From: Hylemonella gracilis
GTDB taxonomy: Bacteria; Pseudomonadota; Gammaproteobacteria; Burkholderiales; Burkholderiaceae_C
Length of the DNA stretch: 64,000 nt
Direction of reading: 5' to 3'
NCBI RefSeq assembly: GCF_004328645.1
Contig: NZ_CP031395.1
Span: 645,501-709,500, forward strand
Shown one piece after another: positions 1 through 64,000 of this stretch; the first letter of the stretch is position 1; each line of letters starts with the position of its first letter. The notes under the pieces are model-generated. The model was not told the origin of the DNA and made no database searches. It was given only the letters and a program-made list of their open reading frames with translations. Made by a program: the position numbers and the translations under genes.

Positions 1-1
1 C

Positions 2-133
2 TTCGTTCGCCAGTTCATCAAGATGGGTGTATTTGTCGGCGGCGCTGGTGTTGAACTCGTCAGCGATGACGTAGGGAAGAAAGCAGTGTCCAGCCTTGAA
101 CTCGCGAAGAATGGAAGTTGCAGCAAGAAGTAG
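2..133 (+). CDS. C-terminal end of an unidentified protein (partial, cut by window edge)
   Basis: An open frame runs in from the left edge and stops with TAG at 131-133, giving 43 residues ending in GSCSKK. The stretch includes a small glycine- and valine-rich segment (GVFVGGAGVELV) and a lysine-rich tail. No family is recognisable from so short a piece. The base composition is less GC-rich than the neighbouring genes, as in the decayed segment that follows. It could be the true end of a gene outside the window or a chance open frame. Confidence 0.3.
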   Translation, partial: FVRQFIKMGVFVGGAGVELVSDDVGKKAVSSLELAKNGSCSKK

Positions 134-289
134 GTCTTCACCGCTGGACAAGGCCGAGTACCTCGCTGAACCACCTGAGCCGCCACGGCGGGCCGTCTCG
201 GCCCGGCCTGCCGTACGCGGCCCATTTTCCCGCCCGGACCAAGCCGTCCCACGGCAGTGGCCCTGTTAGCTCAGACGTTCAACAGCAGG

Positions 290-491
290 AAATCCAGCTG
301 GAGCCAACGCATTGCGGCCATCGAGCCGGTGCTTGCGAACCCCACCGTCCCAAGGGCTTGCGCCGCTTCACCCTCAGGAGTCGCACCGGAGTGAGCGCAG
401 GCGGCGTCTCTACTGTCTGGTCCACAACATCAAGAAGATTGCGCGCCACGACCCCCATCGCAAGACCGCCCGCTCCGCTCCCACCCCTTAG
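290..491 (+). pseudogene. Frameshifted C-terminal remnant of an IS1182-like transposase
   Basis: Three short peptides in successive frames resemble the C-terminal end of IS1182-type DDE transposases. They are RIAAIEPVLAN (from about 308), PKGLRRFTLRSR (about 346-385) and RRLYCLVHNIKKIARH (about 399-450), with TAG at 489-491. Family members usually end in a continuous stretch of the kind EPVFxN...RFTLRG...LYCLVHNIEKI. Here the pieces need at least two frame changes, and the catalytic DDE region upstream is absent. The remnant is therefore inactive. I identify it by motif resemblance only. No terminal inverted repeats were found. Confidence 0.55.
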
Positions 492-985
492 AGAGGGTTG
501 TCGATAGCGATCACTGCTGCTTCGCCGCCGCTGCGATGACCGCCGAAATCCTGTCCTTGCAATCGGGTGGTGTTGTCGGTACGCCAACGCGTCCACTGCA
601 GCCGGCTGTCGTTGGTCGAGGGGTAAATGCAAGCTAAAGTCTTCTTTGGCACCGTTCCTGGTGTAGCGGGTTCTGTAGATGGCTGGGTCGTCTTTCCAGT
701 TATTGCTTTGGTCATGCCGCGCCCAGAAGCACTCCTTCCACCCAGGTTGCACTCCTTGTTGACCACGATGGACGCAGAAAGTGATAACCCGGTCCCCTCG
801 CTTGATTCGGCATTGCCACCCATGCATGGCACGGATATCTCATGCCTTCCGTGTGTCGCATGCTGACGCGCCGGGTCCGCTAACTTCTTGGAATCGCAAG
901 AAAGATGGCATCGCAGATGCATGGCGACGCCACGCCAAGACGCGGCGCCCGTGACACCTCACTAGAATGCACCCGCCGATCCTCG
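492..985. other. About 500 bases with no supported gene
   Basis: Open frames exist on both strands here (for example minus 488-922 and 279-827), but none gives a recognisable protein, a convincing ribosome-binding site or codon use like the neighbouring genes. Together with the transposase remnant before it, this looks like a decayed junction. The promoter for the riboswitch and ribH that follow should lie at its right end, but I could not pick -35/-10 boxes with confidence. Confidence 0.5.
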
Positions 986-991
986 TGATCG

Positions 992-1150
992 GCAGCGTTC
1001 TCAGGGCGGGGTGCAATTCCCCACCGGCGGTAATCGCAGGCGACTGCGCAAGCCCGCGAGCGCCCGGCATCCGCCCTTGTGGAAGCCGGGGTCAGCAGAT
1101 CTGGTGCGATGCCAGAGCCGACGGTGACAGTCCGGATGAAAGAGATCGCG
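992..1150 (+). promoter_or_regulatory. FMN riboswitch (RFN element)
   Basis: The conserved RFN blocks occur in order: TCTCAGGGCGGGGTGCAATT at 1000-1019, CCCCACCGGCGGTAAT, AGCCCGCGAGCGCC, then GGTCAGCAGATCTGGTG, GCCAGAGCCGACGGTGACAG and TCCGGATGAAAGAGA near 1131-1145. This is the complete aptamer that binds flavin mononucleotide. It lies 84 bases before the ribH start. FMN binding normally switches expression off. No intrinsic terminator with a U-run follows, so control of translation is more likely, but that is inference. Confidence 0.95.
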
Positions 1151-1234
1151 TGGTCAGGCCGGGATCGCCGCAGGGCGCGCCCGGCAGTTCCGCGTGCGCC
1201 CTGATTCTGGCCATCACTCTCAGCGAGTTCATCC

Positions 1235-1771
1235 ATGAATCAGATCCTCACTACCATCCCCACTCTCGATGCGCCCGAGCCAGCAGGCTCGCATGCGCGG
1301 CGCATCGCCATCATCAGCGCGAGCTGGCACGAGGACATCGTCGCCAACGCGGTCGCGGCGGCACGTGCCGAGCTGTTGCGAAGTTGGACCACGCCGCCGC
1401 GTGTCGAGCACTTTCAGGTGCCTGGCGCTTTTGAGATTCCGCTGCACGCGCTCAGCCTGGCCGCGACGGGCGGCTATGACGCCATCATCGCCTGCGGACT
1501 GGTGGTCAACGGCGGCATCTATCGCCATGATTTCGTCGCAGCGGCGGTCATCAATGGCTTGATGCAGGTTCAGCTACAAACCAGCGTGCCCATCTTCTCG
1601 GCCGTTCTGACGCCCCACGACTTTCACGAGCACGAGGAGCATCGCAAGTTCTTCAGTGAGCACTTCGTCAAGAAGGGCCTGGAAGTCGCGCGCGCCTGCG
1701 TGGAAACACTGCGCAGCCTCGCCAGGCTGAACGACGTGGCCTCGGTCATACATCGAGCGCAACCGGCCTGA
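1235..1771 (+). CDS. ribH: 6,7-dimethyl-8-ribityllumazine synthase, type II (RibH2-like)
   Basis: This 178-residue protein condenses 5-amino-6-ribitylaminouracil with dihydroxybutanone phosphate, the penultimate step of riboflavin synthesis. Visible family motifs are the substrate-binding SASW at 28-31, PGAFEIP at 63-69, GGIYRHDFV at 93-101 (the His is the expected catalytic base) and LTPHDFH at 125-131. GGIYRHxFV and LTPHxFH point to the type II (RibH2) branch rather than the classical operon-borne RibH. The gene stands alone behind an FMN riboswitch, with no other rib gene nearby, and ends 15 bases from the convergent hutG. The ATG at 1235 has only a weak Shine-Dalgarno (AGCGAG). Confidence 0.93.
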   Translation: MNQILTTIPTLDAPEPAGSHARRIAIISASWHEDIVANAVAAARAELLRSWTTPPRVEHFQVPGAFEIPLHALSLAATGGYDAIIACGLVVNGGIYRHDFVAAAVINGLMQVQLQTSVPIFSAVLTPHDFHEHEEHRKFFSEHFVKKGLEVARACVETLRSLARLNDVASVIHRAQPA

Positions 1772-1786
1772 GCAGGTACGGCAGCT

Positions 1787-2608
1787 TCACCGCTTCTCAA
1801 CGTAGGCCAACACCGCCTCCAGCATCCGCCGTACCCAAGGCTGGATGCCCACCGCCTTCTCAGGCAGGTAATCGAAAGGCTGTTGCTCCATCATGTAGCT
1901 GGCCTGCGTCATCTCCAGCTGGATGGCGTGCACGCCCTGCGCGGGCTGACCGTGTTGGCGGGTGATGTGGCCGCCCTTGAAGCGGCCGTTGAGCACGGCG
2001 CTGTAGCCGCTCAGCCCCGCCTGACGGCCGATGGCGAGCAGCTGTTCGGCCAGGGCCGGGTCGCAACTGGCGCCGTCGGCGGTGCCGAGGTTGAGGTCGG
2101 GCAGACGGCCCTCGAAGAAGCGCGGCACGACCGAGCGGATGGAATGCGCGTCCCACAAGGCGGCGACACCGTGCACGGCCTTGAGGCGCGCGAGTTCGGC
2201 ACCGAGCCGCGCGTGGTAGGGGCGCCAGATCGCTTCGCGGCGCGCGGCGATCTCGGCGGCGTCGGGTTGCTCGGCCGGGTTCAGGTACAGCGGCGTGTCG
2301 TCGAAGGTGTCCACCGGGCACAGGCCGGTCACGCTCTGGCCGGGGTAGAGGCTGCTGCCATCGGGCGGGCGGTTGAGGTCAACGACGTAGCGCGAATGCG
2401 TGGCCACGAGCACCGAGGCGCCCAGTTCGTCGGCGAAGTCGTAGAGCCGTTCCAGGTGCCAGTCGGTGTCGGGCACGCCGCGCGCTTCCTCGGTCAGGCG
2501 CTGCGCCAGCGCGGGCGGCACGTGGGTGCCCACATGCGGCATGGAGATCAGCAGCGGGCGCGTGCCTTGGCGGAAACGGAAAGGCGGCTCGTTCGTGGCA
2601 AAGTTCAT
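1787..2608 (-). CDS. hutG: N-formylglutamate deformylase
   Basis: A 273-residue N-formylglutamate amidohydrolase, the last enzyme of the five-step histidine pathway. It releases formate and L-glutamate from N-formyl-L-glutamate. Typical motifs are SMPHVGTHVP near residues 22-31 and DTDWHLERLYDF near 47-58, with zinc-ligand-type His and Asp residues and DAHSIRS further on. It is the last gene of the minus-strand hut operon. Its ATG overlaps the hutF stop codon (ATGA), which suggests translational coupling. Confidence 0.95.
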   Translation of the reverse strand: MNFATNEPPFRFRQGTRPLLISMPHVGTHVPPALAQRLTEEARGVPDTDWHLERLYDFADELGASVLVATHSRYVVDLNRPPDGSSLYPGQSVTGLCPVDTFDDTPLYLNPAEQPDAAEIAARREAIWRPYHARLGAELARLKAVHGVAALWDAHSIRSVVPRFFEGRLPDLNLGTADGASCDPALAEQLLAIGRQAGLSGYSAVLNGRFKGGHITRQHGQPAQGVHAIQLEMTQASYMMEQQPFDYLPEKAVGIQPWVRRMLEAVLAYVEKR

Positions 2609-4071
2609 GGTCGGGTGTTCTCCAGCAGCTGACGCCGGGCGTTGATGAAGCCCGCGCGCGCGGGGGCGCTCTGGGCATGTTGTCCGTCTTGCACGCGCAG
2701 TTGCCCACCGGCCCAGACGCGGACAATGGCCGACTGGCGGTGACTGGCGAAGACATGGGTGGCGAGCATGTCCTCAGGCGTGTTCAAGCCCTGCAGCAGC
2801 GGATGCGCGGCGTCCAGCTCCACCAGGTCGGCGCGCTGGCCGGCCACCAGGCCTGCTGCAGCGCCATCGCCATTGTTCAAGTGACCGCTGGCCTGCGCGC
2901 CCCCCGCGACGGCCGCCAGGGTCATGGCGGTGGCCACCTGCGGCTGCTCGGCCGTGGCCAGCACATTGCGCTGGCAGGTGGCCAGGCGCTGGCTGTATTC
3001 GAGCATCAGCAGTTCCTCGGCGGCATTCACCGTGGCGTGGCTGTCCGAGCCCAGGCCCCAGCGGCCACCGGCGGCCAGCCAGCGCGGCAGATCGAAGATG
3101 CCGTCGCCCAGATTGGCCTCGGTGGTTGGGCACAGGCCGGCCACCGCGCCGGTCGCCGCCGCGCGGCGGTACTCCTCGGCGTCCATGTGGGTGGCGTGCA
3201 CCAGGCACCAACGCGCGTCCACCGGCGCGTGGTCCAGCAGCCACTGCACGGGGCGCTGGCCGCTCCAGGCCAGGCAGGCGTTGACCTCGCCGGTCTGCTC
3301 GGCGATGTGGATGTGGATGGGGGCCGTAGCGTCCTGTGCCGTCAGGCCAGCGATGGCCTCGCGCAAGGCGTCCGGCGGCACAGCACGCAGCGAATGCGGC
3401 GCCAGGCCCAGGCGCGCACCCTGCGCCCCGCAGAGCGGGCGCAGGCGGTCGAGCAGGGCCAGCATGTTGTCGGTGCGGCGGATGAAACGACGCTGGCCCG
3501 CGCTGGGCGGCGTGCCACCGAAACCGCTGGTCTGGTAGAGCACCGGCAGCAGGGTGAGGCCGATGCCGGCGGTCTGCGCCGCGCGCAGAAGGCAGAGCGC
3601 GAGCGTGGCGTCGTCGGCATAGGGCTGGCCGTCGAGGCCATGGTGCACGTAGTGGAACTCACAGACGCTGGTGTAGCCGGCTTCCAGCATCTCCACGTAG
3701 AGGCCGGTGGCCACGGCTTCCAACTGCTCGGGCGTGATGGCGCCGGCCAGGCGGTACATCAGCTCGCGCCAGCTCCAGAAGCTGTCCTGCGCGGTGCCGC
3801 GGTATTCGGTCAGGCCGCCCATGGCGCGCTGGAAAGCGTGCGAGTGCAGATTGGGCAAGCCGGGCAGCACGGGACCGTTCGCCTGTTCCACACCAGGCGG
3901 CAGGCTGCTGCCGGGCCGCACGGCGGTCAGCGTGCCGGCGGCGTTCCACCGCAGCAGCACATCGCGCGCCCAGCCCCCGGGCAAGAGGGCGTGGGCGGCG
4001 AATACGTCCTTCCCGGGGTCAGGCCGGGAGGTCTGAACGACCCGGGCCTGGGTTTCAGGCGACTTGGGCAT
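2605..4071 (-). CDS. hutF: Formimidoylglutamate deiminase
   Basis: An amidohydrolase-superfamily enzyme of about 488 residues that converts N-formimino-L-glutamate to N-formyl-L-glutamate plus ammonia, defining the HutF/HutG branch of histidine catabolism. The metal-binding HSHAFQRAMGGL lies near residues 76-87, with HIAEQTGEV in the middle and GSDSHATVNAAEEL in the C-terminal half. The frame is open up to 4134, but the ATG at 4071 (MPKSPETQ) fits the family. It overlaps the end of the aminotransferase gene by 17 bases, whereas the longer start would overlap by 80. It ends in a 4-base overlap with hutG. Confidence 0.94.
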   Translation of the reverse strand: MPKSPETQARVVQTSRPDPGKDVFAAHALLPGGWARDVLLRWNAAGTLTAVRPGSSLPPGVEQANGPVLPGLPNLHSHAFQRAMGGLTEYRGTAQDSFWSWRELMYRLAGAITPEQLEAVATGLYVEMLEAGYTSVCEFHYVHHGLDGQPYADDATLALCLLRAAQTAGIGLTLLPVLYQTSGFGGTPPSAGQRRFIRRTDNMLALLDRLRPLCGAQGARLGLAPHSLRAVPPDALREAIAGLTAQDATAPIHIHIAEQTGEVNACLAWSGQRPVQWLLDHAPVDARWCLVHATHMDAEEYRRAAATGAVAGLCPTTEANLGDGIFDLPRWLAAGGRWGLGSDSHATVNAAEELLMLEYSQRLATCQRNVLATAEQPQVATAMTLAAVAGGAQASGHLNNGDGAAAGLVAGQRADLVELDAAHPLLQGLNTPEDMLATHVFASHRQSAIVRVWAGGQLRVQDGQHAQSAPARAGFINARRQLLENTRP

Positions 4072-5257
4072 GGGCTGGCTCCGGGATGTCATCCAGAACT
4101 TGCAGCAAGGCCTGGACAAAACGCAGGTTGTCATCTTCCGTGCCGATGGACACGCGCAGACAGTGTGTGAAACCGGGCTCCTTCCAGGGCTTGACGATCA
4201 CACCGTGGGCCAGCAGCGCCTCGGCCACCGGGCCACTGGGATGGCCGAGGTCCAAGAAGAGGAAGTTGGCCACCGAGGGCGCGATGCGCAGGCCCGCGAG
4301 CGCTTGGCCGGGTCGACCCGGCTGCACCAGTGCTTGCAGGCGTACGACCAGCGCTTCGCGCAGCAGCACGGTTCGGGCCACGCTGGCCTGCATGTGGGCC
4401 GCATCGTTCCAGGCTGCCAACGCGGCGCATTGGGCGGCATGGTTGACGTTGAAGGGTGAACGCACTTTGTCCAGCAAGGCCACCAGCGCTGCGTCACTGG
4501 CCATGCCATAGCCCACGCGCAGGCCCGCCAGACCCCAGGCCTTGGAGAAGGTGCGCAGCACGATCCACGGGCCGCTGCGCGCGCGCAGCAAGTCCAGCAC
4601 CTCGGGGTAGTCCGGCTCCAGGCGAGCGTATTCGTAATAGGCTTCGTCCAGCACCAGCACCGTGTGCGCCGGCGTGGCGGCCAGCAGACGCTTCATGGCC
4701 GCTTGGTCAAAGGCGCAACCCACCGGGTTGGACGGGTTGGGCACAAAGGCCAGCTTGGGGCCGCGCGCCAACGCCGTGCACCAGGCGTCGACGTCGAAGG
4801 TCATGGCCTCGGTCAGTTCGAGCAGTTCAAGCTCGGCGCCCATCATGCGGGGATAGATCTCATGCAGGCCGAAAGCTGGACGCTGCGTCAGCACGCGATC
4901 GCCTGGTTGCAGAAAAACCTCGCACAGCAGCTTGAGCAAGTCTTCCGAGCCATTGCCGAACACCAGGCGCTCGGGCGCCACGCCCGTGCCCGCGGCGATG
5001 GCGGCACGCAAGGCCGAGCAACGTGCGTCGGGGTAACGGCTGAATTCACCGCTCAGGGCCAGCTCGGCCAACACCCGGCCCACGGCCAGGCTCGCACCAA
5101 AGGGGTTCTCGTTGCTGGCCAGGCAGGCCAGGGGCTGCTCCGGTGACAAGCCGTAGCGCTGGCGCACTGTGGCGGGCGAGAGGCCGGCGTTGTAGTCCGG
5201 CAGGCCACGCGCCTGCGGTCGGGCCAAGGACATGAGCAGATCGGGCGAGGTGTTCAT
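4055..5257 (-). CDS. HisC-like pyridoxal-phosphate aminotransferase inside the hut operon
   Basis: A 400-residue class I/II aminotransferase of the histidinol-phosphate aminotransferase family. Visible motifs are ASNENPFG at 48-55, GNGSEDLL at 101-108, NPSNPVG at 174-180 and DEAYYEYA at 204-211, with the PLP lysine in RTFSKAWGLAGLRVGYG (Lys 239). No other his biosynthesis gene lies in the window. It overlaps the upstream oxidase gene by 4 bases (ATGA) and the downstream hutF by about 17, so it is a true operon member. In this setting it more likely transaminates histidine or imidazole-pyruvate, or an aromatic amino acid, than histidinol phosphate. That role is inference. Calling it hisC would imply biosynthesis, so the symbol is left empty. 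Confidence 0.9.
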   Translation of the reverse strand: MNTSPDLLMSLARPQARGLPDYNAGLSPATVRQRYGLSPEQPLACLASNENPFGASLAVGRVLAELALSGEFSRYPDARCSALRAAIAAGTGVAPERLVFGNGSEDLLKLLCEVFLQPGDRVLTQRPAFGLHEIYPRMMGAELELLELTEAMTFDVDAWCTALARGPKLAFVPNPSNPVGCAFDQAAMKRLLAATPAHTVLVLDEAYYEYARLEPDYPEVLDLLRARSGPWIVLRTFSKAWGLAGLRVGYGMASDAALVALLDKVRSPFNVNHAAQCAALAAWNDAAHMQASVARTVLLREALVVRLQALVQPGRPGQALAGLRIAPSVANFLFLDLGHPSGPVAEALLAHGVIVKPWKEPGFTHCLRVSIGTEDDNLRFVQALLQVLDDIPEPAHAQVA

Positions 5258-6642
5258 AGACCGAAGATCTTTCCAGGGTTGAGCAGGTTCAACGGGTCCA
5301 GCGCCTGCTTGATGGCACGCATGGCCGCCAACTCCTGCGGCGTGCGGCTGAGGTCGAGGTACGGTTTTTTGTGCAGGCCGATGCCGTGCTCGGCCGAGAC
5401 GCTGCCCTGGAAACGGGCGACGAGTTCATACAGCAGATCTTCCAGCAGTTCCGTCTGGTGGTCGATGCTGGCGCCGTCGGTGGTGACGTGCAGATTGCTG
5501 TCGCCCACATGGCCGAAGAACAGCGTGTGGTGGCCGGGCCAGCGCGCGTCCAGGGTCGCGCGGCAGGCGTCGGCGAAGCGGCCGATGTCGGCCTGCGGCA
5601 GGCTGACGTCGAAGTTGATGGGCGGACGCAGTCGGGTCGGGAACTCGGCCGGCGCCTCCCGCAGTTTCCACAGCGCGCGCGCCTGCGCGGTTGATTGGGC
5701 GAGCACGGCATCGACCACCTCACCGGCCTGCAAGGCTTCGTCCAGCACGGTCTCCACGGTGGCGTGCAAGCCACCTTCGTCGCGGCCGTCGAGGTCGACC
5801 AGGGCCAGCAAGGGATGCGCCTGCGCGAACGGCGCTTGCAATTGCTGCCAGGCCAGCGAGGTCTGCACAAAATCGTCCCACATCAGCTCGAATGCGGCCA
5901 CGTCATTGCCAAAATACGTGCGCAAACGCGCCAGCAAGGCAAGCGCGGCGTCGAAGTGCGGCAAGGCCAACAGGGCCGTGGTGCGCGCGCCAGGCCGGGG
6001 CCGCAGGCGCAGCAGCACGCGTGTGACGATGCCCAGCGTGCCTTCGGCACCGATGAAAAACTGCTTGAGGTCGTAGCCGGTGTTGTTCTTGATCATGGGC
6101 CGCAGCATGGGCAGCACCGTGCCGTCGGCCAGCACCACTTCCAGCCCCAGCACCTGTTCGCGCAGCATGCCGAACTGCAGCACGCCGTTGCCTCCGGCAT
6201 TGGTGGCGACGTTGCCACCGATCTGGCAGCTGCCGCGCGCGCCCAGGTCCACGCCGAACTGCAGGCCCACGGACTGCGCCGCTTCCTGCACCGCTTGCAA
6301 GGTCGCGCCGGCCTGGGCCTTGAGCACGGCGGTACGGGCGTCGACCTGCTCGATGGCATGCATGCGTTCGAGCGACAGCAGCACGCAACCGGGCACGGGC
6401 ACGGCCCCGCCCGCCAGGCCGGTACGCCCGCCTTGGGGTACCACGGGCACGCGGTGCGCGCTGCACAGGCGCATCAGCGCGCTCACTTGAGGCGTGTTGC
6501 GCGGGCGCGCCAAGGCCAGCGGACGCACGGGTGGCGCGCCACTCCAGTCCGTGTGATACGTCTCGGGCACCTCGGGGCCGGGCAAGACGAGGTCTGGCCC
6601 CAGGGTGGCCGTCAGTTCTTCCAGGAAACGGGTCGGGGACAT
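5254..6642 (-). CDS. FAD-linked 2-hydroxyacid dehydrogenase (GlcD/D-lactate dehydrogenase family) in the hut operon
   Basis: A 462-residue flavoprotein of the vanillyl-alcohol-oxidase/GlcD superfamily. The FAD-binding half carries PQGGRTGLAGGAVP near 69-82, QIGGNVATNAGGNGV near 141-155, KNNTGYDL and GAEGTLGIVT. The C-terminal half carries FFGHVGDSNLH, SAEHGIGLHKK and the family ending LLNPGKIFGL. Such enzymes oxidise D-2-hydroxyacids to 2-oxoacids. It lies 31 bases after hutI and overlaps the aminotransferase start by 4 bases. Oxidation of imidazole-lactate to imidazole-pyruvate, followed by transamination to histidine, would explain its place here, but this is inference. The substrate cannot be read from sequence. 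Confidence 0.9.
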   Translation of the reverse strand: MSPTRFLEELTATLGPDLVLPGPEVPETYHTDWSGAPPVRPLALARPRNTPQVSALMRLCSAHRVPVVPQGGRTGLAGGAVPVPGCVLLSLERMHAIEQVDARTAVLKAQAGATLQAVQEAAQSVGLQFGVDLGARGSCQIGGNVATNAGGNGVLQFGMLREQVLGLEVVLADGTVLPMLRPMIKNNTGYDLKQFFIGAEGTLGIVTRVLLRLRPRPGARTTALLALPHFDAALALLARLRTYFGNDVAAFELMWDDFVQTSLAWQQLQAPFAQAHPLLALVDLDGRDEGGLHATVETVLDEALQAGEVVDAVLAQSTAQARALWKLREAPAEFPTRLRPPINFDVSLPQADIGRFADACRATLDARWPGHHTLFFGHVGDSNLHVTTDGASIDHQTELLEDLLYELVARFQGSVSAEHGIGLHKKPYLDLSRTPQELAAMRAIKQALDPLNLLNPGKIFGL

Positions 6643-6673
6643 GCCGGGTCTTTCGTGTGCGTTGGACGCTTGC

Positions 6674-7921
6674 TCAGTCTCGCCCTGCGATGCGCGCGAC
6701 GCGCCCCTGGCGCACGATGGTGCAAGACGGTTTGTGTCCCAACCAGTAGGGCAGCTCGGCGACGTCTTGCAAGGGCCACAGCACGAAGTTCGCGGGTCGC
6801 CCCGCCGCCAAACTTCCGTGGCTCTGCCGCAGGCCCAGAGCCTCGGCCGCGTGGCGGGTCACCCCCGCCAGCACCTCGGGCACGGTCAGGCGAAACAAGG
6901 TGCAGGCCAGGTTCATCATCAGCAGCAAGCTGAGCGTGGGTGAGGTGCCGGGGTTGTGGTCGGTGGACACGGCCATGGGCACACCCGCCGCGCGCAGGGC
7001 GGCGATGGGAGGCAGGTGCGTGTCGCGCAGGAAGTAATAGGCCCCGGGCAGCAGCACGGCCACGGTGCCAGCCTGCCGCATGGCGGCGATGCCCTCGGCA
7101 CTCAGGTGCTCAATGTGGTCACACGAGAGCGCCCCGTAACGCGCGGCCAACGCCGCCCCGCCCATGTCCGACAGTTGCTCGGCATGCAGCTTGACCGGCA
7201 GGCCCAGGGCCTGCGCGGCGCGGAACACCTGCTCGGTCTCAGCCAGCGAAAACGCGATGCGCTCGCAGAACACGTCCACCGCGTCGACCAGGCCTTCGGC
7301 CGCCAGGGCTGGCATCATCTCCTCGCAGACCAGGTCGATGTAGGCCTGGCTGCGACCCGCGTACTCCGGCGGCAGGGCGTGCGCGCCCAGGAAAGTGGTG
7401 CGCACGGTGACGCCGAACTGTGCGCCCAGACGGCGTGCCACCCGCAGCTGGGCACGTTCGTGTTCCAGGCTGAGGCCGTAACCCGACTTGATCTCGATGG
7501 CGCAGACGCCTTCGTCCAGCAGGGCCTGCAGGCGCGGTGCGGTCTGGGCCAGCAACTCGTCCTCGCTCGCGGCGCGCGTGGCGCGCACGCTGGAGACGAT
7601 GCCGCCGCCGGCACGGGCCACGTCCTCATAGCTGGCACCCGCCAGACGCATGGCGAATTCGTTCGCACGCTGGCTCGCGTAGACCAGGTGGGTGTGGCAG
7701 TCCACCAGGCCTGGCGTGGCCAGGGCACCCAGCCCGTCATGGCGCGGCAGGTCGGCGTAGGTCGTCGGCAAGTCGGCCCGCAGGCCCAGCCAGGCGATGT
7801 GACCCTCGGTGACCACCAGAGCCGCATCGGACAGCGCGGCGGAGCCCGGTGCGCAGGCTTCGGGCGCCAGGGTCAGGTCGGTCCAGACGCCGTCGGCGCT
7901 GGGCAATTGTGGGACTGTCAT
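6674..7921 (-). CDS. hutI: Imidazolonepropionase
   Basis: A 415-residue amidohydrolase that opens imidazolone-5-propionate to N-formimino-L-glutamate, the third step of histidine catabolism. The metal site [16 protein letters not shown] is at 74-89, followed by [13 protein letters not shown], the central KLHAEQLSD (near 250), CDHIEHL, and [10 protein letters not shown] near 320. The ATG overlaps the hutD stop (ATGA). Length and motif order are those of a normal, complete HutI. Confidence 0.96.
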
Positions 7922-8535
7922 GCGTGCTCCCGTTCAATGGACACGGCCAACAAGGCGAGCGGGCCGTCTTGCACTTCGGGCCGCAGGTGCACGGGCCCAC
8001 CGCCATCCTGCCACCACAGGCCCTGGTTGGCGGCAAGCGTCCATGCGGCGCTCGCTTCGTTTCCCGGCGCGGCCGCAATGTCCGTCAGTTGCCAACGACC
8101 CGCCAGCGCCATCACCAGCCCTTCGCCCGTGGCCGGCAGTGGTGCCGCTTCTCGGTACACCCTCACGCGCGCGCGGCAACGGCCACGACGCACCATGACA
8201 TTGAAGTCATGGCAATCGCCGGCGATCAACTCCCCCACCACCCGCGCTTCGCCCGCAAAGGCATAGGGTTCCCAAGGACGGTCCAGCCGGTGGTCGAAGG
8301 CCCCGTCGGCGCTGCGCAGGCGCACGCCCGCGCCTTCGAGCAAGGTGATGACGCGGTCCACCTGCTCGAAGCGCGAGAAGGGGCCATCGCTGGCGATGTG
8401 GGCGATGCTGACCCGCCAGTCGAACGACGCCATGCCCGCGCCCGGCGGCTGGCACACGATCTCGCGCGTGACACCGCCGCCGTTTTTCCACGGCGTGGCG
8501 GGCAGTTGCTGGCGGTCGAAGAAGTGGCTGGGCAT
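7918..8535 (-). CDS. hutD: HutD family protein
   Basis: A small cupin-like protein of about 205 residues. The family mark [15 protein letters not shown] lies near the N-terminus and [17 protein letters not shown] follows. HutD proteins are found in hut operons. They have been proposed to limit pathway flux (urocanate toxicity), but no catalytic role is settled. The frame is open to a TTG at 8598 that overlaps the hutU stop. I prefer the ATG at 8535 (MPSHFFDRQ) because it matches the family's short N-terminus. Neither start has a strong Shine-Dalgarno. It overlaps hutI by 4 bases. Confidence 0.9.
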
Positions 8536-8594
8536 GGCGCGGAGGGGATGAGGCGGTTCTGACAGCGGCCGTTTTTGCGTTCTGACGTAGCCCG

Positions 8595-10301
8595 TCAACG
8601 CAGCATGGGCAGCTGCAAGCCGAACTTCTTCGCAGTCTCAATCGCCAGTTCATAACCGGCGTCGGCGTGGCGCATCACGCCCGAGCCGCAGTCGTTGACC
8701 AGCACCCGCGCCAGCCGCTCGGCCGCCGCATCGCTGCCGTCGGCCACGATCACCATGCCCGCGTGCTGCGAATAGCCCATGCCCACGCCGCCGCCGTGGT
8801 GCAGGCTGACCCAGCTGGCGCCGCCCGCAGTGTTGAGCAGGGCGTTGAGCAGGGGCCAGTCGCTCACGGCGTCGGTGCCGTCCTTCATGCCTTCGGTCTC
8901 GCGGTTGGGGCTGGCCACCGAGCCGGTGTCCAGGTGGTCGCGGCCAATCACGATGGGCGCCTTGAGCTCGCCCTTCTTCACCATCTCGTTGAAGGCCAGG
9001 CCTGCGATGTGGCGCTCGCCCAGGCCCAGCCAGCAGATGCGCGCGGGCAAGCCCTGGAAGGCTATGCGCTCGCGCGCCATGTCCAGCCAGCGCACCATGT
9101 GCTTGTTCTGCGGGAACAGTTCCTTGAGCTTGGCGTCGGTCTTGTAGATGTCCTCCGGGTCGCCCGAGAGGGCCACCCAACGGAAGGGCCCCTTGCCCTC
9201 GCAGAACAGCGGGCGGATGTAGGCCGGCACGAAACCGGGGAAGTCAAAGGCGTTCTTCACGCCCGCGTCGAAGGCGACCTGGCGGATGTTGTTGCCGTAG
9301 TCCACGGTCGGGATGCCCATGGCCTGGAAGTCCAGCATCGCCTGCACGTGCACCGCGCAGCCTTGCGCGGCAGCGGCCTTGAGCACGGCGTGCTGCGCCG
9401 GGTCGCGCTGCGCGGTCTTCCACTGCGCCACGGTCCAGCCCGGAGGCAGGTAGCCGTTGATCAGGTCGTGGGCCGAGGTCTGGTCGGTGACGATGTCGGG
9501 TCGAATGGCGTTCGGGCCACCGGCCTTGGCGCGCCGCGCCAGCTCGGGCAGCAGCTCGGCCGCGTTGCCCAGCAGGGCGATGGAGACGGCTTCCTTCTTC
9601 GCCGTGTGGTGCCGGATCAGCGCGAGGGCGTCGTCGATGTCCTTGGCCTGCTTGTCCACGTAGCGGGTGCGCAGGCGGAAGTCGATGCTGCTCTGCTGGC
9701 ATTCGATGGCCAGCACGCAAGCGCCGGCCAGCACGCCGGCCAGCGTCTGCGCGCCGCCCATGCCGCCAAGGCCGGCGGTCAGGATCCACTTACCAGACAA
9801 GTCGTTGTTGTAGTGCTGGCGGCCGGCCTCGACGAAGGTCTCGAAGGTGCCTTGCACGATGCCCTGGCCGCCGATGTAGATCCAGCTGCCGGCCGTCATC
9901 TGGCCATACATGAACAGGCCCTTGCGGTCCAGCTCGTTGAAGTGCTCCCAGTTGGCCCACTTGGGCACCAGGTTGGAGTTGGCGATCAGCACGCGCGGCG
10001 CGTTGGCATGGGTCTTGAACACGCCCACCGGCTTGCCCGACTGCACCAGCAGGGATTCGTCCTCGTTCAGTTCCTTGAGGCTGGCCAGGATCTGGTCAAA
10101 GCATTCCCAGTTGCGCGCGGCGCGGCCGATGCCGCCGTAGACCACCAGGGCCTGCGGGTTCTCGGCCACTTCCGGGTCCAGGTTGTTCTGAATCATGCGG
10201 TAGGCCGCCTCGGTGATCCAGTTCTTGCAGTGCAGGGTATTGCCGCGCGGGGCGCGGATCACGCGGGTCGGGTCCAGGCGGGGGTCGGTGGTGGTGGTCA
10301 T
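8595..10301 (-). CDS. hutU: Urocanate hydratase
   Basis: A 568-residue enzyme converting urocanate to 4-imidazolone-5-propionate with tightly bound NAD. Characteristic stretches are [31 protein letters not shown], the NAD-binding [13 protein letters not shown], and near the C-terminus [17 protein letters not shown] with [15 protein letters not shown]. The start at 10301 ([11 protein letters not shown]) is chosen over an upstream ATG at 10319 because AGGAG (10309-10312 region) precedes it at good spacing. It lies 50 bases downstream of hutH in the same transcription unit. Confidence 0.97.
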
Positions 10302-10351
10302 GGAAAGCTCCTGGGACAAATCTTGGAACGGGCTTGGAACAGAAGAAGAAC

Positions 10352-11908
10352 TCAGGCCAGGGCCGGCAGGCTCACGGACGGCGCGGCCTGCGCCAGGGCG
10401 CCACCACGCACGAGGGCGATGGCGGCCTGCAGGTCGGGGCTGATGTGGCGATCCTCATCGAGGTGCGGCACCTGCTGGCGCAGCAGCGCGCGCACGGCGC
10501 TCAGCGGCGCGCTGGTCTGCAGCGGCGCATGGAAGTCGCAGCCCTGAGCCGCGCACAGCCATTCGATGGCGATCACGGCCATGGCGTTCTCGGCCATGGG
10601 CAACAAGCGGCGGGCGCCGTGCGCGGCCATGGAGACGTGGTCTTCCTGGTTGGCCGAAGTCGGAATGGAGTCCACGCTGGCCGGGTAGGCACGCTGCTTG
10701 TTCTCCGAAACCAGGGCGGCGGCCGTGACCTGCGGGATCATGAACCCCGAGTTCAGGCCGGGCTTGGGCGTGAGGAAGGCCGGCAGCCCTGACAACGCCG
10801 GGTCCACCAGCATGGCGACGCGGCGCTCGGCCAGCGAGCCGATTTCGCAGATGGCCATGGCGATCATGTCGGCCGCGAAGGCCACGGGTTCGGCGTGGAA
10901 GTTGCCGCCCGAAAGCGCCTCGCCGCCATGGTCAGCACTGAAGATCAGCGGGTTGTCGGACACACCATTGGCCTCGGTCTCCAGCATCGACGCCGCGTGG
11001 TGCAGCAGGTCCAGGCAGGCCCCCATCACCTGCGGTTGGCAGCGCAGGCAATACGGGTCCTGCACACGCTCGTCGCCCTGCAGATGGGAGGCGCGGATGG
11101 GGCTGCCGGCGAGCAGTTGGCGCAGCGCCTCGGCGGTCGCGATCTGACCCCGGTGCTTGCGCAGGGCGTGGATGCGCGGATCGAAGGGCGCGTCCGAGCC
11201 CTTGGCCGCGTCGGTGGCCAGGGCCCCGGTCAGCAAGGCCGACTGGAACAGACGCTCGGCCTCGAACAAGCCGGCCAGCGCGTTGGCGGTGGAAAACTGG
11301 GTGCCGTTGAGCAGGGCCAGCCCTTCCTTGGGCCCGAGCGTGACCGGCGCCAGCCCCGCGCGGGCCAGTGCCTCAAGGGCCGGCAGGCGGCCACTCGGCG
11401 TCTCGGCCTCGCCGACACCGATCATCACCGCCGTCATATGCGACAGCGGCGCCAGGTCGCCCGACGCGCCCACCGAACCCTGGGCCGGTACCACCGGGAT
11501 CACGCCGCGCGCCAGCATGGCTTCCAGCAAGGCCAGGGTGGCGGGGCGGATGCCCGAGGCACCTTGGGCCAGGCTGACCAGCTTGAGCGCCATCATCAAG
11601 CGCGTCACCGGCTGCAGCGTGGCTTCGCCCACGCCGGCTGCGTGCGAGAGCACGATGTTGCGCTGCAGGGTTTCCAAGTCCTCGGCGGGGATGCGCACGC
11701 TGGCCAGCTTGCCGAAGCCGGTGTTGATTCCGTAGACCGGCTCGCCGCGCGCGACGATGCGCGCCACAGTCTCGGCGCTGGCGACAACGGCCGGCGCGGC
11801 ATCGGGGTCCAGGCGCAGTGCCGCGCCGCGGTAGATGGCACGCCAGTGGGCCAGGGGCACGTCGCCCGGTGTGAGCGTCAGGGTCGAGAGGGTGGGGTCA
11901 GCTGTCAT
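10352..11908 (-). CDS. hutH: Histidine ammonia-lyase
   Basis: A 518-residue aromatic amino acid lyase that deaminates L-histidine to trans-urocanate, the first step of the pathway. The autocatalytic MIO cofactor forms from the Ala-Ser-Gly at 148-150 in [14 protein letters not shown]. Other family marks are [11 protein letters not shown] near 58-68, SHAAGVGE, and the C-terminal half with [21 protein letters not shown] and [11 protein letters not shown]. The gene starts just downstream of a HutC-type operator that overlaps its ribosome-binding region, so hutH probably heads its own repressed transcript in addition to read-through from hutC. Confidence 0.97.
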
Positions 11909-11912
11909 GGCA

Positions 11913-11930
11913 TTCCTGTCTAGACAAGTA
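11913..11930 (-). promoter_or_regulatory. HutC operator before hutH
   Basis: Read on the minus strand this is GTACTTGTCTAGACAGGA, with a perfect 10-base palindrome TGTCTAGACA at 11917-11926. It matches the two sites before the ABC importer (consensus CTTGTMTAKACAG) and resembles hut operators bound by HutC of enteric bacteria and pseudomonads. It ends about 8 bases before the hutH ATG, so bound HutC would block initiation of translation or a promoter just upstream. Binding by HutC is inferred from motif and position. Confidence 0.8.
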
Positions 11931-11976
11931 CGGGCGTGAATACGGAAGCAGGTGAACGAAGCAAGGATGCGTCGCG

Positions 11977-12747
11977 TCAGGTGTGCACGGGATTGCCGTC
12001 GGCGTGGTAACGGCTGCCCAGTCGGTAGCGGTTGGCCGGATGCAGGCAGCGCACCAGGGTCACGGGGGTGCTGCGGGTCCAGGTGCGGCGCGTCAGCAGC
12101 AAGCAGGGCTGGGTGACGGGCATCTGGAGTTGCAAGGCCTGCTCGGCCGTGGGCAGCACCGCGTCCACCACGTGCTCGATTTCGTCGAAAGGCACGTTGC
12201 GCACCAGGTACTCCGACGGCTGCTGCTGGCGGAAATCCTGCTGCCCGTAGTCGGGCACCACGCGCGGGTTGACGTAACGGTCTTCGAGCTGGATGGGCAG
12301 TCCGTCCTCGAAGTGCACACAGACCGAGTGGAAAACCGATTCTCCGGTGCGCACGTCCAGCGCCGCCGCGATGTCCAGCGCGGCCGCGACCCGCTCCACC
12401 GCCAGGATGTCGCAGCGGTAGTCATGGCCACGGGCGCGGATCTCACTGCCCAAATTGGCGATCTGCAGCAGCGTGGACTGCGGCTTGGCCTCGGCGACGA
12501 AGCTGCCGACGCCCGCCACGCGCACGATGCGACCCTGTTCGCTCAACTCACGTAGGGCGCGGTTGACCGTCATGCGCGCGATGCCGAAATGCGCCACCAG
12601 CTCGTGCTCCGAGGGCAGGCGGTCGCCGGGGCGCAGGCTGCCGTCCTGGATCTTGCGGGCGATGTAGTCCTTGACCTGTTGGTAGAGCGCGACCGAGCTC
12701 GCGGAGGCGTCAGCGCGTGGGCGGGAGGGGGCGGCGGAGCGTGTCAT
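11977..12747 (-). CDS. hutC: Histidine utilisation repressor (GntR family)
   Basis: A 256-residue GntR/HutC-type repressor. The N-terminal winged helix-turn-helix covers residues about 20-85 ([20 protein letters not shown], then [20 protein letters not shown]). It is followed by a UTRA ligand domain, with the typical [19 protein letters not shown] and the [20 protein letters not shown] region. In relatives, urocanate binds UTRA and releases the DNA. The gene sits between the importer genes and hutH, and operators flank both parts of the locus, so autoregulation is likely. It starts 14 bases after the ATPase stop. Confidence 0.94.
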
Positions 12748-12761
12748 GCGATTCGAGGCGT

Positions 12762-13574
12762 TCAGTGCTCGGCGGCGGCCATGGATTCGGCGCGGATTTC
12801 CTCGGTCAGCCGCGCCTTGATGGCCATGAACTCGGGCGAGGTCTTGACCGTGTAGTGGCGCGGGTGCGGGAAGTCCACCGCGATCTCGGTCTTGATGCGA
12901 CCGGGTCGCGCGCTGAACACGGCCACGCGATTGGCCATGAAGATGGCCTCGTCGATGTCGTGGGTCACGAAGAGCACGGTCTTCTGCGCCGACTCCCAGA
13001 TGCCCAGCAGCAGTTCCTGCATCAGCACGCGGGTCTGGTTGTCCAGCGCGCCGAAGGGCTCGTCCAGCAGCAGGATCTTGGGATCGTTCGCCAGCGCACG
13101 CGCGATGGCCGTGCGCTGCTGCATGCCGCCCGAGAGCTGCTTGGGGAAGTGCTGCTCGAAACCGCGCAGGCCGACCTTGGCGATGAAATAGTCCGAACGT
13201 TCCTTCTGTTGCGCCTCGGGCAGGCCGCGCTCACGCAGACCGAAACGGATGTTCTGCTCGATGGTGAGCCAGGGAAACAGCGTGTAGCTCTGGAACACCA
13301 TGCCACGGTCGGCGCCGGGGCCTTCCACGGGCTGGCCATCCAACAGCACCTGGCCGGTGCTGGGTTGGTCCAGCCCCGCGACAATGCGCAGCAGCGTGGA
13401 CTTGCCGCAGCCCGAGGGACCGAGGATCGTGACGAAGTCGTTCTCGCGCACCTCGAAATCGATGGGCGTGAGCGCCTGGGTCTGGACGCCCTTGGGGCTG
13501 GTGAAGACACGCGAGACCCCCTGGATGGACAGCTGCACGGACGGCTTGGGGAAAGTAGGGACCGAGGCACTCAC
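12762..13574 (-). CDS. ABC transporter ATP-binding protein (SsuB/TauB type)
   Basis: A 270-residue ATPase of the nitrate/sulfonate/taurine importer family. It has Walker A GPSGCGKST, Q-loop MVFQSYTLFPWLT, signature LSGGMQQRTAIARAL, Walker B ILLLDEPFGALD and switch His in THDIDEAI. The start is a GTG at 13574 that overlaps the permease stop codon (GTGA). No in-frame ATG exists between the permease end and the conserved region. The open frame reading further upstream is a shadow of the permease. It energises the importer encoded by the two genes before it. Confidence 0.93.
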   Translation of the reverse strand: MSASVPTFPKPSVQLSIQGVSRVFTSPKGVQTQALTPIDFEVRENDFVTILGPSGCGKSTLLRIVAGLDQPSTGQVLLDGQPVEGPGADRGMVFQSYTLFPWLTIEQNIRFGLRERGLPEAQQKERSDYFIAKVGLRGFEQHFPKQLSGGMQQRTAIARALANDPKILLLDEPFGALDNQTRVLMQELLLGIWESAQKTVLFVTHDIDEAIFMANRVAVFSARPGRIKTEIAVDFPHPRHYTVKTSPEFMAIKARLTEEIRAESMAAAEH

Positions 13575-14404
13575 AGCGAACTCCAGGCGAACAGGCGGCG
13601 ATTGAGGGCCTTGAAGGCGAAATCGGAAACCAGGCCGATGAGGCCGATCACGATGATGCCGAAGATGATCTGGCCGGTGTTGAGCAGGGCCTGGCTGTCG
13701 GTGATCATGTGGCCAATGCCCGAGGACGAACCGATCAGCTCGGCCACGATGACGTAGGTCCAGGCCCAGCCCAGCACGAGGCGCAGGGTCTCGGCGATCT
13801 CGGGCGCCGCGCCGGGGATCAGCACGCGCTGGACGATGCCTTGGTTGCTGGCGCCCAGGGTGTAGGCGGCTTCGACCAGGTCCTTGCGCGCCGCGCCGAC
13901 CGTGACCGCGACCATCAGCACGATCTGAAACACCGAGCCGATGAAGATGACCAGCACCTTCTGCAGCTCGCCGATGCCCGCCCAGAGGATGAGCAAGGGG
14001 ATGAAGGCCGAGGCCGGCAGGTAACGGCAGAACGACACAAAGGGTTCGAGAAAGGCCTCGACGCCCTTGTGCGCGCCCATGGCGATGCCCAGGGGCACCG
14101 CGACCACGGCCGCCAGCAGGAAGCCGCCGAAGACCCGCCACACCGTCATGCCGATGTCGTGGATGAAATTGAACTCGGTGAACAGCAGCCAGCCTTCCCT
14201 CGCCATGGTCAGCGGACTGGCCAGGAAGGTGGACGAGACATAACCGCCGAGCGTGAAGAACGCCCAGACACCGAAGAACACGACGAAGAAGCCCAGGCCC
14301 AGCAGCCAGCGCGCACGCGCGCTGACCGCTTGCAGGGGCGCCAGGCCACGGCGCTTGCGCCGCGCGGGCGCGACGCTGGCCGACATGACGGGAGACGTGG
14401 TCAT
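13571..14404 (-). CDS. ABC transporter permease (SsuC/TauC type)
   Basis: A 277-residue inner-membrane permease with about six predicted hydrophobic segments: the first near residues 30-55 (WLLGLGFFVVFFGVWAFFTL), then SIGMTVWRV-type and EAA-loop features. Its EAA-like stretch includes KDLVEAAYTLGASNQGIVQRV around 190-210. The gene lies four bases after the binding-protein stop and overlaps the ATPase start. Substrate is not deducible from the sequence. Operon position implies histidine, urocanate or a related imidazole compound. Confidence 0.92.
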   Translation of the reverse strand: MTTSPVMSASVAPARRKRRGLAPLQAVSARARWLLGLGFFVVFFGVWAFFTLGGYVSSTFLASPLTMAREGWLLFTEFNFIHDIGMTVWRVFGGFLLAAVVAVPLGIAMGAHKGVEAFLEPFVSFCRYLPASAFIPLLILWAGIGELQKVLVIFIGSVFQIVLMVAVTVGAARKDLVEAAYTLGASNQGIVQRVLIPGAAPEIAETLRLVLGWAWTYVIVAELIGSSSGIGHMITDSQALLNTGQIIFGIIVIGLIGLVSDFAFKALNRRLFAWSSL

Positions 14405-14408
14405 GGAC

Positions 14409-15365
14409 TTACTTGATGTAGCTGGTGTCGAACATGGCGTCGTAGTTGTCCGGCAGCTTGCGGATCACGCCGGCTTCCAGCAGGATGGCCGCCGCGTCCT
14501 TCATGAAGGCCTGCAGTTCACCCGCGAAGAACTTCTGGTTGGCGGCCTTGTCCTGCCAGCGCAGGTACTTGGACGAATTGGCGAAGGCTTCGCCGGTCTG
14601 CTTGACGGCCGAGCCCATGATCTCGTTGGCCTTGGCCGGGTCGGACTTGATCATGGCCAGGGCCTCGAAGTACGAATTGGCCAGGGCCTGGGCCGCCTTG
14701 GGGTTGGCCTTGAGCCAGTCCGGGGCGCAGCCGACCGTGTCCATCACCATGGGGTAGTCCAGGGTGGTGGCGATGATCGTGCCGGCGGCCGGGTTGGCAC
14801 GCACGGTCGAGAGGTAGGGCTCGTAGGTCATCGTGGCGTCGTTCTGGCCGGTCACGAAAGCCTGGGCCGAGGCCTGGGGCGACAGCGTCACAGTCTTGAC
14901 GTCCTTCATGGTCAGGCCGTTCTTGCTCAGCATCCAGGCCAGGCCGAAGTAAGGCGCGGTGCCAGGCGCGTCCACGCCCACGGTCTTGCCCTTGAGGTCG
15001 GCGATGCTCTTGATGTCGTTGCGCACGGCCAGGCCATCGGCGCCGTAGGACTTGTCCATCTGGAAGATCTGCACGATGGGCACGCCGTTGGTGTTCCAGG
15101 CGACGTGGGTCTCCACGGTCGTCGCCGCGCACTGGATGGCCTTGGCGGCCAGGGCCAGGTGGCGGTCCTTCTGCGGAATCATCTTGATTTCCACGTCCAG
15201 GCCGTTCTTCTTGAAGATGCCGGCCTTGTCGGCCAGCGTCAGCGGGGCAAAGCCGGTCCAGCCCGACATGCCGAGGGCGATCTTGGTGTCCTGCGCCTGG
15301 ACGGCGCCGGCGACCAGCAGGGCCGAGGCCAGCAGGGCCGCGGATTTCACGAGGGACTTGCGCAT
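14409..15365 (-). CDS. ABC transporter substrate-binding protein (SsuA/NMT1-like) of the hut locus
   Basis: A 318-residue periplasmic binding protein. Signal peptide: MRKSLVKSAALLASALLVAG, cleaved near AVQA-QD. The mature part has the NMT1/SsuA fold signature (GWTGFAPLTLADKAGIFKKN, then DLKGKTVGVDAPGTAPYF). The frame is open further upstream, but 15365 gives the signal peptide and is preceded by GGAAA. Two HutC-type operators lie 80-230 bases upstream, so the importer is probably induced with the pathway. Most characterised histidine importers in hut loci belong to other families (HutXWV, HutT), so this family choice is notable. The ligand is inferred. Confidence 0.9.
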   Translation of the reverse strand: MRKSLVKSAALLASALLVAGAVQAQDTKIALGMSGWTGFAPLTLADKAGIFKKNGLDVEIKMIPQKDRHLALAAKAIQCAATTVETHVAWNTNGVPIVQIFQMDKSYGADGLAVRNDIKSIADLKGKTVGVDAPGTAPYFGLAWMLSKNGLTMKDVKTVTLSPQASAQAFVTGQNDATMTYEPYLSTVRANPAAGTIIATTLDYPMVMDTVGCAPDWLKANPKAAQALANSYFEALAMIKSDPAKANEIMGSAVKQTGEAFANSSKYLRWQDKAANQKFFAGELQAFMKDAAAILLEAGVIRKLPDNYDAMFDTSYIK

Positions 15366-15442
15366 ACAAATTTCCTTTGCCTGAGAAAAGAAGGACCGCT
15401 TGCGCGGCACGGAAACCCGGCCCAGAGGTCTGATTGACCCAA

Positions 15443-15458
15443 CCTGTCTATACAAGAT
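15443..15458 (-). promoter_or_regulatory. HutC operator, proximal to the ABC importer
   Basis: On the minus strand the site reads ATCTTGTATAGACAGG, nearly the same as the hutH operator. The core TGTATAGACA occupies 15447-15456. It lies about 80 bases before the binding-protein start, where a promoter would be expected. HutC binding is inferred. Confidence 0.78.
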
Positions 15459-15573
15459 GAAGCGTGCTCAACAATCCGCCCCACCGTCTCCAGACGGCTT
15501 TCGCGTCGAGAGTCAGCACCGGTCCGGTGTATGGTGCCCCAGCCTGGGGCAGTTTGAATACGGACCTGCACCA

Positions 15574-15592
15574 TCTTGCTGTATAGACAAGC
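15574..15592 (+). promoter_or_regulatory. HutC operator, distal copy
   Basis: The plus strand reads TCTTGCTGTATAGACAAGC, and its complement is GCTTGTCTATACAGCAAG. The core TGTATAGACA lies at 15580-15589. Its centre is 133 bases from the proximal operator, far enough for looping between two bound dimers, although a second promoter is equally possible. The same motif is not seen elsewhere in the window apart from the three hut sites. Confidence 0.72.
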
Positions 15593-15686
15593 CTGTGCTA
15601 GGAAAGGTGCGCTCAGTTCAGCACAAGCCGTGCCAGTTCGAGCAGACAGACCAGTGACGCAGGTCCGTGCGCGGCGTCTCAGAGCC

Positions 15687-18425
<2,739 letters not shown>

Positions 18426-18426
18426 G

Positions 18427-18458
18427 GCTCACCTGCGAAAAAACGGAGTCAGGTGAGC
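18427..18458 (-). promoter_or_regulatory. Shine-Dalgarno-masking stem of the SAH riboswitch
   Basis: GCTCACCTG (mRNA positions 18458 to 18450) is perfectly complementary to CAGGTGAGC (18435 to 18427), which contains the metH Shine-Dalgarno. The loop is 14 bases. The same GCTC is also the 3' strand of the aptamer helix, so the two structures exclude each other. Ligand-bound RNA would free the ribosome-binding site, and ligand-free RNA would mask it. The pairing is seen directly. The switching is inferred from the class. Confidence 0.8.
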
Positions 18459-18522
18459 GTCGTTGCGAAAAGAAGGTCCCAAGCCTGACGCACGGGCCCG
18501 TGCGCTGCAACGCTCCTTGGAA
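18451..18522 (-). promoter_or_regulatory. S-adenosylhomocysteine (SAH) riboswitch
   Basis: In mRNA sense the element contains CCAAGGAGCGTTGCA, a GC-rich variable hairpin, CAGGCTTGG, and the 3' block CGCAACGACGCTCACC. These are the conserved parts of the SAH aptamer. CCAAG pairs with CTTGG, and GAGCGTTGC pairs with GCAACG/CGCTC. It lies directly before metH, a known target of this riboswitch class, which turns expression on when SAH accumulates. Confidence 0.9.
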
Positions 18523-18533
18523 CAGGCGTGATT

Positions 18534-18956
18534 TTAAGGGGCGGCGGTGGCAGGCAGGCCGAACACCCGGTCGAAGGCCCAGGTGAAGGCAAAGGTGTAG
18601 CCCAGAAAGAACAGCACCAACCCCAGATCCATCACCAAGGCGTGCCACAGGCTCACGCCCAGCCACCAGGCGATCAGGGGCACCAGCACCAGCACTAGGC
18701 CACCCTCGAACATCAGCGCGTGCGCCACGCGCCGCCCGAAATTACGACCGCGTACCGACTGACGGGCTTCCCAGCGCTCGAAGGCGTGGTTGAACACGAG
18801 GTTCCAGAGCACCGCCGTGACCGAGCAGGCGACCGACAGCGCGCTGGCCCGGCCCACGCCCTGGCCCGAAGCCAGGGCGAAGCCCACGGTGCAGATAGCA
18901 ATGGCAATGGCCTCGTAAAGGGCGACGTAGACGATCTTGCGTCGGATGCCTTGCAT
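18534..18956 (-). CDS. PACE family efflux transporter
   Basis: A 140-residue inner-membrane protein with four predicted transmembrane helices arranged as two similar halves, as in proteobacterial antimicrobial compound efflux (AceI-like) proteins. Family-type features are the RIR/RRKIVYVALYEAIAI start with an acidic residue in helix 1, FNHAFERWEAR after helix 2, and HALMFEGGLVLVLVPLIAWW in helix 3. Relatives export chlorhexidine, acriflavine or short diamines. The substrate here is unknown. It lies between the SAH riboswitch and the RlmN-like gene, and ends 12 bases before the riboswitch region. Confidence 0.88.
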   Translation of the reverse strand: MQGIRRKIVYVALYEAIAIAICTVGFALASGQGVGRASALSVACSVTAVLWNLVFNHAFERWEARQSVRGRNFGRRVAHALMFEGGLVLVLVPLIAWWLGVSLWHALVMDLGLVLFFLGYTFAFTWAFDRVFGLPATAAP

Positions 18957-18975
18957 GGATGCTTTCTTCGCTGAT

Positions 18976-20049
18976 TCAGGTGGCCGCGACGGCGATCACG
19001 CGGCGGCCGCCCTGCGGCCGCGTCTGGATGGCGCGCGCGCGCAATTGGCCGCACCCGCCGTCCACGTCCTGCCCGGCCGACTGACGCAGCTTGGTCAGGA
19101 TGCCGCGCTGATGCAGACTGCGCGCCATGGCCAGGGCCGCTTCGGATGTGGGACGCCGGTAGGGCAGGTCGTCCACCGCGTTGTAGGGAATGAGGTTGAG
19201 TATGGCGTACTTGCCTTGCAGCAGGCGCGCCAGGCCTTCGATTTCCTCGTCACCATCATTGATACCCTCGAGCAGGGTCCACTGGTACTGGATGGGGTAG
19301 GCGGTGAGGCGCGCGTAGCGCTCGCCCGCCTCCACCAGTTCCTCGGGCGTCAGGCGCGGCGCGCGCGGCAGCAACTGCGCGCGCAGATCGGCCCGCGTGG
19401 TGTGCAGGGACAAAGCCAGGGCGGGGCGCACCTGGTCCGCGCTCCGACTTTGCAAGGCCTCGAACACCCGCGGATCACCGACCGTGGAGAACACCAGGTT
19501 CTTGTGCCCGATGTCCCCCGCCGTGCCCAGCAGATCGATCGCCTCCAGCACATTGTCCAGGTTGTGCGCCGGTTCGCCCATGCCCATGAACACCACGCGA
19601 CGCACGGTGGCGGACGCGCGGGCCAGGGCCACCTGGGCGACGATCTCGGCGCTGCCGAGCTGGCGAATCAGGCCCGTGCGTCCGGTCATGCAGAACACGC
19701 AGCCCACGGCACAACCCACCTGCGTGGAGACACACAGCGTGGGAGCGCGTTGACGCGACCCCGCCGTGGGCATGAGCACGCTCTCGACCAACTGGCCATC
19801 GGCCAGCGCCACGACCTGCCGCCGCGAGCCGTCCTCACCGGGGTGTTCTGCATGCAGGGTCGCCAGCGCGGCCAGATCACGCGTGATCTCCGGCAGGGCC
19901 GCACGCAGGGTGGCCGGCAGGAAGTTCTCGATCGGGCGTGGGCCGTCGTCCTGCGGCTTGGCTTGGGACCACAGGCGCAGCACGCGGTGTTCGTGACGGG
20001 GATTGGCGCCCAGCGCCCGCAGGCGCCGGCGCAGGGTATCGATCTGCAT
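18976..20049 (-). CDS. RlmN/Cfr-family radical SAM RNA methyltransferase paralogue
   Basis: A 357-residue radical SAM protein. The [4Fe-4S] motif is CAVGCVFC (C-x3-C-x2-C) near residue 115, followed by MTGRTGLIRQL, the SAM-binding GMGEPAHNLDNV, and LALSLHTTRADLR. The C-terminal GGCGQLRA holds the Cys that forms the methylene-transfer intermediate in RlmN. It is divergent from the housekeeping RlmN pattern (MTGRTG where RlmN usually has STGxxG), so it may be a second copy acting on another RNA base. That is inference. The ATG at 20049 is used. The gene is 36 bases after terC on the same strand. Confidence 0.87.
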   Translation of the reverse strand: MQIDTLRRRLRALGANPRHEHRVLRLWSQAKPQDDGPRPIENFLPATLRAALPEITRDLAALATLHAEHPGEDGSRRQVVALADGQLVESVLMPTAGSRQRAPTLCVSTQVGCAVGCVFCMTGRTGLIRQLGSAEIVAQVALARASATVRRVVFMGMGEPAHNLDNVLEAIDLLGTAGDIGHKNLVFSTVGDPRVFEALQSRSADQVRPALALSLHTTRADLRAQLLPRAPRLTPEELVEAGERYARLTAYPIQYQWTLLEGINDGDEEIEGLARLLQGKYAILNLIPYNAVDDLPYRRPTSEAALAMARSLHQRGILTKLRQSAGQDVDGGCGQLRARAIQTRPQGGRRVIAVAAT

Positions 20050-20085
20050 GGGCGGGAACCAGGGCCCCGACGGGGGCCCGGCCCC

Positions 20086-21057
20086 TTAGCTTACCCGTTT
20101 GGCCTGCGCCTGCCTGGACGAAGTGCGCACGCTCCAGACCATGGTCACAGCCAGGATGCCCACCACCACCGCAAGGGACACCGTGACCGGGATCTTGTAG
20201 ACATCGATCAGCATCATCTTGGCACCGATGAAGACCAGGATCACGGCCAGGCCGTAGTTCAGCAGATGGAAGCGATGGGCCACGGCCTGCAGCAGGAAGA
20301 ACATGGCGCGCAGGCCGAGGATGGCGAACACGTTGCTCGTGAGCACGATGAAGGGGTCCTGCGTGATCGCGAAGATGGCCGGAATGGAATCGACCGCGAA
20401 GATCACGTCGGTCAGGCCGACCAGGGCGACCACCATGAGCAGGGGCGTAGCGATGCGCTTGCCGTTCTCGACGGTCCAGAACTTCTCGCCGTCGAAACCC
20501 TGGCTCACCGGCATCACGCGGCGCAACAGGCGCAGGGCGGGGTTGTCGTCCAGACTGCCTTCCTTGCCCGCAGCCCACCACATCTTGAGGCCGGTCAGCA
20601 CGAGGAAAGCACCGAAGACGTAGAGGATCCAGTGGAACTGCGCGAGCAGCCAGCCGCCCGCGAGGATCATCACGGTGCGCAGCAGGATGGCGCCAACGAT
20701 GCCGATCATCAGCACCCGCTTCTGGTAGGCCGACGGCACCGCGAAGTAGGTGAAGATCATCAGGAAGACGAAGATGTTGTCGACCGCCAGGCTCTTCTCG
20801 ATCAGGTAGCCGGTGAGGAATTCGAGCGACTTCTCATGCGCCAGCTCGCGCGAGCCGCTGGCCTCGAGCACCGCCCACCAGAGCAAGGCGTTGAAGATAA
20901 GGCTCAGGCCGATCCAGATCAGGGACCAGTTGAGGGCCTCCTTGACGCCCACGGCATGAGCGCCCTGTTTACGGAGAACGACGAAGTCGACGAAGAGCGC
21001 CGCCAGAACGAAGGCGACAAAAACCAGCCACAGCCAGAGTGGCGCAATGCTTTGCAT
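20086..21057 (-). CDS. TerC/Alx-family membrane protein (manganese-related)
   Basis: A 323-residue integral membrane protein with about nine hydrophobic segments. It carries the TerC/Alx signature around SLAVDNIFVFLMIFTYF near 89-103 and the repeated VALVGLTDVIFAVDSIPAIF near 215-234, whose acidic residues are thought to bind metal. Alx/TerC proteins are linked to manganese export or homeostasis. The 5' leader carries a yybP-ykoY riboswitch, which senses Mn2+, so the assignment is consistent from both sides. Confidence 0.93.
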   Translation of the reverse strand: MQSIAPLWLWLVFVAFVLAALFVDFVVLRKQGAHAVGVKEALNWSLIWIGLSLIFNALLWWAVLEASGSRELAHEKSLEFLTGYLIEKSLAVDNIFVFLMIFTYFAVPSAYQKRVLMIGIVGAILLRTVMILAGGWLLAQFHWILYVFGAFLVLTGLKMWWAAGKEGSLDDNPALRLLRRVMPVSQGFDGEKFWTVENGKRIATPLLMVVALVGLTDVIFAVDSIPAIFAITQDPFIVLTSNVFAILGLRAMFFLLQAVAHRFHLLNYGLAVILVFIGAKMMLIDVYKIPVTVSLAVVVGILAVTMVWSVRTSSRQAQAKRVS

Positions 21058-21087
21058 GAGAAACCTCGCTTGCAGTGTTGAACAACA

Positions 21088-21222
21088 CCCGCAAGGTCTT
21101 GCCGGACCCGGGCGTGGTGCCCGGGCCGGGGTCCCGGCCGCGATGAAGCGGCGTACTGACGGAACCCCGTCGACCTGAACCGGCGTGGCGCCGGACCTGT
21201 CGCTTGACTACTCCCCTTGATG
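21088..21222 (-). promoter_or_regulatory. yybP-ykoY (Mn2+) riboswitch
   Basis: In mRNA sense the leader contains AAGGGGAGTAG (about 21210-21220), then a GC-rich arm, TCCGTCAGTACGCCGC (about 21149-21164), another GC-rich arm and GGCAAGACCTTGC (21091-21103). These are the conserved loops of the yybP-ykoY class, which form a manganese pocket. It sits directly upstream of the TerC gene, the classical target. It also carries GC-rich hairpins, but no U-run terminator was seen. Confidence 0.87.
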
Positions 21223-21269
21223 GGAAGCGCGATTGTGCCGTCGCGCCCAAGCCCCCAGCCAGCGTGGGG

Positions 21270-22343
21270 TCAGGCAGCTTCCCGATAGAAGGGGCCAACA
21301 GCACCGAGTGGACGTGCGGGCACGGGCACCACGGCCTGCCGGATCGCGCCGATGTGCTCGGGCGTGGTGCCGCAGCAGCCACCCACGATGTTGACCAGCC
21401 CCTCGGCGGCGAATTCGTGCAGCAGGCGGCTGGTCACGTCCGGCGTTTCGTCGAAGCCGGTGTCGCTCATGGGGTTGGGCAGACCAGCATTGGGGTAGCA
21501 GCTGATGAAGGTGTCCAGCGCAACCTTGGCCAGTTCCTGGATGTAGGGCCGCATCAGCGTCGCGCCAAGCGCGCAGTTCAGACCCACGGCCAGCGGGCGG
21601 GCGTGGCGCACGCTGTGCCAGAAAGCGGTGACGGTCTGTCCGCTGAGGATGCGGCCGGAGGCATCGGTGACCGTGCCACTGATGAGCATGGGCAGGCGTT
21701 CGCCCGTGGCGTCAAAGGCTTCCTCGACGGCGAACAGGGCCGCCTTGGCGTTCAGCGTGTCGAAGATGGTCTCGACCAGCAGGACGTCCGAGCCGCCCTC
21801 GATCAGGGCAACGGTCTGCTCGAAATAAGAAGCGCGCAACTCCTCGAAATCGACATTGCGCGCGCCCGGGTCATTGACGTCGGGGCTGATGCTGGCCGTG
21901 CGTGGCGTGGGGCCGAGCGCGCCGGCCACGTAACGCGGTTGATCCGGCGTGCTGAATTGGTCGCAGGCCGCGCGCGCGAGGCGGGCTGAGGCGAGGTTCA
22001 TCTCGCGCGCCAGGCCCGCCATGTCGTAGTCGGACTGCGCGATGCGGGTGGCGCCGAAGGTGTTGGTTTCGATCAGGTCAGCGCCCGCGGCGAGGTATTT
22101 TTCGTGGATGGCAGAGATCACGTCCGGGCGGGTGAGCGAGAGCAGCTCGTTGTTGCCCTTGAGGTCGCGCGGGAAATCACGGAAGCGTGCCAAGGCCTCG
22201 GCGGGCCCACCCTCCCCGCGGTACTGCATTTCACTCAGTTTGAAGCGCTGGATCATGGTGCCCATCGCGCCATCGAGGATGGCGATGCGCCGCCGCAGTA
22301 CGTCGGGCAGTTCGCGGGCACGGGTGTAGGCGAGCGGTTTCAT
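21270..22343 (-). CDS. metH: Methionine synthase, separate homocysteine-binding module
   Basis: A 357-residue homocysteine S-methyltransferase domain equal to the N-terminal module of MetH. Visible are [13 protein letters not shown] near the start, the zinc-ligand region VGLNCALGA in the middle, and the C-terminal zinc pair [11 protein letters not shown]. The frame is open to 22439. ATGs at 22343 ([12 protein letters not shown]) and 22352 are the realistic starts. The partner protein at 15687-18425 supplies the folate, B12 and activation modules, so the two polypeptides must work together. No riboswitch was found before this half. Confidence 0.93.
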
Positions 22344-22392
22344 GGGCCACATTGTAGGGAGGCGACAATCAGGCCACAGCCCGGAACCCCTC

Positions 22393-24273
22393 TTGAACGC
22401 GCCGCACCCTCCCTTGAACGACCTGCCGCTCGCGCGCATCCTGCACGATGTGTTCGGCTATTCGGCTTTTCGCGGCCCACAGCAGGCCATCGTGGACCAC
22501 GTCACCACCGGAGGCGATGCCCTGGTGCTCATGCCCACGGGCGGCGGCAAGTCGCTCTGCTACCAGATCCCCGCCATCGCGCGCCAGCAGGCCGGGCTGG
22601 GCGTGACCATCGTGGTGTCGCCCCTGATCGCGCTGATGCACGACCAGGTGGGCGCGCTGCATGAAGCCGGCGTCGAAGCGGCCTTCCTGAACTCCAGCCT
22701 CGGTGGCGAAGAGGCCGCGCAGGTGGAGAAGCAACTGCTACGCGGCGAATTCACCCTGCTTTACGCCGCGCCCGAGCGCCTGACCACGCCGCGCTTCCAG
22801 GCTTTGCTGGACGCGCTGCGCGAGCGCGGGAAACTGGCCTTGTTCGCCATCGACGAAGCGCATTGTGTCAGCCAGTGGGGCCACGACTTCCGGCCTGAGT
22901 ACCGCGCATTGAGCGTGCTGCACGAGCGTTTTGCCGGCGTGCCACGCATCGCCCTCACCGCCACGGCCGATGCACTGACGCGCGAGGACATCGTGGAGCG
23001 GCTGCAGTTGCAGGAGGCGCGGCAGTTCGTCAGCAGCTTTGACCGCCCCAACATCCGCTACACCATCGTCGAGAAGAAAGACGGCCTGACACAGTTGCTG
23101 CGCTTCATCGAGCGTGAGCACGAGGGCGACGCAGGCATCGTCTACTGCCAGTCGCGCAAGCGCGTCGAGGAAGTGGCGCGACAACTGGTGGACGCGGGCA
23201 TCCACGCCCTGCCTTACCACGCGGGCCTGGACGCCTCGGTACGCCAGCGCCACCAGGACCGCTTCCTGCGCGAGGAAGGCTTGGTGATGGTGGCGACCAT
23301 CGCCTTCGGCATGGGCATCGACAAACCGGACGTGCGTTTCGTCGCCCATCTGGACATGCCCAAGAACATCGAGGGCTACTACCAGGAGACCGGCCGCGCA
23401 GGTCGCGATGGCGAGCGCGCCGACGCCTGGATGGTCTATGGCCTGCAGGACGTGGTGAACCAACGCCGCATGATCGACGAAAGCCCCGCGGCCGAAGAAT
23501 TCAAGCAGGTGCTGCGCGGCAAGCTCGACGCCCTGCTCGCGCTGGCCGAAGCGACTGACTGTCGGCGAGTGCGACTGCTGCATTACTTCGGCGAGCACTC
23601 CACCTCCTGTGGCAATTGCGACAACTGCCTGAGCCCGCCCGCGATTCGCGACGGCACGGAACTCGCGCGCAAGCTCTTGAGCTGCATCTACCGCGTCCAG
23701 CATGCCAGCGGCATCAGCTTTGGCGCGGGACACCTGATGGACATCCTGCGCGGCAAGGACACGGACAAGGTGCGGCAATACGTCCACGAAAACCTCAGCA
23801 CCTACGGCATCGCACGGGATGCCAGCGAAAGCGAATTGCGCGCGGTACTGCGCCAGCTCATCGCCATCGGCGCGGTAGCGGTGGACGCCCAAGCCTTCAA
23901 CACCTTGCGTCTGACCGAGGCCTCGCGCGCCGTGCTCAAGGGCGAGGTGCAGGTACGACTGCGTGAGTCGGTGGCGGACCCGGCACCGACCCGGAATCGC
24001 CGACGCGCCGCAGTGACGGCCCCGGCGGCACAGGATCTGGACGTCGACGCGCAGGCGCGCTTCATCAACCTCAAGGCCTGGCGTTCCGAAGTGGCCCGGG
24101 CACACAACCTGCCGGCTTACGTGATCTTCCACGACGCCACCCTGGCGGAAATCGCCCGCCGCCAGCCCCGCAGCCTGGACGAACTGCAGGAGATCGGGGG
24201 CATCGGCGCACGCAAGCTGGAGGCTTACGGCGAGGATGTGCTGCGAGTCTGCGCGAATGGGCAGGCGCCATGA
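22393..24273 (+). CDS. recQ: ATP-dependent DNA helicase RecQ
   Basis: A helicase of about 626 residues. It carries [13 protein letters not shown] (motif 0), Walker [19 protein letters not shown]-box [21 protein letters not shown], the second RecA domain with [13 protein letters not shown] and [10 protein letters not shown], and zinc-binding CGNCDNC. Winged-helix and HRDC ([19 protein letters not shown]) domains follow. It unwinds recombination and fork intermediates. The frame has an ATG at 22342, but this would overlap the divergent metH start. TTG codons at 22393 and 22414 lie nearer the conserved region, and I use 22393 with low certainty. Confidence 0.93.
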
Positions 24274-24385
24274 GGGGCAAATAATTTCATTGGATAGGTG
24301 TTTTGAGGAAATCAATGTCCTTGAAACCAAGAAATGCAGGAATTTGGCAAACCATTTCCCCAGCCCCCCGTCTAAGCTGGCGCCG

Positions 24386-24619
24386 ATGAAACCCCTGCAC
24401 CGCTTCTTCACCGAACACCCTGCCACCGTGGGCGAGAACTACCTGCAGCATCTGGGCTCGGCCCTGTCCTTCGCCGGGCCCCTGCTACTCGCCGGGGCCT
24501 GCGTGTTCCTGCACGCGCTGCTGCCCTTCCTCTTTCCCCGGACCGCGAGTCGGATCGTCATCCGCCTGCATGCACGCATGGTCACGAACCGTGCGCGATC
24601 GCCCGCGGTCGGCCGCTGA
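24386..24619 (+). CDS. DUF6356 family protein
   Basis: A 77-residue protein matching a small conserved family. It starts MKPLHRFFTEHPATVGENY, then has LQHLGSALSFAGPLL, one hydrophobic helix (LLLAGACVFLHALLPFLF) and RTASRIVIRLHARMV. The start at 24386 is chosen because the conserved family sequence begins there. The longer open frame upstream is lower in GC and unlike the family. Function unknown, probably membrane-associated. Confidence 0.8.
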   Translation: MKPLHRFFTEHPATVGENYLQHLGSALSFAGPLLLAGACVFLHALLPFLFPRTASRIVIRLHARMVTNRARSPAVGR

Positions 24620-24755
24620 ACCTGACGGCCCATGCGGATGGCCCTCAAGGCCTTTGGCGCCCAGCCCTGAAACCTGCGGGTAGTTGCCGACTGGCGCTTG
24701 CGTTTTGCTCGGTTAGAATGTTTCGCGTCCCTACGAGTCGATCACGAGGAAACCC

Positions 24756-24887
24756 ATGTCCGAGCATCAGTCCCCTGCCACCCACGATCCGATCGAGCAG
24801 ATCGCGCACACCGCGCCGGTGGTGATCCCCCTGCTCGGCGGCTTGCTGATTTTCCTGCTGGCCTTCATTGCCGTGTTCATGGCCTGA
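24756..24887 (+). CDS. Small single-helix membrane protein, 43 residues
   Basis: ATG at 24756 is preceded by a good ribosome-binding site (CACGAGGAAACCC) and TGA ends the frame at 24887. The protein has a polar N-terminal third (MSEHQSPATHDPIEQIAHTA) followed by one strong hydrophobic helix (VVIPLLGGLLIFLLAFIAVF). No family is recognised. A good start site, a clean hydrophobic profile and a terminator-like hairpin 50 bases downstream make it a plausible real gene. Confidence 0.65.
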   Translation: MSEHQSPATHDPIEQIAHTAPVVIPLLGGLLIFLLAFIAVFMA

Positions 24888-24936
24888 GGCCAGGTTCACG
24901 CAGACCTCGCGGCGCGATCGATTCGCGCCAAGAAAA

Positions 24937-24959
24937 AAGGGGACCCGTTGGGTCCCCTT
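24937..24959 (-). terminator. Rho-independent terminator between convergent genes
   Basis: AAGGGGACCC and GGGTCCCCTT form a perfect 10-base stem with a 3-base loop. On the minus strand the stem is followed by TTTTTTCTT, so it should end the transcript of the gene at 24983-25654. On the plus strand only CGCTTTG follows, so it would act weakly for the 43-residue protein. Confidence 0.88.
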
Positions 24960-24982
24960 CGCTTTGCGGATACCGCGTGTGG

Positions 24983-25654
24983 TCAGCGCGCCAGTTCCAT
25001 GCCCCGGCTGGCCCGCACGCCCGCTGTTTCGTGCAGGCTCAGCACCACGGCCTGTGCCTGCAGCCCCGCGGGCAGGATGAGCTTGCCATCCATCTTGAGG
25101 TAACGCGCCACGCGCAGACGGTAGTTGGGGTCGGAAGCATTCTCCGAAGTGATGACCTGCTGTTCCGGCCGCCCTTCCTTGAGCCCCAGCACCAGAAATT
25201 CGTAGCGCCCTTCAAACAGGCGCCCGTTATTGACCAGTTCAAATGTGTAGTTCAGCTGCCCGGGCACCGCGCCATTGCGCGCGACCTGAAGAGACTGGAC
25301 CTGCAGACCTTCAAGGGAATGCGAGGCCAGCACGTCGGCCAGGGGCTGGGTCCCGTCGGCCTCGCGCGGCTGCGGTGCCGCGATGGCTGCCGAGACCGCG
25401 GCCGGCTTGTCCGGCACGGTGACCGCCTGCGGCACGCCGTCCACTTCGAGCTGCGTGGAATAGGCCAGATCGCCGCCGCTGGGCAGTCCGGGTTGGTAAT
25501 AACGCCCCGCATAAAAACTGATGGCACAGAGCACCACGACAAGGCCAAGCTTGAAAAAAGACTTGGCCCAGGCTTTCCACAGCGGAATGGGGTCAGTGAT
25601 GACGATGCTGGGCGTCATCTCGGAAAAAATGGTGCGCTTGGATGAAGAAGACAC
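24983..25654 (-). CDS. Hypothetical protein with one N-terminal membrane anchor
   Basis: A 223-residue protein of no family I recognise. A cytoplasmic N-terminus with a PIPLWKAWAKSFFKLG stretch precedes one transmembrane helix (LVVVLCAISFYAGRYY, about residues 38-53). An Ala/Pro-rich linker and a C-terminal region of beta-type pattern (LNYTFELVNNGRLFEGRYEFLVLG, broken here only by spacing in my reading) follow. The C-terminal part is probably periplasmic. The start drawn is a GTG at 25654. An ATG at 25618 (MTPSIVITD) is also possible. A strong terminator follows the gene. Confidence 0.7.
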   Translation of the reverse strand: MSSSSKRTIFSEMTPSIVITDPIPLWKAWAKSFFKLGLVVVLCAISFYAGRYYQPGLPSGGDLAYSTQLEVDGVPQAVTVPDKPAAVSAAIAAPQPREADGTQPLADVLASHSLEGLQVQSLQVARNGAVPGQLNYTFELVNNGRLFEGRYEFLVLGLKEGRPEQQVITSENASDPNYRLRVARYLKMDGKLILPAGLQAQAVVLSLHETAGVRASRGMELAR

Positions 25655-25820
25655 GCTGTTGAAACTTTCGATGGCTGGGCTCGCCCGCCGGATTCATACA
25701 TTTGCTATTTATTGACGCCGGGGGGAGCAAGCCCTTGACAAATCGACCCCTGATCCAACGACGCCCTTATTCTCACGCAGAGAAGGCCGCGCGGTCTAGT
25801 AAACAAGCGTAAAAAACAAA

Positions 25821-25843
25821 AAGCCACCGGCTCTCGGTGGCTT
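25821..25843 (-). terminator. Rho-independent terminator
   Basis: AAGCCACCG and CGGTGGCTT form a 9-base perfect stem around CTCTC-type loop bases. The minus strand continues TTTTGTTTTTTAC, a good U-run, so it ends the transcript of 25950-26609. Confidence 0.87.
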
Positions 25844-25949
25844 CAAGGTTGCGACGGGCGTCCAAACCGCCCGCCGCCGCTGCTCATACCCCAGGGGCTT
25901 CGGGCTGGCCCCGGGGACACAGGCCCCAAGACCATCCACCCGCGGGGGC

Positions 25950-26609
25950 TCACTCGTTCCAGATGCGGCGGCTCAGGCGCGACAGACGGGCCGCAACTTC
26001 AGGACGCAGACCACGGCTGGCGGCCAGGGCAGAGACGAATTCGGCGGCGTTGATGTCCAGGGCAGTGTTGTTCTTGCTGGCGCCTTGGCCCAGTTCCGGG
26101 CCCTGGCCGCCACCAGAACCGGTGTTGCCCAGGACGTTCTTCAAGGCAGCCGGGCTCTTGCCCGCTTCCAGGGCCACTTCCTCACGCAGCACCGCGGCGC
26201 GGATGTCGGCCATCACACGCGGGTCCTTGCCAGCCAGCGCCCACAGGCGCTCATCGGCGCGGCGATGCGCCACATTGCGCGACCAGGTGTCCAGGCCCTG
26301 AACGACACGGCCCGCGAGGGCGCGCGCCATGGGCGCCAGCAGGGCGATGGCGGAAAAACCAACCACCCAGGTCAGCACCCAGGCCGCCATCAGGTGGCCA
26401 TCAGCCCAGGTGTCCACGAGCTGATCGGTCACCACAAGCAGCGTGGCGACCATGGCGGCGAGTAGCACGACGCCCAGACCGCGCGAGTCGCTGAGGTTCT
26501 TGTGCAAACGGGCGATCACCTGTCCCGCAGCGTCCACCGTGCGCTCAAGGCGATCCGCGCCAGGATGGCTGCGGGGATAGTCCAGATGAATGAAGCTGTT
26601 GGTAGTCAT
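25950..26609 (-). CDS. Hypothetical membrane protein with two transmembrane helices
   Basis: A 219-residue protein. A polar N-terminus (about 45 residues) precedes two helices, GLGVVLLAAMVATLLVVTD (near 45-63) and LMAAWVLTWVVGFSAIALLAP (near 73-94). A helical, Arg-rich region (WSRNVAHRRADERLWALAGKD) and a Gly-rich linker (GNTGSGGGQG) follow before a short C-terminal helix. I recognise no family. AGGGA precedes the ATG at 26609. It is a single-gene unit with its own terminator, divergent from a LysR gene. Confidence 0.7.
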   Translation of the reverse strand: MTTNSFIHLDYPRSHPGADRLERTVDAAGQVIARLHKNLSDSRGLGVVLLAAMVATLLVVTDQLVDTWADGHLMAAWVLTWVVGFSAIALLAPMARALAGRVVQGLDTWSRNVAHRRADERLWALAGKDPRVMADIRAAVLREEVALEAGKSPAALKNVLGNTGSGGGQGPELGQGASKNNTALDINAAEFVSALAASRGLRPEVAARLSRLSRRIWNE

Positions 26610-26745
26610 GGTGGTTCCCTACTAAGTGATGGGGTGTTGCGGCGGTTGGATTGGTTGCAATACTAGGGTTTTCTCTTATGCGACTCAACTTTATATTGTT
26701 GATATTTGGTATTCATAATGGTGATGTACTATTGCGCCACCCGCC

Positions 26746-27723
26746 ATGCCTGAGCAACTCAATTTCCGCACACTGGATCTCAACCTCCTGCGGGTCTTCA
26801 ATGAAGTCATGACGGAGCGCAGCCTTACAAAGGCTGCATCGAAGCTTGCGCTCACTCAACCCGCCGTCAGCAACGCTTTGCGACGCCTGCGCGAAGCCTT
26901 GGGGGACGAGCTGCTGCGCCGCAACGGCCAGGGATTGGAGCCCACTCCGCGCGCCATGGCCCTGTGGCCAGCCGTGCAACAGGCATTGCGACAACTGCAG
27001 GAAACCTTGGCCCCCGGACACTTCGTGCCGGCCGAGGCCACGACAACCTTCGTGCTGGCCATGGCCGATGCCACCGCGGCTGAATTGATCCCCGGCCTGG
27101 TGCACGTACTCGATCAGGAAGCACCCGGTGTGTCCATTCGCGTGGTCCCGCTGACCACGCGTGACCCGCGCCGGCTGCTGGACGAGGAAGAAGCCGATCT
27201 GGCGGTGGGCTATTTCCCGGCCGTGATGGCCGCTCTCACGGCCCAGGCCCAAGCCGGCGAAACCGTGCCCTACGAACATCAGCGTCTCTACCTGAGTCAC
27301 TACGTCTGCGTCATGCGGCGCGGGCATCCACTGGCCGAACAGGAACTGACGCCCCAGCGCTATTGCGCGGCGCGGCACCTGCTGGTGACTTTCTCGGGCC
27401 GGCCCTGGGGCTTCATCGACGAGGCGCTGCAGGGCCTGGGGCTGCGCCGCAACATCGTGCTCACCGTCAACCAGTTCTTCACCGCCGGGCGAGTGGTGGC
27501 CGGCTCCAACCTGCTGACCGTGCTGCCCCAGCACTTCGTGAACGCCACCGGCATCGCCGACCATCTGGTGCTGCGCGAGCTCCCCTTCGCCGTGCCGGCC
27601 ATCCACGTGGACGCCCTGTGGCATCGCCGACTGCGCCATCACCCGGCACATGCCTGGCTGCGCGGCGTGATGGCACGGCTGCCACAGCAGAACGTGGTTT
27701 CGCCCTCACCCTCGCTTTCTTGA
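26746..27723 (+). CDS. LysR-family transcriptional regulator (NodD/LeuO-like branch)
   Basis: A 325-residue LysR regulator. The N-terminal winged helix-turn-helix (DLNLLRVFNEVMTERSLTKA, then QPAVSNALRRLREALGDELL) occupies about residues 10-70. An effector domain follows with the EADLAVGYFP strand near residue 155. Regulators starting LRTLDLNLLRVF with RSLTKAA belong to the branch that includes NodD, SyrM and LeuO. The target is not obvious. The gene is divergent from the hypothetical membrane protein at 25950 and followed by a universal stress protein. The intergenic region 26610-26745 is AT-rich and should hold its promoter. Confidence 0.9.
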   Translation: MPEQLNFRTLDLNLLRVFNEVMTERSLTKAASKLALTQPAVSNALRRLREALGDELLRRNGQGLEPTPRAMALWPAVQQALRQLQETLAPGHFVPAEATTTFVLAMADATAAELIPGLVHVLDQEAPGVSIRVVPLTTRDPRRLLDEEEADLAVGYFPAVMAALTAQAQAGETVPYEHQRLYLSHYVCVMRRGHPLAEQELTPQRYCAARHLLVTFSGRPWGFIDEALQGLGLRRNIVLTVNQFFTAGRVVAGSNLLTVLPQHFVNATGIADHLVLRELPFAVPAIHVDALWHRRLRHHPAHAWLRGVMARLPQQNVVSPSPSLS

Positions 27724-27869
27724 CACAACGCAAAAAGCCTCGCGAAACCCCGCACGGCATGGCGTGCTTGCCGGATACTCCGGGAGCGGAGACACTTGAC
27801 CCGAGCTCCACCCGCTGGGCAGCGAGCCCTCGGTCGTCATTGGCAACAACTTCACGAAAGGAAACTCCC

Positions 27870-28292
27870 ATGAAGATCCTCCTGGCCGTTGATGGCAGCG
27901 AATACACCAAGAAGATGCTGGCCTACCTGGCCGCGAATGACACCCTGCTGGGCACCGGCCACCAGTACGTGCTGTTCACGGCGCAAGCGCCCCTGCCGCC
28001 GCGGGCCAAGGCCGCCCTGGGCAAGGAGATCGTGGAGAAATATTACGCCGAGGAATCCGAGAAGGTGCTCAAGCCCGTGACCAAGTTCCTGGCCCAGCAA
28101 GGCATCACGCCCAAGGCGGACTGGAAGGTGGGCTACGCGGGTGAGCTGATCGCCAAGCTGGCGACAAGCGGCAAGTTCGATTTGCTGGTCATGGGCTCAC
28201 ACGGCCACGGCACGCTGGGCAACCTGATCCTGGGCTCAGTGGCCACCAAGGTGCTCGCCAACTGCGCCGTGCCAGTGCTGATCGTGCGTTGA
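27870..28292 (+). CDS. Universal stress protein (UspA family)
   Basis: A 140-residue Usp protein starting MKILLAVDGSEYTKKMLAYL. The nucleotide-binding tail GSHGHGTLGNLILGSVATKVL has the G-2x-G-9x-G-S/T pattern, so it probably binds ATP. AAGGAAA precedes the ATG at 27870. The frame is open much further upstream, but that part is a shadow of the LysR gene. A 7-base hairpin (28316-28338) lies between it and the convergent peptidase gene. Confidence 0.92.
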   Translation: MKILLAVDGSEYTKKMLAYLAANDTLLGTGHQYVLFTAQAPLPPRAKAALGKEIVEKYYAEESEKVLKPVTKFLAQQGITPKADWKVGYAGELIAKLATSGKFDLLVMGSHGHGTLGNLILGSVATKVLANCAVPVLIVR

Positions 28293-28334
28293 ACCGCGAC
28301 GCCGTCGCTGACGGCCTGAGGCGCGGATCGTGCC

Positions 28335-29369
28335 TCAGCGCCGCAGGCGGGGCGGCACGTCTTCCCCCGCATCGGCCTGCGCCAGGGTGATGCCCATCCA
28401 CTGGTGCAGGTCGTCCCACATGCGGCGGATCTCCACATTGCGCGGTGTCAACTCGGCGCTGACCAGTTCCACCGTCACGACCGGCATGCCCTTGTGCACG
28501 CCTGCGTAGTGCCCCAGCGAACCCGGGAACACGCCCAGCTGATTCAAGCTCAGACGCCCGAGCTTGCGCGGCGGCTCCTGGGGACCGTCGAAGTCCAGCA
28601 CGCCGTAGGGCGCATGGATGCTGACGATCAGATGCGGCCGGAAGCGCTGCATCTCCTCGAACAAGTACCGTGATTCCGGCTCGCTCAAGGGTTCCACGCC
28701 GGGATAACGGCGCGGGTCCTTGCGGGTGCGCACCGTCCAGTAATGGGTGGCGTCATGCTCCCAGTTCGGCGTGGGAAAGTTGCGGTTCAAATCCACCCCG
28801 TTGGCGTTCACGCGGCGGGAAGGGCGATCGAACAGGCCATCCGGATTCAAGGCGGGAATGAAGCGCCAGAGGATGCCCTGCTCCGGCTCCGCCTTCGCGA
28901 ACTGGATCCAGTGCAACGGCACGGACGCCGAAGACAGCTCGTCCCCATGGATGCCACCAATGACCAGCACCCGCAGGCGCTGCTCGGCGGTGGGCTGCAC
29001 GTCACGCACGTAGATGGGTCGCCCGCGCACGCTGCGCCCTTCGCCGGGCTGCAACTCGGCGGCTTCGCACAGCGCCCAGGTCACGTTCGGCAGCCGCGTC
29101 CAGAATTCGTCGCAGACCTTGCCCTTGCGCTGCTCCAGGGGCGGAGGCAGGTCGCGCTCCACCAGGGTCGCGTAAGCGGGCGCGGGTGTCGCTGTCGACG
29201 CTGGCTGCGCGGCCAATGGGGCCGGCATCTGCGGAGGGTCTGCGGATTGCGCGTCCGCGCCACCCGGCCACGCCGCCCAGGCGCTCAGCACCACGGCGGC
29301 CCATACAAAGCATGCGGGCATCCACCCTGCGGCAGGGTCGCCCGCATCTGTCCTGTTCCAAAAGCCCAT
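28335..29369 (-). CDS. M14-family zinc carboxypeptidase, exported (murein-peptide amidase-like)
   Basis: A 344-residue zinc peptidase. The first helix (WMPACFVWAAVVLSAWAAW) looks like an export signal ending near GGADA. Zinc ligands are in GGIHGDELSS (HxxE) and later SIHAP. NPDGLFDRPSRRVNANGVDLNRNFP is the substrate-binding Arg/Asn region, and VTVELVSAELT holds the catalytic Glu. This resembles MpaA-like enzymes that cut gamma-D-Glu-diaminopimelate bonds in murein peptides. The exact substrate is inferred. It stands alone, 38 bases before the next gene's end. Confidence 0.88.
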   Translation of the reverse strand: MGFWNRTDAGDPAAGWMPACFVWAAVVLSAWAAWPGGADAQSADPPQMPAPLAAQPASTATPAPAYATLVERDLPPPLEQRKGKVCDEFWTRLPNVTWALCEAAELQPGEGRSVRGRPIYVRDVQPTAEQRLRVLVIGGIHGDELSSASVPLHWIQFAKAEPEQGILWRFIPALNPDGLFDRPSRRVNANGVDLNRNFPTPNWEHDATHYWTVRTRKDPRRYPGVEPLSEPESRYLFEEMQRFRPHLIVSIHAPYGVLDFDGPQEPPRKLGRLSLNQLGVFPGSLGHYAGVHKGMPVVTVELVSAELTPRNVEIRRMWDDLHQWMGITLAQADAGEDVPPRLRR

Positions 29370-29407
29370 GGTGGGATTCTAGAACCCGTCCCGGTGCCTG
29401 CCTGTCG

Positions 29408-30511
29408 TCAGATTTTCCCTGCGGCGCGCAAGCGATCGATGGTGGTCTTTTCGGCCAGGTAGGTGCGTTCGGCATAGGCCTGGTAGTCCACCGTCCCCAT
29501 GTAGACCACCGGCATGTAGAACTTGTCCAGGGTCTCCAGCACGCGTGGGTCGTCCAAGGTCTTCTTGAAGGCATCGTGGAGCAGCCGCACCAGAGCCGGG
29601 TCCATGCCCTTGGGGCCCCCGATGCCGAAAGGCGATTCGCTCACCGTGTCCCAGCCGCTTTCCTTGACCGTCGGCACGTCCGGGAAGGCCTTGTTGCGTC
29701 GGCTGCCCAACGTGGCCAGCAAACGCAGGCGGCCCGCGAACACGTGCGGGGCGAACTCGGCCGTGCCGCTCATCAGCGGAATGTGCCCACCCAGGATGGC
29801 CTGCAGGATCTCCGCCGAGCCCTTGTACGGAATGTCCTGCAGCGTGATGCCCGCCTTGCCCGCGAACTCCTCGATCGCCAGATGCGGCGTGGTGCCCGTG
29901 CCGGTGTGTCCGTAGTTGACCTGACCGGGATGGGCGCGCGCATAAGCCACCATTTCCTGCAGCGTGCGGTACGGAGCGTCGGGGCGCGCGGCCAGGCCGA
30001 AGGTGTAGCCTGTGAGGCAAATGATGTGCGTCAGGTCATGGACTGGATGGAAAGCCGTTTTCTGCATGTGAGGAAAACGGTAGACACCCAAGGGCAATTG
30101 CGTGAGCGTGTAGCCGTCGGGCCGGCTGTTCAACATGGCCGCCGCGCCCAAGGTGCCGCCCGCGCCGGGCTTGTTGTCGATGACCACCGTGGCGCCCAGC
30201 GTCCGGCTGGCGGCCTCGGCGAATGCACGCATCACGGCATCGCTGCTGCCACCGGTAGGCCAAGGGGTGATCAGGGTAAGGGGGCGGCTCGGGAACCTGT
30301 CCTGCGCCCGCGCCCAGGGACTGACCAGGGCCGGCGCCGCCAGGGCCGTGGTGAAGGCCAGCCCGCGCCGCAGGACATGACGGCGAGCCGGCACCCCTGC
30401 GTCGCCGACACCGTCTTCGCTAGGTTGATCTTTTGCGCCCTTCGTCCCGTCCCCTTGCGCACGCGCGGAATTCGGATTCGAGGGGCCACCCCATGCTGCC
30501 GGGTGATTCAT
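29408..30511 (-). CDS. Bug-family tripartite tricarboxylate transporter binding protein
   Basis: A 367-residue TctC/Bug-type periplasmic binding protein. The start at 30511 (MNHPAAWGG) is supported by a strong GGAGG 5 bases upstream. A long polar leader precedes a Tat-like signal (ARRHVLRRGLAFTTALAAPA, cleavage near ARA-QD). Family motifs are LTLITPWPTGGSSDAVMRAF, VVIDNKPGAGGTLGAA, YGHTGTGTTPHLAIEEF and PYKGSAEILQAILGG. No TctAB permease genes are nearby, as is usual for the many orphan Bug proteins of Burkholderiales. Ligand unknown. Confidence 0.92.
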   Translation of the reverse strand: MNHPAAWGGPSNPNSARAQGDGTKGAKDQPSEDGVGDAGVPARRHVLRRGLAFTTALAAPALVSPWARAQDRFPSRPLTLITPWPTGGSSDAVMRAFAEAASRTLGATVVIDNKPGAGGTLGAAAMLNSRPDGYTLTQLPLGVYRFPHMQKTAFHPVHDLTHIICLTGYTFGLAARPDAPYRTLQEMVAYARAHPGQVNYGHTGTGTTPHLAIEEFAGKAGITLQDIPYKGSAEILQAILGGHIPLMSGTAEFAPHVFAGRLRLLATLGSRRNKAFPDVPTVKESGWDTVSESPFGIGGPKGMDPALVRLLHDAFKKTLDDPRVLETLDKFYMPVVYMGTVDYQAYAERTYLAEKTTIDRLRAAGKI

Positions 30512-30764
30512 GTTGCCTCCTGTCTGTGTTGAGGTGACGCATGCCAAGTGTGCAAGCGCACTGCCCGAACCATTCTGCGTCGGAGCGCTGCCGCGGGGTG
30601 TCGCCTTCAGCTCAGCGGGCCGTGGCTGCGGCCCTCACTCACCCCACGCGGTCACTCACACTGAAACTTGATCGCGAACAACCTGGGTTTTGTGCTGATT
30701 TTCACGCTCAAGTTTTTTGCGCGGGCGCCGTCAAGTCCTGCGCCAATCGGTCGATACAAGCGAC

Positions 30765-31934
30765 ATGAAGATCTCTAACTCCACGATCCACCTGGACGCC
30801 AAGCACGAAACCGCCGCGTGGAGTCGGTCTTCCCAGACCCTGCGCGCCTGGGTCGGTGACGCGGCCTCGGCGCCTTCCAGCCGCCGCAACCTCCTGGTGG
30901 ATGGCACCTCGTCCGCGTTGAGCGTCGCCACCATCTCACTGACAGCCCAGGCGCTCGCGGCCCGCGCGCAAGCCGAAGGTGGCGCAAAACCTTCCCCCGC
31001 AGCCGCGCTGGTCGCAGACGCATCCTCGGCGACCGGCGCAGCCCGGGCTGCCGCAAGCGAGCAAGCCTCGGACGACGGCATTGAGCCGCGCCTGCGCATG
31101 TTGGTCTCACTGATTGAACGCCTGACCGGCCGACCCGTGCGCGTGTTCTCGGCCGAGTCGCTGCGCGACCCGCGAGCCGCCGACCCGGTTACGACCTCGC
31201 AAACCCCTGCGGCCACGGCATCGGCCAACCCCGCCGCCCCGCCGCCTGCGGGTTGGGGCATGACCTACGACCGGCATGACATCCACGTCGAAACCGAGCA
31301 GACCGAGTTCAGCGCCCAAGGCGTGGTGCGCACGGCGGACGGACGCGAGATTCGCTTCGACCTCACGCTGCTGATGCAAAGGCAGTACGTCGAGGAAAGC
31401 CGTGTCTCGCTGCGCGCCGGCGACGCGCTACGCCCGGTCGACCCGCTGATCCTCAACTTCGACGGCACGGCGGCGCAATTGCAATCGCAGCGCTTCAGCT
31501 TCGATCTGGACGGCGATGGCCAGACCGAGGAGCTGCCCCTGCCCGGCAGCAACTTTGGCTATCTCGCCCTGGACCTGGATGGCAACGGCCAGATCGACGA
31601 CGGTCGCGAGCTGTTCGGCATGCGCAGCGGCGACGGCTTTGCCGATCTGGCGCGCTACGACGATGATGGCAATGGCTGGATCGACGAGAACGACGCCGTC
31701 TTTGAGCGTCTGCGCGTCTGGACACCCGGCCTGGATACCGCCGGCGACTTCAGCCCCCGGCTGGACACGCTAGCGGCGCGGCAAGTCGGTGCGCTGTACC
31801 TCGGCAAGGCAGAAACGCCTTTTGAAGTGCGTGACGCCAAGCAGGAGACTCTGGGGCAACTGCGCAGCACTGGCCTCTACCTCCGTGACGACGGCGGCGC
31901 CGGCACCATGCAGCACCTGGACCTGATGGTCTGA
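30765..31934 (+). CDS. Conserved protein with EF-hand-like calcium-binding repeats
   Basis: A 389-residue protein beginning MKISNSTIHLDAKHETAAWS and lacking a signal peptide. An Ala-rich middle (about residues 60-190) leads to a beta-rich region, and then three acidic loops of DxDxDG type: DLDGDGQTEELP, DLDGNGQIDDGRELFG and YDDDGNGWIDENDAVFERL (about residues 245-320). These resemble bacterial dockerin/EF-hand loops and the calcium-binding ends of large RTX proteins. I infer Ca2+ binding. The biological role is unknown. The 217 bases upstream (30548-30764) hold its promoter region and no gene. Confidence 0.82.
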   Translation: MKISNSTIHLDAKHETAAWSRSSQTLRAWVGDAASAPSSRRNLLVDGTSSALSVATISLTAQALAARAQAEGGAKPSPAAALVADASSATGAARAAASEQASDDGIEPRLRMLVSLIERLTGRPVRVFSAESLRDPRAADPVTTSQTPAATASANPAAPPPAGWGMTYDRHDIHVETEQTEFSAQGVVRTADGREIRFDLTLLMQRQYVEESRVSLRAGDALRPVDPLILNFDGTAAQLQSQRFSFDLDGDGQTEELPLPGSNFGYLALDLDGNGQIDDGRELFGMRSGDGFADLARYDDDGNGWIDENDAVFERLRVWTPGLDTAGDFSPRLDTLAARQVGALYLGKAETPFEVRDAKQETLGQLRSTGLYLRDDGGAGTMQHLDLMV

Positions 31935-32000
31935 CACGGCGGCGGTCCAGGCCTGCGCGCGCCAGCACCCGGACCTCGGGCACGGGTGCGACCCGCCGAC

Positions 32001-33260
32001 TCAGACCACGCCAGCCTGCCGCAAAGCCGCGATGCGCGCGGCCTCTAGCCCCAGCTCGGCCAGCACCTGGTCCGTGTGTTCGCCCAGCAAGGGCGGCGCA
32101 TTGCGCAGCACTGGCGGCGTGGCCGCCAGACGCAAGGGGCTGGCCACGGTGTGAAAGGCGTCCACCTGCAGTTGCGTGCGGGCGGCCGGGCTGCAAGACT
32201 GGCTCAACCGCAGGCCACGCGCTTGCACCTGCGCGTCGGCGAAGGCCGCGCCGATGTCGTTGATTGGCCCACAGGGCACGGCCTGGTCACCCAGCAGTGC
32301 CACCCAATCCGCGGTACGGCGCGTGCGCGTCAACGCGCTCAACAGCGGAATCAAGACTTCGCGGTGCCGCACGCGCAAGGTGTTGCTCGCGTAACGAGGG
32401 TCGTTCGCCCAGTCAGGCTGGCCTGCCGCGACACAGAAGCGTTGGAACTGCCCGTCGTTGCCGATGGCCAGCAGCATGGCGCCGTCCGCGGTCGGAAAGT
32501 CCTGGTACGGCGCCAGGCTGGGGTGGCTGTTGCCCTGGCGTTGGGGGATCTCGCCGGTGTTGAGGTAGGCCGTGGCCTGGTTGGCCAGCACGGCCATGCC
32601 CACGTCCAGCAGGGCCATGTCGATGTGCTGGCCCCGGCCTGTGCCCGTTTTGGCGTTGTCGCGCACGGTCAGGGCGGCGAGGATGGCATTGGCCGCGTAG
32701 AGGCCGGTGAAGAGGTCGGTGATGGCCACCCCCACGCGCAGCGGTCCGCCGCCCACCTCGCCATCGGGTCGGCCAGTGATGCTCATCATGCCGCTCATGG
32801 CCTGGATCATCAGGTCGTACCCGGCACGCTGCGCGTACGGACCATCCTGGCCAAAGCCAGTGATCGAGCAGTAAATCAGGCGGGGGTTGATGGCCTTCAG
32901 GCTGTCGTAGTCCAGCCCGTATTTCTTCAGCCCCCCGACCTTGAAGTTCTCGACCAGCACGTCGCTCCGCGCGGCCATCTGACGAATCAGCGCCTGGCCC
33001 TCGGGCGTGGCGATGTCGAGGGTGAGGGAGCGCTTGTTGCGGTTGCAGGCCAGGAAGTAGGTGGACTGCGTGGTGGCCTGGCCCTGCGCGTCGCGCACGA
33101 AGGGCGGCCCCCACTGGCGCGTGTCATCCCCCTCACCGGGTTTCTCGACCTTGATCACGTCCGCGCCCAGATCGGCCAGCATCTGCGTGCACCACGGCCC
33201 CGCGAGCACGCGGGACAGGTCCAGGACCTTGATGTGCCCTAAGGCGGTCTTGTCACTCAT
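32001..33260 (-). CDS. CaiB/family III acyl-CoA transferase, probably succinyl-CoA:glutarate CoA-transferase
   Basis: A 419-residue family III CoA-transferase. The start at 33260 (MSDKTALGHIKVLDLSRVLAGPW) matches the family N-terminus. Also visible are ADLGADVIKVEKPGEGDDTR, the LDIATPEGQ region and QAMSGMMSITG with the catalytic-region Asp (DLFTGLYAANAI). It is 2 bases downstream of the glutaryl-CoA dehydrogenase gene. Together they would activate glutarate to glutaryl-CoA and oxidise it to crotonyl-CoA, a lysine/tryptophan catabolic route. The frame upstream of 33260 is a shadow of the dehydrogenase. Confidence 0.9.
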   Translation of the reverse strand: MSDKTALGHIKVLDLSRVLAGPWCTQMLADLGADVIKVEKPGEGDDTRQWGPPFVRDAQGQATTQSTYFLACNRNKRSLTLDIATPEGQALIRQMAARSDVLVENFKVGGLKKYGLDYDSLKAINPRLIYCSITGFGQDGPYAQRAGYDLMIQAMSGMMSITGRPDGEVGGGPLRVGVAITDLFTGLYAANAILAALTVRDNAKTGTGRGQHIDMALLDVGMAVLANQATAYLNTGEIPQRQGNSHPSLAPYQDFPTADGAMLLAIGNDGQFQRFCVAAGQPDWANDPRYASNTLRVRHREVLIPLLSALTRTRRTADWVALLGDQAVPCGPINDIGAAFADAQVQARGLRLSQSCSPAARTQLQVDAFHTVASPLRLAATPPVLRNAPPLLGEHTDQVLAELGLEAARIAALRQAGVV

Positions 33261-33262
33261 GG

Positions 33263-34460
33263 TCAGTTCGCGAATGCAGAAATTCCCGTCTGTGCGCGAC
33301 CCAGGATCAGCGCGTGGATGTCGTGCGTGCCCTCGTAGGTGTTGACCACTTCCAGGTTGACGAGGTGCCGCGCCACGCCGAACTCGTCGCTGATGCCGTT
33401 GCCCCCCATCATGTCGCGCGCCAACCGCGCGACGTCCAGGGCCTTGCCGCAGGAATTGCGCTTGAGGATGCTGGTGATTTCCACCGCCGCCGTGCCTTCG
33501 TCCTTCATGCGGCCCAGACGCAGACAGCCCAGCAGACCCAGCGAGATTTCGGTCTGCATGTCGGCCAGCTTTTTCTGGATCAGCTGGTTGGCCGCGAGCG
33601 GGCGACCGAACTGCTTGCGGTCCAGCACGTACTGGCGGGCGCGGAACCAACAGTCTTCCGCCGCGCCGAGCGCGCCCCAGGCGATGCCGTAGCGCGCGCT
33701 GTTCAGGCAGGTGAACGGGCCTTTGAGCCCCCGCACCTCGGGGAAGGCGTTGTCCTCCGGCACGAAGACATCGTCCATCACGATCTCGCCGGTGATGGAA
33801 GCCCGCAGACCCACCTTGCCGTGCACGGCCGGCGCGCTCAGGCCCTTCATGCCTTTGTCGAGGACAAAGCCGCGGATGGGTCCGAGCTGCCCCCCTCGCT
33901 CACCTCGCGGGCCCAGACCACGAACACGTCCGCGATCGGGCTGTTGGAAATCCACATCTTGTTGCCCTTGAGCCGGTAGCCCCCGCCGTCTTGTAGGCAC
34001 GCGTTGCCATCGAGTCCGGATCGGAGCCGTGGTCCGGCTCGGTCAGGCCGAAGCAACCAATCCACTCGCCCCGGGCCAGCCTGGGCAGGTACTTCTGCTT
34101 CTGCGCCTCGGTGCCGAACTCAAAGATGGGCAGCATCACCAGCGAGCTCTGCACACTCATCATGGAGCGGTAACCCGAGTCCACCCGCTCGACCTCGCGT
34201 GCGATCAGGCCGTAGGCCACGTAGTTCAGGCCTGGGCCACCATAGGTTTCGGGAATCGTGGGGCCGAGCAAGCCCAGTTCACCCATCTCGCGGAAGATGG
34301 CGGCATCGGTTTTTTCCTCGCGAAAGGCCAGGGGCATGCGCGCCGCCAGCTGGTCCTGACAGTAGGCCGCCGCCGCGTCGCGCACCATGCGTTCGTCCTC
34401 GGAGAGCTGCTGGTCGAGCAGGAAGGGGTCGTTCCAGTGGAAGGTGGCTTTGTCGGCCAT
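33263..34460 (-). pseudogene. gcdH: Glutaryl-CoA dehydrogenase, interrupted by two single-base frameshifts
   Basis: The three pieces together make a complete dehydrogenase of about 399 residues. The first (34460 to about 33995) starts [19 protein letters not shown] and holds [14 protein letters not shown]. The middle piece (about 33990 to 33895) holds [20 protein letters not shown]. The last (about 33890 to 33263) holds [18 protein letters not shown] and the catalytic-Glu region [15 protein letters not shown]. Adding one G to the 5-G run near 33988 and one G to the 6-G run near 33893 restores the family sequence ([22 protein letters not shown]). The protein is therefore probably intact in the cell and the record slightly wrong. 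That is inference. Confidence 0.88.
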
Positions 34461-34648
34461 GCGCGGTCTCCTCGAAAGATGGGCGGTCGAAATGTGGAGG
34501 CATGGTAGTGCGCAAGCCGGGCCGCGGCAAACGCATATTTGTCGGTCAAGCATGCGGAAATAGAATATCTGGCACATCCGAGCATCCCCTGCCCCAGGGC
34601 CGCTCAACTTCAATCCACCGACCTCCATCCGATTCACGCATACCTTCG

Positions 34649-35620
34649 ATGCGCCGCAAGTTGCCCTCCACCCAGGCCTTGGCCTGTTTCGAAGCCGCGG
34701 CTCGGCACCAGAGCTACACGCGCGCGGCGCAAGAACTGGCCCTGACGCAGAGCGCGGTGTCGCGCCAGATCATGGCGCTGGAAGACTTCCTGGGCTTGGC
34801 CCTCTTCACGCGCAACCGCCATGGCGTCGGGCTCACGGCCCAGGGCGCGGCCTACGCGCGCCAGGTCGCGCAGCGGCTGGCCGCGCTGGAACGTGACACC
34901 CTGGACGCGATGGCACAACAAGGCGATGGCGCCCGCGGTGGCGTGATCGCCCTCGCCGCCGTGGCCACCTTCGCAACGCGCTGGCTGATCCCGCGCCTGC
35001 CCACCCTCACCCAGGCCCACCCAGACATGGTGGTGCACATCGAAACACGCACCCGGCCCTTTCTGTTCTCCGACCAGGAATTCGACGCCGCGCTCTACGC
35101 CGGCACGGCGGAGCAGATGCAGCGCTGGGCCGGCACGCAGGCCACACCCCTGCTGCCGGAGGAAGTGCTGCCGGTGTGCAGCCCCGCGCTGCTGCTCGGT
35201 GCGCAGACACAGCGTCGATCCGGACAGGCCAGGCTCGGCCTGTCCGCGGCCCAAATCGCGGACCTGCCCCTGCTGCAGCAAAGCACGCGGCCCACGGCCT
35301 GGCGCCAATGGTTCGAGGCCCAGGGCGTGGACGCACCGCGCGCCATGGCCGGACCGCGCTACGAGCTGTTTTCGATGACGGCCATGGCGGCGGCACGTGG
35401 ACTGGGCCTGGCCCTGGTGCCGAGCATGCTGATCGAGGAGGAGTTGGCCCGGGGCGAGCTCGTCGTCGCCTGCCCGCGCCCCTTGAAGAGCGGGCGCAGC
35501 TATTACTACGTCACGCCCGAGCCGGAGCAGGACGGCGCGGAACGCGCCGCAGTCGGCCAGCTGCGCCACTGGCTACTCGCGCAGGCACAGGGCGGCCCGC
35601 CGACCACCGCGCCGCGCTGA
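34649..35620 (+). CDS. LysR-family regulator divergent from the glutarate genes
   Basis: A 323-residue LysR protein. The helix-turn-helix ([36 protein letters not shown]) lies in the first 60 residues and an effector-binding domain follows. The start is an ATG at 34649. It is divergently transcribed from gcdH with 188 bases between the two starts, the standard arrangement for a local activator (GcdR-type). I infer that it controls the dehydrogenase/CoA-transferase pair. The shared region contains an AT-rich patch (ATATTTGTC...ATTCTATTTC) suitable for promoters and binding sites. Confidence 0.9.
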
Positions 35621-35674
35621 GTGCTCGGGTGGACGGGCGCCAGCCCCCCGTCTCAGAACAGGTGACCAGGAGGA

Positions 35675-37480
35675 TCAGAACTCGTCCCAGTCGCCATCGT
35701 CCGCGGGCTTGGGCGTCGCCGCCTGCAGGCGCTTGGTGGGCGTCGCCTTGGGGGCATCAGCCTTGGGTGACGCAGCTTCCGGCGATGCCGCCGCGGAGGA
35801 CGCAGATGCCAAGGCCGCTGCCTTGCCGGTCTTCGCCGCCGTCTGGGACAGGGGACGCGAGGCCGGCGTCACGCGCGCGGACGGCGACGACACCCGGGCG
35901 GCATGCGAGGGCGTCGGCATCTGGCTGGGCATGGTCACGGCATCCCCCACATTGAACACCGCCACCACGCTGGCCAGGCGCTGCGCCTGGTCGCGCATGG
36001 TCTCCGCCGCCGCGGACGATTCTTCCACCAAGGCGGCGTTCTGCTGGGTCATCTGGTCAAGATTGCCCACAGCCTGGTTGACCTGGTTGATGCCGTCGCG
36101 CTGCTCGGCAGCTGCCGTGCTGATCTCGCCGATCAGGTCGGAGACACGCTTCACGCTGGTGACGATGTCGCCCATGCTCTGACCGGCCTGGGTCACCTGG
36201 CGCGAGCCTTCGTCCACGGCCTGCACGGAATTGCTGATCAAGGTTTTGATCTCCTTGGCCGCCTCGGCGCTGCGGCCCGCCAGCGCCCGCACCTCACCCG
36301 CCACCACCGCGAAACCGCGACCTTGTTCACCTGCACGCGCGGCTTCCACCGCCGCATTCAAGGCCAGGATGTTGGTCTGGAAGGCGATGCCATCGATCAC
36401 GCCGATGATGTCCGAGATCTTCTTGGACGACTCGGTGATCTGCCCCATGCTGACGATGGCCTGCTCGACGATGGCGCCCCCGTTCTGCGCGGCGCCGGCC
36501 GCGCTGCCGGCCAGCTGATTGGCCTGCACCGCGGTGTCCGCCGACTGCGTGATGGTGCTCGTGAGTTCCTCCATGCTGGCCGCAGTCTCCTCCAGATTGG
36601 CCGCCGTCTGTTCCGTACGGGCCGACAGGTCGGCGCTGCCCTTGGCGATCTCGCCCGCCGCCGAGTTGACGGACTCCACGCCCATGCGCACCTCAGTCAC
36701 CACGCGGCGCAAGTGGTCGGACATGGTGTCCAGCGCGCGCAGCAATTGACCGATCTCATCCTTGGCGTTGGATTCAAGCCGCGCGGTCAGGTTGCCGTCG
36801 GCGATGTGCTGCGTGAGGGTCACCGCGTCCTGCACCGGTCGAACGATGGAGCGGGTGACGGCCACCGCCAGCAGCACGCCGATCAGCACCGCCAGGGCCA
36901 CGCCGATGCTCTGTCCGAGCTGGCTGCGTTGGGCCATCACATGCGCCTCGCCTTGCGTTTGCAGCAACAGGGCGCGTGCGTGTTCGGCCACGTCGTCCAG
37001 CGACTTGAGGTAGGCGGTTGCCAGTGGCAGCAGATCCTTGTCCACCGCGCTCATGATGTCTTCTCCCGCCTGCTGACGTTTGATGAGGGCCGCACGTGCG
37101 TCGATGTAGACCTTGCGGTTGGCGGCCACCGCCTCCATCAAGGCTTTGCCCTTGTCGTCGGTGATCAAGGCCACCAGTTCCTTCTGGTCCTCGCTGATGG
37201 ACTTGGAGGTGGCCGCCATGTCCTTGCCCAGCTGTTCCTGGTAGGCCGCGTCCTTGGTCTTGAGCGCGGCCGAGGCCCGGATCCAGTTGATGGTCGTCTG
37301 CGCGCTCCAGCCCTGCGCCAGCAGGGCGCGTTGCATCTCGACCGTGGCAATTTCCTCGCTGGTGTTCTTGAGCGTGTCCAGTCGCCAGATGCCCAGCAGC
37401 GCCACCGCCAGAGTGATGAACAGCAGGATGCCGAAGGCCATGGCCAAGCGTGCGCCGATTCTCAGATTGGAGAACGTCAT
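35675..37480 (-). CDS. Methyl-accepting chemotaxis protein with periplasmic four-helix-bundle sensor
   Basis: A 601-residue chemoreceptor. TM1 is near residues 10-30. A helical periplasmic domain of the 4HB_MCP type ([19 protein letters not shown]) and TM2 near 190-212 follow. HAMP and the signalling domain with the hairpin tip [20 protein letters not shown] (about residues 385-405) come next. A long Ala/Ser/Lys-rich linker ends in GDWDEF, which resembles the C-terminal pentapeptide that tethers CheR/CheB. The start at 37480 has AGGAAAGGCGG upstream. Ligand unknown. SlyX is transcribed divergently. Confidence 0.94.
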
Positions 37481-37737
37481 GAGTCCGCCTTTCCTCTCTT
37501 GTTGGATGCGCGGTTTTTGTCCGCGCCATCGTCGTTGCAAACCGATACGGTTCATGCAAATGGACGCGATCCCATTTTCCCCGTCAACAGTGAAAACCAT
37601 GGGTGCCTCGCGGCGGCGCTCGGTCGTGGCGCGCATGCCCCCCACCCCTTCACCCATCCGGGCACGCCGTCAGGCGCGCGACAGGCTCATCAGCGACTGC
37701 CGCAAAATCGGCATTTCCCCCGATTCAGAAACCCGGT

Positions 37738-37995
37738 ATGCAAGACGACCACGCGCGCGACCCCTCCGAACCTGCCCCCCACACGCCGGGCCATCGCTTG
37801 GACGAGCTGGAGATCAAGGCCAGTTATGCCGAGGATCTGCTGGAACAGCTGAACTTGGCGGTCTACCGCCAGCAACAGCAGATTGAAAATCTGCAAGGGC
37901 AAATCGAGCATCTGCGCAAGCAGCTGCCCGACCGCGACCCTGCAACGGGCACGGCACAGCGTGACACCCGCGAGGAACGCCCGCCGCACTACTGA
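37738..37995 (+). CDS. slyX: SlyX family protein
   Basis: An 85-residue coiled-coil protein. The family stretch HRLDELEIKASYAEDLLEQL followed by NLAVYRQQQQIENLQGQIEHLRKQL is a clear SlyX heptad pattern. A short charged tail follows. Function is unknown beyond the name. It is divergent from the chemoreceptor, and its ATG at 37738 is 257 bases from the receptor start. Confidence 0.88.
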   Translation: MQDDHARDPSEPAPHTPGHRLDELEIKASYAEDLLEQLNLAVYRQQQQIENLQGQIEHLRKQLPDRDPATGTAQRDTREERPPHY

Positions 37996-38059
37996 ACCAG
38001 CCAGCGCATCGGCCGGACCGGCTTGCCCGAACACCTTCTTTGCGATTGCTGTTTTGCAA

Positions 38060-40203
38060 TCACCGGTTTGCTGCAGCCGCGTGCCGACGCGCGAAATCGA
38101 CGAACCAGTCCAGACTGGCGGGGTTGGCCATCGCGTCCAGGTTCAGCACTTTGTCCAACGCCTGCCCGAGCAGGAGCTTCTTGATCGGCAGTTCCTGCTT
38201 CTTGCCTGACAAGGTGCGTGGAATGTCGGGCACCTGCAGCACGGCATCCGGCACGAAACGCGGACTCAAGGCCGCCTTGATGGCGCCGTTGATGCGCTGG
38301 CGCAAGGTCTCGTCGAGCTCCACCCCCGGGCGCAGCACGACGAAGAGCGGCATGTGGCTCTCGCGCCCCAGGTATTCAAGGTCGACCACCAGGCTGTCCA
38401 ACACCTCGGGCAGGGCCTCGATGGCGCTGTACAACTCACTCGTGCCCATGCGCAGGCCGTGGCGGTTGAGGGTCGCGTCGCTGCGGCCGTAGATCACGCA
38501 GGCACTGGAACCCGACTCGGGATGCGGCACGATCCTGAGCCAGTCACCGTGGCGCCAAACCGCGGGTTTGCCATCCCGGCTCGGGTACACGTCGAAGTAG
38601 CTCGCAAGGTAGCGCGCGTTCTTCGGGTCGTTCCAGAACCCGATGGGCATCGAGGGCAGGGGGCGGGTACAGACCAGCTCGCCCACCTCGCCGACAACGC
38701 TGCGGCCCAGCTCGTCCCAGGCCTCGACCGCGCAACCCAGCACGCGGCATTGCATCTCCCCCGGCACTTGCGGCAGTTCACGGCAACCCGCGATGAAAGC
38801 ACCCGCGACGTCGGTCCCTCCCGAAAGATTGCACCACCAGATGTCGCCATCCAGGGCTGGCGCACCCCCCGACCGCGGGTTGACGCCGCGCATCTGGGCA
38901 CTGGTCCAGCGCTGCACGTCCTCGGCCAGAGGCGAGCCGGTAGCGCCCAGGGCGCGCAGACGCGTCAGGTCGCCACAGGCCGCCAGATCCACCTGCGCCT
39001 TCATGCCGTTGGCGTAAAAGGCCGCACCCGCGCCGAAGAAGCTGACGCCCGTGTCCGCCGCAAAGCGCCAGAGCGTCGTCCAGTCCGGTCGGTCCGGACT
39101 GCCGGAAACGCCCTGCGATTTCACGCCGCCGGGGCTGCCGTCGAACAGACATACCGTGGTGCCGGTCAGCAGGCCCGCGAGCTGGCAATTCCACATGATC
39201 CAGCCCGTGCTGCTGTACCAGTGGAAGCGCTCACCCCAGGAGTTGGGCGCGTAGCTGCAGCCGATATCGGTATGCAGGGTAAAGGCCAGCGCCATGAGCA
39301 TGACCCCGCCGTGCCCATGCACGATGGGCTTGGGCAGGCCCGTGGTGCCGCTGGAATAGACGACCCAGAGCGGATGGTCAAAAGGCAGGGCGAGCGGCCG
39401 GAAAGCCGCCACGCGCGCGGCGTCTGCCATCACCGTCCGCGCCCAGTCCTGCACCGCAATGCCGTCGCGCACGTCAAAAGGGGGCAAGCCCAGGCGCGGC
39501 AGCAGGATCAGGTGCGTGAGCGAGGGCAACGCGGCGCACAAGGCCTCCACCGTGGCACGCCGATCCAACGCACGCCCCGCGTGGACCACGCCGTCACAGG
39601 CGATCAGCACCTTGGGTTCGATCTGGCGGAAACGATCCAACACCGCGGCCGCGCCCATGTCGGGGGCGCAGATGCTCCAAATCGCGCCGATGCTGGCCAC
39701 GGCCAGAAAGGCCACCATCGCCTCCGGAATGTTGGGCAGACACGCGACCACCCGGTCACCCTTGCCCACCCCTTGGGCCTGCAGGTGCAGGGCGAGCGCG
39801 GCCACCTGCCCTTGCAGTTCGGGCCAGCCCAGTGCCTGCGAGCGTTGTCCCTGGTTCAAGCTCTGCTCGTCGTGGCTGACGATGGCGGGCATGCCGGCGG
39901 CATGCGCGGGTTCGACATGCCGCAGCACCTGCTGCGCGTAGTTGAGACGCGCGCCAGGAAACCAGCGTGCACCCGGCATGCGTTCCCGCGCCAGGGCGGG
40001 GCCAGGCGGCGTGGGCGAGTGCACGCCATAACAATCCCAGATGCTTTGCCAGAAAGCGTCCAGTTCCGTGACCGACCATTGCCACAGCGCGTCGTAGCTG
40101 TCGAAGCGCAGACCCCGCTCGCGGGCCAGCCAGTCCTGGTAGAGGCGGATCTGCGGAATTCGGGGGGCGTGCCTGGCGGCGTCTGCGACTTGCGTTGCTT
40201 CAT
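38060..40203 (-). CDS. Acetoacetate-CoA ligase (acetoacetyl-CoA synthetase), N-terminus frameshifted
   Basis: An enzyme of about 714 residues of the ANL family that activates acetoacetate with ATP and CoA. The main frame (from 40024 downward) holds WFPGARLNYAQQVL, the P-loop VVYSSGTTGLPKPIVHGHGG, WIMWN, the A5-region RYLASYFDVYP, and C-terminal GRSDATLNRHGLRMGTSE and SGKKQELPIKK. The N-terminal part is readable in the same frame up to about 40160 (IRLYQDWLARERGLRF, WSVTELDAFWQSIWDCYG). The only good ATG (40203, MKQRKSQTPPG) is one base out of frame. The shift falls in a 6-base G/C run at 40163-40168, and one extra base joins the two parts. Confidence 0.88.
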
Positions 40204-40385
40204 GGTGCGCCCAGGGTACTGCGCTGCGCCGGCTTTGCCAGCCGCGTGCAGCTCAGGGTTTGCACGGGGCCGCGCTCCTGTCCCTGCAGGTGCGTCGCCC
40301 CGGCGTCACTCCGACTACAGGCCCGGGCCCACGCGTGGCCCAGGCCTTCGCATAATCAGGGCATCGTCCCTACTGTCACGCCACC

Positions 40386-40811
40386 ATGACCTCCATCTGG
40401 AAAAAACCCGTCAGCGTCGAGTCCGCCACCCAGTACGCCCAGAACACCGCCATCACGCACCTGGGCATTGAATTCCTGGAAATCGGCCCGGACTTCATCA
40501 AGGCCCGCGTGCCGGTGGACGCGCGCACGGTGCAACCCATGCGCTTGCTGCACGGCGGTGTGTCCGTCGTGCTGGCCGAGACCCTGGGCTCCATGGGCGC
40601 CTACTACGCCAGCCCCGAAGGCCAGGAAGTGGTGGGCCTGGACATCAACGCCAATCACCTACGCAGCGCGCGCGCCGGTTGGGTGACCGGTGTGGCACGG
40701 CCGGTGCACATCGGACGCAGCACCCATGTGTGGCAGATCGAGCTGCGCAACGAGGCCGACGAGATGGTTTGCATCTCGCGCATCACCATGGCGGTGCTGA
40801 GCTCGCGCTGA
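40386..40811 (+). CDS. PaaI-family hotdog-fold thioesterase
   Basis: A 141-residue hotdog thioesterase. The family motif RLLHGGVSVVLAETLGSMGAY includes the catalytic Glu (in AETLGS) near residue 64. VVGLDINANHLRSARAGWVTG and QIELRNEADEMVCISRITMAVL complete the fold. It resembles 1,4-dihydroxy-2-naphthoyl-CoA or EntH/YbdB-like acyl-CoA thioesterases. The real substrate is unknown. It is divergent from the acetoacetate-CoA ligase gene, with 182 bases between starts. Confidence 0.9.
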   Translation: MTSIWKKPVSVESATQYAQNTAITHLGIEFLEIGPDFIKARVPVDARTVQPMRLLHGGVSVVLAETLGSMGAYYASPEGQEVVGLDINANHLRSARAGWVTGVARPVHIGRSTHVWQIELRNEADEMVCISRITMAVLSSR

Positions 40812-40831
40812 GGCCTGGCAGATGCCGCGCC

Positions 40832-40859
40832 GCCCGCCGCGTGCCGGCGCGCGGCGGGC
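40832..40859. terminator. GC-rich hairpin between convergent genes
   Basis: GCCCGCCGCG and CGCGGCGGGC form a perfect 10-base stem around TGCCGGCG. It lies between the thioesterase stop (40811) and the MATE gene stop (40869). There is no U-run on either side, so it may stop or slow transcription only in a Rho-assisted way, or stabilise transcript ends. Confidence 0.5.
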
Positions 40860-40868
40860 ATCAGGCGC

Positions 40869-42278
40869 TCAAACCAGGCGCTTGATCTTGCGCTTGCGCC
40901 AAACCAGGCCGTAGTAGGCGACCTGCATCAGCAGCATGGCGCTGAAGGCGATGGGGTAGGCCATCCACACGCCGTCGATCCCCACCTGCCGGCTCAAGAA
41001 CCAGGCCGCGGGCACCTGGATGAAGGCGATGCTGACGACCGCGATGGCCGTGGGCACCAGCACCGCCCCGCTGGCGCGCATCACGCCCCCGAGCAAAGCG
41101 GCGAAACCGAACACCAGGCAGCTCCAGAGCATGATGTGCAGCAGGGTCTGCGCCATGCTCACCACGCGCTCGTCGGTGATGAACATCTGCATCAGAGGGC
41201 GCGATGCCAGGTAGCCCACCAGCACCAGCCCGCCCGTGATGAGCAGGTTCATGATCAAGCCGGTGCGCGTGATGGCGGCCAACCGTCCGAACTGGCCCGC
41301 GCCGATGGCCTGCGCACCCAGGATGGAGGCCGTGATGGCGATGGACAGCGCCGGGAACTGCACGTAGTTCACCACCTGGTTGACCGCGCCATACGCGGCG
41401 GTCGCTTCCGAGCCAAAACCGTTGACCAGAGACAGCACTGCGATCTCGGACAGGGCGATCACGATCATCTGCACCGAAGTCGGCAGGCCGATGCGCAGCA
41501 CCAACCGGAGCCAATGCCAATCCGGCCGCAGGGCGCGCAGCAGACGTGCGTCCGGCGCCAGCGGGTGTCCACGGCGCCGCAGGTACCAGACCAGAAAGGC
41601 CAGGGCGGTCACGAATGAGAAGATCGCCGCCACCGCCGCCGAGGCCACGCCCAGACGCGGCAGACCCAGCCAGCCCAGGATGAAGGCCGGCGTCAGCAGG
41701 CAGGAAACGGCGGTGGACAGCAACAGCGCATACAGCGGCGTCACCGTGTCGCCCACGCCGCGCAACAGCTGCGTGTAGAGGATGAAGACCAGCAGCGCGG
41801 GCATGGCCAGCAGCACCGGGCGCGCATAACTCAGGGCCAGTGGCAGCACGTCGGCGGGCGTACCCAGAACCCTCAGCATGGGTTCGGTGTAAATGCCGCC
41901 GAACAGGGCCACGCCCAGGCCGATCAACAGGCTCAGGCACAGGGCCGCTCCCGCGATGGACTTCACCTTCTCCGGTTCACGCGCCCCCCAGGCCTGGCCA
42001 ATCAGCACCGAGGCGCCCGCGCCCACGCCGATGATGAGCGCGATGAAGAAAAACAGGATGGGAAACATCCCGGCCACCGCCGCCAGGGCCTGGGTGCCCA
42101 GCAATTGCCCGACAAAGATGTTGTTGACGGTGCCCGAGAGCGACTGCAGCAGATTGGCCAGGATCATTGGCCCGAGAAACAGCAGGAAGATTTTCCACAA
42201 AGGTCGCCCGCTTGCGCCTGGATGGCAGGAGGGGGGAGAAGCCGGCGTCGCCGGGTTGGTCAGTGTTTCTTGTGGCAT
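40869..42278 (-). CDS. MATE family multidrug/solute efflux protein
   Basis: A 469-residue membrane protein with about twelve hydrophobic helices. It has typical MatE features in each half: QSLSGTVNNIFVGQLLGTQALAAVA and INQVVNYVQF-type segments, with IGVGAGASVLIGQAWGAREPEKV in loop 2-3 and SILGAQAIGAGQFGRL in the second repeat. Such antiporters use Na+ or H+ gradients to export cationic drugs or metabolites. The substrate is unknown. It is not in an operon. Confidence 0.9.
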   Translation of the reverse strand: MPQETLTNPATPASPPSCHPGASGRPLWKIFLLFLGPMILANLLQSLSGTVNNIFVGQLLGTQALAAVAGMFPILFFFIALIIGVGAGASVLIGQAWGAREPEKVKSIAGAALCLSLLIGLGVALFGGIYTEPMLRVLGTPADVLPLALSYARPVLLAMPALLVFILYTQLLRGVGDTVTPLYALLLSTAVSCLLTPAFILGWLGLPRLGVASAAVAAIFSFVTALAFLVWYLRRRGHPLAPDARLLRALRPDWHWLRLVLRIGLPTSVQMIVIALSEIAVLSLVNGFGSEATAAYGAVNQVVNYVQFPALSIAITASILGAQAIGAGQFGRLAAITRTGLIMNLLITGGLVLVGYLASRPLMQMFITDERVVSMAQTLLHIMLWSCLVFGFAALLGGVMRASGAVLVPTAIAVVSIAFIQVPAAWFLSRQVGIDGVWMAYPIAFSAMLLMQVAYYGLVWRKRKIKRLV

Positions 42279-42324
42279 GAAAGCTGTGTGTTGTGTTTGG
42301 TTCTATTGAGATCAAGACGGAAAT

Positions 42325-42972
42325 TCAGGCCGAAAAATTTTCCTCCGCACCCACGCTTTGCGGGAATGCGCCCTCGGCCAAGTGCCAGGCATGGGACCGC
42401 AGATCCTCTGGCCAGCCCTTGATGGCGGCCTCGAACCCCTGCGCCTGGCCACCGAACAGCGCGCGCAGCCCCTCCTCGTACCCCGGCAGATTGCCCGCGA
42501 TGGCACGCACGAAACGGTAGCAACGTTCCTGCGCAGCGCGCGCCAGCTGTCTTGCGGCCAGCGTGGCAGCCTGGGGACCGTCACGTTCGGCGCGACGCGC
42601 GTCGTCGATCAGACGCCGCAAGGCCACCGAAGCGCCCCCGGGATGCAGGGCCAGCCACTCCCAGTGGCGGGGCAGCAAGGTCACCTCGCGAGCCACCACA
42701 CCCAGCGGCGGGCGACCACGGGGACGGGGCGGCGCAGGCGGCGTTTCCTGGCGGACCACAGGGTCATGGCCCGGGACGCCAACCCGACTTGCCGCTTCAT
42801 CCGGGCTGCCGCGCAGATCGAGTTCGATCAGTTGGCTCTCGGCATCAAACACGAGCAAGGGAGGAGGCGCCTGAAGATCACGCAGCCCGGCGTGGGCCAC
42901 CGCACGGACCACGTCGGGCAGCGTGCCTTGGGCCAATAGACGCGGCCCCAGAAAAGCGAAATAAGTCATCAT
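42325..42972 (-). CDS. DUF2239 family protein
   Basis: A 215-residue protein. The conserved core GRPPLGVVAREVTLLPRHWEW is followed by LALHPGGASVALRRLIDDARR, the marks of DUF2239. The N-terminal half is a less conserved strand-rich region. Function is unknown. Two tandem ATGs (42972 and 42969) are both possible. The upstream bases hold an AT-rich imperfect palindrome (42986-43019). Confidence 0.88.
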   Translation of the reverse strand: MMTYFAFLGPRLLAQGTLPDVVRAVAHAGLRDLQAPPPLLVFDAESQLIELDLRGSPDEAASRVGVPGHDPVVRQETPPAPPRPRGRPPLGVVAREVTLLPRHWEWLALHPGGASVALRRLIDDARRAERDGPQAATLAARQLARAAQERCYRFVRAIAGNLPGYEEGLRALFGGQAQGFEAAIKGWPEDLRSHAWHLAEGAFPQSVGAEENFSA

Positions 42973-42985
42973 CCCGAGAATTATG

Positions 42986-43019
42986 CCCGGGTTTAATTAA
43001 GGAATCAATTAATTCCGGG
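42986..43019. repeat. Imperfect palindrome before the DUF2239 gene
   Basis: CCCGG (42986-42990) plus AATTAA (42995-43000) are the inverse of TTAATT (43009-43014) plus CCGGG (43015-43019). They enclose GGAATCAA, with a 4-base bulge on the left arm. The AT-rich core stands out in a GC-rich window and lies just upstream of the DUF2239 start, so it could be a regulator site or promoter. Confidence 0.4.
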
Positions 43020-43153
43020 TAAAAACAACAAGGCTCAGGTCTCTCGAATGACGACCAGCGACTCCGGGCTGGGTGCGGGGCCACGCGACGAGAGCCCCCG
43101 GCACTATGGATGTGAAGCTGGCGCGCTGATCCACGCGCCGGCTTTCATCGCCA

Positions 43154-43513
43154 TCACGGCGCTTTTTCGCAGCGTCCGCTCGACTGCATCACGCCGCGCC
43201 AGTCGCTTTGCCAACTCAACTGATCGGCATCGAAGGCGATGCGCTCATTGTCCAGCGCGGTCAGCACCCGTGCGCCATACACGTTGAAGCTGTAGACCGG
43301 CACGCCATCGATGCGCACCTCGGTGATCTTTTTATCGTCATGGACCAGCCCCACCGTGCGCACCCAGACGCTGCGCGCAGGCTGGTACACCGGCTCGCAG
43401 CGGTAGTTGACCAGCGCTTCGGCCCAGGCCAAGGACTGCAGGCCGAGCAAGACGCCCAGAGCCAAGGACCGGAACGAAACTGCAGGCACGACGTACACCC
43501 ACGCCCTCTTCAT
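43154..43513 (-). CDS. Hypothetical exported protein
   Basis: A 119-residue protein with a clear signal peptide (SFRSLALGVLLGLQSLAWA, cleavage after AWA near residue 31). The mature part is about 88 residues, beginning EALVNYRCEPVYQPARSVW and ending with SGRCEKAP. Its two Cys residues could form a disulphide. I recognise no family. It overlaps the upstream cobalamin adenosyltransferase gene by 4 bases (ATGA), so the two are co-transcribed, although no functional link is evident. Confidence 0.75.
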   Translation of the reverse strand: MKRAWVYVVPAVSFRSLALGVLLGLQSLAWAEALVNYRCEPVYQPARSVWVRTVGLVHDDKKITEVRIDGVPVYSFNVYGARVLTALDNERIAFDADQLSWQSDWRGVMQSSGRCEKAP

Positions 43514-44076
43514 TCTTCTTCTCCCCGCCGCAGGCGCTCGCTGCGCCAGTACACATCGTCACCGCCCTCCATGCGGTTGAGCACCCGGGCCAGCACGAAG
43601 AGCAGGTCTGAGAGGCGGTTGAGGTATTGCCGGGGTTCGGCGCGCACCGCTTCCCGCGCACCCAGGGCCACCAGTGCGCGCTCGGCACGGCGCGCCACCG
43701 TGCGGCAGACATGGGCCTGCGCAGCGGCCCGCGTGCCGGCGGGCAGGATGAATTCCTTGAGGCGGGGCAGGCTGGCGTTGTGCGCGGCCAGCGCCTCGTC
43801 CAGCGCCAGCACCGCATGGGCTTTCAGCAACTCGAAACCGGGAATGGACAACTCGCCGCCCAGGTTGAACAACTCGTGCTGTACCTCGACCAGCAGCGTG
43901 CGGACCACGTCCGGCAGGGGCTCGCACAGCAGCAGGCCGATGTGCGAGTTCAGCTCATCCACGTCGCCCATGGCCTGCACGCGCAGGTGGTCCTTGGGTA
44001 CGCGGCTGTTGTCTCCAAGTCCGGTCGTGCCGTCGTCGCCGGTGCGGGTCGCGATCTGGGTGAGGCGGTTGCCCAT
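43510..44076 (-). CDS. PduO-type cob(I)alamin adenosyltransferase
   Basis: A 188-residue ATP:cob(I)alamin adenosyltransferase. The N-terminal ATP-site motif TRTGDDGTTGLGDNSRVPKD lies near residues 11-30, with VQAMGDVDELNSHIGLLL next. In the C-terminal half, CRTVARRAERALVAL and YLNRLSDLLFVLARVLN are family marks. The enzyme makes adenosylcobalamin for B12-dependent mutases. MetH uses methylcobalamin, so this gene serves other B12 enzymes outside the window. ATGA overlap with the downstream hypothetical gene. Confidence 0.93.
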   Translation of the reverse strand: MGNRLTQIATRTGDDGTTGLGDNSRVPKDHLRVQAMGDVDELNSHIGLLLCEPLPDVVRTLLVEVQHELFNLGGELSIPGFELLKAHAVLALDEALAAHNASLPRLKEFILPAGTRAAAQAHVCRTVARRAERALVALGAREAVRAEPRQYLNRLSDLLFVLARVLNRMEGGDDVYWRSERLRRGEEE

Positions 44077-44209
44077 GGTGATGGCCCTGGAACAAAGATG
44101 GAAGAGAAGTGACGAAGACCGAAGCAGCGGCCCAAGGCCTTGCAGCTCAACGCCTGGGCCCGATCAACAAGGCATTATCGCCCTCGCCTCCCGCCCTCGC
44201 CGCACGTTC

Positions 44210-45547
44210 TCAGAGAAAGCAGCGCAGGTACAGGGCCGAGGTGGCGCGGACCGGCGCGGCGCCGAACTCGCTGTTGCCAGCGCCGGTGCTGCGCGTGTGC
44301 TGCAGGCCCAAGTCCCAGAGTTCGCCCGCATGCCAGACCGCCTCCGCCTGCCAGAAGGCGCTGCCGTCTGCGGTGTTGCGCCGCACAAAGGCACTCAGGT
44401 CCAGGCTGGCCAGGCCCAAGGCCCGGTCCCAGCCCAGTCGCGCAAAGCCATAGCGTCGGGTCAGCAGGTCCTGCCGTTCCTGCAGGTCCTGACGCAAGGC
44501 CCCTTGCCGACCGGCGGCGGGTCCGGTCGCCGCGCGCCAGTCCTGCCAGTCGGCCCCGGTCAGGGCGTCCCCCGCGTAATGCTGTTCCACGCTCAGCACC
44601 AGGCCCGGTGGCGTGGTCCAGGAGGCACCGGCGGCCACTCGGTTGAACCAGCGTGGGTCCCTCGGTCTCGCCGCGTCCACCGTTGGCACCGGCGTGCGCC
44701 GGCCACCGCTCCACTCCAGCTGGAGCAGCAACGCGTCGGTCGCGGTCCAGGACAGGTTGCTCCCGATCTGCGGCGCATCCCCTTCGCGTGCGAAGCCGGT
44801 GAGGTCCAGAGCCAGGCGTTCGCCGGTACGCGGAGACAGCCTCAGCAAGGCCGCGCCATGTCGGTTGGTGCGCTCCAGGCCCACGGCCCAGGTGTCGTCG
44901 TCAAAGCGGTCCGCGTCGCTCAGCTGCGGCAGCAAGGCCAACTGCGCGGAGCCCAGGTCGTCCAGCCACTGCGCGCGCAACATCACTGCGCCAAGCCGGT
45001 TTTCGCGCAAGGCGGCGGGGTTCTGCGAGCTGCGCATCACCACCGCGTTCTCGCGCAGGTAGTCGCTCGGGTTGTAACCCAACCCCACGCCCTGGCGCAG
45101 ATTGATGCGACCCGCGTCGACGAACCACGAGGGCGAGGCCTGCACGCTGATGTACACCTCGCGCAAGGCATTGCGGCGCACGCCGTCCGCATCCTTGCCA
45201 CCGTCGGTGTATTCGACCGCCTCCAGGCGATCCGACAGGACCCAGCGTCCACCCCCACCGATCGGCCCTTCGCGGCGGAAATCCAGCACGGCACGTCCCA
45301 ACTGGTCCGCTTCGCCCTGCGTTTCGCGCCGGTCCATGGCCTGGGCCCAAGCCTCCAGCTTGAGGCCCAGCCGCTGGTCCGGGTCGGCATTCGGCGACGA
45401 CGTCTCGACGCCCAGGGCCAGAGGGTCCAGGCTTGACGGCAGGTCCTGCGCGGTCGCGACGGACCACACCACCCACAGCAGGCCCGCGACACAACCCTGG
45501 CGGACGACCCCGGCATTCGGCGGCAGCAAGGGGAAGGGGATGCGCAT
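44210..45547 (-). CDS. Outer-membrane beta-barrel protein of the Lol-like module
   Basis: A 445-residue protein. The start at 45547 (MRIPFPLLPPN) is supported by GGAGG upstream. A 33-residue signal ending VATAQ precedes alternating strands throughout, for example LGLKLEAWAQAMDRRETQG, LREVYISVQASPSWFVDAG and WQAEAVWHAGELWDLGLQH. It ends in ALYLRCFL, close to the aromatic C-terminus expected of barrels. I recognise no named family. It is the last gene of a five-gene operon with an ABC exporter and a LolA-like carrier, so it may be the outer-membrane receiver or substrate of that system. That is inference. Confidence 0.8.
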   Translation of the reverse strand: MRIPFPLLPPNAGVVRQGCVAGLLWVVWSVATAQDLPSSLDPLALGVETSSPNADPDQRLGLKLEAWAQAMDRRETQGEADQLGRAVLDFRREGPIGGGGRWVLSDRLEAVEYTDGGKDADGVRRNALREVYISVQASPSWFVDAGRINLRQGVGLGYNPSDYLRENAVVMRSSQNPAALRENRLGAVMLRAQWLDDLGSAQLALLPQLSDADRFDDDTWAVGLERTNRHGAALLRLSPRTGERLALDLTGFAREGDAPQIGSNLSWTATDALLLQLEWSGGRRTPVPTVDAARPRDPRWFNRVAAGASWTTPPGLVLSVEQHYAGDALTGADWQDWRAATGPAAGRQGALRQDLQERQDLLTRRYGFARLGWDRALGLASLDLSAFVRRNTADGSAFWQAEAVWHAGELWDLGLQHTRSTGAGNSEFGAAPVRATSALYLRCFL

Positions 45548-45564
45548 GCGGTCCTCCGTTCCCG

Positions 45565-46368
45565 TCATTGCGCGCGAAAGCGCGGCAGGTAATCGCGTTG
45601 CAACCAGGCTTCGGGCACCTCGCGCAGGGTGTGCTCGGTGCTGCGCATCACCGTCACCCAGCCGCTGTCCAGGCCGTCGATGATGACGGTCTCGCTGGGC
45701 CGCGATCGACCCAAAGCGGTTTCATACCGGCGGAAGTAGGCCGTCTTGAGCAGGCGGTCCTCGGCCGAGAAATAACGCGCCATCAGCGGACGGTCGTCGG
45801 TCGCGTCGACCCAGAGGTCCACCCGCGCATAGGACACGTCCTCGCGCAGCGCGCTCAGGCGCAGGTGCAGGCTGTCGCGTTGCACCCCATCTCCGTCCTT
45901 CAACGGTTCGCGCCCGACCCGTTCCGCGCGGTAGTCCCGCGCCAGTTGGGTGGTCATGACGTCACCGTTCGAGGCTTGGCCCAGCAGGCGCTGCTGCGGC
46001 GAGATGCGCACGCTGGCGCTGCTGGACGGGTCGTAGAACCAGAGGTCCGTCCCGTTGCGCAGCATCAGCTTGCCAGCGTCGCGTGCCGGCGTGACGAACT
46101 GCACCAGGTTGCGGTACTGCCCGCTGTCGGGGCTGGGCCGCGCGTAGACGATGAGCACGGAGTTGGCGCTCTGGCGGCCCTGACGATACTCGGTGAGTTG
46201 CAAGCGCACCGAGAAACTGCCGGGCGGGTTGCGCACGGCATCGGCCGCTTGCAGGATCTGGTCGGCACTGCGCTCTTCGGCCCGGGTCGGTCCGGCCAGG
46301 GTGGCCAGCAACAACGCGCCTGAGCCGCACAGCAATGCGCGCCGTTGGAGGTTTTGAAGTTCAAACAT
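45565..46368 (-). CDS. LolA-like outer-membrane lipoprotein-sorting protein
   Basis: A 267-residue periplasmic protein. The start at 46368 (MFELQNLQRRAL) leads into a signal peptide ending near PTRA-EE. The mature part matches the broad 'outer membrane lipoprotein-sorting protein' family: ADQILQAADAVRNPPGSFSV, a strand-rich LolA-like half-barrel with DLWFYDPSSSASVRIS, and LKTAYFRRYETALG. It lies between the FtsX-like permease and the barrel gene. It overlaps the permease stop by 8 bases and ends 17 bases before the preferred barrel start. I infer that it ferries a hydrophobic ligand from the inner to the outer membrane. Confidence 0.85.
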   Translation of the reverse strand: MFELQNLQRRALLCGSGALLLATLAGPTRAEERSADQILQAADAVRNPPGSFSVRLQLTEYRQGRQSANSVLIVYARPSPDSGQYRNLVQFVTPARDAGKLMLRNGTDLWFYDPSSSASVRISPQQRLLGQASNGDVMTTQLARDYRAERVGREPLKDGDGVQRDSLHLRLSALREDVSYARVDLWVDATDDRPLMARYFSAEDRLLKTAYFRRYETALGRSRPSETVIIDGLDSGWVTVMRSTEHTLREVPEAWLQRDYLPRFRAQ

Positions 46369-47782
46369 GACGCAAGGCCTCCACGATCTGCATGCGCGCC
46401 GCGCGATTGGCCGGTAGCAGCGAGGACAAAGCCGCCAGACCCGCCAGCACCAGCACCGTGCCCGCCAGCAGGGCTGGGTGACCGAACACATCCACGCCCA
46501 CCGGCACCGGCACGACCCGGCCCGGCGGCGTCCAAGACCAGCCCGCCTGGTTGATCACATACTCACTGAGCAATACACCGGCCACCACACCCAGCAAGGC
46601 ACCCAACAGGCCGATCAGCACCCCTTCGAGGATGAACATGCGGCGCACATGGCCCCGCCTGAACCCCAGGGAACGCAAGGTGCCGATCTCGCCGACCCGC
46701 TCGCCCACGGACATGCCGACGGCATTGGCGACCGAAAACAGGGTGACCACCCCCATCAGCAAGGCCACGAAACGGAACAGCGCCTGGAACATGCCGACCA
46801 CCTGCAGGTACTGGGGCTGCACCTCGGTGAAGTCGCGCACCTCCAGATCCGCGCCGCCGGGGTGGGCGTCGAGCAAGGCCCTGAGCCGGGCCCGCGCCAC
46901 GGGCAGTTGCGCGGTCTCTGCCAATTGCACGACGATGGCCGAGGCGCCCTGCCCGCCGGGGCCGAAAACCAGGCGCTCGGCCAGGCCCAGTGGCATGGCG
47001 ACAAAGGACACGTCCAACTCGCGCACGCCCTGCCGCTCGGTGCGCAGAATGTCCATGCGCAGCACGCTCGGCGCGCCGCCGCTGGTCGACGACAGCAGTT
47101 CAATGCCCGGCTGGGTGTCCGCAGTCGACTGGCCCGGCCCGGATGCACTGGCCGCCTCGGCCGTTCCCGCCTGCCGTGCCAGCGCGCTCAAGTCGTCGGC
47201 CATGGCAGGCGCGTCAGACGCGGCGTCCTTGGGTGGATTCACGCAGTCCCGCAGCTCCAGCGCCTCGCACAGGGCGAGCAACTGGGCCAGGCCCAGACCG
47301 ATCACGCCGCCCTGAGGCTGGTCGGCGCGCAACAGATTGGCGCGCGGCGGCAGTGGCAAACCCGCGCCGGCCCAGGCCAGCAACTCGTCGCGATCGGCGG
47401 GCAGCCAGCCCATGCCCGAGAACGTGCTGGACGCGCCGGATGCAAAGTTGCCCGCGACCCCCTGCACCTGCAGCACGGGCGTGACCACGCGCAGCAGGGG
47501 TTGGAGCTCGGCATCAGCGCGGATACGCGCGATCCATTGCGCGTGGTCACGGATCGCGTAGCGCGCGGTATTGCCGCGCCCGAAATCCAGGAAGCCCTTG
47601 CGCATGATCTGCAAGTGGCCGGTCTCGCGCACGGTCTCGGTCTGCAGGGCGCTGATGAGGGTGGCGACGTAACCGCCAAAGATCACCAGGGCCATGGCAC
47701 TGACCGCCAGGGCGCCCAGGGTCAGCAGGCTGCGACGCCGGTTGCGCAGCAGGTTGCGCCAGGCGAGATCAAACAGATTCAT
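46361..47782 (-). CDS. ABC transporter permease of the LolC/FtsX/MacB type
   Basis: A 473-residue permease. The ATG at 47782 (MNLFDLAWRNLLRNRRRSL) fits the family N-terminus. TM1 (LLTLGALAVSAMALVIFG) is followed by a large periplasmic domain (about residues 45-340) and three C-terminal helices (FVALLMGVVTLFSVANAVGM, IGLLGALLGVVAGVLL, LAGTVLVLAGLAALSSLLP). The periplasmic domain carries an Ala/Ser-rich, probably disordered insertion around residues 195-235. Only one permease gene is present, so the complex would be a homodimer with two ATPases, unlike heterodimeric LolCE. The 14-base overlap with the upstream ATPase gene supports coupling. Confidence 0.87.
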   Translation of the reverse strand: MNLFDLAWRNLLRNRRRSLLTLGALAVSAMALVIFGGYVATLISALQTETVRETGHLQIMRKGFLDFGRGNTARYAIRDHAQWIARIRADAELQPLLRVVTPVLQVQGVAGNFASGASSTFSGMGWLPADRDELLAWAGAGLPLPPRANLLRADQPQGGVIGLGLAQLLALCEALELRDCVNPPKDAASDAPAMADDLSALARQAGTAEAASASGPGQSTADTQPGIELLSSTSGGAPSVLRMDILRTERQGVRELDVSFVAMPLGLAERLVFGPGGQGASAIVVQLAETAQLPVARARLRALLDAHPGGADLEVRDFTEVQPQYLQVVGMFQALFRFVALLMGVVTLFSVANAVGMSVGERVGEIGTLRSLGFRRGHVRRMFILEGVLIGLLGALLGVVAGVLLSEYVINQAGWSWTPPGRVVPVPVGVDVFGHPALLAGTVLVLAGLAALSSLLPANRAARMQIVEALRHV

Positions 47783-48527
47783 GGTGAACCTCCTCGGTGG
47801 TCGGCGCGGACGGGGACGCGGTGGCCGGCGTGACGATCTGTCCGTCGGCGATGCGGATGCAGACATCGGCCGCGTCGATCAGCGCCGGGTCGTGCGAGGA
47901 AAAGACAAAGCTCGCGCCGGTCTCGCGCTGGATGCGTCGCATCAGGGCGATGATGTCGGCACCGGTCTGGCGGTCCAGATTGGCCGTGGGCTCGTCGGCC
48001 AGCACCAGGCCCGGCGCATTGGCCAGGGCGCGCGCGATGGCCACGCGCTGGCGCTGCCCGCCGGACAGCTGGTTGGGCCGCCGTGTTTCCATGCCCTGCA
48101 GGCCCACCGCGGCCAACAGCTCTCGCGCGCGCTGACGGCGGCGTTCACCGTCACGCGTGAGCAGGCGCATGGGGTACTCCACGTTTTCCAGCGCGTTGAG
48201 CACGGGCAAGAGATTGAAGTTCTGGAACACGAAGCCGATGCGGCGCGCGCGGAAGGCGCTGAGCTGGTCGTCGTTCAGCTCCTGCGGCACCATGCCATCG
48301 ATTTCGACCCGACCGGCATCGGGCCGGTCGATGCAGCCCAGGATGTGCAGCAAGGTGCTCTTGCCGCTGCCCGAGGGGCCGGCGATCACGGTGAAGCATC
48401 CGGCCGTGATGTCGAGGTCGACACCACGCAGCGCGGGCACCTGCACCTCGCCCAGGCGGTAGTTCTTGCGCAGCCCGCTCAGGCGAGCGATCAGCGATGA
48501 AGCGGCTCTCGCCGTGGGTGTGTCCAT
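47769..48527 (-). CDS. ABC transporter ATP-binding protein of the LolD/MacB type
   Basis: A 252-residue ATPase. It has Walker A GPSGSGKST, the MacB/LolD-type VFQNFNLLPVLNALENV, signature LSGGQRQRVAIARAL, Walker B LVLADEPTANLD and the switch region VFSSHDPALIDAADV. MacB/LolD-type ATPases drive mechanical extraction of lipids or lipoproteins by their permeases instead of conventional transport. It starts 9 bases after the DUF2141 gene and overlaps the permease gene. Confidence 0.9.
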   Translation of the reverse strand: MDTPTARAASSLIARLSGLRKNYRLGEVQVPALRGVDLDITAGCFTVIAGPSGSGKSTLLHILGCIDRPDAGRVEIDGMVPQELNDDQLSAFRARRIGFVFQNFNLLPVLNALENVEYPMRLLTRDGERRRQRARELLAAVGLQGMETRRPNQLSGGQRQRVAIARALANAPGLVLADEPTANLDRQTGADIIALMRRIQRETGASFVFSSHDPALIDAADVCIRIADGQIVTPATASPSAPTTEEVHHESV

Positions 48528-48536
48528 GGTACGACC

Positions 48537-48962
48537 TCAGTGCAGCTTGATGCGGATGCGCGCGCCCTCGGGGCCCAGGTCGAAGCGCGCGTCGCGGAAG
48601 TCCGGCGGGCCGGCGGTGCCGCGCGCGTCCCGGCTGAAGCCATAGGGCTCCTTGGGGATGCCGAACAGGCCCCGGTCCAGTTCCAGGTTGCCGTTCTCGT
48701 CCTGGTAGGCCGAGACCGCGTAGCGGCCGGGCGCGAGGTCGCGGAAAACCACTTCGACGACGGGTTTGTCGGCCGGCGTGCGCAGGCCGGTGACGAACTG
48801 CTTGGGGAAGCTCTCCGGCTTGTCAAACAGGCCGACCGAGACGACCCCCTTGTCACCGCGCAGGCCCTCGACCTCGACCACGAGGTCGGCGGCCAAGGCG
48901 GGCAACGAGGACACGACGAGCAGCGCGCCCGCCAGTCGGCGACGGCTTATGGATGAATGCAT
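48537..48962 (-). CDS. DUF2141 family exported protein
   Basis: A 141-residue protein with signal peptide SISRRRLAGALLVVSSLPALA and then a DUF2141 domain (LVVEVEGLRGDKGVVSVGLF, KPVVEVVFRDLAPGRYAVSAYQDENGNLELD, RDARGTAGPPDFRDARFDLG). The DENGNxxxD loop is acidic. The start at 48962 is preceded by AGGAG. It heads the operon that includes the LolD-like, LolC-like, LolA-like and barrel genes. Function is unknown. Confidence 0.88.
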   Translation of the reverse strand: MHSSISRRRLAGALLVVSSLPALAADLVVEVEGLRGDKGVVSVGLFDKPESFPKQFVTGLRTPADKPVVEVVFRDLAPGRYAVSAYQDENGNLELDRGLFGIPKEPYGFSRDARGTAGPPDFRDARFDLGPEGARIRIKLH

Positions 48963-49022
48963 GATGACCAGACTCCTGAGGTGTTGAGGAGTCGCCATTG
49001 CACCGGGCCGGTTTGTCGGCGA

Positions 49023-49089
49023 TGTATCGCGGACACCGGATTTTTGTATCGCCACGCGTCGGCGGACCCGATCGATACACTGGGATACA
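49023..49089. promoter_or_regulatory. Four TGTATC/GATACA hexamers in the divergent promoter region
   Basis: TGTATC occurs at 49023-49028 and 49045-49050, and its complement GATACA at 49074-49079 and 49084-49089. The last two start 10 bases apart, the helical-repeat spacing typical of OmpR-family binding sites. The first two start 22 bases apart, about two turns. The sites lie between the DUF2141 operon (start 48962) and the divergent OmpR-type regulator (start 49160), so they are good candidates for that regulator's boxes. Confidence 0.6.
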
Positions 49090-49159
49090 AACCGCGTCAT
49101 CCAATCGGCCGACAATGCCCCCGCCGCTGTCTTTCGGGACGGCCGTCAGGAACCCTTGC

Positions 49160-49903
49160 ATGGAGCGCACCGATCGCATCCTGGTCGTCGACGACGACCC
49201 CGATATCCGTGGACTGCTGGCCGAATACCTCGGCGCGCAGGGCCTGCGCGCGGACTGCGCGGCCGATGGCCGGCAGATGCGCGGCGCCCTGCGTGCCGCC
49301 CCGGTGGACCTCGTCGTGCTGGACCTGATGCTGCCAGGCGAGGACGGCCTGAGCCTGTTGCGCTGGTTGCGCGACAGCGAATGGGCACGGCTGCCGGTGC
49401 TGATGTTGACCGCGCGCGGCGACAACGTGGACCGCATCATCGGCCTGGAAATGGGCGCCGACGACTACCTGCCCAAGCCCTTCGAGCCGCGCGAACTGGT
49501 GGCGCGCATCCGCGCCGTGCTGCGCCGCACGCGCGCGCTGCCCGCCACCGCGGGCGCGGACGACGACGTCCCCTGTCTGGCCTTCGGCGCCTGGCGCCTG
49601 GACACCGTGGCGCGCCACCTGCTGGACGCACGCGGCGCCGTCACACCACTGTCGGGCGCCGAATACGCCCTGCTGCGCTTCCTCCTGCGACACGCACAGC
49701 GCATCGTCAACCGCGACCAGTTGCTGGCCCAGCTGGCAGGGCGCGACGGCGAGGTCTATGACCGCAGCATCGACCTGCGGGTGAGCCGCCTGCGCCGCCG
49801 CCTGGGCGACGACGCACGCGAGCCGGCCTACATCAAGACCGTGCGCAATGAAGGGTATGTCTTCTGCATGGCGGTCGCACCTTGTGGACGGACAAGGCGA
49901 TGA
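49160..49903 (+). CDS. OmpR-family response regulator
   Basis: A 247-residue regulator. The receiver domain (RILVVDDDPDIRGLLAEYL; phosphoacceptor Asp in LVVLDLMLPGEDG near residue 56; Lys in YLPKPFEPREL) occupies about 1-120. A winged-helix DNA-binding domain with LSGAEYALLRFLLRHAQRIV, SIDLRVSRLRRRLGDD and YIKTVRNEGYVF follows. The ATG at 49160 follows AGGAACC. It overlaps the kinase start (ATGA) and is divergent from the DUF2141/Lol-like operon, which it probably controls. Confidence 0.93.
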   Translation: MERTDRILVVDDDPDIRGLLAEYLGAQGLRADCAADGRQMRGALRAAPVDLVVLDLMLPGEDGLSLLRWLRDSEWARLPVLMLTARGDNVDRIIGLEMGADDYLPKPFEPRELVARIRAVLRRTRALPATAGADDDVPCLAFGAWRLDTVARHLLDARGAVTPLSGAEYALLRFLLRHAQRIVNRDQLLAQLAGRDGEVYDRSIDLRVSRLRRRLGDDAREPAYIKTVRNEGYVFCMAVAPCGRTRR

Positions 49904-51258
49904 AACTGCCGCGCGTGATGCGCTCGCTCTCCGCGCGGGTGATGCTGATCCTGGTGCTGGCCACGGTGTTCATTCAGGCGGTCAGCTTCATCGCCGTGCT
50001 GGCCGTGAGCGCGCGCCAGGGCCGCGCGCAGATGTACGCCTTCATGAGCGCCGACGTGAGCTTCGTCCAGCGTTTCCTGCGCAGCCTGCCCGCCGATCAG
50101 CGCGCGACCTGGCTGCAAAGCCTGGACCGGGGTTATTACGCTTTCGAACTGATCCAGGGCGCCTCCTCGGCGCCACGCTGCACGCACCCGCACGCCACGG
50201 AACTGGCCGAGAGCATGCGCGCGCGCGCCGGATCGGACCTGGCGATCGTGGCGTTGTGCGCGGTGCCCGACCAACCCTTCCTGTCCTTGCCCATCGACAG
50301 CGGGCAGACGCTGCTGGTGCATTTCAGCGAGCGCCCGCTGTCACCGCCGCCCCTGTCCACGGGCTTCGCGTATCTGGCCGTGCTCTGCCTGGCGGTCATG
50401 CTGGTGGCCTGGTTCGCGGTGCGGCAGACGACGCGCCCGCTCTTGCACCTGGCCGACGCGGCCGATGCGCTGGGTCGTGACCTGCACGCGCCGCCCTTGG
50501 CAGAAGACGGCCCGGTCGAAGTCAGCCGTGCCGCCCGAGCCTTCAACGCGATGCAGCGCGCCATCCAGCGGCACGTGGCCGAACGCACCGAGATCCTCGC
50601 GGCGATCTCGCATGACCTGAAAACGCCGCTGACGCGCCTGCGGCTGCGCGCCGAGAACCACGCGCCGCCGGAGCAACGCCCGCGCTTTGTCGCCGACATC
50701 GACGCCATGAGCGCCATGATCCAGGATGGCCTGGACTACGCCGAAAGCGCCAGCCTGCGCGAACCCCGCCAACGGCTGAACCTCGGTCCGCTGTGCGAGG
50801 CCATGGCCGAGGACATGCGCGACGCCGGGCACGACTGCCGCTGCCAGGGCCAACTCGAGGCCTCGGTACAAGCCGCGCCGCGCGCGCTGCGACGGGCCCT
50901 GCAGAACCTGCTGGACAACGCCGTGCGTTACGGGCAGCGCGCGCGCATCCGCCTGGACGAAGACGACGGACAGATCGTGATCGGCATCGAGGACGACGGG
51001 CCGGGTATCCCGCCGGACCAGTTGGAGCGCGTGTTCGATCCCTTTCTGCGCCTGGAGATGTCGCGCAACCGGGAGACGGGCGGCTCAGGCCTGGGCCTGA
51101 GCATCGCGCGCAACCTGTTGCGCGCGCATGGGGGTGATGTGCGCCTGCGCAATCTCGACGGCCGGGGCCTGCGCGCCGAGGTGCGCTTGCCACTGGCGAC
51201 GACACAGCCCCACAGCACAGGCGACAACACCCACGACGCACCCTCGGGCAGGCCCTAG
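49900..51258 (+). CDS. Sensor histidine kinase (EnvZ-like)
   Basis: A 452-residue kinase. TM1 (VMLILVLATVFIQAVSFIAVL) and TM2 near 155-175 (FAYLAVLCLAVMLVAWFAV) bracket a periplasmic sensor of about 120 residues. HAMP follows. The HisKA box is LAAISHDLKTPLTRLRLR, with the phosphorylated His near residue 240. HATPase has N-box NLLDNAVRYG, G1 EDDGPGIPP and G2 GGSGLGLSIA. The start at 49900 overlaps the regulator stop. The signal sensed is unknown. The neighbouring envelope operon suggests envelope stress or a lipid-related cue. Confidence 0.93.
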   Translation: MKLPRVMRSLSARVMLILVLATVFIQAVSFIAVLAVSARQGRAQMYAFMSADVSFVQRFLRSLPADQRATWLQSLDRGYYAFELIQGASSAPRCTHPHATELAESMRARAGSDLAIVALCAVPDQPFLSLPIDSGQTLLVHFSERPLSPPPLSTGFAYLAVLCLAVMLVAWFAVRQTTRPLLHLADAADALGRDLHAPPLAEDGPVEVSRAARAFNAMQRAIQRHVAERTEILAAISHDLKTPLTRLRLRAENHAPPEQRPRFVADIDAMSAMIQDGLDYAESASLREPRQRLNLGPLCEAMAEDMRDAGHDCRCQGQLEASVQAAPRALRRALQNLLDNAVRYGQRARIRLDEDDGQIVIGIEDDGPGIPPDQLERVFDPFLRLEMSRNRETGGSGLGLSIARNLLRAHGGDVRLRNLDGRGLRAEVRLPLATTQPHSTGDNTHDAPSGRP

Positions 51259-51359
51259 GCGGCGGGCGTCACAATCGGCGCATCATTCGGCATTCGAGCC
51301 ATTCGACTATCGCGGCCCAGCAGCAGGCAAAGCCGGGCCGCGCGTCCCGGAGACACGCC

Positions 51360-52799
51360 ATGAACGCACCTCAGACCTCCGCCCAACTTCAGCCCCAGGC
51401 CCGGCAGCGCCCCGTACCCGCCGCGCTGCTGGAGACGCTCGCGTCGCGCTTCGGAACACGCTGCTCCACAGCCCTGGCGGTGCGCGAGCAGCATGGCCGT
51501 GACGAGTCCGCCTTCACCAACGTGCCACCGCCGGCGGCCGTGGTGTACGCGCAAAGCACGGCCGAGGTGGCCGAAGTGCTGCGCCTGGCCAACGAGCACG
51601 GCACGCCGGTGATTCCCTACGGGGTGGGCTCCTCGCTCGAAGGCCATCTGCTGGCCATCGAAGGCGGCATCAGCCTGGACGTGAGCCGTATGAACCAGGT
51701 ACTGGCCATTCACCCGGAAGACCTGACGGTCACGGTGCAACCGGGCGTGACACGCAAGCAGCTCAATGAAGAGCTGAAGCACCTGGGCCTGTTCTTCTCC
51801 GTTGACCCAGGCGCGGACGCCAGCATCGGCGGCATGAGCGCCACCCGCGCATCCGGCACGAACACCGTGCGCTACGGCGCCATGCGCGAGAACGTGCTGG
51901 CGCTGGAAGTCGTCACGCCGCATCCCGAGAAGGGCAGCGAGGTCATCCGCACCGGCAGCCGCGCCAAGAAAAGCAGCGCCGGCTACGACCTGACGCGCCT
52001 CTTCGTGGGCAGCGAGGGCACGCTGGGCGTCATCACCGAGATCACGCTCAAGGTCTACCCGCTGCCCGAGGCCATCATGGCGGCGGTTTGCTCCTTCCCC
52101 GACATCGGCGCGGCCGTGCGCACCACCATCGAGATCATCCAGCTCGGGGTGCCTATCGCACGGGTGGAACTGCTGGACGCCAACACCGTGCGCGCGGTCA
52201 ACAAGCACAGCAAGCTGACCCTGCGCGAGGAACCCCTGCTGCTGATGGAGTTCCACGGCTCTCCCGCCAGCGTGCGCGAACAGGCGGACACCGTGCAGTC
52301 CCTGGCGGCGGACCAGGGCGGTCAGGCCTTCGAATGGGCCGAGACGCCGGAGGAACGCACGCGCTTGTGGACGGCGCGGCACGCGGCCTACTTCGCGGGC
52401 CTGCAGACCCGCCCGGGCTGTCGTGCCATCACCACCGACGCCTGTGTGCCGATCTCGCAACTGGCCACGGCCGTGGTCGAGAGCGTGGATGAGGCCAACG
52501 CCGGCGGCATCCCCTACTTCCTGGTCGGCCACGTGGGCGATGGCAATTTCCACATGGGCTACCTGATCGACCCAGACAGCGCGGAAGAACGCGCGCGCGC
52601 CGAACAGCTGAATCACCAACTGGTGCAGCGGGCCCTGCGCCTGGGTGGCACCTGCACCGGTGAACACGGCATCGGCCTGCACAAGATGGGGTTCCTGGCC
52701 GAGGAAACCGGCACGGGCGCGGTGGACCTGATGCGCACCATCAAGCGCGCCTTGGACCCGAAAAACATCATGAACCCCGGCAAGATCTTCACACTCTAG
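51360..52799 (+). CDS. FAD-linked D-lactate dehydrogenase-like oxidoreductase
   Basis: A 479-residue flavoprotein of the GlcD/D-lactate dehydrogenase (cytochrome) family. Visible are VIPYGVGSSLEGHLLAIEGG in the FAD domain, SVDPGADASIGGMSATRASG, KKSSAGYDLTRLFVGSEGTL, and in the C-terminal half HVGDGNFH, GTCTGEHGIGLHK and the ending NPGKIFTL. It is not close to the hut-operon member of the same superfamily (different N-terminus and FAD-loop residues). The start at 51360 follows GAGACACGCC, a weak site. It stands alone after the two-component pair. Confidence 0.9.
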   Translation: MNAPQTSAQLQPQARQRPVPAALLETLASRFGTRCSTALAVREQHGRDESAFTNVPPPAAVVYAQSTAEVAEVLRLANEHGTPVIPYGVGSSLEGHLLAIEGGISLDVSRMNQVLAIHPEDLTVTVQPGVTRKQLNEELKHLGLFFSVDPGADASIGGMSATRASGTNTVRYGAMRENVLALEVVTPHPEKGSEVIRTGSRAKKSSAGYDLTRLFVGSEGTLGVITEITLKVYPLPEAIMAAVCSFPDIGAAVRTTIEIIQLGVPIARVELLDANTVRAVNKHSKLTLREEPLLLMEFHGSPASVREQADTVQSLAADQGGQAFEWAETPEERTRLWTARHAAYFAGLQTRPGCRAITTDACVPISQLATAVVESVDEANAGGIPYFLVGHVGDGNFHMGYLIDPDSAEERARAEQLNHQLVQRALRLGGTCTGEHGIGLHKMGFLAEETGTGAVDLMRTIKRALDPKNIMNPGKIFTL

Positions 52800-52878
52800 G
52801 TCGCACCGGCGAGGAGCGGCAAACGGCACACCGTCCACGGTCGGATGGATCGGCCCCAAACCGCCGACCAAAGAAAAA

Positions 52879-52901
52879 GGGCGCCGGGAAATGGCGCCCT
52901 T
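52879..52901 (-). terminator. Rho-independent terminator
   Basis: AAGGGCGCC and GGCGCCCTT form a 9-base perfect stem with the GGGAAAT loop. The minus strand continues TTTCTTTGG, so it ends the transcript of the 68-residue protein gene. On the plus strand TGAGTCTTTG follows, a weaker stop for the dehydrogenase. Confidence 0.8.
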
Positions 52902-52935
52902 GAGTCTTTGAGCCCTTGCCTGCAACGGGACGGTC

Positions 52936-53142
52936 TCAGCGGAAGAAGCGATTCTGGATGCCGTTGCCATCCGTCCAGCTGACGCCCACGGGCGCCAGGT
53001 TGTGCGGATTGACGACGATGGCCGCCCTCTCGCTGTTCAGGTAGCTGGCGTAGTCGGCGCCGCCCAGCGCGGCCCGGGCGTCGTTCAGGACCTCGTCGCC
53101 GTTGTCCCCGATGTAGTGGTGCAGTGCGAATTCGATGTACAT
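52936..53142 (-). CDS. Hypothetical small protein, 68 residues
   Basis: The protein starts MYIEFALHHYIGDNGDEVLN and continues through ALGGADYASYLNSERAAIVV to end NGIQNRFFR. It has no signal peptide or membrane helix. A good AAGGAG precedes the ATG at 53142. The open frame extends to 53223, but the shorter start has the ribosome-binding site. I recognise no family. It has its own terminator and an AT-rich upstream region, so it is likely a real, separately transcribed gene. Confidence 0.68.
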   Translation of the reverse strand: MYIEFALHHYIGDNGDEVLNDARAALGGADYASYLNSERAAIVVNPHNLAPVGVSWTDGNGIQNRFFR

Positions 53143-53391
53143 GCTGACTCCTTGTGTGCGATGAAAAACCGCCTTCAGTGTCGAGCAAGCCACCCACGCA
53201 CGCCGCTTTTTACCGGGATACAAAAGAATTAATTTTCCTTTTTAAATCAATGATTTACAATTCTCGTTTCGAGATGAGAAACGTCATTTTTTCGTATGAC
53301 GGATTTTTGCTGCTGCGCAGCATTCCGCCTCTCATATTGCGAAAACTGATTTTTTACCCGTGAACGCCGATCGCGCAGCGTCCTGTTTTCT
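53143..53391. other. AT-rich intergenic stretch
   Basis: About 250 bases of unusually low GC (for example TTAATTTTCCTTTTTAAATC and ATTTTTTCGTATGACG) separate two minus-strand genes. It contains small inverted repeats such as CGTTTC/GAAACG near 53266-53284 and CGTCAT/ATGACG near 53282-53302. It should hold the promoter of the 68-residue protein gene and may terminate the phosphodiesterase transcript. No gene was found. Confidence 0.5.
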
Positions 53392-56300
53392 CTAGCCCTG
53401 CGCCTTTTCCCAGGCCGCCAGCACGTCCTCCGCGGGCGCGGGCCGGCCATGCAGATAGCCTTGCTGCACGATCTGGCCACGCGCGTGGAGAAAGTCCGCC
53501 TGCGCGCGCGTTTCCACGCCCTCGGCCACGACCTTGAGCCGCAGGTGGCGCGCCACGGAAAGAATCGCGTCGACCAGGGCTGCATCGTTGGGGTCGGTCG
53601 GCGCGTCCTGCACGAAGCTGCGGTCGATCTTGATCTCGTCGATGGGCAGGCGCTTCAGATACGCCAGCGACGAATACCCGGTGCCGAAATCGTCCAGGGA
53701 GAACTTGACGCCCAGGCCGGCGAGCTGCGACATCTTGCTGGTGACGTTCTCCACCTGCTCCATCAGAATGCTCTCGGTGATTTCGATGATCAGGTCTCCG
53801 GGCGCGGCGGCATGCACGCGCAAGGCCTCCTGCACCTCGTGCACGAAGTTCGGCTGATGGAACTGGCGCGTGCTGACGTTGACCGCGATGGGCAGGCGCA
53901 GGCCCCGCGCACGCAAGGCGCCAAGGTGGGCGCAGACGCCCTGCAACACCCAGCGTCCGACATCGGTGATCAGCTCGCTCTCCTCCGCCACGGGAATGAA
54001 GGCGCCCGGCGGCACCAGACCCTGTTCCGGGTGCTGCCAACGCACCAGGGCCTCGGCGCTGACCATCTGCCCATCGGCATCGACCTGGGGCTGCAGGTAG
54101 ACCCGCAGTTCACCGGCCGCCAGCCCCCGACGCAGGTCGCGCTCGATCAGGAAACGGCTGCTGACCACCTGCTCCATCGATGCATCGAAGAAAGCTGTGT
54201 GGCCAGTGCTGCCTTCCCGGCCCCGGCCGTCCTTGGCGCGGTGCAAGGCGGTGTCGGCGCGACGCAGCACATCCTCGGGTGAATCATGAAGTGGCTCATG
54301 GCCCGGATCCTGCGCCGGCCCATCCACATCGCCCCGATGCGGCAGCAAGGTGATGCCAATGCAGCAGCTCACGGCCAGGCTCTCGCCACGTCCGAGTTGC
54401 ACGGGCGCCATCAGAGTGTCATGCAGGCTCTGGGCCAGGCGCAGGGCCTGGGCACCGACGGCCTCGCGCGCGGCGGCATCCCCCGGCACGCCCGCATGCT
54501 CGGTCGCGCGGACGGGCTGCAGCAGCACGGCGAACTCATCGGCGTTCAGGTGCGCCAGCTGCGCTTCCGGCGGCAGGGCAGCGGCGAAGCGCCAGCTGAG
54601 CTGGCGCAGCAGCTGATCCCCCACCGCCGGACCAAGCGCGTCGTTGACGGTCTGGAAGCGGTCCAGGTCCAGCAGCAGCAAGGCGCACTGCTCAGTCGGT
54701 TGCCCCTCGTCCGACGCGCGCGTGGCGTTGCGCGTCTCCAGGGTTTCCTTCAAGTCCAGTAGCAGGCGATGGCGATTGGGCAGGCCGGTCAGGGGATGGA
54801 ACCAGGCCAGCTGACGCGCCTTTTCCTCCGCGTTGCGCTGCAAGGTCACGTCGAGCTGCACCGCCAGGTAATGCGCCACCTCGTCCTTGGCATTGCGCAC
54901 GGGTGCGATGGTCATGCTGACCACGTAGTCACGCCCGTCCTTGGCGCGGTTGATCAGTTCTCCATGCCAGGGCTGACCTCCCTCGAGCGAGCGCCACATG
55001 GTGTCGTACACCTCGTTGGGCGTGCGGCCCGAATTCAGCAATCGCGGGTTGGTGCCCAACACTTCGGCCTGTGGGTAGCCGCTCATGGCCTCGAAGGCCG
55101 GGTTGACATACTCGATATTGCCTTCGAGGTTGGTGATGACCACGCTGGCCGGGCTCTGCTCGATGGCCTGCGACAGGCGGATGAGCTGGTCCTGGTCCCG
55201 CTTGCGTTGGGTGATGTCGCGTGTCACGCCCAGCACGCGGGTGACACGCCCCGTCTTCTCATCGGTCAGGAGGGTGGTGACCACTTCGGTCGGCGTGAGC
55301 ACGCCGTCGCCGTTCAGCACCGGCGTCTCGCCCAGGGCGGTGCGCTGACTTTCGTCACCCTCCTGCAAGGCGGCGATGCGCTCATGGAGGCGCTCCCGCG
55401 TCGCCTGCTCCACCGCGGGCGGCAGCACGTCCTTGAAGGACATGCTGGTGGCCTGGTTCGGGTCGTAGCCGAACAGGCGCACGGCGGGACTGGCATAGAG
55501 GTAGTGGTCGGCCTCGAGGTCGTAGAGCCAGACCACGTCGCTGCTGTTGTCCGCCAGCAGGCGGTAAAGCGCCTCGCTTTCGAGCAAGGCCTGCTTGGCC
55601 CGCTGGAGCTCCTCGATGTCGCGCAGCGAGTGCAGGCGCCGGTGACGTTCGTGCCGCAGGTACAGGGCCACGCCCAGGGCCAACAGGCCGAGCACCGCCG
55701 TCAAGGCCATCCAGACACCGCTGGCGGCGGCGCCACGCAGCATTTCCTCCCGGCTCTGTCTGACCAGCAACCACCATTCGGTGTCGCCGATGCGCTGGAT
55801 CACGGCCAGGGCTGGCAAGCCGTGATGCTCCAGCCCCTCTACCGGCGCGGCGTCGGTGCGTGGCCAGGAGAAACGGGCCAGGACCGCGCGCAGTTCGGCC
55901 ACCCGCGCGGCCGGAACCTCGCCCGGGAAGATGACGTGTTCGCCATCGCGGCGCAGCAGCACCGCTTCCGCACCCAGACGCAGCATGGGCCAATCGTTGA
56001 GCACCATCTGCAGATAGGCGGCGGCATCGGCGTGGAGCACCAAGGCCGCCTGGCCGGGCGGGCGGGCGCCGCCATTCTGGCCAGGGGGCGCCACCGGTCC
56101 AACGAAAGCCAAGTGCCAGGCGCCTTGAGCATCGCGCCACGGCCCCACCGGCTGGGGTCGGTTCTGGCTGAGGGACAGACGCACCGCATCCGCCAGCTCG
56201 GCGTCGACGTGCGGTGCCTGCGCGTCATGAGATGAGTCTCCGTGTTCCAGCCAGCTTCGTCCCTGCGCGTCGACGATTTCAGCGCGTAGAAAGACGCCGG

Positions 56301-56943
56301 CCTGCCGGGCGCGATCAAGAAACCGCCGCAGCTCCTGCAGGCTTTGCACGTCGCCCCGCTCGCGCCAGGCTGTCCAGCGTGTGCGCAAGTAGGGAGAGTT
56401 CGCGAGGTCGCCGGTGTCGTTGAGCCGCTCCTGCTGCCAGGCCGAGATTTCCCTGGCCTTGGACTGGACAACGGCACGCAGTTGGGCATGTGCCTGCTCC
56501 CGCTCCTCGCGCATGGCCTGCCAGATGGTCGAGGCGACGAACATCGCGACGACCAGGGCGAGCACGGCGAACACCGCCATTGAGCGCAGCAAGGCATGGC
56601 GGGAGGTTTCCGCATCGGTCGCGCCTGCCGGGGCCAGGAGACCCCGCACGCGCCGCCGCAGCAGGAAATGCAGCATGGTGGCGCTGACGGCCACGAACAG
56701 CCAACCCTTGAGGGTGGAGGCCAGCAGCAGGAGGTCGGGGTCGCGAAGCAACCAGCCCATGAGGCGGTCGGACAACAGGATCCACAAGGACGCGAAGACC
56801 ACATAGATCAGAACCACGTCCAGCGCGCCGCGGGATCGTGTCATCGTGGTTCGGGCACGTGCCCGGGCCGTTGATTTGGCGGATGTGTTGCTGGAGGACG
56901 CGGGTTCTGCTTTCATAGGCTGACGGGCTCTATCATCCAGCAA
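53392..56943 (-). CDS. Membrane-bound PAS-GGDEF-EAL protein, probably a c-di-GMP phosphodiesterase
   Basis: A 1183-residue protein. It has two N-terminal helices (near 42-60 and 82-100), a third (AVFAVLALVVAMFVASTIW), a periplasmic sensor region and a fourth helix near 410-430. Two PAS domains follow (ALYRLLADNSSDVVWLYDLE; QAIEQSPASVVITNLEGN). The GGDEF domain has NADEF in place of GGDEF, so cyclase activity is unlikely. The EAL domain is complete (EALVRW, NVSTRQFH, IEITES, DDFGTGYSS, KIDRSF, AEGVET, QGYLHGRP), so c-di-GMP hydrolysis is likely. An internal ATG at 56916 is an alternative start. Confidence 0.92.
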   Translation of the reverse strand: MLDDRARQPMKAEPASSSNTSAKSTARARARTTMTRSRGALDVVLIYVVFASLWILLSDRLMGWLLRDPDLLLLASTLKGWLFVAVSATMLHFLLRRRVRGLLAPAGATDAETSRHALLRSMAVFAVLALVVAMFVASTIWQAMREEREQAHAQLRAVVQSKAREISAWQQERLNDTGDLANSPYLRTRWTAWRERGDVQSLQELRRFLDRARQAGVFLRAEIVDAQGRSWLEHGDSSHDAQAPHVDAELADAVRLSLSQNRPQPVGPWRDAQGAWHLAFVGPVAPPGQNGGARPPGQAALVLHADAAAYLQMVLNDWPMLRLGAEAVLLRRDGEHVIFPGEVPAARVAELRAVLARFSWPRTDAAPVEGLEHHGLPALAVIQRIGDTEWWLLVRQSREEMLRGAAASGVWMALTAVLGLLALGVALYLRHERHRRLHSLRDIEELQRAKQALLESEALYRLLADNSSDVVWLYDLEADHYLYASPAVRLFGYDPNQATSMSFKDVLPPAVEQATRERLHERIAALQEGDESQRTALGETPVLNGDGVLTPTEVVTTLLTDEKTGRVTRVLGVTRDITQRKRDQDQLIRLSQAIEQSPASVVITNLEGNIEYVNPAFEAMSGYPQAEVLGTNPRLLNSGRTPNEVYDTMWRSLEGGQPWHGELINRAKDGRDYVVSMTIAPVRNAKDEVAHYLAVQLDVTLQRNAEEKARQLAWFHPLTGLPNRHRLLLDLKETLETRNATRASDEGQPTEQCALLLLDLDRFQTVNDALGPAVGDQLLRQLSWRFAAALPPEAQLAHLNADEFAVLLQPVRATEHAGVPGDAAAREAVGAQALRLAQSLHDTLMAPVQLGRGESLAVSCCIGITLLPHRGDVDGPAQDPGHEPLHDSPEDVLRRADTALHRAKDGRGREGSTGHTAFFDASMEQVVSSRFLIERDLRRGLAAGELRVYLQPQVDADGQMVSAEALVRWQHPEQGLVPPGAFIPVAEESELITDVGRWVLQGVCAHLGALRARGLRLPIAVNVSTRQFHQPNFVHEVQEALRVHAAAPGDLIIEITESILMEQVENVTSKMSQLAGLGVKFSLDDFGTGYSSLAYLKRLPIDEIKIDRSFVQDAPTDPNDAALVDAILSVARHLRLKVVAEGVETRAQADFLHARGQIVQQGYLHGRPAPAEDVLAAWEKAQG

Positions 56944-56988
56944 GCCGCATGCCCATGCCTACGCCACAGACCCGGTTACGGGAAAACC

Positions 56989-57010
56989 AGAAGAATAAAT
57001 CGATTCTTCT
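56989..57010. repeat. 8-base inverted repeat between two signalling genes
   Basis: AGAAGAAT (56989-56996) and ATTCTTCT (57003-57010) enclose AAATCG. On the minus strand the stem is followed by GGTTTTCC, a poor U-run. It may be a weak terminator for the chemoreceptor or an operator for the phosphodiesterase gene. Confidence 0.4.
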
Positions 57011-57087
57011 CAATCCCGCCAGTCTAACTTCCCCCCTCTCTCGCTGGAAGGCAACGATCCGGAACCGGCACTTGAGTTGAACGCCAC

Positions 57088-59091
57088 TCAGGTCGCGGCA
57101 AGACTGGAGCGCCCCCCATGCAGCACAGCATGCATGACGTGAACCTGACTGGTCAACTCCTGACCCGTCGTATGCAGCGCAGCGCCAACCGCCATTGCTG
57201 TTTCCGCTTCCCCATACCGCTTGGCATTGATCTGGACGACCACGCGCCCTAAGACGTCGTGGAACTCGCGGTGAACTTTCAGCAAGTTCGTGAATGCTGG
57301 CGTTCCGCCCCATTGCCGTCCTCCGGCCCCATGCAACCACATGCCCAGCGGGCAACAGTCGTCACGGCCGAGTTCGGTCTCCAGTGTGAGCTTGCGATTG
57401 ATGGCATTGCGTAAGGTGACTCGCAATTGCTGATGGCTGGAAATCGCGAGTGGCAGATCGATGACGTCTTCGCTTTCGACCAGTTCGGTACGGCTCTGCT
57501 TGCGCAGTTCCACGGCGTCCACCTCGGCCAGTGTCGTGTCCTTGGTCGTCAATCGGAATACGCGGATGGTGCTGTGCACAACGCCTACCTGCTCGTTCAA
57601 CGCCAGAGACGACGCAGCCAGTTGTTCGACCATGGCCGCGTTCTGCTGGGTGATGCCATCCAGATGCGACACCGCCGCGTTGATCTGCGCGATGCCCGTC
57701 GCCTGCTCCTTTGCCGCAGTGTTGATCTGCTCCAGCAAGGTTGTGACGCGGCCTACGGATGCCATCACCTCGTCCATGCGCTCGCGCGCGTCATTGGTGC
57801 GTTGACTGCCCAATCCCACTCGCTGACGGGATTCCTCGATCAAGCCCTTGATTTCCTTTGAGGCTTCGGTCGTACGACCGGCCAGGGTCCGTACTTCCGC
57901 CGCCACCACGGCAAAGCCCCGGCCCTGCTCACCGGCCCGAGCTGCCTCCACCGCGGCATTCAAGGCCAGGATATTGGTCTGAAAGGCTATGCCTTCGATC
58001 ACTTGGATGATGTCGTTGATGCGACGTGATGACTCCGAAATTTCACTCATGGTGCTGGCCACACTCTGAACCGCTTCATGGCTACGCTGGGCCACACTGG
58101 CAGTATCCCGCGCGACACTTGCCCCCTCTTCGGCCAGATTGCTGGTTTGCTGAACCGTGCCATTGATCTCATCCATGGCCGCGGCTGTTTGCTCCAAGCT
58201 GCTGGCCTGGGATTCCGTGCGCGCGGACATGTCGGCGTTGCCGTTGGCAATTTCCTGTGTGCTGCCACGCAGGTTGGCCACTTCGTGTCGTACATCGCGT
58301 ACCACCGTGCGCACCGACACGGCGAGCTGCGCCAAAGCCAGTTGCAGTTCACCGATCTCGCCCCGACCATTGGCGTGGACAAAGCTCGTCAAATCCCCGG
58401 AAGCCAGAAGATTCGCTGTATTGATCACCTGTCGCAGTGGCTTGATGCCGATGCGCACCAGATAAAGACCCAGCAGCACAGATGCAATCGCCGCCGTGAT
58501 CAAACGCCCCCACAGAGGCACGCCCACCTGGCTCAACACGGGTCCGATCATGGCCACGGTCAGCATGCAGCCGATGTACTGACCTCGCAATTCGGGGCGA
58601 AGCCAACGACCCAGACGTCCGATGGGCGTGTTGATCCGCAGTTGACCATGCTGCAGCACGTGTACGCGCCGCCCGGCGGCGGCTTCCGCCCGCATGGCGG
58701 CGTAAAGCGACTCGGCGGCCACAATCTCTTCGTCCACGGCACGGGTTCGCACGGAAAGGTAACCGACGATTTTCTCGCCATTGCGCATCGGCGTGGCGTT
58801 GGCGCGCACCCAGTAATAGTCGCCGTTCTTGCGGCGGTTCTTGACCAAGGCGGTCCAGGGCCGGCCATGCTCGATCGTGTCCCACATGTCCCGGAAAGCC
58901 TCTTCCGGCATGTCCGGGTGTCGCACGAGGTTGTGCGGCTGCCCAAGCAGTTCCCCATGGGAGTAGCCGCTGACGCTGATGAAGTTGGTGTTGCAGTAAG
59001 TGATGCGCCCCTTCAGGTCCGTGATGGAAATCAGCGTCTGATCGGCCGGAAAGGTGTAGCCGTTCTGGGTGACGGGCAAGTTGACGCGCAT
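57088..59091 (-). CDS. Aer-like PAS chemoreceptor with C-terminal zinc-binding (CZB) domain
   Basis: A 667-residue methyl-accepting protein. The N-terminal PAS domain ([39 protein letters not shown]) resembles Aer redox sensors and lies in the cytoplasm. Two helices near 165-215 follow. A HAMP-like region precedes the signalling hairpin with [22 protein letters not shown]-terminal CZB domain follows at about 560-640 ([36 protein letters not shown]), whose His and Cys residues bind zinc. The start at 59091 ([15 protein letters not shown]) matches the family. It probably combines energy sensing with zinc or hypochlorite sensing. Confidence 0.94.
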
Positions 59092-59238
59092 GATGACTCC
59101 AGGTGACGTTCTGATGGACTCGAAAGATCGTTTCCCAACAACAGCCTTCGACGCGGGAGGCTCATGGTGCCTGCGGGTGATGGATTTCTCCTTGGAGGTT
59201 TTGTTCTCCTCCAGCCACGGATTGCCGCCTCGCCACGC

Positions 59239-62200
59239 TCAGCCTGGGACCTTTTTTCCACCCGGCGCAGCTTTTTTTCTTCGGAATGTGGACTTTGTTT
59301 TTAAATTCACTTTGCGCAAGGCTTGCACCACCGTCAAGGCCCTGCCGGTGTCAAAAACGCTCATGGCCTCCTGCAGTTCCGCCATCTGTGTGTGCGCTTC
59401 TGATTCACCCTGGGGTTCTCCCGTTGCCACACTGAATCTCGCTACCAACCCTTCGACCAAGTCCAAGGCCTTCATGTCATTCGTGCGCAGACATTCGGCC
59501 AACTCATCCAGCATCGCGCCCCACGCCCGTGGCGGCTCCGTTTCCTGATGCACCGTCATTTCGTGACGCACCAGCCATTCCTCCTGCACTCGGAGAGTTT
59601 GGCCCCAGATTTCCGGCAAGACGGCCCGATCGGCGACGAGAAGCGGAATGAGTGCCTGCGTTTCTTCGGCGTCAGCGCCCTGAACCCGTCGGGCCAACTG
59701 CTCGACGCGCTCTGCCAGACCGCCCAGGCGCAGCGCGCCCAGAGTGCGGGCAGTGCTCTTGAGCTGATGCGCCGCGTCGCTGACCGAGACAGTAGAGGCT
59801 GCAGCGGACATTCTTTCGCATAGCACCGTGCCGTGAATGGCAAATTCCCGCAACAGACGGGTATAGAAGACTGCATCTCCACCCAGGCCAGCCAACGCAG
59901 CTTGCGCATCAAGCAAAGGCAGGTCTTCCCAGGCCGGCCCGGCTGGCAAGTCAGGTGCTGGCACTTGCGCGACACCGAATGGTGGAGGTCGAAACGGCGC
60001 TGCAGGCATGGCGTCATCCTCACGTCGTGCATGCCGCAGCACGGTCTGAATCAGTTGCTCCTGTTCGAATGGTTTGCCAATGTGGTCGTTCATGCCCGCA
60101 TCCAGGCAGGCTTGCCGGTCTGATCGCATGGCGTTGGCCGTCATCGCGATGATGGGAAGGTCGCGCCATCGTGCCTGCCCCGGCACCCCTGCACCAGAAA
60201 TCGTGGCCTGGGCTCCGTGCTGACGGATGGTTCGCGTGGCCTGCAGGCCATCCATCACTGGCATCTGCATGTCCATGAGGACCAAGTCGTACCCGTCTGG
60301 CGAAGCTTGAAGAGCCTTCAGCGCCATGTCCCCATTTTCCGCCACACTGACCTCGGCTCCCTCCCGGCCCAGCATGCGCAAGGCGACTTCTTGATTGATG
60401 AGGTTGTCCTCGACCAAGAGCAGCCGCAGGCCGCTCAAACGCCGCGCCGCGACAGTTGGCGTCGGCACCTGCGGCACCGCCGGAGCTCGCTTGCGCGCCA
60501 AGGCGCGTTGCACCATGCCCGCCGTCAATGGCTTGCAAAGCAAGGCGCCGTCACCCTGCAGGGGTCTGGAGCCGATGGTCAGGATCTCCGCCCCTCCGAC
60601 ATCGACAACCCCCCCCATTCCCGACTTCTTGGCAAAGACACCGGCCCCTGACGCGGCCAGATCGACCAGCAACACTTCCGGTGCATTTTGCTGATGCACA
60701 AGCCAAAGCTCTTGGTACAGATGCTCCCCGTCGTCGAACATCCGCACTTGCCAACCCATCCCCGTCAACATGCGCGCCAGCGCCTCGCACGCCGACGACG
60801 GCGGCGCCAGCAGCCATGCCCGGGTCGCCCTCCTTTCCCCGAAACCTTCCTGTTTTTCTTCCGCGTTCGCAACCACCGGCAGCAGCAGTTGGAAACTGAA
60901 GCGACTGCCTTTCTCTTGTTCACTTTCCACCGTCAGAGACCGCCCCTCACCACAGGCGTTCACCATCACGCCGACCAGCCGTTGGCTGATGGCCAGACCC
61001 AGCCCCGTGCCACCGTAACGACGTGAGATGGAGGCCTCGGCCTGGCTGAATCCGCTGAAAACATGCTCGATTTGCCCAGCACTGATACCGATCCCGGAGT
61101 CCTGAACGGCGAACTCGAGCAAGGCGCCGCGTTCATCCAGGCGCAGCATCTGCACACGCAACACCACCTGCCCCTGCTGAGTGAACTTGATGGCATTGCC
61201 ACCCAGATTGATGAGCACCTGCTTCAAGCGCAACAGATCGCCCATCAGCATTCTTGGAATGCCGGGATCGATGTCGTAGATCAGATCCAGTTCCTTGTCG
61301 CCCATGGCACCCGACAAAATGGGTGAAAGATCCGTGAACATCTGATCCAGATCGAAGGGCTGGATATCCAGCGGCATTTTCCCCGCTTCGATTTTTGAGT
61401 AATCCAGGATGTCGTTGAGTATGCCCAGCAACGTTCTCGCCGCACCGTCGATCTTGCCCAGCAGGTCATCCTGCTCGGCATCCAGGGTGGTTTGTTTCAG
61501 CACCTGCAACAAGCCGATGACTGCATTCATGGGCGTCCGTATTTCATGGCTCATATTGGCAAGGAACTGGCTCTTGCTGAGCGCGGCCGCTTCGGCGGCC
61601 TGTAGTGCCTCCTGCATGTCCGTGACGTCGATGCGGAACAGGACGTGCCGCGCATCGACCGTGGTATGCGCGATGTACTTGACCCATCGCCCATCGTTCA
61701 GTTGCACGCGGCACCGGAAATCCGTCTGCTTCATCATGCCCGTCAGTTCCTGCACCTGGGCCTGCCCATCGCGATAGATGCCCGCCTTGCGCAGGAGTGT
61801 CTCGATCTCGTTGAACGACATACCAGCGACGATGTCTTCCCGCCGGTTTCCCAGAATCTCGCGGTACTTTTCGTTGTAGAGCAAGAGGCGCTCATGCTTG
61901 TCAAATACAGCGAACGCCTCTCCCAGCGCCTCGAATGCGGACCGTAACAATCGCTCCCCCGCCTGGATACGCAGGCGGGCCAGCACGTACCGCGTGACAT
62001 CCTGTACTGCGCCGAGCAGTTGGTAGGGTTTCCCGTCATGCAGTTCGACTTCACCGATCAGGCGCAACCACAGCTCCTGACCGTCCGCCTGGGTCAGCTT
62101 GAGCGCCTGGGTAAAGGAGTGGATACGCCCTTCGATCAGGCTGTTCACATTGGCCCGCAACTCTTCGGCTTCTTCCGATGACAAGCGCCGCATGACCTCT

Positions 62201-63192
62201 TCGACATGCATTTGGGCCGACTCCAGCTGCAGTATGGACCGCGCCTCCTCGGAGAAATGCAGCAGGTCCGAACCGACGTGCCCGTACCATCCGCCCACAC
62301 CGGCGATCTTGCCAGTACGCCGCAGCAAAACTTCATGGTTCTTGAGCGCGGTGATGTCGGTACGGACCGACACGTAGCGCTCGGGCAGTCCGTCATGACC
62401 CAGTAGAGGAGCGATCACGCTGTCGACCCAGTACAGGGAACCGTCCTTGGTGCGGTTGCATATTTCTCCGCGCCAGATAAGCCCTCCATTGATCGTTGAC
62501 CACATAGTGCGCCAGAACGTCGGCGAATGATGGCCAGAGTTGAGCAGACGATGGTCCAGCCCCAGCAGTTCGTCCTGACGATAACCACTGATCTCCATGA
62601 AACGGTCGTTGAACCGCAGAATGCGGCCCTGCAGGTCGGTCTCGGAAATGATGGCGTGTTGATCCACGATGCTTCTGAAGCTTTCGTGCTCACGCAGGAT
62701 CTGCTGTGTCCGCCTTTGCTCGCGCCAGGTTTCTTCGATGTCGATTTGCACGATCATCACCCCGGTGATTCGCCGGCCGGCGGGATCATGGAGGGGATGC
62801 AACTCCACGACCATCCAGCGCCAGTCGCCCTGCCGGCGCTGGAACTGCAGACGGGTGCGCAGTTCCAGTCCCGCCGCCAATGCTTCCCCCAGCGCTTCGC
62901 GCCCCGGGCCTTCCTTGATTCTTGCCTGCAGCAGTTCCGCGACCGTCATCCGCTGCAGCTCCGTCATGCCGAAGCCCGTCAGATTTGCGTAGGCATGATT
63001 GGCCCGGATGATCCGACCTCCGGTGTCGCTCAGGCAGATGGCATCCTGCTTGAGGCGCCCCATGCAGATCGTGCGCACCATGCGTTCGTCCGGCCGATCG
63101 CGACGACGCGCCATCCAGATCAGGCCGACCAAGCCCAATAGCGCGCCTTGCGCGCACACCGCGAGAAACCAGGTCCAGGCGGTGCTTTCCAT
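59239..63192 (-). CDS. Hybrid sensor histidine kinase with several PAS domains, receiver and HPt
   Basis: A 1317-residue kinase. One N-terminal helix (FLAVCAQGALLGLVGLIWMA) precedes four PAS/PAC units. The first begins near 45 (ICLSDTGGRIIRANHAYANL) and the last near 415. The HisKA box is FLANMSHEIRTPMNAVIGLL (near 545) and HATPase has GTGLGLAIS. A receiver-like region that lacks the acidic pocket (AWLLAPPSSACEAL...LLVDLAASGAG) comes next. A complete receiver (LLLVEDNLINQEVALRML; LVLMDMQMPVMDG) and a C-terminal HPt (AAHQLKSTARTLGAL) follow. It begins 6 bases after the response regulator stop, so the two are coupled. Confidence 0.93.
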   Translation of the reverse strand: MESTAWTWFLAVCAQGALLGLVGLIWMARRRDRPDERMVRTICMGRLKQDAICLSDTGGRIIRANHAYANLTGFGMTELQRMTVAELLQARIKEGPGREALGEALAAGLELRTRLQFQRRQGDWRWMVVELHPLHDPAGRRITGVMIVQIDIEETWREQRRTQQILREHESFRSIVDQHAIISETDLQGRILRFNDRFMEISGYRQDELLGLDHRLLNSGHHSPTFWRTMWSTINGGLIWRGEICNRTKDGSLYWVDSVIAPLLGHDGLPERYVSVRTDITALKNHEVLLRRTGKIAGVGGWYGHVGSDLLHFSEEARSILQLESAQMHVEEVMRRLSSEEAEELRANVNSLIEGRIHSFTQALKLTQADGQELWLRLIGEVELHDGKPYQLLGAVQDVTRYVLARLRIQAGERLLRSAFEALGEAFAVFDKHERLLLYNEKYREILGNRREDIVAGMSFNEIETLLRKAGIYRDGQAQVQELTGMMKQTDFRCRVQLNDGRWVKYIAHTTVDARHVLFRIDVTDMQEALQAAEAAALSKSQFLANMSHEIRTPMNAVIGLLQVLKQTTLDAEQDDLLGKIDGAARTLLGILNDILDYSKIEAGKMPLDIQPFDLDQMFTDLSPILSGAMGDKELDLIYDIDPGIPRMLMGDLLRLKQVLINLGGNAIKFTQQGQVVLRVQMLRLDERGALLEFAVQDSGIGISAGQIEHVFSGFSQAEASISRRYGGTGLGLAISQRLVGVMVNACGEGRSLTVESEQEKGSRFSFQLLLPVVANAEEKQEGFGERRATRAWLLAPPSSACEALARMLTGMGWQVRMFDDGEHLYQELWLVHQQNAPEVLLVDLAASGAGVFAKKSGMGGVVDVGGAEILTIGSRPLQGDGALLCKPLTAGMVQRALARKRAPAVPQVPTPTVAARRLSGLRLLLVEDNLINQEVALRMLGREGAEVSVAENGDMALKALQASPDGYDLVLMDMQMPVMDGLQATRTIRQHGAQATISGAGVPGQARWRDLPIIAMTANAMRSDRQACLDAGMNDHIGKPFEQEQLIQTVLRHARREDDAMPAAPFRPPPFGVAQVPAPDLPAGPAWEDLPLLDAQAALAGLGGDAVFYTRLLREFAIHGTVLCERMSAAASTVSVSDAAHQLKSTARTLGALRLGGLAERVEQLARRVQGADAEETQALIPLLVADRAVLPEIWGQTLRVQEEWLVRHEMTVHQETEPPRAWGAMLDELAECLRTNDMKALDLVEGLVARFSVATGEPQGESEAHTQMAELQEAMSVFDTGRALTVVQALRKVNLKTKSTFRRKKAAPGGKKVPG

Positions 63193-63198
63193 GCCCTG

Positions 63199-63627
63199 TC
63201 ACGACGTTGCCTGAACGTCGATCCTCTGCACGACATGGCGCAACCCATCCACCGTCAAGGGTTTGGAAAGCATGCCATCGGCCCCCAAGGCGATGTAGTG
63301 TTGACTCGTCGACTCATCGTCATGTCCGGTCACCATGAAGATCCGCAGGCGCATACCCATCCGCGCGCGCAATGCCAGCAGGGTTTCCTGTCCATTGAAG
63401 TGCGGCATCTCGACATCCAGCAAGACCAGATCAAAGACCTGCTCCTCGATCAGCCGCAAGGCCGTGAGCCCGTCCGGGGCCAGGGCACCCTGGCAGTCCA
63501 GATCGCGCAGGAGTCGGGCCGCCACCTGCAGGCTCAGGCCGTTGTCGTCCACGACCAGGACGCGCGGTTTCCTGATGGCATTTGCCACCGTCGATGAATG
63601 AGGCTCCATGGATGCCATGGCGGGCAT
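63199..63627 (-). CDS. Single-domain response regulator
   Basis: A receiver-only protein of about 142 residues with no output domain. Seen are VLVVDDNGLSLQVAARLLRD, phosphoacceptor Asp in LVLLDVEMPHFNG, MVTGHDDESTSQ and LSKPLTVDGLRHVV. It ends 6 bases before the hybrid kinase start and is probably a phosphate sink or acceptor in the same relay. The start is uncertain, with ATGs at 63654, 63627 and 63609. None has a good Shine-Dalgarno, and I use 63627. Confidence 0.88.
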   Translation of the reverse strand: MPAMASMEPHSSTVANAIRKPRVLVVDDNGLSLQVAARLLRDLDCQGALAPDGLTALRLIEEQVFDLVLLDVEMPHFNGQETLLALRARMGMRLRIFMVTGHDDESTSQHYIALGADGMLSKPLTVDGLRHVVQRIDVQATS

Positions 63628-63676
63628 GATTGCATGCCACCGCCTCCGATTCAACGGTCTGCCGGCGATGTCGTGA

Positions 63677-64000
63677 TCAGACCGAGACAGCCGCTGGCGG
63701 CCACCGGTAGACCCAGATTGGCTTACCCCCCACGGTTTTCAGTTTCGCCGTGGGCTTGAAACCGCGTGCCTCAAATTCCAGGCTGACCAGCCAGGCGCCG
63801 GATCGCATTTCCACCGCCGCCTTGGCCATGGCGCGGGGCAGCGTCTCGGGGCGCTGGAAGAGATAGACCAGGTCGTAAGCCGACCAGTCCACCTCCCACA
63901 TATCACCGCGCTCCACGTGCGCGCGGATGCCTCGCCCCTGGCAACGCCGCCGGCACCACCAGGCCAGCGGGCGGCTCCATTCCACACCGTGCAGGTCGGC
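63677..64000 (-). CDS. Class I SAM-dependent methyltransferase-like protein (cut by window edge)
   Basis: Only the C-terminal 107 residues are inside the window. They include GVEWSRPLAWWCRRRCQGRG, RGDMWEVDWSAYDLVYLFQR and the tail GGKPIWVYRWPP. The spacing of VEWS...RGDMW...YDLVYLF matches the C-terminal half of a Rossmann-fold methyltransferase. The SAM-binding GxGxG region would lie outside. The target is unknown. It ends 22 bases before the single-domain regulator's longest start and is read the same way. Confidence 0.7.
   Translation of the reverse strand, partial: ADLHGVEWSRPLAWWCRRRCQGRGIRAHVERGDMWEVDWSAYDLVYLFQRPETLPRAMAKAAVEMRSGAWLVSLEFEARGFKPTAKLKTVGGKPIWVYRWPPAAVSV

Follow-up and report, generated by a model that had tools for sequence, protein, structure and literature searches.

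Why should a histidine utilization (Hut) operon carry two enzymes that the standard pathway does not use? The question is raised by a locus of Hylemonella gracilis, which was analysed here within a window of 64,000 nucleotides. In a sequence-only reading of this DNA, a flavoprotein and a HisC-like transaminase were placed between hutI and hutF, and were suggested to form a side entry through which imidazolelactate is converted to histidine and then degraded by HutH. Open reading frames combined with Pfam and NCBIfam profile searches gave the gene order as it had been described, entirely on the minus strand: ABC transporter-hutC-hutH-hutU-hutD-hutI-FAD-AT-hutF-hutG, where FAD denotes the flavoprotein and AT the aminotransferase. 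The features are as follows:

1787..2608, minus strand: hutG, N-formylglutamate deformylase (TIGR02017, 353.9 bits, cut-off 278.75)
2605..4071, minus strand: hutF, formimidoylglutamate deiminase (NF006684, 677.1 bits, cut-off 525)
4055..5257, minus strand: AT, HisC-like PLP aminotransferase, 400 aa (Aminotran_1_2; own clade; below HisC cut-offs)
5254..6642, minus strand: FAD, flavoprotein of the GlcD/VAO type, 462 aa (Pfam FAD_binding_4 and FAD-oxidase_C)
6674..7921, minus strand: hutI, imidazolonepropionase (TIGR01224, 465.7 bits, cut-off 298.15)
7918..~8535 (ORF to 8598 from TTG), minus strand: hutD (PF05962, 171.3 bits, cut-off 25)
8595..~10301 (ORF to 10319), minus strand: hutU, urocanate hydratase (TIGR01228, 932.5 bits, cut-off 375)
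10352..11908, minus strand: hutH, histidine ammonia-lyase (TIGR01225, 678.6 bits, cut-off 539.15)
11916..11927, unstranded: HutC-box-like palindrome before hutH (consensus search)
11977..12747, minus strand: hutC, GntR-family repressor (TIGR02018, 307 bits, cut-off 220)
12762..15443, minus strand: ABC importer with ATPase, permease and NMT1-type binding protein (Pfam; first start codon approximate)
15444..15455, unstranded: HutC-box-like palindrome before the transporter genes (consensus search)
15579..15590, unstranded: further HutC-box-like palindrome before the transporter genes (consensus search)

The genes hutH, hutU, hutI, hutF, hutG and hutC all scored above curated NCBIfam cut-offs, as expected for a HutC-regulated operon of the HutF/HutG type; HutD passed the Pfam cut-off alone (its NCBIfam match, to PRK11396, reached 126.6 bits of the 292 required). 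The locus resembles the standard Pseudomonas-type HutF/HutG pathway under HutC in its core genes, hutC, possible HutC-like boxes and probable kind of transporter, but differs from it by the two extra enzymes within the overlapping gene chain. Overlaps of 4 bp were found for FAD/AT, hutF/hutG and hutD/hutI, and AT overlaps hutF by 17 bp with the ATG at 4071 (80 bp with the longer ORF start at 4134; the hutU, hutD and hutF start codons were picked by eye), so that the earlier figures of 4 to about 17 bases hold for both guest genes. The hutI-FAD gap is 31 bp. The interval 3800..11930, to which the operon had been assigned, encloses both guest genes but leaves out hutG and most of hutF. Comparison with two same-genus genomes gave dN/dS values of 0.10-0.15 for FAD and AT, and 0.04-0.22 for the hut genes. 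These values, together with the recurrence of the pair in other hut loci (see below), argue that the arrangement is not due to chance.

The palindromes at 11916, 15444 and 15579 were the sole matches in the 64 kb, at two or fewer mismatches, to a sequence that we take to be the HutC box consensus, and three of 100 shuffles gave as many. A scan for promoters and terminators gave nothing above shuffles. A HisXYZ transporter has been predicted for the Comamonadaceae in a published study (PMC5343134), and the ABC importer genes probably correspond to it.

The FAD enzyme combines the FAD_binding_4 and FAD-oxidase_C domains with all five catalytic and metal residues of the VAO/PCMH D-2-hydroxyacid dehydrogenases: R328, H378, H385, E418 and H419, equivalent to R386, H434, H441, E475 and H476 of human D-2-hydroxyglutarate dehydrogenase (D-2-HGDH). 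Only FAD-enzyme domains, and no NAD(P)-linked ones, were found in it with Pfam. Family and catalytic His/Glu/Arg set are common to this enzyme, human D-2-HGDH and mouse LDHD, whereas the pocket for the second (C5) carboxylate differs: none of the four human residues T390, K401, Y432 and N443 is kept, their places being taken by A332, N343, F376 and T387. A D-2-hydroxyglutarate dehydrogenase identity was rejected on this ground, and that of a GlcD glycolate oxidase on its TIGR00387 score (265.8 of 567.9 bits). A separate homologue in the genome (L010) carries the K/Y/N set of the 2-hydroxyglutarate pocket. N343 is absent from three FAD homologues located within 10 kb of an AT gene (L048, L126 and the second copy in L120), and also from the distant (28%) Komagataeibacter enzyme L036, in a residue table drawn up without the K. 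xylinus FAD enzyme (L037). As read from sequence, the pocket residues rule out substrates better than they establish imidazole. We propose that the FAD enzyme is a D-imidazolelactate dehydrogenase, which should act on the D isomer.

The AT has PRK05166 as its best NCBIfam match, and M. tuberculosis aromatic aminotransferase as its best solved match. It belongs to the HisC/PRK05166 family, with the PLP core K239, R247 and R368, but it falls below both cut-offs (524.9 of 540 bits for PRK05166 and 257.8 of 276.55 bits for TIGR01141), forms a separate clade marked by E105, H132 and W358, and lies outside the his cluster. The biosynthetic HisC of this genome is encoded separately, beside hisB and hisH in that cluster, and exceeds the same TIGR01141 cut-off with 290.3 bits, indicating that AT is dispensable for biosynthesis. 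Two substitutions were considered as arguments against HisC function. The first, F129 at the position of M. tuberculosis HspAT Tyr127, was dropped because Phe is present in 54 of 54 controls. The second, Lys356 at the position of HspAT Arg337 (phosphate), is Lys in all 48 clade rows and Arg in 53 of 54 controls; the single exception, also with Lys, is the HisC encoded in this genome's his cluster. This weakens the argument, and Lys356 thus does not exclude histidinol phosphate.

We propose that AT is an imidazolepyruvate/histidine aminotransferase. Family-level similarity, and the Lys356 common to AT and the true HisC, would also suit a reading in which the FAD enzyme is a dehydrogenase for D-2-hydroxyglutarate or glycolate, working at the glutamate/formate end of the Hut route, and AT is a spare HisC. 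This reading is scarcely credible, given the exchanged carboxylate pocket, the low GlcD score, the K/Y/N set of the separate homologue, and the two HisC cut-offs that AT misses while the his-cluster enzyme passes.

By the sequence-only reading, the pair should not be absent from the operon of close relatives, and this was borne out. Among 26 same-genus genomes, ten of which are less than 90% complete, hutH was found in three, and AT with FAD in exactly those three. Both genes occur together in 18 of 399 family genomes. AT was found in 24 of these 399, and hutH in 23 of the 24, versus 201 of 399 overall (Fisher p 1.6e-6, which is indicative only, since the genomes are related and not independent); the mapped stretch held a hut gene at 23 of the 24 AT loci. 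A recent one-off insertion was rejected, as the pair is common to other Comamonadaceae genera, and AT to other orders. The two genes are separable, however: five of the 23 hut-linked AT genomes have no FAD orthologue (E<=1e-110), and AT is missing (E<=1e-60) from 10 of the 28 genomes with a FAD orthologue, FAD being hut-linked in six of these and not in the other four. In three genomes (G174, G176 and G396) FAD adjoins hutG, with hutF and hutD also present in two of them, and neither hutH (E<=1e-150) nor hutU was detected, so that HutH-dependent degradation looks impossible there; G176 carries both FAD and AT.

In a tree of the loci listed, AT falls in one clade of 48 loci (SH-aLRT 100); a class-wide search, run at E<=1e-75, would miss more divergent members of this clade. 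From the contig scan, 80 of 576 confirmed loci were retained; before tree building, L072 and L096 were left out because their extracted sequences were too short, and the duplicates L001/L009/L016-L018/L020 were combined. Near-duplicates within the clade are L027 (= G007), L033 (close to L110) and L041 (close to L042), and loci shorter than 10 kb make up 3 of 48 clade members and 12 of 54 controls. Among the loci listed, 42 of the 48 clade loci are hut-linked, compared with 0 of 54 other tree rows, at a limit of 100 bits for a hut match, by which four controls whose amidohydrolases match hutF at 24-26% identity, with 50-81 bits, are not counted; the linkage of L048 relies on hutG, and that of L107 on hutG and a 34% hutC-like gene. 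Within 10 kb of the 48 clade genes, again among the loci listed, a FAD-type dehydrogenase occurs at 29, an FMN L-type enzyme at 9 and either at 33, some loci having both, whereas hut linkage or a 2-hydroxyacid dehydrogenase within 10 kb was found at 0 of 53 HisC-like control loci. Neither type lies in the mapped stretch at 13 of the 42 hut-linked clade loci.

The one FMN enzyme compared, from Serratia inhibens, has (S)-mandelate dehydrogenase 6bfg as its best solved match (339 bits), and gave 333 bits over the whole length of a 736-aa lactate-oxidase chain. Enzymes of this FMN L-2-hydroxyacid dehydrogenase family ((S)-mandelate dehydrogenase/LldD) fill the dehydrogenase slot in other lineages only, not in the Hylemonella operon. 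The Hylemonella genome itself contains a homologue, interrupted by an in-frame stop, ~9 kb downstream of hutG. That one aminotransferase is accompanied by dehydrogenases of unrelated families, D-specific and L-specific, suggests a conversion of 2-hydroxyacid to 2-oxoacid to amino acid, and the hut setting suggests that the amino acid is histidine.

A general 2-hydroxyacid and amino acid module that had moved into the operon was the other explanation offered at the outset; it is considered here as one acting on aromatic compounds such as phenyllactate and indolelactate. The aromatic aminotransferase match of AT, the four of 28 FAD orthologues that are not hut-linked, and the many D-2-hydroxyacids with hydrophobic side chains taken by mouse LDHD, as described in PMC10589216, agree with it. 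It is weakened by the hut linkage of the clade against none in the 53 controls, and conserved E105 and N343 would be odd for a purely hydrophobic ligand; such hitch-hiking is quite improbable. A closer relative of the side entry is salvage, in which the pair would recover imidazolepyruvate and imidazolelactate lost from histidine through side activities of transaminases and lactate dehydrogenases during growth on histidine, rather than use imidazolelactate as food. Salvage would account for the operon location and for either gene occurring alone, and the G176 pair could still recover histidine; low-level histidine transamination and formation of imidazole-lactate from imidazolepyruvate in humans provide a precedent, according to PMC9283133. 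The exchange for an L-specific dehydrogenase and the neighbouring transporters look more like catabolic entry, and we consider salvage unlikely.

At AT loci of Rhizobium and Shinella, AT and a FAD enzyme are accompanied by a Rieske oxygenase, and in Shinella by formaldehyde-detoxification genes as well, as might be expected if the substrate were an imidazole hydroxyacid bearing an N-methyl group or another modification (derived, for example, from methylhistidine) and entered the pathway once demethylated. The FAD enzymes of these two genera have other pocket residues (D, S, V), and no oxygenase is among the genes identified in the Hylemonella operon, which makes such a substrate very improbable here. 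A HisD-like/SDR set and further dehydrogenases were found in Serratia, Prodigiosinella, Celerinatantimonas and Sinorhizobium, beside hutC in the last. Tentatively, the AT clade may stand at the centre of a network, so far unrecognised, through which imidazole 2-hydroxyacids and the precursors of these are channelled into the breakdown of histidine, with D isomers entering via FAD, L isomers via FMN enzymes, an alcohol-level HisD-like/SDR feeder and a Rieske N-demethylating variant, although we would sooner doubt this wider scheme than accept it. Parts of the proposed network travel on plasmids, and the annotated copies seen are mostly named hisC, hisD or FAD-binding oxidoreductase.

For the Hylemonella operon, we favor a built-in side entry leading from imidazolelactate through imidazolepyruvate to histidine and HutH, with a probability of about 0.63. 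The FAD enzyme would oxidise D-imidazolelactate to imidazolepyruvate, with the respiratory chain, or some other acceptor, receiving the electrons, and AT, presumably co-transcribed with it, would run in the direction of L-histidine, using glutamate, itself a product of the Hut pathway, as amino donor. HutH would degrade this histidine, and the resulting urocanate would relieve HutC repression, so that the entry would feed its own induction. In other lineages an FMN enzyme of the LldD/mandelate-dehydrogenase type would fill or double the dehydrogenase slot for the L isomer. This reading is best supported by how the genes are distributed, by the swapping of partners and by the active site of the FAD enzyme. 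Support for the side entry as first put forward is partial, because the genes are separable (five AT-only and six FAD-only genomes), three FAD genomes have no detected hutH or hutU, the predicted D isomer differs from that of the classical work, and activity is predicted.

That classical work concerns Delftia acidovorans (formerly Pseudomonas), a member of the Comamonadaceae like Hylemonella. Coote & Hassall (1969) reportedly described imidazolyl-lactate degradation in this organism by an NADP oxidoreductase and a histidine-2-oxoglutarate aminotransferase (EC 2.6.1.38), and the work is said to have concerned the L isomer; EC 1.1.1.111 is the number of the NADP imidazolyl-lactate oxidoreductase. 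Interconversion of histidine and imidazolylpyruvate by D. acidovorans is reported in PMC6567437. The route follows the same two-step logic into histidine, making AT a candidate gene for the aminotransferase, whereas the Delftia dehydrogenase, NADP-linked by title, differs from the Hylemonella flavoprotein of a D-specific family. The words "aminotransferase", "hisC" and "imidazole" do not occur in the main text of the HutC regulon paper, and neither the gene assignment nor the D/L partner swap was found in the open-access literature searched; within that literature both appear new, while the chemistry has long been known.

If the side entry is correct, it would supply genes for a histidine side route known biochemically since 1969 in the same bacterial family, and would correct the hisC annotation on many plasmid records. 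Imidazolelactate occurs in human urine, as stated in PMC9283133, and the pathway would explain how microbes reclaim this metabolite.

The hut operon was found on the minus strand of the window, transcribed in the order ABC-importer genes, hutC, hutH, hutU, hutD, hutI, the flavoprotein gene FAD, the HisC-like aminotransferase gene AT, hutF, and hutG.

Features of the hut operon in the window
within about 15443-12762, minus: three ABC-importer genes (binding protein, permease, ATPase)
12747-11977, minus: hutC, NCBIfam cut-off passed
11908-10352, minus: hutH, NCBIfam cut-off passed
10301-8595, minus: hutU, NCBIfam cut-off passed
8535-7918, minus: hutD, Pfam cut-off passed
7921-6674, minus: hutI, NCBIfam cut-off passed
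6642-5254, minus: FAD flavoprotein, 462 aa
5257-4055, minus: AT, HisC-like aminotransferase, 400 aa
4071-2605, minus: hutF, NCBIfam cut-off passed
2608-1787, minus: hutG, NCBIfam cut-off passed
11916-11927: HutC-box-like palindrome before hutH
15444-15455 and 15579-15590: HutC-box-like palindromes before the transporter genes

The sequence-only reading had placed FAD and AT between hutI and hutF, overlapping each other and hutF, and this was borne out, with overlaps of 4 bp (FAD/AT) and 17 bp (AT/hutF) and a gap of 31 bp between hutI and FAD. Palindromes resembling the HutC-box consensus occur at just three places in the 64 kb, and 3 of 100 shuffles gave as many matches. Since no such palindrome was found ahead of FAD in the scanned 64-kb window, FAD and AT are predicted to be probably under hut control. 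A lumazine synthase-like gene (1235-1771) lies downstream of hutG, and a B12-dependent methionine synthase-like gene (15687-18425) upstream of the transporter genes. The nearest homologue of the LldD family (FMN L-2-hydroxyacid dehydrogenases) in this genome (39%; L022, 215-1336) lies about 9 kb downstream of hutG and contains an in-frame stop.

The FAD-AT pair is genuine and conserved, and it evolves under purifying selection. Among 26 same-genus genomes (10 of them <90% complete), hutH was detected in three, and AT (E<=1e-60) and FAD (E<=1e-100) were present in those same three, so that the pair, sought in the hut loci of close relatives, accompanies hutH throughout the genus sample. In 399 family genomes, hutH (E<=1e-150) was found in 201, AT in 24, and FAD orthologues (at least 62% identity) in 28; hutH accompanies AT in 23/24 (p 1.6e-6) and FAD in 24/28 (p 1e-4), the genomes not being independent in either test. 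Both genes occur together in 18 genomes. All 24 AT loci, the window included, were mapped, and at least one hut gene lay in the mapped stretch of 23 (the exception being G403); the ten FAD genomes lacking AT, likewise all mapped, were hut-linked in six cases and not in four. These maps indicate that AT and FAD are each tied to hut independently, joint placement being commonest. The AT trait is rare, as a class-wide draw recovered AT (E<=1e-75) in just 3 of 369 genomes, adjoining hut genes in all three; hutG is the sole core hut neighbour in one (G176). In G028 (L021/L018), the FAD gene lies in two frames and matches the query partially, through decay or assembly error.

A hut-linked AT without a FAD orthologue was found in five family genomes (G155, G180, G223, G273, G340). 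Queries with FAD and FMN enzymes revealed no dehydrogenase in these AT stretches, and the gap and flank ORFs annotated in G340, G273, G155, and G223 belonged to other families or had no match. LldD homologues (36-47% identity) are present elsewhere in all 24 AT genomes. In G174, G176, and G396, FAD adjoins hutG (with hutF and hutD in two), and neither hutH (E<=1e-150) nor hutU was detected. The pathway therefore seems unable to end in HutH there, and either the locus would be a remnant, or the role salvage, or the substrate a different one. L130 and L136 carry sets of ABC ATPase, hutD, hutF, hutG, and FAD, in genomes without detected hutH (E<=1e-150) or hutU.

A named-genome scan with four AT query sequences retained 80 of 576 confirmed stretches, and an AT tree of 102 rows was built (quick IQ-TREE, LG+G4). 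One clade (SH-aLRT 100) comprises 48 rows, window included, of which 42 are hut-linked, compared with 0 of the other 54. The linked taxa include Comamonadaceae, Pandoraea, Pseudomonas, Serratia, Prodigiosinella, Symbiopectobacterium, Komagataeibacter, and Solimonas, among others. A FAD/GlcD-type dehydrogenase lies no more than 10 kb from the AT at 29 of the 48 clade loci, an FMN L-2-hydroxyacid dehydrogenase (PF01070) at 9, and either at 33, including 4 of the 6 loci without a hut link; 13 of the 42 hut-linked loci have neither. Hut, FAD, or FMN matches >100 bits occurred at 0/53 control loci (HisC-like genes outside the clade). The FMN protein directly adjoins AT in Serratia inhibens and Prodigiosinella, and was recognised by that position. 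The Serratia protein, the sole one compared with structures, best matched (S)-mandelate dehydrogenase (339 bits, E 3e-100), and scored 333 bits over the whole length of a 736-aa lactate-oxidase chain. From family knowledge, the FAD and FMN enzymes are presumably of opposite stereochemistry (D and L). The occurrence of two such unrelated dehydrogenases beside the same AT is the strongest argument that the module would run from 2-hydroxyacid through 2-oxoacid to amino acid.

Several related loci carry other neighbours. On a clinical Escherichia coli plasmid (L146, NZ_CP018117.1, about 13658-17407), genes for an alpha-hydroxy acid oxidase and for an iron-containing alcohol dehydrogenase come after an AT homologue (51%, annotated hisC), the same three genes as in Serratia inhibens, and a hutU-like fragment lies upstream; plasmid records with an AT match number 31 in Klebsiella, 18 in Escherichia, and 13 in Enterobacter (neighbours read in L146 only). 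A HisD-like dehydrogenase and an SDR accompany AT in L031, L034, L035, L045, and Sinorhizobium meliloti plasmid pCpl (L149, 508-10089; hutC present), some such loci adding a Zn-dehydrogenase and an ABC importer; this set is possibly an alcohol-level feeder into the AT route. AT loci of Rhizobium (L150, 7825-17164) and Shinella (L151, 6745-17816) contain a Rieske oxygenase, a 2Fe-2S protein, a DUF2817 gene, and a FAD enzyme, the latter locus also having formaldehyde-detoxification genes, and N-demethylation of a methyl-imidazole compound is possible. Two hut loci, L108 (6494-7420) and L021 (9844-10854), have a gene of the phytanoyl-CoA dioxygenase family (PhyH) between hutU and hutD. In the G273 hut locus (L110, 2699-7536), where hutF had no match, genes for an arginase-family protein, another PLP aminotransferase, and an IclR regulator are present, and the map of L033 (Alicycliphilus) resembles that of this locus.

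Reference residues were taken from published structure reports (PMC4703992, PMC7801405, PMC10589216). AT retains the PLP lysine (K239) and R368, one of two phosphate/carboxylate arginines. The other, Arg337 of the M. tuberculosis HisC-type enzyme HspAT (PMC4703992), is replaced by Lys356 in 48/48 clade rows and is Arg in 53/54 controls. Lys is found in a single control, the HisC of the window genome itself (290.3 bits, cut-off 276.55; adjoining hisB and hisH), and Lys356 on its own therefore does not count against histidinol phosphate. The clade is marked more cleanly by W358 (48/48 rows, 0/54 controls), H132 (46/48, 0/54), and E105 (47/48, 2/54); E105, H132, K356, and W358 are all present in 5/5 plasmid ATs examined.

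In FAD, R328, H378, H385, E418, and H419 are equivalent to five catalytic residues, and A332, N343, F376, and T387 occupy the four positions that serve the distal carboxylate in 2-hydroxyglutarate binding. N343 is kept in 35/47 FAD-like rows, including all 31 at >=56% identity, the three (3/3) hut-linked enzymes of Pseudomonas and Pandoraea (51-54%), and Marinomonas. It is missing in 5/5 homologues (L137-L141, 47-51%) without a hut match >100 bits in the fetched stretch, although in G420 the L141 homologue has hut-type transporter genes about 8 kb away and hutH about 12 kb away, and also in three AT-near homologues (L048, L126, the second copy in L120) and the distant L036. A polar Asn replacing Lys would be more in keeping with a neutral heterocycle than with a carboxylate. 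L010, a separate homologue in the window genome, retains the K/Y/N set. One genus (g93; G117, G222, G299, G363, G420) has a second FAD paralogue (47-48%), about 22-24 kb from AT in G222, G299, and G363 and on another contig in G117; N343 is missing in the one examined (L141).

The proposed side entry, imidazolelactate to imidazolepyruvate to histidine to HutH, is the best explanation of the pair and a fairly likely one (0.63), although the separability of AT and FAD and the FAD loci without hutH are its main problems. Delftia acidovorans, which like the window genome belongs to the Comamonadaceae, is reported to convert histidine to imidazolylpyruvate and back through EC 2.6.1.38 (PMC6567437, citing Coote & Hassall 1969). 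The classical Delftia dehydrogenase is NADP-linked, according to a 1969 title in that reference list, whereas its window counterpart is a flavoprotein, which counts against the side entry. A HutC regulon survey predicts a HisXYZ transporter in Comamonadaceae (PMC5343134); the words aminotransferase, hisC, and imidazole do not appear in its main text, and no account of the gene pair was found among the open-access papers searched. The locus is a hut operon variant, new as a variant and not as a kind of system, and its extra genes are candidates for the enzymes of a pathway described long ago.
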